The position numbers and the translations under genes are program-made. A stretch of DNA of 43,224 nt from Flavobacteriales bacterium. GTDB taxonomy: Bacteria > Bacteroidota > Bacteroidia > Flavobacteriales_F > PHOS-HE28. Below are positions 1 to 43,224 of the stretch, one piece after another (positions within the stretch are counted from its first letter, which is position 1; every line of letters begins with the position of its first letter). The notes under the pieces are model-generated. The model searched no databases. It saw only the letters and a list, made by a program, of their open reading frames with translations, and was not told the origin of the DNA. The stretch spans positions 1-43,224 of the forward strand of contig JABWBQ010000024.1 of assembly GCA_013360395.1 (NCBI GenBank), read 5' to 3'.

Positions 1-1
1 G

Positions 2-169
2 GCACCGCGCAGCGCCCCTTCCGCCCAGCGCACCGCACCACCGCCCCCCCAGGCCGCACCGCCGCGACCGGTGCAGCCGGTGCGCGTGGAGAAGAAGGTG
101 GGGCGCAACGACCCCTGCCCCTGCGGGAGCGGCAAGAAGTACAAGCAGTGCCACGGCCGGGAGGCCTGA
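2..169 (+). CDS. secA: SecA preprotein translocase ATPase, C-terminal end (partial)
   Basis: Only the last 55 codons are in the window; the gene enters from the left edge. The visible part is a Pro/Ala-rich linker followed by the SEC-C zinc-binding tail: the residues [15 protein letters not shown] then KQCHG, with the CxC...CH ligands intact, two residue-blocks before the stop. In SecA this tail binds zinc and contacts SecB or the ribosome, while the missing N-terminal part is the ATPase that drives proteins through SecYEG. The SEC-C motif also ends some unrelated proteins, but the proline-rich linker plus a basic QPVRVEKK stretch before it is what Bacteroidota SecA looks like. The gene converges on the next one. 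Confidence 0.85.
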
Positions 170-191
170 TGGTCGCGCCTTGAACGGCGAA

Positions 192-212
192 GGCCCCGGG
201 GATCCCGGAGCC
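192..212. terminator. possible hairpin between convergent secA and the TonB-domain gene
   Basis: GGC/GCC and CCGGG/CCCGG arms, with one C-A mismatch, fold around a GAT loop just after the secA stop. There is no T-tract, so terminator function is only inferred from its place between two convergent genes. Confidence 0.3.
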
Positions 213-241
213 TCCGACCTATGGTATGGCGTCTGGTTCGA

Positions 242-940
242 TCAGAATTCCACCGGCACCTGCATCTGCACGCGCACCGGTCGGCCCTTGTCGCGCCCGG
301 GCTCCCAGGTCGGCGTGGACCGCAGGGCCTCCACGAGCTTCTCGTCCTGGACGGGGTCGTTCCCCTTCAGCACCTTCACGTCGCTCAGCTTCCCGTCCTT
401 CTCCACAATGAAACTGGCCGTCATCTCCGACCTGCCGCGCTGCTTCTCCGGGCCACCGATCCTGCTGCGGAGGTAGCGCACCAGGGCCTTGTCGCCACCG
501 GGGTAGCTGGGCATGGTCTGTGCCCGGGTGTACACGATGTCGGCCAGGGGCTCGGGGTCGTAAACCTTCTCGGCAAGGGGACGGCCCCACACATCGTACC
601 GCTGCCACAGGCCCGCCTTCAGGCCCTGGGCATAATCGCCCGAGCTCTCCACCTTGCCGTTGGCATGGTAGAAGGTGAAATGGCCGTGCTCCACGGTGAG
701 CTGCTGGTCCAGATAGCGCCCCTCGGCCTTCAGCTTGCCGTCCATGGAATAGGTGCGGCCGATGAAGTACTGGCCTTCCATGCCTTCCCAGACGAGGTAG
801 TAGGCGGCCTTGCGGTCGGTGGTCCGCTCCAGGAACGCGTTCAGGAAGATGCGGTCCGGGTCCTGTGCCGCTGCGCCCGGCCGGGGCAGGAGGACCACTG
901 CGGAAAAGGCGATGAACAGGGAGTGCAGCGTGGTACGCAC
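242..940 (-). CDS. secreted or periplasmic protein with MORN-like repeats and a TonB C-terminal domain
   Basis: The 232-residue protein starts with a signal peptide (residues 1-25, cleavage after AAA). Residues about 65-125 carry repeated DGK-type segments (DGKLKAEGRY, ANGKVESSGDY, then GLKAGLWQRYD) of the MORN/YwqK kind. Residues about 143-232 form a TonB C-terminal domain, with the PSYPGGDKALVRYL entry and the later SFIVEKDGKLSDVKVLKG core. There is no N-terminal transmembrane anchor and no proline-rich spanning region, so it is not a classical energy-transducing TonB. Many Bacteroidota genomes have such 'energy transducer TonB' proteins of unknown partner. The start codon is GTG, chosen because the signal peptide begins there. 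Confidence 0.75.
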   Translation of the reverse strand: MRTTLHSLFIAFSAVVLLPRPGAAAQDPDRIFLNAFLERTTDRKAAYYLVWEGMEGQYFIGRTYSMDGKLKAEGRYLDQQLTVEHGHFTFYHANGKVESSGDYAQGLKAGLWQRYDVWGRPLAEKVYDPEPLADIVYTRAQTMPSYPGGDKALVRYLRSRIGGPEKQRGRSEMTASFIVEKDGKLSDVKVLKGNDPVQDEKLVEALRSTPTWEPGRDKGRPVRVQMQVPVEF

Positions 941-1013
941 GGCGGAGGAGTTGAGGCCCGGAGGTACCGGACGTTCCCTCCTACGTCAACCCGGATGGCC
1001 GGGTTACGGTCCC

Positions 1014-2552
1014 TCAACCGGCCCAGCCCTCCCGGTCCAGACTGCGGTACTGGATGGCCTCGGCCAGGTGCTCGGTGCGGATGTCGGGGCTCTCGGCCAG
1101 GTCGGCGATGGTGCGCGCCACCTTGAGTATCCGGTCGTAGGCCCTTGCGCTCAGCCCCAACCTTTCCATGGCCCGCTCCAGCAGGGCCTTCCCCGTGTCG
1201 TCGATGCGGCAGATGCCCCGCAACTGCTGACTGCTCATCTGGGCGTTGCTGTGCAGGCCGATACCGGCGAAGCGGCGTTGCTGCACCTCGCGCGCCCGCA
1301 CCACGCGCTGGCGCACCTCGGCGCTCCGCTCCGAGCTGCGCTCGGCGCTCAATTCGCTGAAGGGCACGGGGGTCACCTCGATGTGGATGTCGATGCGGTC
1401 CAGCAACGGCCCGCTGATGCGCGTGAGATACTTCTGCACCACGCCCGGCGCGCACACGCACTCCTTGTCCGGGTGGTTGTGGAACCCGCAGGGGCAGGGG
1501 TTCATGGCCGCGACCAGCATGAAGCTCGCCGGGTACTCCACCGTGGAACGGGCCCGCGAGATGGTCACCACGCGGTCCTCCAGGGGCTGGCGCAGCACCT
1601 CCAGCACGGTGCGTTTGAACTCGGGCAGCTCGTCCAGGAAGAGCACGCCGTTGTGGGCCAGGCTGATCTCGCCGGGCTGGGGATGGCTGCCCCCGCCCAC
1701 CAGCGCCACGTCGCTGATGGTGTGGTGCGGAGCGCGGAACGGGCGCACGCTCAGCAGGCTGTCCTCCTTGCGCAGCTTGCCGGCCACGCTGTGGATCTTG
1801 GTGGTCTCCAGCGCCTCCTCGATGTGGAGGGGCGGCAGGATGGTGGGCAACCGCTTGGCCAGCATCGTCTTGCCCGCCCCCGGTGGGCCGATGAGGATGA
1901 TGTTGTGCCCGCCTGCCGCCGCGATCTCGAAGGCGCGTTTGATGTTCTCCTGCCCCTTCACGTCCGCGATGTCCACCGGATAGGTGCGGCTGCTGGCCGC
2001 GAACTCCGCGGCGATGTCCACCTGCTCGGGCGCCACCGTATCAGCCCCCTCCAGGATGCCGATGACCTCGCGCAGATGGGTCACCCCGTACACGGCAAGC
2101 CCGTCCACGATGGCCGCCTCGCGTGCGTTGGCCTTGGGGACGATCACGCCCTTGAAGCCCTTGCGCCGGGCCTCGATGGCGATGGGGAGCGCACCCTTGA
2201 TGGGCCGCACCCCGCCATCCATGGACAGTTCGCCCATGATGAGGTGGTCGCCGAAGCGGTCGGTCGGCACCTGCCCGGTGCTGCCCAGGATCCCCACGGC
2301 CATCGGCAGGTCGTAGGCGGACCCCTCCTTGTGCACGTCGGCGGGTGCCAGGTTGATCACCGTCCGCTTGCCGCGCGGGAAATCAAGGCCGCAGCTGCGC
2401 ACCGCGCTGTCCATCCGGTGGTAGCTCTCCTTCACCGCGCTGTCCGGCAGGCCCACCAGGTAGAACTTGACACCCTTGGTGACGCTGACCTCGGCGGTGA
2501 CGATGGTGGCGTTGATGCCGAAGACCGCACTGCCGAACACCTTGACGAGCAT
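1014..2552 (-). CDS. YifB/ComM family Mg-chelatase-like AAA+ ATPase
   Basis: At 512 residues this is full length for the family. Residues about 20-165 are the Lon-protease-like ChlI domain, without need for protease activity. The AAA+ module follows with Walker A GPPGAGKT at 222-229 and a FLDELPEF Walker B-type motif. A cysteine-rich insert (CPCGFHNH...CVC, around residue 350) looks like a small zinc finger, and the C-terminal helical Mg-chelatase domain ends the protein. ComM homologues act as hexameric helicases promoting branch migration during natural transformation. It starts six bases after the gmhA stop, so the two are probably cotranscribed, although their functions are unrelated. The assignment is secure at family level; a role in DNA uptake here is inference. 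Confidence 0.92.
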
Positions 2553-2558
2553 CCCGGT

Positions 2559-3137
2559 TCAGTTCAGTTCGCGCTCGATGTGATCGATGAAGGCATGGAT
2601 CACCTTGATGTGGACCTCCTGGATGCGGTCGGCGTAGCCCTGGTGCGGCACGCGCACCTCCACCGTGCAGAGCTCCGCCAGCCGGCCGCCGTCCTTGCCC
2701 GTGAGGCCCACCACGTGCATGCCCTGCGCACGTGCCGCTTCGGCCGCCCGGAGCACGTTGGGGCTGTTGCCGCTGGTGCTGATGGCCAGCAGCACATCGC
2801 CCTCGCGACCGTGTGCCTGCACGAAGCGCGCGAACACCTCGTCGAAACCGTGGTCGTTGCCCACGCAGGTCAGGTGGCTGGGGTCGCTGATGGAAAGGGC
2901 CGCGATGGGGCGGCGGTCGTCGCGGTAGCGGCCGGTGAGCTCCTCGGCGAAGTGCATGGCATCGCACATGCTGCCGCCATTGCCGCAGCTGATCACCTTG
3001 GCACCTTGTTTCAGGCAGTAGGCCATGAAGGCGGCGGCCTGTTCCACCGCAGCCACGTTGGCGGGGTCGGCGAGAAAGCGCTGGAGAACGTCAGCGGCTT
3101 CGGTGAAGTGCGATCGGATCCGTTCGTCGGTGCTCAT
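2559..3137 (-). CDS. gmhA: D-sedoheptulose-7-phosphate isomerase
   Basis: The 192-residue SIS-fold enzyme converts sedoheptulose 7-phosphate to D-glycero-D-manno-heptose 7-phosphate, the first step to the ADP-heptose of the lipopolysaccharide core. The signature [21 protein letters not shown] (split here as [12 protein letters not shown], 51-62, then FAEELTGRY) carries the zinc ligands His61 and Glu65, and [10 protein letters not shown] is the phosphate-binding SIS loop. A C-terminal [14 protein letters not shown] segment supplies the second pair of metal ligands. Length and motifs match the family. A near -7 element (CATCTTTG, minus strand, 3143-3150) lies just before the ATG. yifB follows six bases downstream. 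Confidence 0.92.
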
Positions 3138-3152
3138 TGTCCCAAAGATGCA

Positions 3153-3503
3153 TCAAAGCGGATCGCCGCCCCGGTGGCGAACCGCGATCGCCCGCTCGCT
3201 GTTGCGCACGCTGGAGAGCATCAGCACGCCGTGCTCGGTGAACGCCAGAGGGGCGTAGCGTGGACCGCCGCGGCCCTTTGAGGTCACGAACTGCGACCTC
3301 AAACCTTCCCATTCATCCGGAGTGAGCGCGAACACAAGTTCCTCCGGGAACCACGCAGGGTTCCGTCTCCCCTGCTGATGATCGAGCGCCTTGGTCGGAA
3401 CGCCGTATGGATCGGCCCGGTCGTGCGCCAACATCACCTTCTGCCCGCGGATCCAGGGGTTCTGCACTGCGATCGCCTCATCGGGTATTACCTCCGCCTC
3501 CAT
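3153..3503 (-). pseudogene. truncated, decaying ORF6N-domain protein
   Basis: Starting at the ATG at 3503, about 116 residues resemble the ORF6N DNA-binding domain of phage and mobile-element proteins: IRGQKVML, then YGVPTKAL, LRSQFVTSK, AFTEHG and LSSVRNSERAI. Several normally constant positions are changed (for example DLAELYGV has become DRADPYGV, and the RNIERFP segment is scrambled). The protein stops right where the family continues with NIQIMRxF, and the C-terminal half is absent; gmhA begins 15 bases later. I read it as a remnant of a mobile-element gene. A longer frame opens upstream to 3578, but that part does not resemble the family. Whether it is still expressed cannot be told from sequence. 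Confidence 0.7.
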
Positions 3504-3513
3504 GCGCTCCAGC

Positions 3514-3543
3514 CCGATCGACGATTTATTCGTCGAGGATCGG
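3514..3543. repeat. AT-centred palindrome upstream of the ORF6N remnant
   Basis: CGACGA (3519-3524) and TCGTCG (3530-3535) pair perfectly around a TTTAT loop. Outer arms CCGATC (3514-3519) and GATCGG (3538-3543) extend it with a bulge. It sits in a local AT-rich patch (about 3520-3595, containing TATAAT on the plus strand) between the dsbD stop and the ORF6N start. It may be an operator or promoter region, or a hairpin behind dsbD; sequence alone does not decide. Confidence 0.4.
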
Positions 3544-3618
3544 CCGTATAATATGGCAAATGCTTGACGAAAAAACAAGCGCCCTCAACCGCCGAGGGAG
3601 AACAGGCCGGGCACGGTC

Positions 3619-6105
3619 TCAGCGTTCGGCCCGCTGATCGAGGATGTGCATGGCCTCCACGCCGCGCTCTAGGAAGGCCTGGTACTCGGCCACGTCCGGG
3701 GTGTAGGCCACCGGGTCGGTGAGCAGCTGACCTTCCGGGCTCAGCAGGGCATAAAAAGGCTGCGAGCTGATCCGGAAGGTCTCGGCCTGCACGGTGCTCC
3801 ACTTGTTGCCCAGGGTCACGATGGGCTTTTGCTTGCCGGCGGCGGTGACGTACAGGTGCTGCTGGTCCTTGGGAAGCTCCTGCTTGTCGTCCACGTACAG
3901 CGACACGAGCACGTAACGGTCCTTGATCAGGTCGTACACCTGCGGCTCGGGCCACACATGCTCCTCCATCTTCCTGCAGTTCACACACGCATAGCCGGTG
4001 AAGTCCAGCAGCATGGGCTTGCCGGTGGCGCGGGCGTGGGCCTGCGCGGCGTCCAGGTCGTGGAAGCAATCCAGGTTGTGCGGGCAGTGCTTGGGGAAGA
4101 TCCAACTGTAGCCCACCGGGGGGGCCAGCCCGCTCATGAGCTTCAGCGTGCGGAAGGTGTTGGTGTCGGCGTTGAAGCGGAAGCCCATGGCCAGATAGAC
4201 GGTGGTCGCGGCGAACAGCGCGGTGAAGGCCCAGCGCAGGCCCGGGCGCTTGGTCACCGGCCCGTCGTGCGGGAAACGGATCACGCCCAACAGATAGAGC
4301 ACGATGCCCAAGGCGCAAAGCACCCACACGGCCATGAACAGCTCGTACCGCACCAGGCCCCAGTGCTTCACCAGGTCGGCGTTGCTGAGGAACTTGAAGG
4401 CCAGGGCCACCTCGGCGAAGCCCAGCACCACCTTCACGCTGTTGAGCCAGCTGCCGCTGCGGGGCAGGCTGTTGAGCCAGCTGGGGAACAGCGCGAAGAG
4501 CGCGAAGGGCAGCGCCAGGGCCAGCCCGAAACCGCCCAGACCCACCGTCAACTGCCAGGCACCGCCATCCGCCGTGAGCGCGCCGGCGAGCAACGAGCCC
4601 AGGATGGGCCCCGTGCAGCTGAAGGACACCAGCGCCAGGGTGAGGGCCATGAAGAAGATGCCGATGAGCCCCCCGAAGCGCGAGGCCTTCTGGTCCATGC
4701 TGTTCACCCAGCTGCTGGGCAACGTGATCTCGAAGTAGCCGAAGAAGCTGACGGCGAAGACCAGGAAGATGACGAAGAAGAAGACGTTGAGCCAGGGGTT
4801 GGTGCTGATCTCGTTGAAGATCTCGGGGTTCACCGAACCAAGCAGGTGGAACGGCAGGCTGAAGAGCAGGTAGATCAGCAGGATGAACCCGCCGTAGGTG
4901 AGCGCGTTGCGCAGCCCCTTGCCGCGGTCCTCGCTGCCCTTGGTGAAGAAGCTCACCGTGAGCGGGATCATCGGGAAGACGCACGGGGTGAGCAGGGCGA
5001 GCAGGCCGCCGATGAAGCCCAGCAGGAAGATGCGCCAGAGCGACGTGGCGGTGCGCATCTCGGCCACCCCGGCGCCGGCCGTGGCTTTGACGACCGGTGC
5101 GTCCAGGTCCACGTTGGGGAGCTTGTACAGCGGTCCGTCCACCACGGCGAGGTCGGTGCCCGTGGGAGCTCCCACGGTGGCCACGCCGGTGGCCGGCACG
5201 ATCGAGAAGGCCAGCGGATCGGGGAAGACGCAGGCCTCATCGTTGCAGCTCATGTAGTTGATGCTGCCGGTGACGGGTCGCTGCGGATCGTCCACGCGCA
5301 CGGTGCGGGTGAAGACCACGGTGCCCTTGTACTTGCGCACCTTCATGTCGAAGATGGGGTCGTGGCCCTCCACCTTGCCCGCACCCTCCTCGGTGGGCGT
5401 GCCCTCCGGGGCGAAGTGCGGCACCGTGTCGAACACGATGCTGGTGGGGATGGGTCCATCGCCGAAGGCTTCCTGGCTGTACACGTACCAGCCCTCCCGC
5501 ACCGTGGCGGTGAAGGCCAGCGCCCACCGGCCCGACCCCAGGTCGCGCGCCGCCACCGTCCATTGCGCGGGGTCATCGCTCGGGGCGGGGCCCTGGGCGA
5601 AAGGCACCGCTCCCATCTCGGCCCGGTCCGCCGAAGGGAGGATCCGGAAGTGCACCGGGTCCGGGAAGATGCACGCCCGGTCGTCGCAGCTCATGTACTC
5701 CAGCCTGCCGGTGACGGGCGCTGACGGGTCGGTCAGGGTGACCCGCTGCGTGAAGAGCGCATGACCCTTGAACTTCTTCACCTGCATATCGAACACCGGG
5801 TCGTGTCCCTGCACCACATGGGCACTGGTCTCGGTGGGCGGGCCCACCAGGGACACGTGCGCCAGCGTGTCGAAGCTCAACTTGGTGGGCATCGGCCCGG
5901 CATCGCCGAAGCTCTGCTGGGAATACACGTACCAGCCGTCGATGATGTCCGCACGGAAGATCAGGTCCCATTGGGCGCCCTCCACCTGCACCATGCTGAT
6001 GCTCCACTTGACGGGTTCGGCGGGTGCGGGGGTGGCACCTCCGGGCAACTGGGCGTGCGCGCCCAGGGCGAAGGCGCAGGTGATCGTGGCGAGCGCTCGG
6101 TGCAT
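3619..6105 (-). CDS. dsbD: DsbD-type thiol:disulfide interchange protein with duplicated N-terminal domain
   Basis: The 828-residue protein passes electrons from cytoplasmic thioredoxin across the inner membrane to periplasmic disulfides. A signal peptide (1-18) is followed by two DsbD-alpha-like domains, about 30-158 and 178-304, each with the paired cysteines of YMSCxxxxC (140/145 and 287/292). The DsbD-beta membrane domain spans about 355-645, with its two redox cysteines in LLTPCVFP (375) and FSCTGP (497). The C-terminal thioredoxin-like domain (about 665-828) has the active site CVNC at 707-710. E. coli DsbD has a single alpha domain, so the tandem copy is notable. The gene starts five bases after another alpha-type gene (6110-6562), giving three modules in one operon. 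Confidence 0.93.
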   Translation of the reverse strand: MHRALATITCAFALGAHAQLPGGATPAPAEPVKWSISMVQVEGAQWDLIFRADIIDGWYVYSQQSFGDAGPMPTKLSFDTLAHVSLVGPPTETSAHVVQGHDPVFDMQVKKFKGHALFTQRVTLTDPSAPVTGRLEYMSCDDRACIFPDPVHFRILPSADRAEMGAVPFAQGPAPSDDPAQWTVAARDLGSGRWALAFTATVREGWYVYSQEAFGDGPIPTSIVFDTVPHFAPEGTPTEEGAGKVEGHDPIFDMKVRKYKGTVVFTRTVRVDDPQRPVTGSINYMSCNDEACVFPDPLAFSIVPATGVATVGAPTGTDLAVVDGPLYKLPNVDLDAPVVKATAGAGVAEMRTATSLWRIFLLGFIGGLLALLTPCVFPMIPLTVSFFTKGSEDRGKGLRNALTYGGFILLIYLLFSLPFHLLGSVNPEIFNEISTNPWLNVFFFVIFLVFAVSFFGYFEITLPSSWVNSMDQKASRFGGLIGIFFMALTLALVSFSCTGPILGSLLAGALTADGGAWQLTVGLGGFGLALALPFALFALFPSWLNSLPRSGSWLNSVKVVLGFAEVALAFKFLSNADLVKHWGLVRYELFMAVWVLCALGIVLYLLGVIRFPHDGPVTKRPGLRWAFTALFAATTVYLAMGFRFNADTNTFRTLKLMSGLAPPVGYSWIFPKHCPHNLDCFHDLDAAQAHARATGKPMLLDFTGYACVNCRKMEEHVWPEPQVYDLIKDRYVLVSLYVDDKQELPKDQQHLYVTAAGKQKPIVTLGNKWSTVQAETFRISSQPFYALLSPEGQLLTDPVAYTPDVAEYQAFLERGVEAMHILDQRAER

Positions 6106-6109
6106 GGGT

Positions 6110-6562
6110 TCAATTCGTGGCAGCGGGCACCTCCAGTGTGAAGGGCACCGCGACCGGCGGCAGGCAGGTGCGGTCGTTGCAGAGCATGTATTCCACCTCG
6201 CCGGTCAGCCGGAAGGCCTGGTCCGTGGTCCGCTTGGTCACCGCACGGAACACGGGTTCGCCGGAGTGATGGCGCACCACCATGGCGAAGTTGGGGTCCA
6301 TCTCCTCCACGGGGGTCGGCTCATGGACCTCCAGCAGGCCTTCATGGCCCTCGCCGGGCACCAGGCGCACCACGGTGGGCAGCGGGCCGTCCTCCCGTGG
6401 GAGCTCCAGGGCGTATAGGTGCCAGCCGGCCTCCAAGGTGGCCTGCAGGCTCACCTCCACCCGGCCTTCAGGACCGGTCGTGGCCTCGAACTGCCAGCGT
6501 ACAGGGCCCGCCGGGGCGGTCTGCAACAGGACCAGCATGGGAAGCAGGGCGAAGCCGGGCAT
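6110..6562 (-). CDS. stand-alone DsbD-alpha-like periplasmic domain protein
   Basis: The 150-residue protein has a hydrophobic leader (1-18) and a single DsbD N-terminal-like domain. It shows the same landmarks as the two copies in the neighbouring DsbD: GWHLYALELPREDGPLPT, matching GWYVYSQ...GPMPT, and EYMLCNDRTCLPP, matching EYMSCDDRACIFP, so Cys128 and Cys133 probably form the redox pair. A TTG-start extension to 6583 is possible but would lie inside an exact TAnnTTTG promoter element, so I chose the ATG at 6562. It lies immediately upstream of dsbD and is presumably cotranscribed. It may accept electrons from DsbD and pass them to a different client; that is inference. Confidence 0.8.
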   Translation of the reverse strand: MPGFALLPMLVLLQTAPAGPVRWQFEATTGPEGRVEVSLQATLEAGWHLYALELPREDGPLPTVVRLVPGEGHEGLLEVHEPTPVEEMDPNFAMVVRHHSGEPVFRAVTKRTTDQAFRLTGEVEYMLCNDRTCLPPVAVPFTLEVPAATN

Positions 6563-6580
6563 GGGTTCCGGGAAGGCGTG

Positions 6581-6588
6581 CAAAAGTA
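6581..6588 (-). promoter_or_regulatory. Bacteroidota -7 promoter element (TACTTTTG) for the dsbD operon
   Basis: An exact TAnnTTTG match on the minus strand, ending 18 bases before the ATG at 6562. No convincing TTTG -33 element is seen at the usual distance. Confidence 0.5.
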
Positions 6589-6646
6589 GCTTGGCCGGCC
6601 CGGGAACGGACCGGCCAATTTCACCCTGGATCGTGATCCTGAGGGA

Positions 6647-6940
6647 TCAGAGCGGCATCTCGATGTCGATCACCCGGGCCAGGGGGATGGTGGCACCGGA
6701 CTTCAGCACGATGGAACGGTCGTCGGCGGACCAGATGGTGGTCTCCACGACCTTCAACCCTTCGGCATCGCGGAACAGGATGCGGCACTTGCCGTGCTCA
6801 CCGTTGCCAAGACGCACGGCGCGCGCCAGCTTGCGGCTCAGTTCGGTGCGATGGGTCTCGTTCAGCGAGACGGCCTCCTGCGGAAAGCGGAGCCGGCCCA
6901 ATTCCTCCTTGGCGATGGTCTGCGCAGCGGTCGGTTTCAT
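6647..6940 (-). CDS. small conserved Bacteroidota protein of unknown function
   Basis: The 97-residue soluble protein has no signal peptide. The N-terminal third is helical (TIAKEELGRLRF...ETHRTELSRKLARAVRLGN), and the rest is beta-rich: CRILFRDAEGLKVVETTIWS, then SIVLKSGATIPLARVIDI. I recognise this as a protein often seen in Bacteroidota genomes, but I know no function. The ATG at 6940 is preferred over a TTG two codons earlier. A near -7 element (TAACTTCC, minus, 6963-6970) lies upstream. The dsbD operon follows after about 60 bases. Confidence 0.7.
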   Translation of the reverse strand: MKPTAAQTIAKEELGRLRFPQEAVSLNETHRTELSRKLARAVRLGNGEHGKCRILFRDAEGLKVVETTIWSADDRSIVLKSGATIPLARVIDIEMPL

Positions 6941-7029
6941 GGGCAATGGGGCTGTTGCGCCCGGAAGTTACTACGGCGATCGCAGAGCCGGTGGGGTCGG
7001 GCAAGGGTGCGCACCACGGGTGCCCTGGC

Positions 7030-8340
7030 TCAGCGATCGCCGCGGGTTGTGACCGGCACGCCGTAGACGACCTCCGCCGCATCCGGCGGTGCGGCGAACC
7101 CTTCCGCCAGGCGATGCCCCACCACCCAGGCGATCCGGCCTTCGGTGCACAGCACGTACACCGCGTCCTTAAGGTCCCGCGGCACCTTGGCATCGATCAG
7201 CAGGTCGCTCACCAGGCGGGAGCCTCGTCCACCGTGGGGCCTGAAACGGTCGCCGGCACGCCATGGGCGCAGCACCAACGGGGTCCGCAGCCGGTCCGCC
7301 GCCAGACGCACCACGTGCCTTTCGTCCACCGGTCCCGGCGGTGCGTCGGCCACCAACCGCACCGGCGCGGGGGCGGGCAGTGCCAGGTCGGGACCGATGA
7401 TGTATTCCGGCCGGGGTTCCGGGGCCGGGCACCAGCGCAGGCGGTCGCGGTCCACCAGGAGGAGGCCATCCTTCAGGGGAAAGCGGGCACCGATGCGACG
7501 ATGGGCCACGGCCCGCAGCACCCGGTCGAGCTGGTCGGGATGCACACCCCGATGGCGCAGGACCTCGTGCAGCAGCAGCCGCGGCAACGGCGCGGCCTCC
7601 AGCAGCTCGAACGGGATGCCATCCCGGTCGTGGCCATGCTGCGGGGCGTGCAGTTCCCAATGCGCCACCAGCTCTTCCAGCCGGAGCGCCGACCGGGTCA
7701 TGGCTCTTTCGAATCCGGGGTTCATGCGGCGCAGCAACGGCATCAGTTCGTGGCGCACACGGTTCCGCAGGTGGGCCGGGTCGGCGTTGGTGGGGTCCTC
7801 GCGGAAGGGGATGGCCTGGGCGGCGGCATGGGCGGCGATGGCCGCGCGGGGCACGTCGAGCAGGGGCCGGATGAAAGGCCCGCTGCGGCGGGGGATCCCA
7901 CGCCAGCCCCGATGGCCCGTGCCCCGCACGAGGTTCATCAGCAGGGTCTCGACCGCATCGTCGCGATGGTGCGCGGTGGCGATGTGCCGCAGGCCGAGCC
8001 GCTGGGCGGTGGCCTTCAGCCATCCGGCGCGGGCATCGCGGGCGAGCATCTCCACGGACCCGCGCGTGGAAGCACGCAGTGCCGGCACCCGCAGCGCGGT
8101 GGTCTCCACCACGATGCCCCGCTCGGCGCAGTACCGCACGACCCAGTCGCGGTCCTCCTCCCCTTGTGCGCCGCGCAGGCCGTGCTCGGCATGGGCGGCC
8201 ACCACGGGGTGGCCCAAGCGCCGCAGGAGGTCCAGCAGCACCATGCTGTCCACCCCGCCGCTGAGGGCCACCAGCACGGGCTCCCCAGGCTGCAGCAGGC
8301 CGTGGCGGCGCAGGGCCTCGCGCACCTCAGGCACCAGCAT
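7030..8340 (-). CDS. tilS: tRNA(Ile)-lysidine synthase
   Basis: The 436-residue enzyme attaches lysine to C34 of the CAU anticodon of tRNA-Ile2, changing its reading from AUG to AUA. The PP-loop signature SGGVDS is at 27-32. The N-terminal ATPase domain continues through ATAHHRDDAVETLLMNLVRGTGHRG and a GI(P)xRxGxxxRPLL segment. A substrate-binding domain and the TilS C-terminal domain (from LVLRPWRAGDRFRPHGGRGSR to the end) follow. Length is normal. The gene overlaps the end of pabB by 14 bases, so the two are probably translated from one mRNA. The gene is normally essential where AUA codons are read. Confidence 0.93.
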   Translation of the reverse strand: MLVPEVREALRRHGLLQPGEPVLVALSGGVDSMVLLDLLRRLGHPVVAAHAEHGLRGAQGEEDRDWVVRYCAERGIVVETTALRVPALRASTRGSVEMLARDARAGWLKATAQRLGLRHIATAHHRDDAVETLLMNLVRGTGHRGWRGIPRRSGPFIRPLLDVPRAAIAAHAAAQAIPFREDPTNADPAHLRNRVRHELMPLLRRMNPGFERAMTRSALRLEELVAHWELHAPQHGHDRDGIPFELLEAAPLPRLLLHEVLRHRGVHPDQLDRVLRAVAHRRIGARFPLKDGLLLVDRDRLRWCPAPEPRPEYIIGPDLALPAPAPVRLVADAPPGPVDERHVVRLAADRLRTPLVLRPWRAGDRFRPHGGRGSRLVSDLLIDAKVPRDLKDAVYVLCTEGRIAWVVGHRLAEGFAAPPDAAEVVYGVPVTTRGDR

Positions 8341-9583
8341 CGCCCAGGGCTTGGATGACGGAATCGGCCTTCAGGGCGCACTCCTCCCACTCGCGACGGG
8401 GGTCGCAGGCGGCCGTAAGGGCGCTGCCGGTCATCAACCGGGCCTCGCCGGAGCGGGCATCGTACTCCACGGTGCGGATCACCACGTTGAGGTCGAGGTC
8501 GCCCCGGGCATCGCACCAGCCGATGGTCCCGCTGAACAGTCCGCGGGACCCGTCCTCGTGGCGGTCGATCAGGTCCATGGCGCGGTGCTTCGGGGCCCCG
8601 GTCATGGACGCCATGGGGAAGGCCGCCGCCACGGCATCGGCCGGGGTCATGCCTGCGGCCAGGCGAGCCTCCACGCGGGACACCATCTGGTGCACGGCGC
8701 CCCGGCTGCGGATGCCGCACAGTTCGGGCACGACCACCGAGCCTTCGGCCGCCACCCGGCTGAGGTCGTGGCGCACCACATCGGTGGCCATGATGTTCTC
8801 GGCGCGCTCCTTGGGGTCGCCGGCCAGCTCGGTCGCCAGGGCCCGGTCGGCCACGGGGTCGGCAGCGCGGGGCCGTGTGCCTTTCATCGGTTCGCAATGC
8901 ACCCGTCCACCGGCCGTCCACAGGAATCGCTCCGGTGAAAAGCAGAGCGCGTAGCGGTCGTCCCAGGCCAGGAAGGCCGCGAAGGCCGCCTGGCTCCTCG
9001 CCATCCCCACCATGAAGGCCGCATGGGGATCCCGGCCCGGCAGCCTGGCCTTGCGCTCCATGCAGAGGTTCACCTCGTAGATGTCGCCACGCTGGATGTG
9101 ATCCAGGAGCGCCCCGGCATGGCGCAGGTAGGCGTCCGCATCGGTGGTCAGTGTCCACCCGTTCCACGGTTGCGACCGGAGTTCCTCCTGCGGACGGTGC
9201 AGTCGGTCGATCAGACGGTCCACGGCCTTGGGGTCGGTCCCCAGGAAATGGGTGCACCCCGCCTCCCAGCACACCATGACCTCCGGGACGAACCAGCGCA
9301 ACACCGGCTGATCGCTGCGGCGCACATGCCGGGAACGCTGGCCGAAGAGGGGCTCCCGCAGGTCGTAGGTGAGGTAGCCCATGGAGGGCCTGCCTTGGTG
9401 AAGCAGCTGGCGCCAACGGTCGAAGGCGGTGGCGGGATCGTGGACCTCGAGAAGCTCGGCGCACCCCATCCCGAGCACCGCCGTGTCGCGGTCGGCCGCA
9501 CGGCGATAGAGCCAGCGTGGTTCATCCCGCAGGGTGCGGGCATCGAACGGCAGGGCATGGTCCAACGATCGGATCCGGCGCAT
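8327..9583 (-). CDS. pabB: aminodeoxychorismate synthase component I
   Basis: The 418-residue chorismate-binding enzyme makes 4-amino-4-deoxychorismate for p-aminobenzoate and folate. Key motifs are SPERFL (216-221), PMKGTRPR (232-239), where the lysine of the PxKGT box is typical of PabB and TrpE has alanine there, FPMASMTGAPK (322-332), and GTIGW near the end. The N-terminal 130 residues are shorter than in TrpE. There is no fused glutaminase or lyase domain, and neither pabA nor pabC is next to it. The ATG is preceded at once by a near -7 element (TAACTTCG, minus, 9590-9597). It overlaps tilS. Confidence 0.88.
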   Translation of the reverse strand: MRRIRSLDHALPFDARTLRDEPRWLYRRAADRDTAVLGMGCAELLEVHDPATAFDRWRQLLHQGRPSMGYLTYDLREPLFGQRSRHVRRSDQPVLRWFVPEVMVCWEAGCTHFLGTDPKAVDRLIDRLHRPQEELRSQPWNGWTLTTDADAYLRHAGALLDHIQRGDIYEVNLCMERKARLPGRDPHAAFMVGMARSQAAFAAFLAWDDRYALCFSPERFLWTAGGRVHCEPMKGTRPRAADPVADRALATELAGDPKERAENIMATDVVRHDLSRVAAEGSVVVPELCGIRSRGAVHQMVSRVEARLAAGMTPADAVAAAFPMASMTGAPKHRAMDLIDRHEDGSRGLFSGTIGWCDARGDLDLNVVIRTVEYDARSGEARLMTGSALTAACDPRREWEECALKADSVIQALGDAGA

Positions 9584-9792
9584 GGACCCCGAAGTTATCC
9601 CCAGGGAAGCAACCTCCGGTCCCGGGCCGCGTCAACTGCCTGAACCGGGGGCCTTCGAGCCATCCCGGACCAGAGGCCGCACACCAAACCACTGATCGTC
9701 AAGCAGGTACGTACCGAGCGACAACCCGAAGGAACCCGATCCTCGGCCTAAGCTTTCGGCGCGCACGCGTTGTAGTTGGAAAAAGAACCGCC

Positions 9793-9800
9793 TACATTTG
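9793..9800 (+). promoter_or_regulatory. Bacteroidota -7 promoter element (TACATTTG) with TTG at -33
   Basis: An exact TAnnTTTG match, with a TTG at 9770-9772, 20 bases upstream, which is the usual spacing. It ends only 8 bases before the ATG at 9809, so the transcript would have almost no leader. Confidence 0.55.
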
Positions 9801-9808
9801 AGGTTGCC

Positions 9809-11146
9809 ATGATGAAACCGCTACTCTCGCTGTCCTCTGTCCTGGTCGCTGGCGCCGTTCTCGGACAGGCGCGACTGGTGATCAACAACAACGCCTACGT
9901 GGTCTTCGATCCGAACACGCCGGCGATCCAGCCGACGTACCTGGTCGTGGACAACCCGAACGCCAACGCGATCACCGTGGCGGGCACCGGGGGCAACATC
10001 GTCTCCGAGCGGGAGCGCAACTTCATCCGCTGGTCCATCGGGACAAGCACGGGCGCCTACACCATTCCGTTCACGAACCCCGGCAACGTGAAGATCCCCC
10101 TGACCTATACGGTGCTGGGGGCGGGCAGCGCCGGGGGTTCGGTGCTGTTCTCCACCTACAACTACGACGGCACCGATGCGGTGATCGCCCCGGCGAACCG
10201 TTGGAACAATGCGTTGTACCAGCCGTCGGACGTGACGCACATGAACAACTGGGACACGGGCACCAACCTCACTCCCGGCGCCACCAACGAATCGGGCCAC
10301 GTGGTGGACCGGTTCTGGATCATCGACACCCAGGCTTCGGGCTTTGCCTACGCGAACAAGCCGGATGCCTCCATGGTGTTCCGCTATGACGCGGCGGAGA
10401 TCACTGCAGGCAACACCATCGTGGCCGCCAACCAGCTGATGGCCCAGCGCTTCAACTTCGGCACCAACAAATGGGGCGATTACCTGCCGACCTGTATCTG
10501 GTCCAACGCCCCGTACTCGGTGGCCGTTCCCGCCGCTGGCGTGATCGCGGATGCGGATTTCTTCCGTTCGTGGACCCTGTCGGACATCGGCAACCCGCTG
10601 CCGGTGGAGCTGGTGAACTTCGGCGGTGCGTGCAAGGACGGCCGGGTGAAGCTCACCTGGACCACCGCCACCGAGAACAACAACGACTATTTCCTGGTGG
10701 AGAAGAGCCTGGACAACATCGCCTGGGCCACCATCGGGCAGGTGGACGGGGTGGGCAACAGCGTCACCGCGAACACCTACTCCTTCGAGGACCCCGAGCC
10801 GACCACGATGGCCTACTACCGGCTGGTCCAGACGGATATGGACCGGAGCACCACCGAGAGCAATGTGGTGGCCGCCGGTTGCGGCATGGGCACGGGTACC
10901 GAGATCGTGAACGCCTTCGATGCGGGTGAGGTGCTGGTGGTCACCGTGAGCAGCACGCTGGACAACACCTACGACCTGACCTTGGTGGACGCCCAAGGCA
11001 AGGTGATGGCCGTACAGCCCCGTGTGGCCATCGCGAACGGCATCACCCAGGTGGTGGTCCCCACCGGCACCATCGCCACGGGCATCTATGTGGTGCAATT
11101 GCAGAACGACGGTGGCCGGATGAGCCGCAGGGTGCACCTGCAATAA
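9809..11146 (+). CDS. secreted protein with type IX secretion C-terminal sorting domain
   Basis: The 445-residue protein begins with a signal peptide (two tandem ATGs, then hydrophobic leader, cleavage near VLGQA). The first 270 residues are beta-rich, with many Asn, Thr and Gly, and belong to no family I recognise. A linker LPVELVNFGGACKDGRVKLTWTTATE then begins a fibronectin-like domain of the kind that precedes type IX sorting tails in Bacteroidota. The last 75 residues have the shape of a type A sorting domain: LTLVDAQGKVM...GIYVVQLQNDGGRMSRRVHLQ. It should be exported by Sec, moved across the outer membrane by the T9SS, and processed by a PorU-type sortase; a PorU2-like gene is about 1.7 kb downstream on the other strand. 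The stop is 25 bases before a strong hairpin terminator. Confidence 0.8.
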   Translation: MMKPLLSLSSVLVAGAVLGQARLVINNNAYVVFDPNTPAIQPTYLVVDNPNANAITVAGTGGNIVSERERNFIRWSIGTSTGAYTIPFTNPGNVKIPLTYTVLGAGSAGGSVLFSTYNYDGTDAVIAPANRWNNALYQPSDVTHMNNWDTGTNLTPGATNESGHVVDRFWIIDTQASGFAYANKPDASMVFRYDAAEITAGNTIVAANQLMAQRFNFGTNKWGDYLPTCIWSNAPYSVAVPAAGVIADADFFRSWTLSDIGNPLPVELVNFGGACKDGRVKLTWTTATENNNDYFLVEKSLDNIAWATIGQVDGVGNSVTANTYSFEDPEPTTMAYYRLVQTDMDRSTTESNVVAAGCGMGTGTEIVNAFDAGEVLVVTVSSTLDNTYDLTLVDAQGKVMAVQPRVAIANGITQVVVPTGTIATGIYVVQLQNDGGRMSRRVHLQ

Positions 11147-11170
11147 GCGGCCGCACCGACCGGAACGGAA

Positions 11171-11193
11171 AGGCGCCCCAACGGGCGCCTTTT
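11171..11193 (+). terminator. intrinsic terminator between the T9SS cargo gene and lnt
   Basis: A perfect 8-bp stem AGGCGCCC/GGGCGCCT around a CAAC loop, followed by TTT. It ends the plus-strand cargo gene; lnt, converging, stops two bases beyond it and may share it. Confidence 0.85.
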
Positions 11194-11194
11194 C

Positions 11195-12871
11195 TCATGG
11201 ACGACGGCGCGCCGGCCAGGGCAGGAAGGCCGCCCACAGGGCGATGACACCGGCCAGCAGGGCGGCCCAGCGGAGCACCTCGCCCAAGGCCACGAAGGGC
11301 GTGCGGCCCGGATTCAACCGGACGGTGCCACGAATGGCCGTCGGCTCCCACCACGGCGTGGCCTGGTGGGCGATGCCGCGCTGATCGATGAAACAACTGG
11401 TGCCGGTGTTGGCCGACCGCGCCACGGCCCGCCGGTTCTCGATGGCCCGCAGGCTCGCATAGGCCAGGTGCTGCCGATGGCCGAAGCTGTCGCCCCACCA
11501 GGCGTCGTTGGTGAGGATGGCGATCAGGTCCGCCCCGTTGCGCACATAGTCGGCCACATAGTCGCCGAAGACCGACTCGTAACAGATCACGGGAGCGGCC
11601 GCGAAGCGCCTGTCGGCAGGGCGGAAAACGGAGCGTTCCTCCTGCTGTGCCAGGCTGCCGGTGGTGCCGCCCATGTCGATGGAAAGGGCCTCGAGCCCGC
11701 CGAGCAGTTCCTGGAAAGGCAGCAGCTCCACACCGGCCACGAGCTTGCTCTTGTGATAGACCGCGGCACCGCCTTGCGGGTCCACGAACAGGGCCGCGTT
11801 GGCCGCCTCGAAATGGCGGTCGGTGCCTCCGATGGGGCGGGCGGTGATGCTGTGCTCCTGCCGGTCGAGCAGTCGTGAGCTCGAGATGCCGGCCAACACG
11901 GCACAACGGGAGTGCCGCCTTTGCCAGGCCCGGATGCGCCGCACACTGCCCGAGGCCTCCAGGTCGTTCTCCCACGATCCTTCCAGCTCCAGACCGCCGT
12001 CCTCGTTCAGGAACACCCGTGCGGCCTCCTGCAGCGCGGTCTCCGGCAGCAGCAGCAGGCGTGTGCTGTCGGTCATCAGCGGCTCCGCCAGGGCGAGCAT
12101 GTCGTCCAGCTGGGCCAGCGGGTCGATGCCGCCGAACTTCTCGGAGTAGGGGTCGATGTTGGGCTGCACCACCACCACCTCCAACGGTGCCCCGCGTTCC
12201 CGGTAGGTGGCGAACCGCACCCACGAGGCCAGCACGGGCAGCAGCATGGCCAGCACCGGGGCCCAGGCCGCGCGGAGGCGCCCGCCGGTCAGCATCCAGC
12301 GCAGCACCAGCAGGTTCACGGCCAGCACCCACACCGAGCCGCCGAGGTGGCCGGTGACCTCGTACCACTGCACCCATTGGGGCCGCACGGCGAAACCGTT
12401 GCCCAGCGTGAGCCACGGCCATTGCAGGTCCCACCGCATATGCAGCACCTCCCAGCACAGCCACCAGGCCGCGAAGGCGGCCCAACCCGCCCACCGGCCG
12501 TGCCGCCGGCGCACACGCCTTCCCACCGCAAAGGCGGCGAGCTGAAGACCGGCGTTGGCCAGCATCACACCGACCCCGAGGAGCAGGCGCGTGCCCTGGC
12601 TCTCCTGCACCTCGCCCAGCCACGAGGTGGTGATCAGGTTCCAAAGGGCCAGACCGGCGAAAAGCATCCAACCGGTGCCGCGCTGTGCACAGCGTCCGTG
12701 AGGAGGGCAGCGCAGCTCCACCACCAGCATCAGGGGCACCAGGCCCACGAGAAGCAGCGGGGAGAGGCCGCCGGAAGCGGGCCAGCCGAGGGTGAGCAGT
12801 GCTCCGCCGAGCAGGGCCAGGCCAAGGTGGGCGAGGTCACGCACGATGCCGCGCAAGGTAGGGCCGCTCAA
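11195..12871 (-). CDS. lnt: apolipoprotein N-acyltransferase
   Basis: The inner-membrane enzyme adds the third acyl chain to the N-terminal cysteine of lipoproteins. The N-terminal 220 residues contain several transmembrane helices. The C-terminal nitrilase-fold domain has the catalytic triad: Glu277 in LLLPETALQ, Lys374 in YHKSKL with the following VAGVELLPF loop, and Cys430 in VICYESVFGDYV. A final transmembrane helix (about 535-550) and a basic tail complete the protein. Length (558) is typical of Bacteroidota Lnt. The start is uncertain: the TTG at 12871 overlaps the porU2 stop (TTGA), and a GTG at 12844 gives a protein nine residues shorter beginning MRDLAHLG. The context suggests translational coupling to porU2. 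Confidence 0.92.
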   Translation of the reverse strand: MSGPTLRGIVRDLAHLGLALLGGALLTLGWPASGGLSPLLLVGLVPLMLVVELRCPPHGRCAQRGTGWMLFAGLALWNLITTSWLGEVQESQGTRLLLGVGVMLANAGLQLAAFAVGRRVRRRHGRWAGWAAFAAWWLCWEVLHMRWDLQWPWLTLGNGFAVRPQWVQWYEVTGHLGGSVWVLAVNLLVLRWMLTGGRLRAAWAPVLAMLLPVLASWVRFATYRERGAPLEVVVVQPNIDPYSEKFGGIDPLAQLDDMLALAEPLMTDSTRLLLLPETALQEAARVFLNEDGGLELEGSWENDLEASGSVRRIRAWQRRHSRCAVLAGISSSRLLDRQEHSITARPIGGTDRHFEAANAALFVDPQGGAAVYHKSKLVAGVELLPFQELLGGLEALSIDMGGTTGSLAQQEERSVFRPADRRFAAAPVICYESVFGDYVADYVRNGADLIAILTNDAWWGDSFGHRQHLAYASLRAIENRRAVARSANTGTSCFIDQRGIAHQATPWWEPTAIRGTVRLNPGRTPFVALGEVLRWAALLAGVIALWAAFLPWPARRRP

Positions 12872-15800
12872 TACAGCAGGTACATCTTGCCGAAGCCCTT
12901 CTCGGTGTAGGCCGATGCCCTGGACTCCCGCCGCTCCATGTCCTCGCCGTGCAGCTGCGCGATCACGCGGTACAGGTACACGCCGCGCCCCAGCCGGTCG
13001 CCGAACTGATCGGTGCCGTCCCAGGCGAACTCGGTGATGTTGCGCCCCACGCGCACCGGCCCCAGCTCGGCCAGGCCCACCTCGCGCACCACGCGGCCGG
13101 TGATGGTGAGGATCTGCAGCTTGAGGTAGGTCGGCGGTTCGCTGCCCGTCACGGTGAACACGAAGCGCGTGCTGGTGGTGAACGGGTTCGGGTAGTTGAG
13201 CACGTCGGTGATGGTGGGCCGCGTGATCACCTCGAAACGGATGGCGTGGTCGCGGTCGCCGGAGATGTTGCCGCTGACGTCATCGGCCTGCACGGTGAGC
13301 TTGTACACCCCGTCCACGGTGAACACGGGCCGGTAGTCGATCCGGGCGATGTTGTCCGGTCCTGTGGCCGGGAGGAAACGCATCTGTTCGGTGCCCGCAC
13401 CATCGCGGAAGTGGATGCGGCGTACCGTGCCGGAAGGCTCGGTGAGGAAGACCTTGAAGTGCACCGTGTCGGTGGGCTGGTCCATCAGCAGCACGGGGTT
13501 CTCGTCGTCCAGGGTCACCAGCACCTCGGGCCGGGCGCTCACGATGTCGCCGTCCAGGATGTGCACCCCGTCGAAGGTCACGTCGAGCAGCGGGTTCTCC
13601 TTGTCCTCGCTGACGGTGAAGCGCAACTGCGCGATGTTGTTGAAGTGGTACTGCTCGTACTGGTCGTATAGGCCGGTGGCGCTGTCCACCGGATTGGCCT
13701 CGATGATGATCGTGTTGAGGCCGCCGAGCCCCTCGGTGCTGAAGCGCACGGTGTCCATGAGCACCGCACCGGCGGGCAGGGGCGCATTGCGTCGGGCATG
13801 CACCGCGCGGCGCTGGCCGTTGGCGCCCACCACCCAGGCATGCATCAGCAGGCTGTCCATGTCGAAGGGGCTGATGTTGTGCACGGCCACGGCGAGCTCG
13901 GCCTGCAGCGGCTCGGCGATGCCGTCCAGGTTGCTCACGAAGCCCAGCGGGGGGTCGATGGCGCACTCGGGTTCGGGCGTCATCAGCAGCTGCCAGCGCC
14001 GCATTTGCGAGGGCAACGGGTCGGCCACGGAGTCGTTGAGCAGCTTGGCCCGCAGGCGGACATGCGGGAACTGCGCGGCGTTGATCCCGCTCTGGAAGAC
14101 GCTCTGCGGGATGGAGTCCAGCGGCCCGCCGCGCTCGAACACGAGCTGCTCGGCGCCCTGGGGCGTCACCCCGAACACCTGGATGTTCACGCTGTCGCGG
14201 ATGTCGTTGGGCGCCTCGTCCCAGTACAACCCCTTCCATTCGGAGGCGGGCCCGGCCCAGGGCGCCACGATGTCGCCGGCCACGCCCTGGGTGGTGACGA
14301 AGGTGGAAAGGTCGATCGACGCATTGCTGGTGGCGCCCATCACCTGGATGGCCGACCCGGGATCGCCCTTGGTGCCGAAGAAGATGTAGGGCACGGTGTC
14401 GGGCGCGTTCTGCAGGTCGGTGGCGCCGAGGGCGTTGAAGGCGTCGTAGAGCGCCTGGCCGCCGTTGGCGTCCATGCCGGGCTTGTTCAAGCCCAGATAG
14501 GACCAGATGAGCACGTGGTAACCCGGCGGCACCTGGTTCTGCAGCAGGTCGGTGAGCCCGGCCATGTGCGAGGGGTACGAGGGCCAGTACGAGAAGTACA
14601 TCTGCGCCCGGTTGCTCCTTTCGCACAGGCTGTCGCAGCTGTTCACGTTGCCGAACTGGTGGTCGGTGTCCTGGCCGTTCCAGCAGGTCTTCCAAGGCTC
14701 GAAGGTGGCCGGGTCGATCACGGCCACGTGCAGGGCCCGTTCACCGCCGCAGCCCTGGCCGTCCACCCATTGCAGGTCGATGAAGTAGCTGCACAACAGC
14801 CCGCTGTTGCCGGTGACCGCGCAACGGATGCCGCGCGGGGCGTCGTTGAAGCGGAACCTCCGCTGCGGCCGGTCGTGCACCACCTGCAGGAAGGCGTCGT
14901 TCTTGAACTGGAAGAAGTGGGCCTGTCCCCAGCCCCGCCGGTCGGTGATGTGCTGGAAGGAGGACTCGCGCCAGTCGGACGCACCATCGCCCGTGCTGTC
15001 CGGTGTGCAGCGCCAGAAGAACACCAGGCTGTCCTGCTGCGCGTTGAGGCCGAAGATCTGCTGGGGCGCCCAGCTGACCACCCCGCCAGGGGCGTTGATC
15101 AGCACCTGCTCCATCACCGGGCTGTCGTAGGTGTCCGTGGTGTCGATCTGGAAGCGGTAGGCCCTCACCGGCGCGAAGGGATCGCCCGTGCTGGCCTTCA
15201 GCGTCGGCGTGGCATCCGGGATGATGGCGAACTCGAAGGGTTCCACCGGGAAGATCTCGCCGCTGGTGATCAGCACCGAGGCCTGCACGGCATTGTTGCC
15301 CAGGTCGTCCACCTCGGGGATCAGGTCCGGGTCCAGGTCCACGCGCACATCAAGCGCGCTGAGGCCCTGTCCACCCTCGGTGGCGAGCACCGGCAGCCTG
15401 AACCGCACGGTGTCCTTGAAGGTGGCCGCCGAGACCGGGGCGTACATGGGCTGCAACACCTGGTTCTCCTCCACCAGCCGGCGCTGCAGCACCACGTTGG
15501 TGGTGGCGCCGATGCCCTTGCCGAGATTGGTCACCACCACGTCCACTGTGAAGGTGTCCAGATCGGCCGTCACCGGGTCGGGGGAGATCAGCACATCGGG
15601 GATGCTCACCGAGAGGTCGGGCCGGTCGAAGGAGTGCAGCACCAGCGCAGGGTCGCCGTGCAGGGTGAAGGTCTGGGCGTTGTTGGCCGGCAGGTAGCCG
15701 CCCCCTTGCAGTTGCTGGTGCACGGCGTGGCGCATGTGCGCGCCGATCGATCCGCCGTAGTTCACCTGGCTGAAGCTGCGGTACCACTCCCAGGTATAGG

Positions 15801-17988
15801 TGTACAGCATGTTGCTCAGGCCCAGGTCCACCGAGGCCATGAACGCGATGGCCCCGGCGTTGGGCACCAGGACGTACTTCTCGCTCGCGCTCTCGGCCGG
15901 GGCCAGGTGCACGTTGCCGGCATAACAGCTGTTGCCGATGATGGCCGGATACTTGCCGCCCCAGTTGTAGTTCGCCGGGTTGTCGATGGTGATGTCGAAA
16001 CCGCCGCCCGAGGCGTGCGCGAAGAAGGTCATCAGGGTCACCCCCTCGTCCTCGATGAGGTGCTTCACGCTGTCGGCCGAGGCCTGGCCCAGCACACCGG
16101 GGGTGTTCTTGTTGAACTGGGTGACCTTGCCGATGAAGCTGGTGTCCTCGGCCAGCAGTTCGTATTCGTGGAGGTAGTTGCTGAACTGCTGGTGCTCGGC
16201 CGCCGTGAAGCCGCCGCGGAAATGGAGGATGTTCTTCATCCATGGCTCGGGCTCCTCCCACGCCTCGAACTGCTGCACCTTGGCGCGGTACAGGTCCACT
16301 TCGTCCGGCGTGCGGGCGGCCAGCCGGCCCACGGGGATCGGCATGTCCGTGGGATCGCCGCCCAGGCCCAGGGTGAAGCAGACATCGCTGGGCGGGAAAC
16401 CGAAGGTGGGCACCAGGCATTGGGGGTAGACCGCAGGGTCATCGCGGTGGCCGTTGAGGCCGTTGACCGAGGGTGCCAGCACCGACTTGCCCATGAGGAA
16501 AAGCGCCTGCGGGTCGCTGTCCCAGAGGTCGAGGGCTGCCTTGGCGAAGCGGCGGATGGCCAGCGGATGCTTGGGCACGCCACCGCCGAACTGGTCGTAC
16601 AGCTCGTCCACGTCCACCACCACGGCGTTGCGCGGGTTGGTGGGGCTGGTGGCGCACATGGCGGCGTACTGGTCGGCGGCCGCGCGCAGCGAGGCGTGGG
16701 TCACGATCACCACCGCCGAATCCTGCTGGGCCTGCACCAGGTCGGTGAACTGCCCGGAAGGGGTCACCGGCCGCAGGTCCGTGGGCCCGGCGATCTGCTC
16801 CTGGCGGTACATGAACACGCGGGTCTCGGTGGCATTGGGCGCCAGCGGCACCAAGGCCTGCCAGAAGCCGAATCCGTCGAGCACCACCTGGACCCGGCGC
16901 ACCGTGTCGCCGTAGGCGTAGAGCACCGGTGTGCCGTAGAAGCCGTTGAAGCGCAGCAGGGCCAGGGTGTCGGCGGTCCCGTTGTGCGGCACGCGGATGT
17001 CGGCGATGGGGTCGCCGCCGAAGTTCATGGCACGCGGGTAGCGGAGCTGGATGTAGGCGATGTTCTGGCGGTCCTGGTAATTGGGCCCCGAACAGGCCTG
17101 CAGGTCGTACACGGCACGCAGTTGCACGTTGGTGGCCCAGGTGTCCAGCGCGCCGGTGGGCAGGTCGAAGCCGAGCTTGCGAAGCTGATAACCGCGGTAG
17201 GTGGTGTCCAGCGCCTGTACCAGGTTGGCGCCGTAGTACACGCGCAGATGGTGGTCGTCGCACTGCCCGGTGCCGGTGGCGTTGGCCCCGGCCACGGCCA
17301 GCTCGATGTGCGAGGGCGGGGCGTCCGGCTGCTGGTAGGGGTTCTGCGAGGGAAGCTGGAAGGGCAGCGTGCCGTCGGCCCCATAGGTCTCCAGCGGCCA
17401 GCTGCGGAAGTAGCCCTCCCCTTCCACCATGAACGAGGAGGTGGCCCCGAACAGCCCGCGGTCGCCCGGATAGTAGGCCAGCCCGAACAGGGCCAGCGTC
17501 TCGCGCCACGCCCACGGCCGCGGGGTGTGCGGCGTGAAGTCGGTGTTGGTGTACGGCTTGATCCGCAGGGGCGCCGCCGTCCCCGCCGACCAGGTGAGGT
17601 AGTAGCGGATGCTGTCGTTGTACAGGCTGTGGAAAGGATTGCTCTGCGTGCCGGGCACCTCGTAGAGCCCACCGTCCAGCCAGCCGTCGTTGCGGGCCAC
17701 CCGCAGTTCGATGAAGTCCGTGCCGTTCAGCACACCATCGTCCTCGCCCTGGATGAAAAGGGGCACCTCCTGCTCCCGGCCGAAGGCCTGGATGGTGCGC
17801 GGGTCCACCGTGGCCACCGGGAACCCGGCCGCGGCGAGGACCGCGCTGTCGAGGCGTACGATGCCGTCGGTGGCCGCGGTGAACCGCCAATAGGGACGGG
17901 CCAGGTCGATCCACGCGTTGCCGTAAGGCTGTGCCAGGGCCGTCGCAACGACCAGCAACGCGAGGGGGACCGTGCCCGCACGCCTCAT
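12868..17988 (-). CDS. porU2: PorU2-type type IX secretion sortase, gingipain-like C25 peptidase
   Basis: The very large (1706-residue) exported protein has a signal peptide (1-19). It contains a C25/gingipain-type caspase-fold domain at about 420-790. The catalytic pair is visible: His658 in TLMTFFAHASGGG and Cys688 in AIIGNSCYAGN. This is followed by CARDB-like and Ig-like beta modules (from about residue 790), a central region with TFV/DTVR repeats, and a C-terminal FlgD/T9SS-like domain starting NYPNPFTTSTRF and ending in GKMYLLY. PorU sortases cut off the sorting domain of T9SS cargo and attach it to a lipid anchor; PorU2 is a longer paralogue (classic PorU is about 1100-1300 residues). 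The ATG overlaps the stop of the PorV/PorQ gene by ATGA, so the pair is translationally coupled. Confidence 0.85.
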   Translation of the reverse strand: MRRAGTVPLALLVVATALAQPYGNAWIDLARPYWRFTAATDGIVRLDSAVLAAAGFPVATVDPRTIQAFGREQEVPLFIQGEDDGVLNGTDFIELRVARNDGWLDGGLYEVPGTQSNPFHSLYNDSIRYYLTWSAGTAAPLRIKPYTNTDFTPHTPRPWAWRETLALFGLAYYPGDRGLFGATSSFMVEGEGYFRSWPLETYGADGTLPFQLPSQNPYQQPDAPPSHIELAVAGANATGTGQCDDHHLRVYYGANLVQALDTTYRGYQLRKLGFDLPTGALDTWATNVQLRAVYDLQACSGPNYQDRQNIAYIQLRYPRAMNFGGDPIADIRVPHNGTADTLALLRFNGFYGTPVLYAYGDTVRRVQVVLDGFGFWQALVPLAPNATETRVFMYRQEQIAGPTDLRPVTPSGQFTDLVQAQQDSAVVIVTHASLRAAADQYAAMCATSPTNPRNAVVVDVDELYDQFGGGVPKHPLAIRRFAKAALDLWDSDPQALFLMGKSVLAPSVNGLNGHRDDPAVYPQCLVPTFGFPPSDVCFTLGLGGDPTDMPIPVGRLAARTPDEVDLYRAKVQQFEAWEEPEPWMKNILHFRGGFTAAEHQQFSNYLHEYELLAEDTSFIGKVTQFNKNTPGVLGQASADSVKHLIEDEGVTLMTFFAHASGGGFDITIDNPANYNWGGKYPAIIGNSCYAGNVHLAPAESASEKYVLVPNAGAIAFMASVDLGLSNMLYTYTWEWYRSFSQVNYGGSIGAHMRHAVHQQLQGGGYLPANNAQTFTLHGDPALVLHSFDRPDLSVSIPDVLISPDPVTADLDTFTVDVVVTNLGKGIGATTNVVLQRRLVEENQVLQPMYAPVSAATFKDTVRFRLPVLATEGGQGLSALDVRVDLDPDLIPEVDDLGNNAVQASVLITSGEIFPVEPFEFAIIPDATPTLKASTGDPFAPVRAYRFQIDTTDTYDSPVMEQVLINAPGGVVSWAPQQIFGLNAQQDSLVFFWRCTPDSTGDGASDWRESSFQHITDRRGWGQAHFFQFKNDAFLQVVHDRPQRRFRFNDAPRGIRCAVTGNSGLLCSYFIDLQWVDGQGCGGERALHVAVIDPATFEPWKTCWNGQDTDHQFGNVNSCDSLCERSNRAQMYFSYWPSYPSHMAGLTDLLQNQVPPGYHVLIWSYLGLNKPGMDANGGQALYDAFNALGATDLQNAPDTVPYIFFGTKGDPGSAIQVMGATSNASIDLSTFVTTQGVAGDIVAPWAGPASEWKGLYWDEAPNDIRDSVNIQVFGVTPQGAEQLVFERGGPLDSIPQSVFQSGINAAQFPHVRLRAKLLNDSVADPLPSQMRRWQLLMTPEPECAIDPPLGFVSNLDGIAEPLQAELAVAVHNISPFDMDSLLMHAWVVGANGQRRAVHARRNAPLPAGAVLMDTVRFSTEGLGGLNTIIIEANPVDSATGLYDQYEQYHFNNIAQLRFTVSEDKENPLLDVTFDGVHILDGDIVSARPEVLVTLDDENPVLLMDQPTDTVHFKVFLTEPSGTVRRIHFRDGAGTEQMRFLPATGPDNIARIDYRPVFTVDGVYKLTVQADDVSGNISGDRDHAIRFEVITRPTITDVLNYPNPFTTSTRFVFTVTGSEPPTYLKLQILTITGRVVREVGLAELGPVRVGRNITEFAWDGTDQFGDRLGRGVYLYRVIAQLHGEDMERRESRASAYTEKGFGKMYLLY

Positions 17989-19088
17989 GAGCCTCTTCGT
18001 TTGAAGATGTCGAAACGCAGGCTGAAGACGTTGCTGTACAGGGCGATGGAGTTGTCGCCGATGTCGGTGAGGGCGTAATCCACCGCGATGCCGCGGATCT
18101 TCAGGCCGGCGCCGATGTTGGGCTGGAAGTTCAACCGGCGCGTGTCGGTGATGTCGGTGACGTACTGGAAGTTGTTCACCCCGGCACGCACGAACACCAC
18201 GCCGGCGTAGCCCACCTCCAAGCCGAAGCGCGGGTCGGCGCTCCAGGCGCCGGTGCTGATCAGCGTGTTGCGCTGCCCGTCGAAGGTGTTCTCCAGGTCG
18301 AGCTCGGTGACCAGGCCCACCTTGCCGCCGAACCGGAACTCGCGCGCCACCCCGAGCGTCAGCCGCGGCAGGGTGACCTCGGTGCTGTTCTGCGGCAGGT
18401 CGTTGCCGGTGAGCTGGAAGGTCTCGATGGTCTGCGGGTCCAGCGAATAGCTCCACGCGTTGTAAGTGCCGGTCACATCGCGGGCCACGGCGGCGAAGCG
18501 CCACTTGTCCTTCTCATACTGCGCCGCCAGGTCCAGGCCGAAACCCCAGGCATTGGCGAACTCACCCACCCGGCGGTAGATCACCTTCACATTGCCACCC
18601 ACGGTCAGCCCAGGCACCCCCATGCGGCGCGCGTAACTGATCAGCAGGGCATGGTCCGCTGCGGTGAAGGTGGTGATGCGGTCGTAGTCCACATTGCCGT
18701 CGTTGTCGATCAGGGCGGTGGTGTTGGGGATGTCGTCCACGCCGAAACGCACGAAGGTGACGCCCAGCGTGCTGGCGCTGTCCAGCGGCTTGGCCACGCC
18801 CACGAAGTCGTACTTGGCGATGCCGGCGAAGTACTCGCTGTGCATGGCACCGATCTGCAGGTCGCTCTGCACCCGCAGCAGGCCGGCGGGGTTCCAATAA
18901 CCGGCGGTGACATCACTGGCCGAGGCCGTGAAGCTGTAACCCATGCCGAGCGCGCGGGCGCCCACGCCGATGGCGAGGAACTCGTTGCTGTACTTGGGGG
19001 CGTCCTGGGCCCGAAGGCCGGGGGCCGTGGCACAGACGATCAGGGCGGTGGCGATGGCGTGCAGGCCGTAGCTGCTCAGGGTCCTCAT
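17985..19088 (-). CDS. PorV/PorQ family outer-membrane beta-barrel protein
   Basis: The 367-residue protein has a signal peptide (about 1-27, cleavage after LRAQ) and a FadL-like barrel. Typical family segments are FLAIGVGARALGMG, where the barrel begins, SDVTAGYWNPAGL, then the SEYFAGIAKYDF region, and C-terminal beta strands ending NVFSLRFDIFKRR. In the T9SS, PorV shuttles cargo from the translocon to PorU and binds sorting domains, while PorQ partners PorZ. Its coupling by a 4-base overlap to the porU2 gene suggests it serves as that sortase's dedicated barrel partner; this is inference from context. A TAATTTCG near -7 element (minus, 19142-19149) is 54 bases upstream. Confidence 0.85.
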   Translation of the reverse strand: MRTLSSYGLHAIATALIVCATAPGLRAQDAPKYSNEFLAIGVGARALGMGYSFTASASDVTAGYWNPAGLLRVQSDLQIGAMHSEYFAGIAKYDFVGVAKPLDSASTLGVTFVRFGVDDIPNTTALIDNDGNVDYDRITTFTAADHALLISYARRMGVPGLTVGGNVKVIYRRVGEFANAWGFGLDLAAQYEKDKWRFAAVARDVTGTYNAWSYSLDPQTIETFQLTGNDLPQNSTEVTLPRLTLGVAREFRFGGKVGLVTELDLENTFDGQRNTLISTGAWSADPRFGLEVGYAGVVFVRAGVNNFQYVTDITDTRRLNFQPNIGAGLKIRGIAVDYALTDIGDNSIALYSNVFSLRFDIFKRRGS

Positions 19089-19140
19089 CCTGTTGGGTGG
19101 TTGACGCAGCCTCTAACAGAGGGTGGCCTGCTTTATTGCC

Positions 19141-19161
19141 CCGAAATTATCCCAATTTCGG
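19141..19161. promoter_or_regulatory. perfect inverted repeat between divergent PorV/PorQ gene and pssA
   Basis: CCGAAATT (19141-19148) and AATTTCGG (19154-19161) pair perfectly around ATCCC in the 112-base divergent gap. On the minus strand the left arm contains a near -7 promoter element, so it could be an operator; it could also be a chance palindrome. Confidence 0.4.
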
Positions 19162-19200
19162 CCCCGGGCGATGGCCGTTGGTCGCGCTCCCCTCCTGCCC

Positions 19201-19998
19201 ATGGCACGGCTGCCGCGGCTTCCCGACCTGCTCACGACCGCGAACCTAGGCTGCGGCACGGCCTCCATCCTGCTGGCCGCACAGGGACAGCTAACAGCGG
19301 CGTGTTGGCTGGTGTTCGCCGGGGCTTTGTTCGATCTGTTCGATGGCCTGGCGGCACGGGCACTGGGCGGAGGCTCCGCGCTGGGGGTTCAGCTGGACAG
19401 CCTGGCGGACCTGGTGACGTTCGGGGTGGCGCCCGCGTTCGCGCTTTTCGTGAGCGCTACGGCCGTTGCGGGCATACACGGCACCCCGCTCCTGCCGCCC
19501 GGGCCCACGACCAGCTGGCCCGTCGGTGCGGCGGCCCTCGTGCTCGTCATCGCATCGTGCTGGCGCCTGGCCAAGTTCAACCTGGACACGCGGCAGACCA
19601 GCGGCTTCCTCGGCCTGCCCACCCCGTCCAACGGGCTCTTCTGGGTGGCGCTCGTCCTGGGGGCCAACGGAACGGCCGTCCACCCCGGGCCCGGGCACGA
19701 TGCGCTCATCGGCGCCGCGCGCACCATGCTGGGGAACCCCTACGCGGTCCTGGCCACCGCGCTTGTCCTGGCCGCCCTCATGCTCTCCGAGCTTCCCCTC
19801 CCCTCGTTGAAGTTCAAGCACAAAGGCTGGAAGGGCAATGGAACGATCCTCCTCCTGATCGGCATCGGAGCGGTGCTGGTGCTGCTGTACGGCACGCTTG
19901 CCGTTCCTTTGCTGGTGATCATCTACCTGCTGAGCCCGCTTTGGGGCGGAATACTTCACCACAGAGGCTCAGGGAACACAGAGAAAATGAAACACTAA
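19201..19998 (+). CDS. pssA: CDP-diacylglycerol--serine O-phosphatidyltransferase
   Basis: The 265-residue integral membrane enzyme makes phosphatidylserine from CDP-diacylglycerol and serine, the precursor of phosphatidylethanolamine. The CDP-alcohol phosphotransferase signature D-x2-DG-x2-AR-x8-G-x3-D-x3-D is complete (DLFDGLAARALGGG then SALGVQLDSLAD, about residues 44-69). About six hydrophobic helices follow, with the KFNLDTRQT and LPTPSNG segments seen in Bacteroidota PssA. The ATG at 19201 (MARLPRLPDLLTTANL) fits the family; a longer frame to 19123 does not. The last 12 or so codons are encoded by one arm of an inverted repeat, so the C-terminus HHRGSGNTEKMKH is probably not native. 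Confidence 0.88.
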   Translation: MARLPRLPDLLTTANLGCGTASILLAAQGQLTAACWLVFAGALFDLFDGLAARALGGGSALGVQLDSLADLVTFGVAPAFALFVSATAVAGIHGTPLLPPGPTTSWPVGAAALVLVIASCWRLAKFNLDTRQTSGFLGLPTPSNGLFWVALVLGANGTAVHPGPGHDALIGAARTMLGNPYAVLATALVLAALMLSELPLPSLKFKHKGWKGNGTILLLIGIGAVLVLLYGTLAVPLLVIIYLLSPLWGGILHHRGSGNTEKMKH

Positions 19999-20048
19999 CA
20001 CCACATGGACGGAAGGTGTTCCTCTGCACCCTCCGTGCCTCTGTGGTG
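19957..20048. repeat. long imperfect inverted repeat (CACCACAGAGGC type) spanning the pssA 3' end
   Basis: CACCACAGAGGC at 19957-19968 is exactly complementary to GCCTCTGTGGTG at 20037-20048. The arms continue imperfectly inward (GGGAACACAGAG against CCTCTGCACCCTCC), for about 27 bases each around a loop of some 35 bases. It resembles the dispersed CACCACAGAG palindromes I know from environmental Bacteroidota and related genomes. The left arm is translated as the end of PssA, and the right arm ends 14 bases before purS. Confidence 0.75.
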
Positions 20049-20062
20049 GTTCCACTCGATCC

Positions 20063-20320
20063 ATGAAGACCTACAAAGCCTCCATCGACGTGATGCCGCA
20101 CGACAACCTGCTGGACCCGCAGGGCAAGGCCGTGAGCGGCGCCATGCCCAACCTGGGCCTTCCCGAGATCACCGGGGTGCGCATCGGCAAACACATCACC
20201 CTGCGCCTGGAGGCCAAGGACCGGAAGACGGCGGAGGCTAAGGTGGACGAGGCGTGCAGGAAGCTGCTGGCCAACCTCATCATGGAGAAGTACAGCTTCT
20301 CGGTGGAGGAGCAGGCCTGA
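20063..20320 (+). CDS. purS: phosphoribosylformylglycinamidine synthase subunit PurS
   Basis: The 85-residue protein is the small structural subunit that joins PurQ (glutaminase) to the small-type PurL in the fourth step of purine synthesis. Family landmarks are MKTYKASIDVMPHDNLLDPQGKAV, here split as MKTYKASIDVMPH then DNLLDPQGKAV, the GVRIGKHITLRL strand and the CRKLLANLIMEKYSF helix with the terminal E-rich tail. No purQ or purL is adjacent. It follows pssA on the same strand but is separated from it by the inverted repeat, which could end transcription or be a processing site. Confidence 0.88.
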   Translation: MKTYKASIDVMPHDNLLDPQGKAVSGAMPNLGLPEITGVRIGKHITLRLEAKDRKTAEAKVDEACRKLLANLIMEKYSFSVEEQA

Positions 20321-20335
20321 GGAAGCTTCACGTCG

Positions 20336-20380
20336 CAAGGCCCAAGCTTCAAGGTCCAAGCAGGAAGCTCAAGGTTCAAG
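20336..20380. repeat. short degenerate heptamer array (CAAGGTC type)
   Basis: Six consecutive 7-base units can be read: CAAGGCC, CAAGCTT, CAAGGTC, CAAGCAG, GAAGCTC, AAGGTTC. They lie just after purS in the 259-base convergent gap to lptB. The remainder of that gap (20381-20579) shows no gene, tRNA or convincing terminator. Confidence 0.6.
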
Positions 20381-20579
20381 ACCGGACCTTCAAAGGCTGA
20401 GGATCCGCTTCGGACCAGGAGGCTATCTCAACAACACTCTTGGGGGTGCGCGAGGGTCTTTTGCGCCCATGCTTCGTTGTGAAAAGCCGTACAGAGCACC
20501 GGCCATGCCCGGTCTTCACGCCTCGCCTGGACACGAAATACCGCTCGCCCGCTTCCAAAAGCATTTTTCAAGATAACCT

Positions 20580-21317
20580 CTATCCATCCGCCTTCACACG
20601 GCGCAGTTCGAAGTTCTTCCCGAGGTACACCTTGCGCACCTGCTCGTCGGCCGCCAGTTCCTCGGCGGTGCCCTGCTTGAGGATCCTGCCCTCGAAGAGC
20701 AGGTAGGCGCGGTCGGTGATGCTGAGGGTCTCCTGCACGTTGTGATCGGTGATGAGCACCCCGATGTTCCGGCGCTTGAGCTTGGCCACGATACCCTGGA
20801 TGTCCTCCACGGCAATGGGGTCCACACCGGCGAAGGGCTCGTCCAGCAGGATGAACTTGGGCTCGGTGGCCAGGGCGCGGGCGATCTCGGTGCGGCGTCG
20901 TTCGCCCCCGCTGAGCACATCCCCGCGGTTGGTGCGCACGTGCTTCAGGCTGAACTCCTCCAGCAGTTCCTCCAGGCGCCGCTCCTGCTCGGTGCGGGGC
21001 CTGCCGGTCATCTCCAGGATGGCCAGGATGTTGTCCTCCACGCTGAGCTTGCGGAACACGCTGGCCTCCTGGGGCAGGTAGCCGATGCCGAGCTGCGCGC
21101 GCTTGTACATCGGCAGGTCGGTGATGTCGTGCTCCCCGAGCCGGATGCGGCCGTCGTTGGGCTTGATGAGGCCCGTGATCATGTAGAAGGTGGTGGTCTT
21201 CCCGGCACCGTTGGGGCCGAGCAGGCCCACGATCTCCCCCTGGGCCACCTGCACGCTCACGCCCCCCACCACGGTGCGGCGCTTGTAACGTTTCACGAGG
21301 TCGTCGGCGCGAAGCAT
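20580..21317 (-). CDS. lptB: LPS export ABC transporter ATP-binding protein
   Basis: The 245-residue ATPase powers LptFG to pull lipopolysaccharide out of the inner membrane. All ABC motifs are present: Walker [10 protein letters not shown] at 34-42, Q-loop [16 protein letters not shown] typical of LptB, signature [15 protein letters not shown], Walker [16 protein letters not shown], and the H-loop [10 protein letters not shown]. The ATG at 21317 overlaps the stop of the upstream DUF5686 gene by one base (TGATG), so an in-frame extension to 21392 is not used. Bacteroidota lptB is often near unrelated envelope genes, as here. Confidence 0.94.
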
Positions 21318-23815
21318 CAGAAGTCGAAGTGGAATTTCAAACGTATGGCGAAGAGGCTGATGTTCGGGTGGTCCTGGTAGGTGAGGCGCCACACCCCGTC
21401 GATGCGGATCACGTTCAGGATGTTCTCGATGCCGGCACTGGCCTCCAGGAAGGGGCCGTCGTACAGCCTGTACATGCCGGGCAGCAGCAGCATGGCCTCG
21501 CTGTGGCTTCCGTCCAGGTCGCCGATCAGGGCCTTGCCGACCACCACCTCGCGCAGCTTCAGCTTGCGCAGCAAGGGCACTTTGTTCAGGAAGAAACCCT
21601 CGAAGTGGTGCTCCAGCTTGAGGCTCACGTAGCGGTCGCTGATGAACTCGAAGAAGTTCATCGTGTTGAAGGCATCGTCATACGAATAGAAGGTCTCGTT
21701 GCCGGTGTGCAGGATGAGGAGCGGGTAGGGCAGCCGGCCCCAGATGCGGCCGCCCTCCAGGCGGTAGCGCGACCAGCCCAGGGCTCCCAGCTGCACACGC
21801 TGGTCGATGCGTGCGATGGCCTTGTAGTATTCGTATCCGCTGCCGAGCACCCCGGGGATACCGACGGCGCCGTAGAACTCCAGGATGGGCTTGAAGGTGC
21901 CCAGGCTCACCCGCCGGAACTCGCCGCTCACGTACTTCTCGCCCCAGGCGAAGCGGGTGTTGAGGGCCACCTCCAGGCTGGTGATGCTGGGGACCTCGTC
22001 GAGGGTGAAGCCGTTGTTGAAGGAGGGACGCAGGTAGCGCAGGTCGCCGCGGGGGAACAGGTTGCGGTGGCGGATGGTGAGCTGGTGGTTGAGGCCGGTG
22101 AAGGGCTCCAGTTCGTAGGAGAAGCGCAGTTCGTCCACCAGCGTGAGCTTGTTGGCGGGGTTCCGGCGGAAGGTGCTGCTCAGCACGTTATCCGACCGGA
22201 AGGCGCTCTGGCTCTGGCCCAGCTGCTCGATATCGTGCCGCAGGTACAGACCGGCCAGCTGGCGCGGCTGCTTGGTGATGAAGGTCTGGCCCCCCACCAT
22301 GCCCTTGAACGACCGGTCCAGCAGGCCGTAAGCCAGATAGCCCTCAAGCTCGGTGCGCCGGCTCCAGTCGTTGCTGGTGCGCAGACCGGCCCGCAGGCGG
22401 CCACCCTCCACCGCGTTGAAGCTGTACAGGGTGTAATAAGGACCGTACTCCAGCGGCCCGGCCGGGTAGTAGCCGGTGACCAGCATGTTCACCAGGTCCA
22501 CGAACGTGCGGAAGCGCGGGATGGTCTGCACGGTGTCCACCATCTCGTAGATCGTGGACTCCCGCTCGTTGAGCGGTTCATGGCGGTGAGCCTCCCAGTA
22601 GCCTGGTGCGCTGGTGGCGCTGTCCTTCTCCATGCGCACCAGCTCGGCCCCCTCGTAATAGGAGGGATCGGCCGGCTCGTTGATGGTGAAGTTGCGGTAG
22701 GTGGCGGTGCGCCGGCCGTAGAAGCCCTTGGTGCGCCGGCGGAAGATGCTGAGGTCCACCACCAGGGCATCGCGCGTGAGCATCCACACCTCGTTCTTCA
22801 CGGGCTCGTACTGCTGCTCCACCCAGAAGCCCTGCACGTAGTTGAGGTTGATGGCCTCGGGGAAGCCCGCCTGCACACGCTTCACCGCATAGGCGGTGTC
22901 GGCGATCCACATCTCCCCGTCGAAGGCCAGCTCGCTGCGCCGCTTGGGATGGAACTCCAGGCGGTAGCACCAGTTGGTGCCCACCCAGGCGCTGTCCGTC
23001 AAGTAATAGTCGTAGAACAGACGTCCACCGTCGGCGATGGGGCTGATGAAGTTCTTGCCGAAGAGCACCAGGAAGTTGTCGTAGATGTTGACGTTCTGGT
23101 ACATGTCGCCCATCAGCAGCGAGATGCTCTGGTTGTTGATGCCGCTCTGCTTGGTGGCACGGATCACCTCACGCTTGGTGCGGGGCTGCTGGCGGTAGTG
23201 CACCTCGCTGAGCGACTCGCTGATGAAGATGGGCAGGTAGGGCTTGGCGGCCGTGCTGTCCATGTGGTCGAACACGAAGCGGAAGGGCTTCCACAGCTTG
23301 TTCTCCACGAAACGGCGAGTCAGGTTGTTCACGTCGAACTCCACCTTGTTATAGGTCTCGTGGCTGTAGTAGGCCAGCTTCTCCCGGTTGTTGGCGGGCT
23401 TGTTGGCCACCACACGGTCCAGGATCTCGAAGGCCGGGTTGCGCTGCTGGGGCCTGATGGTCACCTCCTGCAGCTCGGCCGTGCCCGCATCCAGTGCGAA
23501 GTCGATGCGCTGCTCCCGGTCGCGCCGCACGGCACGCACCTGTGCGGCGTAGCCCAGCATGCTGGCCCGCAGCGAATCCGTGGCGTAGTAGGTGTCCAGG
23601 GCGTAGTGGCCGTCCATGTCGGTGGTGGTGGCCACGCGGCTGTTGACGAAGCCCACGTTGACGAAGGGGAGCGGTTCGCCGGTGCGCGCGTCGGTCACCG
23701 ACCCCGAGACGCGGGTGGTCTGGGCCCATGCCCCGGTGCCGCAGGCCAGCAACAGCACCGCCGGTGCGGTCCGCTGGAAAATGCGCAGGACGTGTCGCAG
23801 GGCCATCGCCGGCAT
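21317..23815 (-). CDS. outer-membrane DUF5686 protein with N-terminal CarboxypepD_reg-like domain
   Basis: The 832-residue protein has a signal peptide (about 1-31, ending GAWAQ). Residues about 35-115 are a carboxypeptidase-regulatory-like Ig domain ([23 protein letters not shown]...[11 protein letters not shown]), as in TonB-dependent transporters and other Bacteroidota surface proteins. The rest is the DUF5686 region: conserved [15 protein letters not shown] and MFDHMD-like stretches, then alternating strands to the C-terminal phenylalanine (HFDF), as expected for a barrel. No plug domain is seen. Function is unknown. A second ATG at 23806 is possible. It lies one base after the tatC stop and couples to lptB. 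Confidence 0.85.
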
Positions 23816-23816
23816 G

Positions 23817-24650
23817 TCAACGCGCTTGTGCGATGGAGGTTGCCGGTCTTTCGGCGGCCAGCGCCCGGCGCTCCACGCGCGCGGCCAGCAGGATGCTCAC
23901 CTCGTAGAGCACCAGCAGCGGCAGGCTCACCAGCACCTGGCTGGTGACATCGGGGGGGGTGATCACCGCGGCCACCACCAGGATGCCCACGAAGGCGTGG
24001 CGCCGGTATTTCCGCATCACGGTCGCGCCCATCAGGCCCAGCCGGGCCAGCACAAGCACCGCCAGGGGCAACTGGAACATCACCCCGGTCCACAGCGGCA
24101 CCGAGGTCATCGTGCCGATGAAGCTGTCCAGCGCGATGGTGTTGCGCACGGCCTCGCTCACCTTGTAACCGCCCAGGAACTGGATGCTCATGGGGGCGAT
24201 GACAAAATAGCCGAAGAGCACCCCCAGCAGGAAGAGCAGGCCCGCGAAGACCACGGCGGAACGGGCAGCGCGCCGCTCCCGGTCGCTGAGGCCCGGCGCG
24301 ATGAAACGCCACACCTCCCACAGCACGTACGGGGAGGCGGCCACCAGCCCCGCCACGAAGCTCACCTTCAGGTGGGTGAGGAACTGCCCGCTCATGCTGA
24401 TGTTCTGCAGCTCAAAGCCCAGGTCGCGGATGCAGAGGGACTCGCCCATCCCCAACCGCTGGCTCAGGGCGCACAGGGCCCGGTAGGTGATGAAGCCCGG
24501 GTCGCGCGGGGCCAGCACCACCGTGTCGAACACAAGCTCCTTCCAGAAGAAGGCCACCAGCATGGCCGCCAGGATGGCCACTGCGCTGCGCATCAGCGCC
24601 CACCGGAGCTCCTCCAGGTGCTCCAGGAAGGTCATTTCCTTGTCGGCCAC
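23817..24650 (-). CDS. tatC: twin-arginine translocase subunit TatC
   Basis: The 277-residue polytopic membrane protein recognises twin-arginine signal peptides. The amphipathic N-terminus MTFLEHLEELRW with the conserved glutamates is followed by six hydrophobic helices, the loop SYVLWEVWRFIAPGL-like segment (ASPYVLWEVWRFIAPGL), FGYFVIAPMSIQFL, and the final PPDVTSQVLVSLPLLVLYEVSI. I chose the GTG at 24650 (MADKEMTFLEHL) because Bacteroidota TatC usually has the DKEM lead; the ATG at 24635 is the alternative. An exact TATCTTTG -7 element lies 32 bases upstream. tatA/B genes are not nearby. Confidence 0.92.
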   Translation of the reverse strand: MADKEMTFLEHLEELRWALMRSAVAILAAMLVAFFWKELVFDTVVLAPRDPGFITYRALCALSQRLGMGESLCIRDLGFELQNISMSGQFLTHLKVSFVAGLVAASPYVLWEVWRFIAPGLSDRERRAARSAVVFAGLLFLLGVLFGYFVIAPMSIQFLGGYKVSEAVRNTIALDSFIGTMTSVPLWTGVMFQLPLAVLVLARLGLMGATVMRKYRRHAFVGILVVAAVITPPDVTSQVLVSLPLLVLYEVSILLAARVERRALAAERPATSIAQAR

Positions 24651-24681
24651 GTTCCGCTGACGCTCTTTTTCGACGAAGGGC

Positions 24682-24689
24682 CAAAGATA
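24682..24689 (-). promoter_or_regulatory. Bacteroidota -7 promoter element (TATCTTTG) for tatC
   Basis: An exact TAnnTTTG match on the minus strand, 32 bases before the tatC GTG, in the 195-base gap between divergent tatC and recQ. The rest of the gap shows no gene; TACCTTGT near 24812-24822 (plus strand) is a weak candidate for recQ. Confidence 0.5.
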
Positions 24690-24845
24690 GCCGGGGTGGC
24701 GGGCGGGCCGGTCCGCCCCGGCATGCCTTGAACAGCCGGGCGTGGCAACACGATGCCCCCTGGCGGCGTTACCTTGGTCCGGCCCAAGACGGCGGTGCCG
24801 GGTACGGAAAGATGCCGTACCTTGTAGTGCACCGGCACACGGCAC

Positions 24846-27047
24846 ATGCAGCGTACGCAACAAGCGATGATCAACGTCGATCTGACCCCTCGGGAAGCCC
24901 TCGAGCAATTCTTCGGATTCAGCACCTTCAAAGGCCAGCAGGAGGCCGTGATCAAAAGTGTCCTGGAGGGACGCAACACCTTTGTGATCATGCCCACGGG
25001 CGGTGGTAAGAGCCTGTGCTACCAGCTGCCCGCCCTGATGAGCGAGGGCACGGCCATCGTGGTGAGCCCGCTCATCGCCCTGATGAAGAACCAGGTGGAC
25101 GCCGTGCGCAGCTTCAGCTCCGAGAGCGGTGTGGCCCACTTCCTCAACAGCTCCCTCACACGCAACGAATCGATGCGGGTGAAGAAGGACATCAAGGACG
25201 GCCGCACCAAGCTCCTGTACGTGGCGCCCGAGAGCCTCACCAAGAAGGAGAACATCGAGTTCCTCAGCGACATCCACATCAGCTTCTTCGCCATCGACGA
25301 GGCGCACTGCATCAGCGAGTGGGGCCACGACTTCCGGCCGGAATACCGCAGGCTGCGCACCATCTTCGACGAGATCAAGCGGGTGCCGGTGATCGCCCTC
25401 ACGGCCACGGCCACCGAGAAGGTGCAGGAGGACATCCTCAAGAACCTGGACATCCCCGACGCGGTGGTGTACAAGTCGAGCTTCAACCGCCCCAACCTGT
25501 ACTACGAGGTGCGGCCCAAGCAGATGGTCGCGCGCGAGATCATCCGCTTCGTGAAGCAGCACGAGGGCCGCAGCGGCATCATCTACTGCCTGAGCCGCAA
25601 GAAGGTGGAGGAGATCGCCCAGCTGCTGGTGGTCAACGGCATCAAGGCCCTGCCCTACCACGCCGGCATGGACGCTGCCCAGCGCGCCGACCACCAGGAC
25701 CAGTTCCTCATGGAGAAGGTGGACGTGATCGTGGCCACCATCGCCTTCGGTATGGGGATCGACAAGCCCGACGTGCGCTTCGTGGTGCACCACGACATCC
25801 CCAAGAGCCTGGAGAGCTACTACCAGGAGACCGGGCGCGGCGGGCGCGACGGTGGCGAGGGCAAGTGCGTGGCCTTCTACAGCTACAAGGACATCGAGAA
25901 GCTGGAGAAATTCCTGCAGGGCAAGCCGGTGGCCGAGCAGGAGATCGGCAAACAATTGCTGCAGGACACGGTGAGCTATGCCGAGACGAGCATGTGCCGC
26001 CGCAAGTTCCTGCTCCACTACTTCGGCGAACAGCTGCCGGGCGACAACTGCGGGAGCTGCGACAACTGCGTGAACCCGCGCGAGGCCTTCAACGCCACCG
26101 AGGACCTGGGCGTGCTGCTCGAGGCCGTCAAGGAGAGCAAGGAGCGGCACCGCGCCAAGTTCATCTGCGACCTGCTCACGGGCACCGAAAGCGCCGAAAT
26201 GAAAACGTACAAGGGCGCGGCGCTCGAGAGCTACGGGCGGGGCTCGGACCACGAGGCGCATCACTGGCTGGCCATCGTGCGGCAGGCCGTGGTGGGCGGC
26301 TTCCTGCACAAGGACATCGAGACCTACGGCATCCTCACGCTCACCGACCTGGCCCGCAAGTTCCTCAAGAAGCCGTGGAAGGTGGAGTTCGTGCGGGAAC
26401 GCGACTACAGCGACTTCGACGAGGGCGACGAGCCCATGGGCAAGGGCGGCGCGGCGGCCGATGAGAAGCTCATGGCCATGCTGAAGGACCTGCGCCGCAC
26501 ACAGGCCCAGAAGCTCAAGCTGCAACCCTGGGTGCTCTTCGGCGACCCCTCGCTGGAGGAGATGACCATGCGCTACCCGGTGACCATCGAGGACCTCACG
26601 CAGATCACCGGCGTGGGCCCGGGCAAGGCCCAGAAATACGGCAAACCGTTCATCGAGCTGATCAAACGTTACGTCGAGGAGAACGAGATCGAACGCGCCG
26701 AGGAGGTGGTGGTGCGCAGCGTGGTGAACAAGAGCGGCAACAAGGTCCACATCATCCAGAACATCGACAAGCGCCTCTCGCTGGAGAGCATCGCCCGCAG
26801 CAGGAACCTCAGCATGGTGGACCTCATCGCCGAGCTGGAGAGCATCGTCATGAGCGGCACGCGGCTGGACATCAGCTACCACCTGGACGAGCACCTCGAC
26901 CCGGACCTGCAGGAAGAGGTGATGGACTTCCTGCGCGATGCGGAGAGCGACGACCTCGAAGCCGTCATCGACGAATTCGGCGGCGACGTGAGCGAGGAGG
27001 ACCTCCGATTGATGCGGATCCGCTTCCTGAGCGAAGTGGCCAACTGA
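24846..27047 (+). CDS. recQ: ATP-dependent DNA helicase RecQ
   Basis: The 733-residue 3'-5' helicase is used in recombination and fork repair. Helicase motifs include MPTGGGKSLCYQ (Walker A), AIDEAHCISEWGHDFRPEY (motif II plus the RecQ aromatic loop), TATATEKV, and the QxxGRGGRDG motif VI. The RecQ zinc-binding region follows (CRRKFLLHYFGE...CGSCDNC, near residues 385-405), then winged-helix and HRDC domains (DPSLEEM...GVGPGKAQKYG). About 110 acidic residues after that look like the HTH_40-type tail common in Bacteroidota RecQ. The ATG at 24867 (MINVDLTPREAL) is an equally plausible start. It is divergent from tatC and ends 45 bases before the heptamer array. Confidence 0.93.
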   Translation: MQRTQQAMINVDLTPREALEQFFGFSTFKGQQEAVIKSVLEGRNTFVIMPTGGGKSLCYQLPALMSEGTAIVVSPLIALMKNQVDAVRSFSSESGVAHFLNSSLTRNESMRVKKDIKDGRTKLLYVAPESLTKKENIEFLSDIHISFFAIDEAHCISEWGHDFRPEYRRLRTIFDEIKRVPVIALTATATEKVQEDILKNLDIPDAVVYKSSFNRPNLYYEVRPKQMVAREIIRFVKQHEGRSGIIYCLSRKKVEEIAQLLVVNGIKALPYHAGMDAAQRADHQDQFLMEKVDVIVATIAFGMGIDKPDVRFVVHHDIPKSLESYYQETGRGGRDGGEGKCVAFYSYKDIEKLEKFLQGKPVAEQEIGKQLLQDTVSYAETSMCRRKFLLHYFGEQLPGDNCGSCDNCVNPREAFNATEDLGVLLEAVKESKERHRAKFICDLLTGTESAEMKTYKGAALESYGRGSDHEAHHWLAIVRQAVVGGFLHKDIETYGILTLTDLARKFLKKPWKVEFVRERDYSDFDEGDEPMGKGGAAADEKLMAMLKDLRRTQAQKLKLQPWVLFGDPSLEEMTMRYPVTIEDLTQITGVGPGKAQKYGKPFIELIKRYVEENEIERAEEVVVRSVVNKSGNKVHIIQNIDKRLSLESIARSRNLSMVDLIAELESIVMSGTRLDISYHLDEHLDPDLQEEVMDFLRDAESDDLEAVIDEFGGDVSEEDLRLMRIRFLSEVAN

Positions 27048-27093
27048 ACAACCTCGCGATCAGGGGCGCGACCCAACACCTGCGGCCGGTAGC

Positions 27094-27519
27094 CGGAAGC
27101 CAAAGCAGAAAGTTGAAAGCTGAAAGCGGGAAGCGGGAGGCCGAAAGCTGGAGGCTGGAAGCTGGAAGCTGGAGGCCAACGCCGAAAGCTGAAAGTTGAA
27201 AGCTGAAAGCGGGAAGCGGGAGGCTGGAAGCGGGAGGCCGGTGGCCGAAAGCTGAAAGCTGAAAGTTGAAAGCTGAAAGCGGGAGGCCGGAAGCTGGAGG
27301 CTGGAAGCTGGAGGCCAATGCCGAAAGCTAAAAGCTGAAAGCTGAAAGCTGAAAACGGGAAGCGGGAAGCTTGTGGCTGGAAGCGGGAAGCCGGTGGCTG
27401 GAGGCCGGAGGCCAACGCCGAAAGCCGAAAGCTGAAAGTTGAAAGCTGAAAGCGGGAAGCGGGAGGCCGAAAGCTGGAGGCCGGAAGCTGGAGGCTAAAG
27501 GCGGGAAGCTGGAGGCCGA
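27094..27519. repeat. degenerate heptanucleotide array (GRARGCY), about 60 units
   Basis: This fills most of the only gene-free stretch over 300 bases (27048-27543), between convergent recQ and the M20 gene. Nearly every base falls in 7-base units such as GAAAGCT, GAAAGTT, GAAAGCG, GGAAGCG, GGAGGCC, GGAAGCT. Three 6-base interruptions (AACGCC or AATGCC, near 27179, 27317 and 27416) divide it into blocks, and the unit order GAAAGCT-GAAAGTT-GAAAGCT-GAAAGCG-GGAAGCG recurs in several blocks. The plus strand is strongly purine-rich. The minus strand has no stops, giving a false open frame of FQLSAFS-like heptapeptides. Confidence 0.92.
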
Positions 27520-27543
27520 GACCATCTCCCAACAAACCTCCGC

Positions 27544-28758
27544 TCACCCCTCCTCCAACTCCCGCAACGCGCCCCAGGCCATCATCCCGGCCCCGAGCGC
27601 GAGCGCATCCTCGTCGATGTCCATCTCGGCGCGATGCAGGCCGCTCTGCGTGCCGGGCTTGGCGGGGTTGCCGGTGCCAAGGCGGAAGAAGCATCCGGGC
27701 ATCACATGCGTGTAGTAGGCGAAATCCTCGGCGCCCATGCGGATGTCCATGTCGATCACGTTGTCCGCCCCCACGAACTCCACGGCGGCCGCACGGATCC
27801 GCGCGGTCAGGTCCGGATCGTTCTTCACCACCGGCGATCCCTTCACGATACGGAAGTCCACCGAGGCGCCATGACCTTCAACGATGCCGCGACCCAGCGC
27901 GGGCAGCAGTTGATGCAGTTCAGCCCGCCAGACTTCGTCGAAGGTGCGCAGTGTGCCCTCGATCCGCACCGTGTCGGGAATGATGTTCGTGGCGCCGTCG
28001 GCGATCACGCGGCCCAATGAAAGCACCATGGGTTGGCCGGGCCGGTTGCGGCGGCTCACCACCTGCTGCAGCGCGAGGATCAACTGGGCGGCCACGGGCA
28101 CAGGGTCGATGCACAGGTGCGGGGAGCCCGCATGACCGCCCCGTCCCTGCACGGTGATGTACAGCTCATCCGCCGCCGCCATGAAGGGGCCCGAGCGGAA
28201 GCCAAGCCTGCCGGTGGGCAGTTCGGGCGTCACATGCTGGCCGAGGATCCCGGAGGGCCGCGGGTCGTTGAACACGCCCTCGGCCACCAGCAGCGATGCG
28301 CCACCAGGCTCCTTCTCCTCGCCGGGTTGGAACACGAGCATCACCGTGCCGCTCCATGCGGACCGCAGCCGATGCAACGCGATGCCCGCCGCGAGCACCA
28401 TGGCCGTGTGCGCATCGTGGCCGCAGGCGTGCATCACACCCGGGTTCGTGGAGCGGTAGGCGTCCTTGCCCGTCTCGGTGATCGGCAGGGCGTCGAGGTC
28501 GGCGCGCAGCGCGATGCAGGCCTTGCTAGGGCCTTTCCCGCCGCGCACCAGGCCGATGGCCCCGGTGCCCCGCGCCTGGGGCGTGAGGCGGCCCACACCC
28601 TCGCGCACCTCGATGCCTTCGGCCCGCAGACGCTCCACCACGGTACGCACCGTGTTCGTCTCCTGGAACGAAAGCTCGGGGTGGCGGTGCAGATGCCTGC
28701 GCCAGCCGATCATGTCGGCCTCCAGTTCAGCGATGGCGGACTTGATGCGGTGGATCAC
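27544..28758 (-). CDS. M20-family amidohydrolase (IAA-amino-acid/hippurate hydrolase type)
   Basis: The 404-residue metallopeptidase-fold hydrolase cleaves N-acyl amino acids or similar amides; the substrate is unknown. Family motifs are WRRHLHRHPELSFQE, LRADLDALPI, MHACGHDAHTAMVL (metal ligands Cys-His-His), FQPGEEKEPGG, the dimerisation-domain segment GRGGHAGSPH, and GAEDFAYY near the end. It lacks a signal peptide. I chose the GTG at 28758, which overlaps the stop of the upstream TSUP gene by 4 bases (GTGA); no ATG fits the N-terminus IHRIKSAIAELEADMIGWRRH-type start. Probably the last gene of the run starting at 32378. Confidence 0.88.
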   Translation of the reverse strand: MIHRIKSAIAELEADMIGWRRHLHRHPELSFQETNTVRTVVERLRAEGIEVREGVGRLTPQARGTGAIGLVRGGKGPSKACIALRADLDALPITETGKDAYRSTNPGVMHACGHDAHTAMVLAAGIALHRLRSAWSGTVMLVFQPGEEKEPGGASLLVAEGVFNDPRPSGILGQHVTPELPTGRLGFRSGPFMAAADELYITVQGRGGHAGSPHLCIDPVPVAAQLILALQQVVSRRNRPGQPMVLSLGRVIADGATNIIPDTVRIEGTLRTFDEVWRAELHQLLPALGRGIVEGHGASVDFRIVKGSPVVKNDPDLTARIRAAAVEFVGADNVIDMDIRMGAEDFAYYTHVMPGCFFRLGTGNPAKPGTQSGLHRAEMDIDEDALALGAGMMAWGALRELEEG

Positions 28759-29123
28759 TTGCCGAAGATGAGCTTCATGGACGCCGCGAGCATCAGCAGG
28801 CCGAAAACGCGCTTGACGATGTCGGTGGGCAGGCTGAGGGCCATGCGGCTGCCCAGGTAGCCCCCCACTACGAAGGCCACGGCGATGAGGCCCACGGCCC
28901 GCAGGTCCAGCGGATACTGGCGGTGGTAGTTCCAGGCGGCCACGGCCACCACCGGCAGCACGAGCACGGCCAGGCTGGTGCCCTGGGCCTGGTGCTGCTC
29001 GTAGCCCATGAGCCACACCAGGGCGGGCACCATGATGATGCCGCCGCCCACGCCCACGAACCCGCTGAGCACCCCGGCCAGCAGGCCGATGAGCAGAAGC
29101 ATGCCGATGGCGGTGGCGGACAT
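28755..29123 (-). CDS. half-size TauE/SafE (TSUP) family membrane permease
   Basis: The 122-residue protein has about four hydrophobic helices and the family pattern GxxxGFxGVGGGxxxxP near the N-terminus (LSGFVGVGGGIIMVPALV) and a GGYLGSRMAL stretch near residue 85. The full-length family (about 250 residues, eight helices) consists of two such halves; single-half proteins of about 120 residues occur in Bacteroidota and probably dimerise. TSUP members export sulfite, sulfoacetate or other organosulfur compounds, but the substrate here is unknown. It starts three bases after the stop of the upstream propeller/barrel gene and overlaps the M20 gene, so all three look like one operon. Confidence 0.85.
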   Translation of the reverse strand: MSATAIGMLLLIGLLAGVLSGFVGVGGGIIMVPALVWLMGYEQHQAQGTSLAVLVLPVVAVAAWNYHRQYPLDLRAVGLIAVAFVVGGYLGSRMALSLPTDIVKRVFGLLMLAASMKLIFGK

Positions 29124-29126
29124 GGC

Positions 29127-32100
29127 TCAGATGTCGAGGCTGAGGGAAAGATGGAACACCGGTTCAAGCACGCGGCCATCGTCCACGCCCCAGGCCCAGT
29201 CGGCGCGCACGAAGTAACCCAGCAGGCGCGCGCGCACCCCCAGACCGTAGCCGCCCACGATGGGCTCGCGCCGGTTCTTGATGGTGATGAGCAGCGGGTT
29301 GCTGTTCACCACCTGCTGGTTGAAGGTGTTCTCCTCGCTGTACGGGTCGGGACCGGTCCAGGCCACGCCGAGGTCGCCGAAGGCCACCAGTTGGAAGTTC
29401 TGAAGGAAATCCGAGCGCATGGGCCTGTTCACCAGGTAGCGGAAGATGGGCCAGCGCACCTCGGTGTTGAACACGCCGAAGGAGGTGCCGTTGCGGGCAT
29501 TGTAATAGAAGCCGCGCATCGGGGTGGCGCTGCTCTGGTAGTAATAGTTCTGGCTGAAGTCGATGGGGATGCTGTTGTCCACCCGGGGGAAGAGCCAGTT
29601 GTCCACCCCGCCCAGGAAGTGGATGATGCGGCGGTGGCCCAGGCTGGTGGCGCCGGCGAGCCGGTTCACCAGCATCAGGTCGCGGTGGATGCGCAGCGAA
29701 TGGCGGGCGTCGAGGCCGAGCACCTGCATGTCGCTCCGGCCCTCATCGGGCTGCACGTAGTACTCCCCGAAGACCTTGAACTTCCATCCGGTGTAGAGGT
29801 TGAGGCCGCGGGGCACCGAGCTGTCGAACACGTACTCGAGCTTGCCACCCACCATCTGGTCGTTGAAGTTGGGCTCCTGCAGGCTCAGCAGGTCGGTGCT
29901 CTGCAGCACATAACGGTCGTGGCGGTACAGCAGGGAGGCTCGCACGGAGGCCAGTTCGCTGAAGGGCCAGCTCACCTGGTAGTTGGCCAGGTGGGTGAGC
30001 ACCTTCACCACGCCGGCCCTGGAAACACCCTGCATCGCCCGCCGCTGCACCGTGAACCGCTTGTCAAGCCGGCGCTTCAGGTTGATGTAGGTGAGGAAAT
30101 AGTCGTTGTTGTTCAGGTCCAACGCCAGGCGGAGCCCCCCGACGAGCTTGTGGTCCTCGAAGAGGTCGCTGATACCCATCTGGATCATGCCGCTGAGACC
30201 GGGGTTGAGGTTGCCCGCACCGGTGAAGGGCTGGTAGAAGGCCGCGTTGTAGCTGTTGTCCACCTGGGTCAGGACGGCGTCGGTGGCGAAGTTGACGTGG
30301 TAGTTGCGCTGCTCGGGGAACTGCAACGGGCGCTCCGCCAGGGTATCGCCCGGCGCGGTGGGTGCGGCCGCGTTCGCGACGGTCGGCGGCAGCGCCTCCA
30401 GGGGTCGTGCCGGGGGCGGTGCGCTCTCGTCGCTGAACTGGTAGTTCTCCACGTTCACCGGGTCGCCCGTGGGTCGCGGCACGCGGGGCGCCACTTTCAC
30501 CACCTGGTCCAGCGGGTCGCCTAGGTCGCTCAGGGGCGTGCGCTTCTCCGGGCCTTCGCCGGTGGCCCCCTCCTCCTCCCCGCCCCCGGCGGCCGCGGCG
30601 ACGGTGCGGCCCATCCGCAGGTGGTAGCGGCCGTTCTCGAAGACCAGCTCGGCAAGGCGGCCGCTGCGGGCGTGCACATCGTGCTCCAGCACCGACCGGC
30701 GGCCGCGGCTGAGGCGGTCGTTGACCGCGAAATAGCGGTAATGGATGGTGGTGTCCACATGGCTCACCACGCTGTCGTACCGCACCCGGTAACGGTCGCG
30801 CAGGCCCGAGCCATCGCCCAGGTAGGTGAAGGCCGTGCTGTCCAGCGGCATCGGCGCCGATTCGTCGGCGTAGCTGGTGCTGGTGAGCCTCCGAACCAAA
30901 GTGGAGCGCGACGCCAGGTCGTACAGGAAAATGTCCTTGTGCCCGTTCACCAGGGCCACCTCCGCATTGGCGGGCTGGCTGCGCAACGTGTCGTCGGTGC
31001 GGTCGCTGGAGAACAGGATGCCGCGCCCGTCCAGGGTGAAGCTGGGCTCCAGGTCGTCGAACTGGTCATTGGTGAGCTGCTCCTGCCGGTTGCCCACGGG
31101 ATGGTGCAGGTACAGGTCGGTGCGGCCCTCGCGCACACCGCTGAAGACCATGGTGCGGCCATCCGGCGCGTAGGCCATGGAGAGGAGCTTCTCCAGCATC
31201 AGCACCGGCCGTTCGGAGGTCTTGCGGTCGTCCAGGGTGTAGGTGCGCAGGTACAGCTCCCCTTTGCGCTCCGCCGCGTAGCTCAGGGCCCTGCTCCCGG
31301 GATGCCAGGCAAGCACCGGGTAGCTGCGGTCCACGATGCGGTCGATCCGTTTGCCCGCCTTGGCGATGCGCCAGGTGCGTTGCTCGGAGAGGTCGCGCAC
31401 GAACACCTTGTACTGGCCGAGCTCGTTGGTGACCCATGCGGCGTAGCGCCCGTTGGGGCTCAGCTTGAACTGGGACAAGGTGCTGCGTTTGCGATGGCGC
31501 AGGGGGATCTCTTCCAGCACGCTGGCCTCGCGCAGTTGATCCTCCTTGGTGAAGCGGTCGCGGTAATGGGCCAGGCAATCGGCGGCGAGGTCCTTCAGCG
31601 GCACGCCGAGCACGTACACGAAGCCGCTCTCCACGTTGCGGCTCACCCGGGTCATGTACAGGATGTTGGGGATCACGCCCTGGCCGTACACATCGGCCAC
31701 ATAGTTCCAGATGGCCTGGCCCATGAGCACGGCATCCTCGCCCTCCAGCCGGTTGAACCGGTCGTACCGCCCGGCCAGGACGGCATCGCGGAGCCGGCTG
31801 GACCGCACACCGTCCATGGGGCCGGAGACATGGGCCACGAGCCCCTTGGTGAACCACTCGGGCAGGTTCATCAGGGTGCTGTTCTTGAGCACCTCGCGCC
31901 AGTTGCCGCCGTACATCATCTGGTCCAGCATCACCTGGGCCAGCCCGCTCCGCACCTGCCGGTCCAGCAGCGCGTGGTCGCCCTCGAAGTACACGAAGAC
32001 CTTGGTGCCCACGATCCGCGTGACACCCCCCACGTTGTACAGTTCATCGCCGGTGATGCCGATGTTGCTCTGCCGGAAGTCCGACTGCGAGTTGTAGACG

Positions 32101-32378
32101 ATGAACTGAACGCGGTCGTCCAAGGCGATGTCCAACAGACGCTCGAGGTCCTTGAGGTGCTTGTGCCCACTGAGGGCCACGTAGCGGGCCAGGTCGCGAC
32201 CGCCTTTGTAGAAGTAGGTCTCCAGCCTCTCGAAGCGGTAGTACTGCCACAGGAAGTCCTGGTACTGGACACGGTTCTTGCCGTAATCCTGTTGGGCGCC
32301 GTTGTAGAACTGGCCGTGCGCGGCCGTCACGGCCAGGGCGGCGAGGGCGAGGAGGGCGGATCGGATCGGGCGGGGCAC
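29127..32378 (-). CDS. large exported protein: N-terminal peptidase-MA-like domain, TolB-like beta-propeller, C-terminal outer-membrane barrel
   Basis: The 1083-residue protein starts with a signal peptide (1-23, ending AHGQ). Residues about 25-270 resemble the gluzincin (peptidase MA-like) domain that often precedes such propellers, but LPEWFTKGLVAHVSGP has no HExxH nearby, so it is probably inactive. Residues about 300-560 carry TolB/WD40-type blades (FKLSPNGRYAAWVTNE, YPVLAWHPGSRALSYA, AYAPDGRTMVFSG, PSFTLDGRGILFSSD). After a low-complexity Gly/Glu/Pro linker (about 600-720), alternating strands run to a C-terminal SLSLDI, as in an outer-membrane barrel. I know similar ~1080-residue Bacteroidota proteins annotated as TolB-like, of unknown function. 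The start is GTG; no in-frame ATG lies upstream. Confidence 0.75.
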   Translation of the reverse strand: MPRPIRSALLALAALAVTAAHGQFYNGAQQDYGKNRVQYQDFLWQYYRFERLETYFYKGGRDLARYVALSGHKHLKDLERLLDIALDDRVQFIVYNSQSDFRQSNIGITGDELYNVGGVTRIVGTKVFVYFEGDHALLDRQVRSGLAQVMLDQMMYGGNWREVLKNSTLMNLPEWFTKGLVAHVSGPMDGVRSSRLRDAVLAGRYDRFNRLEGEDAVLMGQAIWNYVADVYGQGVIPNILYMTRVSRNVESGFVYVLGVPLKDLAADCLAHYRDRFTKEDQLREASVLEEIPLRHRKRSTLSQFKLSPNGRYAAWVTNELGQYKVFVRDLSEQRTWRIAKAGKRIDRIVDRSYPVLAWHPGSRALSYAAERKGELYLRTYTLDDRKTSERPVLMLEKLLSMAYAPDGRTMVFSGVREGRTDLYLHHPVGNRQEQLTNDQFDDLEPSFTLDGRGILFSSDRTDDTLRSQPANAEVALVNGHKDIFLYDLASRSTLVRRLTSTSYADESAPMPLDSTAFTYLGDGSGLRDRYRVRYDSVVSHVDTTIHYRYFAVNDRLSRGRRSVLEHDVHARSGRLAELVFENGRYHLRMGRTVAAAAGGGEEEGATGEGPEKRTPLSDLGDPLDQVVKVAPRVPRPTGDPVNVENYQFSDESAPPPARPLEALPPTVANAAAPTAPGDTLAERPLQFPEQRNYHVNFATDAVLTQVDNSYNAAFYQPFTGAGNLNPGLSGMIQMGISDLFEDHKLVGGLRLALDLNNNDYFLTYINLKRRLDKRFTVQRRAMQGVSRAGVVKVLTHLANYQVSWPFSELASVRASLLYRHDRYVLQSTDLLSLQEPNFNDQMVGGKLEYVFDSSVPRGLNLYTGWKFKVFGEYYVQPDEGRSDMQVLGLDARHSLRIHRDLMLVNRLAGATSLGHRRIIHFLGGVDNWLFPRVDNSIPIDFSQNYYYQSSATPMRGFYYNARNGTSFGVFNTEVRWPIFRYLVNRPMRSDFLQNFQLVAFGDLGVAWTGPDPYSEENTFNQQVVNSNPLLITIKNRREPIVGGYGLGVRARLLGYFVRADWAWGVDDGRVLEPVFHLSLSLDI

Positions 32379-32448
32379 CGCGATGAAGATAGCTACATTG
32401 GGGCGCCCTGGTCGGCACGCCCCGTGCGAAGTTCAGGGTTTTCCGGGC

Positions 32449-33099
32449 ATGCTGCGTTTCGAGGTCTTCGTGTGCAACCCCTTCCAGGAGAACACCTGGC
32501 TGGTCCATGACGGCCGGGAGGCGCTGTTGGTGGACCCGGGGTGCTGGAACACGGCGGAGGAACGTCGGCTGGAGGCCTATGTAACGCAGCATGACCTGCG
32601 CATCGTGCGTTGCCTCAATACGCACGGCCACATCGACCACGTGCTGGGCAACGCCTGGGCCCACCGGCGTTTCGGGGTGCTGCCGGAGATCCATCGGGAC
32701 GACCTGGAGCTGCTGCGGCGTGCGCCGGCCGTGGGTCAACTGTACGGCGTGCCCTGCGAGGCCTCGCCCGGGCCGGGCGGCTGGCTGGAGGACGGGGACA
32801 CCGTGCAGCTGAACGACCACCGGTTCGAGGTGCTCCATGTGCCCGGCCACAGTCCCGGCCACGTGGCCCTGTATTGCCGCGAAGCCGGTCGGCTGGTGGG
32901 TGGCGATGTGCTGTTCCAGGGCAGCATCGGCCGCACCGATCTGCCGGGCGGCGACATGGACCAACTGCTGCACAGCATCCGCACCCGGCTGCTGGTGCTG
33001 GACGATGCCGTGGTGGTGCACTGCGGGCACGGCCCCGACACCACCATCGGCGCCGAGCGCAGGAGCAACCCTTTCCTGCGGCCCTCGGTCGTGCGCTGA
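32449..33099 (+). CDS. metallo-beta-lactamase-fold hydrolase (glyoxalase II-like)
   Basis: The 216-residue cytoplasmic protein has the di-metal motif THGHIDHV (HxHxDH), the later GHSPGHVALY histidine, the DVLFQGSIGRTDLPGGD segment with the bridging aspartate, and VVHCGHGPDTTIGAER with the last histidine. This set matches the small YcbL/glyoxalase-II-like hydrolases (thioester or related substrates) rather than true beta-lactamases. The ATG at 32449 was chosen because MLRFEVFVCNPFQENTWLV is the family N-terminus; the upstream frame to 32383 lies in the promoter gap. It is divergent from the propeller gene and converges on the barrel-like gene that ends 19 bases downstream. Confidence 0.9.
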   Translation: MLRFEVFVCNPFQENTWLVHDGREALLVDPGCWNTAEERRLEAYVTQHDLRIVRCLNTHGHIDHVLGNAWAHRRFGVLPEIHRDDLELLRRAPAVGQLYGVPCEASPGPGGWLEDGDTVQLNDHRFEVLHVPGHSPGHVALYCREAGRLVGGDVLFQGSIGRTDLPGGDMDQLLHSIRTRLLVLDDAVVVHCGHGPDTTIGAERRSNPFLRPSVVR

Positions 33100-33118
33100 C
33101 CCCGGCACGCAACCCGGC

Positions 33119-33982
33119 CTACGGGTGATAGCCGTCCTGCTTGTACACCTTCTTCTTTCCTTCCAAGGCGTTGGGCTTGATCGCCGGCGGACAGGCAAAG
33201 CCCTTCGGGTAGCGCAGGAACAGGAAGCGGATGCTGAGGATCAGCGGGCGATGGCGGCTATTGAACCATTGCAGCTGCCCGAAGCCCTTGTCGGCCGGGA
33301 CCACGCTCACCACGGGCGTCTCCAGGGTGGGGATGATCAACAGGCGACCGCGGGTCCGGAACCCGTAGCCCACCTTCACATGCGCCTGCCCGATGAACGA
33401 GGGTGGCAGCTCCTGGTCGGCCAGCACCACCGGGTCGCCCACGTAGCTGCGCGCACTGCCCACGTCCAGGTCCGCGTTCACCCCCAGGCTCAGCTGCACG
33501 AACTGCCGGTCGGTGGTCTGCACGAACTTGTTGGCGTTCACATGCGCGCTCAGGTACTGGTCGCGGAAGGTGCCCGAGCCGGGGAGCACCACGGACGAGT
33601 CGGTCTCGTTGGGTCCGTACCGCAGCACGCCGATGTGGTCCTGGCGGCCGTTGAGGCCCTTGTACGCCAGGCCGAAGTCCCAATAGTCCAGCACCACCGG
33701 GTCGCGCGTGGCGTGGAACCAGCCCACCTCCACGTACGGGCCGAAGCGGCCGTTGGGGTCGAAGGTGGCCGTGTACGTGGTGTCGGCGTTGCGGAACAGT
33801 TCACGCTCCTGGTCGCCGAAGCGGGCCAGGGTGTAGGTGGCCCCCAGGCCGAAGTAGAGCCCGCCACGGCGCATCTTGCCGTCGGTGGGGATGATCTCCG
33901 GGCGCTTGCGCTCGAACAGCCGCTGGGCGGTGAGCTGTGCGGGCAGCGAGAGCAGCAGCAGGCCGGCGAGCAGGGATCGCAT
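33119..33982 (-). CDS. exported outer-membrane barrel-like protein, unknown function
   Basis: The 287-residue protein has a signal peptide (MRSLLAGLLLLSLPAQLTAQ). What follows looks like alternating barrel strands: GGLYFGLGATYTLARFG, GPYVEVGWFHA, FVQLSLGVNADL, AHVKVGYGFRTRGRLLIIPTLE, here separated by turns. The C-terminus (FLRYPKGFACPPAIKPN...GKKKVYKQDGYHP) is Lys-rich and Pro-rich instead of ending in an aromatic strand. I recognise no named family. An ATG at 34003 would add seven residues. It is downstream of kmo with an 83-base gap, perhaps in the same transcript. Confidence 0.6.
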   Translation of the reverse strand: MRSLLAGLLLLSLPAQLTAQRLFERKRPEIIPTDGKMRRGGLYFGLGATYTLARFGDQERELFRNADTTYTATFDPNGRFGPYVEVGWFHATRDPVVLDYWDFGLAYKGLNGRQDHIGVLRYGPNETDSSVVLPGSGTFRDQYLSAHVNANKFVQTTDRQFVQLSLGVNADLDVGSARSYVGDPVVLADQELPPSFIGQAHVKVGYGFRTRGRLLIIPTLETPVVSVVPADKGFGQLQWFNSRHRPLILSIRFLFLRYPKGFACPPAIKPNALEGKKKVYKQDGYHP

Positions 33983-34065
33983 GGAGCGAAGGTGGGGGGG
34001 CATGCTGCATGAACGACGGGGAGGCCCGTCAACGTATGAACGATCGCCCGTGGGCGGAGCGGATC

Positions 34066-35418
34066 TCACAACAACCCCAGCACCTTCTCTTCCACGGCAC
34101 GCTGCACCGTGGGGTCGGTGTCCCACCGGTCCACCACCCCGTCCATGGCCAGCACCTCCTCCATGATCCGGTCGTGCCGCAACCCTTCGCGCCAGGCGTC
34201 GGCATAGGGGATGTCGCTGAACTTCACCTGGCTGTACAGGGGCAGCCATCGGCCGGGGTGCCGGGCCTGGATGCTGCCCTCGATCCTCCTGCGCAGCAGG
34301 AAGCGCGGATCGGCCACGAGGTCGCGCATCTCCACGAAGTTGCGCAGGCTCAGGTCGGCGATGGCGTCGCCGTTGGGTTTGCGCGCGGTGGCGTAGCGGT
34401 GCAGCACCTCGTGCCAGTTGTCGTCGCCGTGCTCGTTCAGCAGGTCGTTCAGCACCTTGCAGTCCTCGTAACCGGCGTTCATGCCTTCGCCATAGAAGGG
34501 AACGATGGCGTGGGCCGCATCGCCGACCAACGCCACGCGGCCGTTCACCTGCCACGGGTCGCAGCGGATGATGACCAGGCTGCTCTGCGGGTTGCGCAGG
34601 TATTGTTCCACCACATCGGGCACCAGGGGCTCCACATCGGGGAACTGCTCGGCGAAGAAGCGCCGCACCGCCTCCTCCCCCTGCACGGTGTCGAAGCCGG
34701 GGCTTTGTGCGGTTGCGTGGTGCGGCATGAACAGCGTGCCGGTGAAGCCTCCGTCCAGGTTGGCCAGGCCCATGAGCATGAACCAGCGCCGCGGCCAGAT
34801 GTGCAGGCAGTGCGGGTCCATCTTCGGCGTGCCGTCGGGGTTGGCGGGGAAGGCCACCTCCTTGTAGTCGTGTTCGATGTACTCCTGGCCGTAGGTGAAC
34901 CGGCCGAGCATCATCCTGCTGCGCACCGCGCTGAAGGCACCGTCGGCCCCGAAGACCACATCGGCCTTCACCTGCACCTTGTCGCCGTTGTGGTCGAGGT
35001 CGCAGGTGGCGTTCTCCAGGTCCACGTCGAGGCAGCGATGGTCGAAGAAGAGCTTCACGTTGGGCAGCTTCTCCGCTTCGTTCAACAGGCGACGGTTCAG
35101 CTCGCCGCGCGAGACCGACCAGATGGCCCGGTTGTCGATGCTGTACGGCACGCGGTTCAGGTGGCCCTCCCGGTCGTGCGTCAGGCGGGCATGCACGGGC
35201 ACGGTGATGGCCTTCACGGCCTGCTCCACCCCGGCGGCGCGCAGGGCGGTCCACCCGCGATGGCTTACCACGAGGTTGATGCTGCGGCCCGCGTACACAT
35301 CGGTGCGGCGCGGGTCGGGGCGGCGTTCGTACACGCGCACGGCATGGCCGCGCCTGGCCAGGAAGATGGCGAGCAGCGATCCCACAAGGCCGCCCCCAAT
35401 GATGGTGATGTTGCTCAT
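34066..35418 (-). CDS. kmo: kynurenine 3-monooxygenase
   Basis: The 450-residue FAD monooxygenase hydroxylates L-kynurenine to 3-hydroxykynurenine with NADPH and O2. The dinucleotide-binding start is ITIIGGGLVGSLLAIFLARRG (two parts: IIGGGLVGSLL, then AIFLARRG), with DVYAGRSINLVVSHRGW characteristic of Kmo, FGADGAFSAVRSRM as the DG motif, and RVALVGDAAHAIVPFYGEGMNAGYED as the GD motif. The C-terminal part carries FPDVEPL and the LRNFVEMRD segment. The ATG at 35418 fits the family; a longer frame upstream is not supported. kynU, the next enzyme of the pathway, is 117 bases upstream on the same strand. A near -7 element CACCTTTG (minus, 35433-35440) precedes the start. Confidence 0.94.
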   Translation of the reverse strand: MSNITIIGGGLVGSLLAIFLARRGHAVRVYERRPDPRRTDVYAGRSINLVVSHRGWTALRAAGVEQAVKAITVPVHARLTHDREGHLNRVPYSIDNRAIWSVSRGELNRRLLNEAEKLPNVKLFFDHRCLDVDLENATCDLDHNGDKVQVKADVVFGADGAFSAVRSRMMLGRFTYGQEYIEHDYKEVAFPANPDGTPKMDPHCLHIWPRRWFMLMGLANLDGGFTGTLFMPHHATAQSPGFDTVQGEEAVRRFFAEQFPDVEPLVPDVVEQYLRNPQSSLVIIRCDPWQVNGRVALVGDAAHAIVPFYGEGMNAGYEDCKVLNDLLNEHGDDNWHEVLHRYATARKPNGDAIADLSLRNFVEMRDLVADPRFLLRRRIEGSIQARHPGRWLPLYSQVKFSDIPYADAWREGLRHDRIMEEVLAMDGVVDRWDTDPTVQRAVEEKVLGLL

Positions 35419-35535
35419 TCGTGGTGCAGGATCAAAGGTGAATGGAAGTTGATGAATGGCGAAGTGTCGAACGCAGGCAGGCCAACGGTGCATCCATTCG
35501 CCCTCCACCCTTGACCATGGGGACCCACCCGCCGA

Positions 35536-36807
35536 TCACCCTTCCACACATTCAGCAAGTGCCTCCCCGAACCTGTACACATCCTCGAAGCTGTTGTACA
35601 TGGGCACGGGGGCCATGCGCAGCACGTCGGGTTCGCGCCAGTCGCAGAACACGCCACGCGCGGTGAGGCGGTCGAAGATGCCGCGCCCATCGCCGTTCAC
35701 CAGGATGGACAGCTGCGCGCCGCTCTGTGCGGGGTCCTGCGGGGTGATGATGTTGAACATTCCCCCATGCGTGTCCGAGATGCCTTCGATGATCCAACGC
35801 AGGTAACCCGTGAGGTGGATGCTCTTGGCCCGCAGGCGTTCCATGCCCGCGCGGTCGAACTGCTCCAGCGCCACACGATGCACCGCCATGGGGAGCACGG
35901 GGGCGTTGCTCACCTGCCAGGCTTCCGCCGTGGGCATGGGTTTGAAGGTGCGCTCCATCCTGAAGCGTTCCCGCTTGTCGTGCCCCCACCATCCGGCGAA
36001 CCTTGGAAGCTCCGTGCCCAGGTGCCGTTGATGCACGAAAGCCCCGGCCACACCGCCCGGACCGCTGTTCAAATACTTGTAGCTGCACCAGCAGGCGAAG
36101 TCGGGACCATCGTCGTGCAGTTTCAGGTGCAGATTGCCCGCGCCGTGCGCCAGATCGAAACCGGCGAACGCACCCACCTGGTGCGCCGCGTCGGTGATGC
36201 CCTTGAGGTCGAAGGCCTGTCCGGTGAGGAAGTTCACACCGCCGAAACAGACCAGCGCCAGCGCATCGCCCAGTTCGTTGATCTTCGCGATGATATCCTC
36301 CGGCCGCAACGTGTGTTCGCCGGGGCGCGGCCGCACCTCCATCAGGCACTGGTCCGGGTCCAGCCCGTGGAACCTGATCTGCGAAGCCAGGGCGTAGGTG
36401 TCGCTGGGGAACGGGCGCTGCTCGGTGAGGATCTTCACACGCCTGCCCTTCGGGCGATAGAACGACACCAAAAGGAAGTGCAGGTTGCTGGTGAGCTGGT
36501 TCATCACCACCACCTCCTCCTGCAACGCGCCCACGAGCCGGGCGGTGCTGGCGGTGAGTTCCTCGTGGTAGCTGTACCACGGATGCTTCGCGCGGAAATG
36601 GCCCTCCACGCCGAGTCCCGCCCAGTCGTCCAGTTCCTGCTTCAGTGCAGCGGCGGCGGCCTTGGGTTGCAGGCCGAGCGAGTTGCCGGTGAAATAGATG
36701 GCGGCACGGCCATCGTGTTCCGGGAAGAGGAACTCCGTGCGGAAGGGGCGCAGCGGATCGGCCGCGTCTTGGGCTTGGGCGTAGGCCAGGCTGTTCTCGA
36801 AGGTCAT
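35536..36807 (-). CDS. kynU: kynureninase
   Basis: The 423-residue PLP enzyme cleaves kynurenine or 3-hydroxykynurenine to (3-hydroxy)anthranilate and alanine. Landmarks are YFTGNSLGLQPK, WYSYHEELTASTARLVGA, VVMNQLTSNLHFLL, GFDLAHGAGN and the PLP lysine in CWCSYKYLNSGPGG. WWGHDKRERFRMER and the C-terminal DWREPDVLRMAPVPMYNSFEDVYRF complete the active site. With Kmo it converts kynurenine to 3-hydroxyanthranilate, a route to quinolinate and NAD in Bacteroidota; the remaining genes (tdo, haaO) are not in the window. An exact TACTTTTG -7 element ends nine bases before the ATG, so kynU probably has its own start site although a UbiA-type gene fragment precedes it. Confidence 0.95.
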   Translation of the reverse strand: MTFENSLAYAQAQDAADPLRPFRTEFLFPEHDGRAAIYFTGNSLGLQPKAAAAALKQELDDWAGLGVEGHFRAKHPWYSYHEELTASTARLVGALQEEVVVMNQLTSNLHFLLVSFYRPKGRRVKILTEQRPFPSDTYALASQIRFHGLDPDQCLMEVRPRPGEHTLRPEDIIAKINELGDALALVCFGGVNFLTGQAFDLKGITDAAHQVGAFAGFDLAHGAGNLHLKLHDDGPDFACWCSYKYLNSGPGGVAGAFVHQRHLGTELPRFAGWWGHDKRERFRMERTFKPMPTAEAWQVSNAPVLPMAVHRVALEQFDRAGMERLRAKSIHLTGYLRWIIEGISDTHGGMFNIITPQDPAQSGAQLSILVNGDGRGIFDRLTARGVFCDWREPDVLRMAPVPMYNSFEDVYRFGEALAECVEG

Positions 36808-36816
36808 GTGCACGGC

Positions 36817-36824
36817 CAAAAGTA
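36817..36824 (-). promoter_or_regulatory. Bacteroidota -7 promoter element (TACTTTTG) for kynU
   Basis: An exact TAnnTTTG match on the minus strand, nine bases before the kynU ATG, in the 41-base gap behind the UbiA fragment. No clear -33 partner is seen. Confidence 0.45.
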
Positions 36825-36848
36825 GCTGCCCGGGCGGGCCGCGGGGGA

Positions 36849-37847
36849 TCAGGTCGCCGCGGCCAGGGCCACCACCAGCGGGGGCAGCAGCAGGGCGCCG
36901 TCCAGCAGCAGCCCGAAGTGGAGGGCGCTGCGCGCCGGTGTGCTTCGGGCCACCAGCACGGCGATCGGAAGGTAGGCCAGGGCCGCCACGGCAAGGCCCG
37001 TCGATCCCGGGGCCGCCGGGTGCCCGGCCGACCAGGCGGGTGTGCCGAACGCCAGGGCGGCGAGCGCTGCCGCCGGGCAGAGCATGAGGGCGGCCGCCAG
37101 GGTGCGCGTGCCCCGCGATCCCAGCAGGTGCGGGAGGGTCAGCACGGTGCCGCGGTCGATGTCGCGATCGCGCAGGTCGAACACCATGGCGATGGCCATG
37201 AAGAAGCACATCTGCATGGCGAACAGGCCGGCGGTGCCCTGCGGAGGTCGCTCGTTCACCCCCGGCGTTGCGGGCAGGCCCACGGTGACCCAGGCCCAGC
37301 ACGCCGCGATCAGGAAGACCTTGAGCAGCGGCACGCGCCGCAGGCCGAGCAGCCCGGGCAGGATGCCGCAGGCCGACAACACGGCGAAATTGGCCTTCCT
37401 GACCCAACTCTCCGCTTCCGCCGGGTCCCAGGTCATGCCGAGGCCTAGGTGTTCGAGCACGCTCGCCGCCGTCAGGCCGCGCTTGGGCGGGACGCAGCGG
37501 TCGGTCACGAGCAGCACGGGGCAGCCCGCTCCCGCCGCGATCACGCTGCCCGCGACCTCCAGCGGCGCATGCGTCTCGAACCCTTCGTGCGGCGGCATGA
37601 CGCACACGAGGTCCTCGATGTCCTTGCACGGGATGTTGGCGTGCGCGCGGGCGGCCTCGGCGAAGGCGATCACCTCCTCCACCGTGACCCCCTTCCAGCG
37701 CAGCGCGATCAGGAACGCGCCGATCTGGATCTCGCTCTGCCCCCCCGCGATCAGGAGCTCGAACGCCCGGTAGGCCTCCTCGCGCGTCAGGTTGCGGCCG
37801 TCGCGCTTGGCCGAACCGAGCAAGCGCACGAGGTCGCGGAGGATCAT
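36849..37847 (-). CDS. chimeric frame: TrpD2-like N-terminal fragment joined to UbiA-type prenyltransferase C-terminal fragment
   Basis: The 332-residue frame is two unrelated half-proteins. Residues 1 to about 155 are the N-terminal part of an anthranilate-phosphoribosyltransferase-like (TrpD2/YbiB type) protein: the helical start (TREEAYRAFELLIAGGQSEI), IGAFLIALRWKGVTVEE and an AGSVIAAGAGCPVLL phosphoribosyl-binding-fold segment. The C-terminal half of that family is missing. Residues about 173-332 are the membrane helices of a UbiA-type protein (LLKVFLIAACWAWVTV, then FDLRDRDIDRG with the second Asp-rich motif); its N-terminal helices and first Asp-rich motif are missing. Neither half can be functional as drawn. 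The junction lies between about 37335 and 37445. Because gene content on either side also differs by phylum, I treat this as an assembly join, not a natural fusion. Confidence 0.8.
   Translation of the reverse strand: MILRDLVRLLGSAKRDGRNLTREEAYRAFELLIAGGQSEIQIGAFLIALRWKGVTVEEVIAFAEAARAHANIPCKDIEDLVCVMPPHEGFETHAPLEVAGSVIAAGAGCPVLLVTDRCVPPKRGLTAASVLEHLGLGMTWDPAEAESWVRKANFAVLSACGILPGLLGLRRVPLLKVFLIAACWAWVTVGLPATPGVNERPPQGTAGLFAMQMCFFMAIAMVFDLRDRDIDRGTVLTLPHLLGSRGTRTLAAALMLCPAAALAALAFGTPAWSAGHPAAPGSTGLAVAALAYLPIAVLVARSTPARSALHFGLLLDGALLLPPLVVALAAAT
37335..37445. other. probable assembly junction between two genomes
   Basis: This interval brackets the switch from UbiA-like coding sequence (left, Bacteroidota) to TrpD2-like coding sequence (right). 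The peptide across it, ILPGLLGLRRVPLL, could belong partly to either family, so a short GC-rich shared stretch may have caused the join. The exact base cannot be fixed by eye. Confidence 0.65.
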
Positions 37848-38030
37848 CGGGGTTCCGGGGCGAAATGGCCGCGGTCTGGGCGGCGTTGCGACGGCCGTAA
37901 GTCGGGCGCCGGTCGCGGGTTACCCTAGCAGCGCCGGCCGGAGTCGGCAATGCGCCCGGCAGGGGTCGGTCGAGGGCTTGGGGAGCGCCTTTCGGGACAC
38001 GTTAGCCCACGGGGTGGAAAGCGATGTAAA

Positions 38031-38062
38031 AGCCCGCGCCACAAGGACTTGTGACGCGGGCT
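38031..38062 (-). terminator. intrinsic terminator of the amidohydrolase operon
   Basis: AGCCCGCG/CGCGGGCT and, after one mismatch, CACAA/TTGTG form a long stem around GGAC. On the minus strand it is followed by TTTTAC. It starts 31 bases after the stop at 38094. The remaining gap (37848-38030) shows no gene. Confidence 0.88.
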
Positions 38063-38093
38063 CGATGTGGATAACCGGTGCAGGCGGCGGGGA

Positions 38094-39509
38094 TCAGCCG
38101 TCCTTCGGCGGATCCTTCGGCGGGTCGTCGGGCTTGGTCTCGTCACCCTCCTTGGGAGCCTCCTCGGGCTTGGCTTCGGCGCCTTCCTTCGGCTCCTCCG
38201 CCTCGCCCTTGTCCTTGCGCTCCTCCGGGGCGAGCTGCGTCGACGGGCGCGGCCGGATGTGGGCGTAGAAGAGCTCCTGCGACTTGTCGTAGACGAGCTT
38301 GCCCTCAACCACCGTGTACTGGACCAGCGACTGGTAGTGCATGACGTCGCCGTCGAGCACGATCAGGTCGCAGTCCTTGCCCTTCTCGAGGCTGCCGACG
38401 CGGTGCGACACGCCGAGCAGGCGCGCCGGGACGATCGTGATCGACTCGAGCGCCGCCTGATCGGTCAGGCCGCCGCGCACCGCGAAGCCCGCCTCGATCG
38501 GCAGGTGCAGGATGTCGCGGCCGGCGATCCCGCCGAGGTCGACGCCCGTGGTCGACGGGATCACGCACACCTGCACGCCCGAGCGGTGCAGGATCGCGGC
38601 GTTCTCGATGCTCGAGCCGCCGTCGCGCACGAGCTGCTCTTCCTTGTCGCGGCGGTCGCGCGGCGTGATGACGGCGTAGGCGCCGGCGCGGCCGAGCTCG
38701 TCCGCCACCGTCCAGCCCTCGATGCAGCCGTCGATCACCGGACGGAAGCCGAAGCGCTGGGCGAGGCGCGCGATCTCGAGCAGGTCCTCGCGGTTGGAGG
38801 CGTTGAAGCGCGCCAGCACGCGGCCTTCGAGGATCGAGCGCACGGTCGAGTCGACGCCGCTCGCCGCGGGCTCCTTCAGGTCCTTGTTGTCGCGCTTCTT
38901 CTCCTCCCACTCGCGGTACTCGCGCAGGTAGCGCGCCGCGCGCTCGAAGCGCTCGTTCATCTCGCGCTTGCCCTGCGGGTTGGAGTTGGTGAACGACAAG
39001 GTCGCGAGGTAGCGCTCGCGCAGCACGACGCCCTTGATCTCGCGCCGCTTGAGCTTGAGCGCCACGTTGGACTGGCCGGCGGTCGTGATGCCGCTCGCCA
39101 GCGCCAGCGTCATGCGCTGGTTGTACGGGTCGACCGAGTCGGCGAAGTCGCCACCGGTGTTGCCGAACAGGCCCGCCGAGTTGATCGCGACGAGGCCGGG
39201 GTAGACCCGCAGGCCCGCGGCGTCGAGCGTCTTGGCCTCCGTCGGAACCTCGACGTCGTGACCGATCGACTCGATCACGCCGTTCTTGGAGAGCACCGTC
39301 GCGCCGCGCAGGACCGCGCCCGTGCCGGTGTAGACGTCGCCGTTGAGCACGGCGAACCACTCGTCCTTCTTCTCTTCCTTCTTCTTCTCCTCCTCCTTCT
39401 TCTCGCCCTCCTGGGCGGACGAAGGCGAGCCGAAGGACGGCAGGGCGAAGCCCATGCAGGCGCTGAACGCGAGGACGCTCAGCGAACGACGATCGATCCA
39501 GAACTTCAT
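38094..39509 (-). CDS. exported amidohydrolase-superfamily protein lacking metal ligands (probable pseudoenzyme)
   Basis: The 471-residue protein has a signal peptide with a twin-arginine-like start (DRRSLSVLAF), cut near SAQE. A Lys/Glu-rich linker (about 34-50) and an imidazolonepropionase-like fold (about 52-425) follow. The superfamily frame is clear: ends with ESITIVPARLLGVSHRVGSLEKGKDCDLIVLDGD. But the catalytic residues are gone. The HxH after PGL is replaced (VYPGLVAINSAG), the histidine of the family SHG/DHG motif is glycine (VIDGCIEGW), and the TDAP aspartate region reads VCVIPSTTG. The C-terminal 60 residues are a Pro/Glu/Lys/Asp-rich tail. The start overlaps the previous stop by 4 bases (ATGA), with a purine-rich GGAGAGGTGAAGGA just before it. 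Last gene of the operon. Confidence 0.8.
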   Translation of the reverse strand: MKFWIDRRSLSVLAFSACMGFALPSFGSPSSAQEGEKKEEEKKKEEKKDEWFAVLNGDVYTGTGAVLRGATVLSKNGVIESIGHDVEVPTEAKTLDAAGLRVYPGLVAINSAGLFGNTGGDFADSVDPYNQRMTLALASGITTAGQSNVALKLKRREIKGVVLRERYLATLSFTNSNPQGKREMNERFERAARYLREYREWEEKKRDNKDLKEPAASGVDSTVRSILEGRVLARFNASNREDLLEIARLAQRFGFRPVIDGCIEGWTVADELGRAGAYAVITPRDRRDKEEQLVRDGGSSIENAAILHRSGVQVCVIPSTTGVDLGGIAGRDILHLPIEAGFAVRGGLTDQAALESITIVPARLLGVSHRVGSLEKGKDCDLIVLDGDVMHYQSLVQYTVVEGKLVYDKSQELFYAHIRPRPSTQLAPEERKDKGEAEEPKEGAEAKPEEAPKEGDETKPDDPPKDPPKDG

Positions 39510-40762
39510 TCCTTCACCTCTCCGAACACGAACTCGCCGTCGAGCATCACGGCCTCCACGTTGGTCGTCGGTTCCAGCGGGTCACCCGACAGGAACAGCA
39601 GGTTGGCGGTCTTGCCCTTCTCGAGGCTGCCGAGCTGCTTGTCGAGCCCGAGCACCGCCGCGGGCTCGAGCGTGAGCCCGCGCAGCGCCGCATCGCGCGC
39701 GAGGCCCGCGCCGACGATCTCGCCGACGTGGCGCCGCCACGCGACGTGGTCCTGGATGGTGTCGTTGCGCGGCTTGAAGGCGATCTTCGCGCCCGCCGTC
39801 GCGAACTCCATCGCGAGGTTGCGCTGGCGCATCGTGCCGGGCACGAGCGTGATCTGCGGCTCCATCACCAGGCGCACGCCGCGCTTGCCGATCTCCTCGG
39901 TGACCTCGTAGATGTCGATCTCGCGCGTCATGACCACGCGCAGCGCGTAGTCGAACTTGCGCTCGCCGATCGCGTCGAGCCAGTGCGCCCAGTCGGCCGC
40001 CTGCGTGATGCTCACGAGCATCCCGAGCTCGCCATCGCGCACCTGCACGAACGGCTTGACCTTCGGATCGGCCTCCGGCGGGACGAAGGTCTTCTTGTCG
40101 TCCTTCTTCTCCTCCGCCTTGGCCTCGCCTTCCTTCTTCTCCTCTTCCTTCTTGTCGGAGCCCTTGGACTTGTTGTCCTTCTCCCACTTCTCCTTGGCCT
40201 TCTTGACCTTGTCGTCGTACTCGTCGACCTTGGTCCACGCGTCGCGCACGAGCTTCTTCGAGGCCGAGTTGGCGCGGAAGTACACCTTCAGGTACGCGTC
40301 CTCGTCGACGACCATGTCGCCGATCGCCTTGCCCTTGGGGCGCAGCGCGGCCGCGTGACCGGGAACACCGGTGCCCGGCGGGTAGAGGCCGAGCGTGGTG
40401 ACGCCGGCTTCGAGCGCTTCCTTGTAGTCGGGGTGCCGCGGATCGATCTCCGGAGTCGGCGAGGCCTCGGGGTTGAACTCCTGACCCGCGCGGCTCTCGA
40501 CGCCAAGGCGCGTGTAGCAGCTCACGAGGCCGGGCATCACGACCCATTCGGGACGCTCGATCACGGGGATGCCGCGCGCGACGGGCAGGTCCGCGCCGAT
40601 CTCCACGATCTTGCCATTGTCGACGAGGATCACGGCGTGGTCGATCGGGCCGTGGGACACGGTCTCGGCCCGGCCGACCTTGATGGCGACGAGGCCGCCC
40701 GAGGGATCGACCGGCCCGGTGAGCACCGGCGCCAGCGCGAGGAGGGTGGTGAGGATGGTCAT
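39506..40762 (-). CDS. exported amidohydrolase-superfamily protein lacking metal ligands (probable pseudoenzyme)
   Basis: The 418-residue protein has a short N-terminal signal-like segment (MTILTTLLALAPVLTGP) and an imidazolonepropionase-like fold. The family ending is present (LTLEPAAVLGLDKQLGSLEKGKTANLLFLSGDPLEP). The metal site is not: the position of HxH reads VMPGLVSCYTRLG, the position of the second histidine reads VVMTREIDIYEV, and the NTDAP aspartate region reads IAFKPRNDT. A highly charged insert of about 45 residues, almost all Lys, Glu, Asp and Ala (about 185-235), replaces a normal loop. It overlaps the next gene by 4 bases and follows the active-type gene at 40793 after a 30-base gap. 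Pairing with the neighbouring paralogue is possible but unproven. Confidence 0.8.
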   Translation of the reverse strand: MTILTTLLALAPVLTGPVDPSGGLVAIKVGRAETVSHGPIDHAVILVDNGKIVEIGADLPVARGIPVIERPEWVVMPGLVSCYTRLGVESRAGQEFNPEASPTPEIDPRHPDYKEALEAGVTTLGLYPPGTGVPGHAAALRPKGKAIGDMVVDEDAYLKVYFRANSASKKLVRDAWTKVDEYDDKVKKAKEKWEKDNKSKGSDKKEEEKKEGEAKAEEKKDDKKTFVPPEADPKVKPFVQVRDGELGMLVSITQAADWAHWLDAIGERKFDYALRVVMTREIDIYEVTEEIGKRGVRLVMEPQITLVPGTMRQRNLAMEFATAGAKIAFKPRNDTIQDHVAWRRHVGEIVGAGLARDAALRGLTLEPAAVLGLDKQLGSLEKGKTANLLFLSGDPLEPTTNVEAVMLDGEFVFGEVKE

Positions 40763-40792
40763 GACGTTCTCTTCTTCTGTTCGTCTGCGCGA

Positions 40793-42049
40793 CTAGAACC
40801 TCTGGCGGTCCCGCACGCGGTCGTACTCGAGCTTGCCTTCGATCCAGACCGACTCGACGGACGCCCGCGGATCGAGCGGGTCGCCGTGCCACAGGACGAT
40901 GTCCGCGTGGCGGCCGGGCCGCAGGCTGCCCACCAAGGCGTCGATGCCGAACGACTTGGCGGGGTTGACCGTGCAGGCCTTGAGCATCAGGTAGGAATCC
41001 GCGCCGTAGCGCGCGCCCATCGTGCTCTGCAGGAAGAGCTCTTCCTGCGGCATCACGGGGGCGTCCGTGTTGACGGTGATCAGGTTCGCGCCGGCCTTCG
41101 CGTAGCGCTCGGGCGTGCCGACCCACTCGCCTTCGGACTGGCGCCAGTCGAACGTGCGCGGGCCGAGGTTGACCGGAATGCCGATGCGCGCGGCGTAGGG
41201 CGCGACCTTCCAGCCGTCGAAGCAGCCGTGGCTGAGCACCGGCTTCGTGGCGGGGTAGCGCTCGCCCCACATCTCGATCGTCGTGTGCACGGCGTCGCTG
41301 CCGGCGGTGTGGATGAGCACCGGCAGCTCGCCCTTGACGACCTTTTGGAGGTTGGCGAGCGACTTGTCGTCGCGGCCGGCCGCGTTGGCGGCCTCGGCGC
41401 GCTGCAACGCGTCCTCGATCGTCCACGCCATGCCCGTGCGCGTCGCGCCGAGGTCGCCGCGGCGCTCGGGGTTGTAAGCCTGCGCGACCTTCATGCCACC
41501 GGGGTCGGCGAGCACGCAGCCTTCGTAGCTCCCGCTGCAGCGTGTCTTGTAGAGCACGCCGAAGCCGGAGTTGTTCGTGCCGCTGCCGGGGATGCCGAAA
41601 AGCGTCGTCACGCCCGCGGAACAGGCGCGCTGGATGTCGGGGTTGGCCGGGACGATCGTCGGCGACGTGCGGTACTCGGGGTTCATCGCGAGCACCATGT
41701 CGTTGATGTCGCCCCAGCCGCCGGTCTGGATGTGCGAGTGCAGGTCGATCAGGCCCGGCGTCGCCCACAGCGTCGGCGCCTCGACGAGCTCGTAGCCCTC
41801 GGGCAGCTCGACCACCGGCCCGGCGTAGTCGACCTTCGAGCCGCGCACGACCACGAGGCCCGGCGCGAACACGTCGTCGGCCTCGTTGAGCGTGAACACC
41901 TTGCCGCACAGGAGCGCGAAGCCCTGCTCACCCTGCGCGAGCGGCTGGATCGCGCCGAGTTCGGCGTCGCGCGGCGCTTCCTGCTTGCGCGGAGCCGCGC
42001 AGGCGCCGAGCGAAAGCCCCAACGCCACGATGGCGAGCTTGCTCACCAT
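40793..42049 (-). CDS. amidohydrolase-family lipoprotein with intact metal site
   Basis: The 418-residue protein starts with a lipoprotein signal: MVSKLAIVALGLSLGAC, lipobox LGAC, lipidated Cys at 17, so it is probably anchored facing the periplasm. The catalytic residues of the amidohydrolase superfamily are all visible: HSH in PGLIDLHSHI, a lysine in GGMKVAQAY, histidines in VLIHTAGSD and VLSHGCFDGW, and the aspartate in VNTDAPV. The ending ALVGSLRPGRHADIVLWHGDPLDP is typical of imidazolonepropionase/dihydroorotase-like hydrolases. Substrate unknown. The start at 42049 overlaps the upstream gene by seven bases. Closest relative in the window is that upstream gene (shared GDINDM, IPGSGTN, NTDAPV). 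Confidence 0.85.
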   Translation of the reverse strand: MVSKLAIVALGLSLGACAAPRKQEAPRDAELGAIQPLAQGEQGFALLCGKVFTLNEADDVFAPGLVVVRGSKVDYAGPVVELPEGYELVEAPTLWATPGLIDLHSHIQTGGWGDINDMVLAMNPEYRTSPTIVPANPDIQRACSAGVTTLFGIPGSGTNNSGFGVLYKTRCSGSYEGCVLADPGGMKVAQAYNPERRGDLGATRTGMAWTIEDALQRAEAANAAGRDDKSLANLQKVVKGELPVLIHTAGSDAVHTTIEMWGERYPATKPVLSHGCFDGWKVAPYAARIGIPVNLGPRTFDWRQSEGEWVGTPERYAKAGANLITVNTDAPVMPQEELFLQSTMGARYGADSYLMLKACTVNPAKSFGIDALVGSLRPGRHADIVLWHGDPLDPRASVESVWIEGKLEYDRVRDRQRF

Positions 42050-43224
42050 CGCCGCACCGCCTTCGCGTGGTCGTAGACCTCGCGGCCTTCGATGTAGACG
42101 CGCTGCACCCACGAGCGCGGGTCGGCCGGATCGCCGGTGATGACCGTGATGTCGGCGTCCTTGCCACGTTCGAGGCTGCCGACACGCTCGTCGATGCCCG
42201 CGACGACGGCGGGAACGATCGTGAGGCCGCGCACCGCCTGCATGTCGCTCGGATCGAAGCCGTACTTGATCGAGACGCCCGCCTGCAGCGGCAATTCTTC
42301 GGCCGGCACGACCGGTGCGTCCGTGTTGAAGCCGATCTTCGAGAGCCCGCGGCGCTGGAACTCGCCGGCGCAGGAGAAGATCGCGCCGTCGGTGTAGTGG
42401 CGGCCTTCGGGCGTGTCGACCTCGCGCGGGCCGCAGATCGCAGCGACGCCCAAGCGCTCGGCCTCCGGCGTCGCGAGGAACCCGCCCCACTCGCCGTGGT
42501 CGATGAACACGTCGAGCCCGAACTCCTGCTTGAGGATGCGGATCGTCGCGTGCACCAGCTGGTACATCTGCGTGTGCGTCGAGATCTGCGCCTCGCCCTT
42601 CGAGAGCGCGCGGAAGGTCTCGTACTGCGGATCGACGTGCGGCCGCGGGCCCGCGCCGCGCTCGAAGGCCTCCCAGCGCCGCGCATAGCCGAGTCCACGC
42701 CGCACGCTGGTGCGGATGTGGAAGTTCATCATCGAGCGGCCCATGCCGTAGGCCCAGCGCGTCGGGTTGTCGCCCTGCGCCACCTTCATCGAGCCCGGGT
42801 CGCGCAGGCGCGAGGCCTCGAACGTGTCGAGGCCGGTCTTCATCAGGATCCCTTGCCCGCCGATGTTCGTGCCGGAGCCGGGGATGAACAGGATCGTCGT
42901 CACGCCCGCGGAGAGCGCGCGCAACAGGTTCGGCGTCTGCGGCACGACGGCCACGCTCACGCGCAGGCCTTCGTTGGTCTGGTAGACCATGTCGTTGATG
43001 TCGCCCGTGCCGCCGATGTGGCTGTGCAGGTCGATCATGCCCGGCATGAGCCACGCGTCGCCGAGGTCGACGAGCTCGTAGCCTTCCGGCGGTTGCGCGT
43101 CCGCGCGCGCGGCGACACGCTCGATCTTGCCGTCGCGCACGAGCACGAGCACGTCGTCGACGACCTGCTCACCATCCCAGGACGCGACCAGCGCCTTGGC
43201 GGCCGCGAGCGCGAGGCCCGGGCC
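42043..43224 (-). CDS. amidohydrolase-family protein with intact metal site (5' end outside the window)
   Basis: At least 393 residues; the frame is open to the right edge, so the true start and any signal peptide are missing. The visible N-terminus (AAAKALVASWDGEQVVDDVLVLVRDGKI) is already the beta-sandwich start of the superfamily. Metal ligands are present: HSH in PGMIDLHSHIGG, lysine in GSMKVAQGDN, histidines in ISTHTQMY and FIDHGEWGG, aspartate in FNTDAPVVP; the ending is RVGSLERGKDADITVITGDPADP. It is a clear paralogue of the lipoprotein gene that follows. A GTG at 43152 could be mistaken for the start but cuts into the conserved sandwich. First gene of the visible operon; the promoter is not in the window. 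Confidence 0.85.
   Translation of the reverse strand, partial: GPGLALAAAKALVASWDGEQVVDDVLVLVRDGKIERVAARADAQPPEGYELVDLGDAWLMPGMIDLHSHIGGTGDINDMVYQTNEGLRVSVAVVPQTPNLLRALSAGVTTILFIPGSGTNIGGQGILMKTGLDTFEASRLRDPGSMKVAQGDNPTRWAYGMGRSMMNFHIRTSVRRGLGYARRWEAFERGAGPRPHVDPQYETFRALSKGEAQISTHTQMYQLVHATIRILKQEFGLDVFIDHGEWGGFLATPEAERLGVAAICGPREVDTPEGRHYTDGAIFSCAGEFQRRGLSKIGFNTDAPVVPAEELPLQAGVSIKYGFDPSDMQAVRGLTIVPAVVAGIDERVGSLERGKDADITVITGDPADPRSWVQRVYIEGREVYDHAKAVRRW

Follow-up and report, generated by a model that had tools for sequence, protein, structure and literature searches.

A very probable assembly chimera of Bacteroidota and planctomycete DNA inside an apparent TrpD2-UbiA reading frame

The sequence analyzed here (the window, 43,224 nucleotides) is the complete contig C126 of a Flavobacteriales bin, G000 (3.68 Mb in 139 contigs). 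It passes from Bacteroidota to planctomycete DNA within positions 37331 to 37346, where the alignments to the two origins overlap by 16 bases, and the missing N-terminal half of the interrupted Bacteroidota gene lies, as synteny predicts, at one end of a different contig of the bin, C118. Judged from these comparisons, C126 is almost certainly a chimera of assembly (or, less likely, stems from a chimeric library molecule), in agreement with the original prediction, and we infer that the join was made in the computer or the library rather than in a cell. The TrpD2-UbiA fusion that the window seems to encode is not a real feature. The whole window was compared by blastn with fetched relatives; the comparison set comprised 22 same-genus genomes (38 relatives in all) and 15 planctomycete loci. 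The main references were contig C2 of the same-genus genome G008 for the Bacteroidota, and JAPLOE010000097.1 (L019) and CAIYPP010000007.1 (L031) for the planctomycetes. The features discussed below are:

1 to 37346: DNA that truly belongs to the bin; it is colinear with G008 contig C2 from 136613 to 92544
35536 to 36807, minus strand: kynureninase gene, intact and native, downstream neighbor of the UbiA-like gene in G008
36849 to 37847, minus strand: artefactual open reading frame of 332 amino acids with no internal stop, composed, according to domain matches and alignments, of a planctomycete TrpD2-like N-terminal half and a Bacteroidota UbiA-like C-terminal half
36849 to 37346, minus strand: Bacteroidota gene for the UbiA-like membrane protein, C-terminal part only, 62% identical to G008
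37331 to 37346, minus strand: join of 16 bp (sense GGCCTGCGGCGCGTGC), contained in both the Bacteroidota and the planctomycete alignments
37347 to 37847, minus strand: planctomycete gene for a TrpD2-like phosphoribosyltransferase, N-terminal part only; JAPLOE010000097.1 has the intact gene (97% protein identity)
37347 to 43224: foreign segment reaching the contig end, 94% identical to the Planctomycetota contig JAPLOE010000097.1 in one unbroken alignment
38094 to 43152, minus strand: paralogous amidohydrolase-like genes, arranged in tandem in the planctomycete segment (38094-39509, 39506-40762, about 40.8-41.9 kb, and 42043-43152)

Two parent genes and the join between them

The domain content of the 332-residue frame is that of two incomplete proteins. 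The helical domain shared by TrpD2 and TrpD (PF02885) covers residues 1 to about 165 (E 2.8e-19), and the alpha/beta domain PF00591 is matched over profile positions 24 to 87 of 253 only, its first quarter, at 16.9 bits, below the cut-off of 27 bits; no complete PF00591 domain was found in the frame by Pfam profile match. The UbiA profile (PF01040) gives a borderline match of 34.2 bits, exactly its cut-off, that reaches into the TrpD2 half. At E 0.01, no Pfam family matches the intact homologue in G008, and "UbiA" is a weak label for this membrane protein. With this reservation on the name, the description in the original prediction of half a TrpD2-like protein joined in frame to half a UbiA-type protein is accurate, including its statement that each half is deficient: most of the catalytic alpha/beta domain is absent from the TrpD2 half, and the membrane protein half is without its N-terminal part.

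Each half has an ordinary counterpart in its own phylum. The first is a normal planctomycete member of the TrpD2 or YbiB-type family (anthranilate phosphoribosyltransferase-like, PF02885 plus PF00591), except that the window copy is cut after about 165 residues, whereas the intact protein has 354 residues and both domains. Intact TrpD2-like genes occur in L019 and L031. The second corresponds to the C-terminal part of the UbiA-like gene located beside kynureninase on G008 contig C2, with kynureninase downstream, but unlike that intact gene it has its N-terminal part on another contig. The UbiA half is matched in 20 of the 22 same-genus genomes and the TrpD2 half in none of them, and the same fused frame with the same neighbors was found neither in the 38 relatives nor in the 15 planctomycete loci. 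Searches of the two sides gave best relatives in different phyla, with the switch falling inside the interval of 37.30 to 37.45 kb where a join had been predicted.

At the nucleotide level the switch is sharp. Between the window and the planctomycete relative there is full identity over the 31 bp that end at the 16-bp join, and divergence immediately beyond it. In G008, the UbiA-like relative reads GGCCTGCGACGGGTGC at the join, with a good match after it and none before. At this position both parent genes encode Gly-Leu-Arg-Arg-Val (GLRRV) in the same frame, and the chimera can therefore be read through with no stop; that the join is in frame is a matter of chance. In the blastn comparison, 37331-43224 aligned to JAPLOE010000097.1 in one piece at 94% identity, to CAIYPP010000007.1 at 81%, and to other Planctomycetota more weakly; of the 15 planctomycete loci, 11 have an alignment that starts exactly at this first position. 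At 94% identity, JAPLOE010000097.1 is a relative and not the donor itself.

The gene content on either side follows the same division. Open reading frames with strong matches hit the genus left of the join, and planctomycetes only right of it, where a different set of amidohydrolases had been proposed and where tandem amidohydrolase-like genes are indeed present. The tetranucleotide correlation also changes at the join: it is 0.60 between the right arm and the other bin contigs and 0.78 between this arm and the planctomycete contig (its homologous part being excluded), as against 0.78-0.86 and 0.43-0.57, respectively, for the left pieces. Since some genuine pieces of the bin reach only 0.40-0.55 with the rest, as poor a correlation as that of the foreign arm, composition is support only and not decisive. 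The different flavor noted in CTCGA and GTCG steps is likewise real. CTCGA occurs 9.7 times per kb right of the join versus 2.3 left of it (1.0-3.9 in 5.9-kb pieces of the bin), and GTCG 28.2 versus 11.9 times (6.3-14.5); the right-hand densities lie outside the range of the bin and resemble those of the planctomycete contig outside the matched stretch (10.9 and 27.7 per kb).

The missing part of the UbiA-like gene

When the N-terminal part of the UbiA-like protein of G008 was used as a query against the bin, the missing part of the gene was found on C118 at positions 89587-89820 (69% identity, E 2.5e-32). This match falls 5 bp short of the end of C118, which has a total length of 89825 bp, and the contig terminates with no entry into planctomycete sequence. 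Its last 17 kb are colinear with G008 contig C2 from 72318 to 92381, after which 35 bp remain unaligned; C126, read from 37346 downwards, resumes on the same reference at 92544 and continues to 136613. Because both are colinear with adjoining stretches of this reference, C118 and C126 can be placed as neighbors with about 128 bp unassembled between them, a gap that is spanned in G008 by the intact UbiA-like gene. The planctomycete side has no such complement: a search of the bin for the C-terminal half of the TrpD2-like protein gave nothing credible (best E 0.37), and the remaining DNA of the planctomycete stretch has only short matches there.

Origin of the join

The following sequence of events would account for these data. 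The Bacteroidota contig may have broken in the stretch of about 128 bp in the middle of the UbiA-like gene. On one side of the break the graph would have ended as C118. On the other, a GC-rich match of 16 bases or slightly more would have led it astray into the TrpD2-like gene with which this match is shared, in an unrelated planctomycete whose DNA was presumably part of the same sample. The GLRRV motif encoded in the same frame by both genes would then have produced a false frame free of stops. The smallest k-mer common in assembly is 21, and a directly observed shared stretch of 16 bp, being shorter, counts against an overlap made by the assembler; the real match may however be longer, since what truly follows in the Bacteroidota genome falls into the unassembled gap. 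The shortness of the match leaves some room, within the chimera reading, for a molecule formed during library preparation or amplification and then assembled, which we consider rather unlikely. GC-rich matches favor template switching, which speaks for such a molecule, but coverage has to be consistent along a foreign arm of 5.9 kb, and a rare chimeric molecule seldom achieves this. An arm of this length could nonetheless arise if one chimeric read bridged two graph tips, and the practical verdict would be the same.

A recent horizontal transfer, in which illegitimate recombination at the 16-bp match brought at least 5.9 kb of planctomycete DNA into the UbiA-like gene and left the N-terminal half at C118, is very improbable. 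Such an insertion would likewise leave both halves of the interrupted gene in one bin, and microhomology like that of the 16-bp match is compatible with illegitimate recombination. However, the segment 37347-43224 shows no mobile-element gene and reaches the contig end with no second junction seen, C118 stops 5 bp past the match free of planctomycete sequence, and the scenario further requires the absence of about 128 bp from the host gene. Both contig ends would in addition have to fall where they do by accident, and the count of zero among the 22 same-genus genomes for the TrpD2 half further argues against this scenario. A genuine fusion enzyme is practically excluded. Although the frame is open for 332 codons, the in-frame join follows from GLRRV in both parents; each family occurs in its own phylum as an intact gene apart from the other, with neighbors that are conserved, and the product would be deprived of most of the TrpD2 alpha/beta domain (only profile positions 24-87 of 253 are matched) and of the N-terminal part of the membrane protein.

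Consequences for the bin and neighboring genes

An assembly chimera of this kind makes C126 relevant as a matter of quality control only. The values listed for the bin are 99.85% completeness and 0% contamination, but the final 5.9 kb of this contig come from another phylum. The assignment of the bin to Bacteroidota is indicated by its 112 matches to TIGR04183, the C-terminal tail domain of the T9SS; one of these matches falls in the window at 10937-11134. Taken at face value, C126 would lead to a false fusion enzyme and to a false inter-phylum transfer of several amidohydrolases, and the segment 37347-43224 should be taken out of the bin. Misassembly is known to yield chimeric contigs in which fragments of different lineages are wrongly joined (GUNC, PMC8201837). 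C126 resembles these cases in its wrongly joined lineages and differs in that the point of the switch could be located exactly and the absent half of the gene could be found. The listed contamination of 0% is consistent with the lower sensitivity of marker-gene checks to non-redundant contamination (PMC8201837).

The planctomycete arm also belongs to a recurrent arrangement. In five planctomycete loci (L019, L023, L024, L025 and L031), the TrpD2-like gene lies beside a tandem array of paralogous amidohydrolase-like genes, a neighborhood kept down to about 66-70% DNA identity. At least four copies are present in the window arm, and more lie beyond the matched stretch in L019. Amidohydrolases as such were rejected as a phylum marker, distant ones (about 30% identity) being present in the genus and, on contig C51, in the bin itself.

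On the Bacteroidota side, genes for a kynurenine 3-monooxygenase-like protein and kynureninase (34066-36807) adjoin the UbiA-like gene, and the adjacency of kynureninase and the UbiA-like gene recurs in several genomes of the genus. Finally, a comparison of 33092-34119 with G008 contig C2 (95725-103547) shows about 3.4 kb of extra sequence in G008 at each of two places, at both of which the present genome has almost nothing between the aligned blocks; the rest of the 37 kb is broadly colinear.
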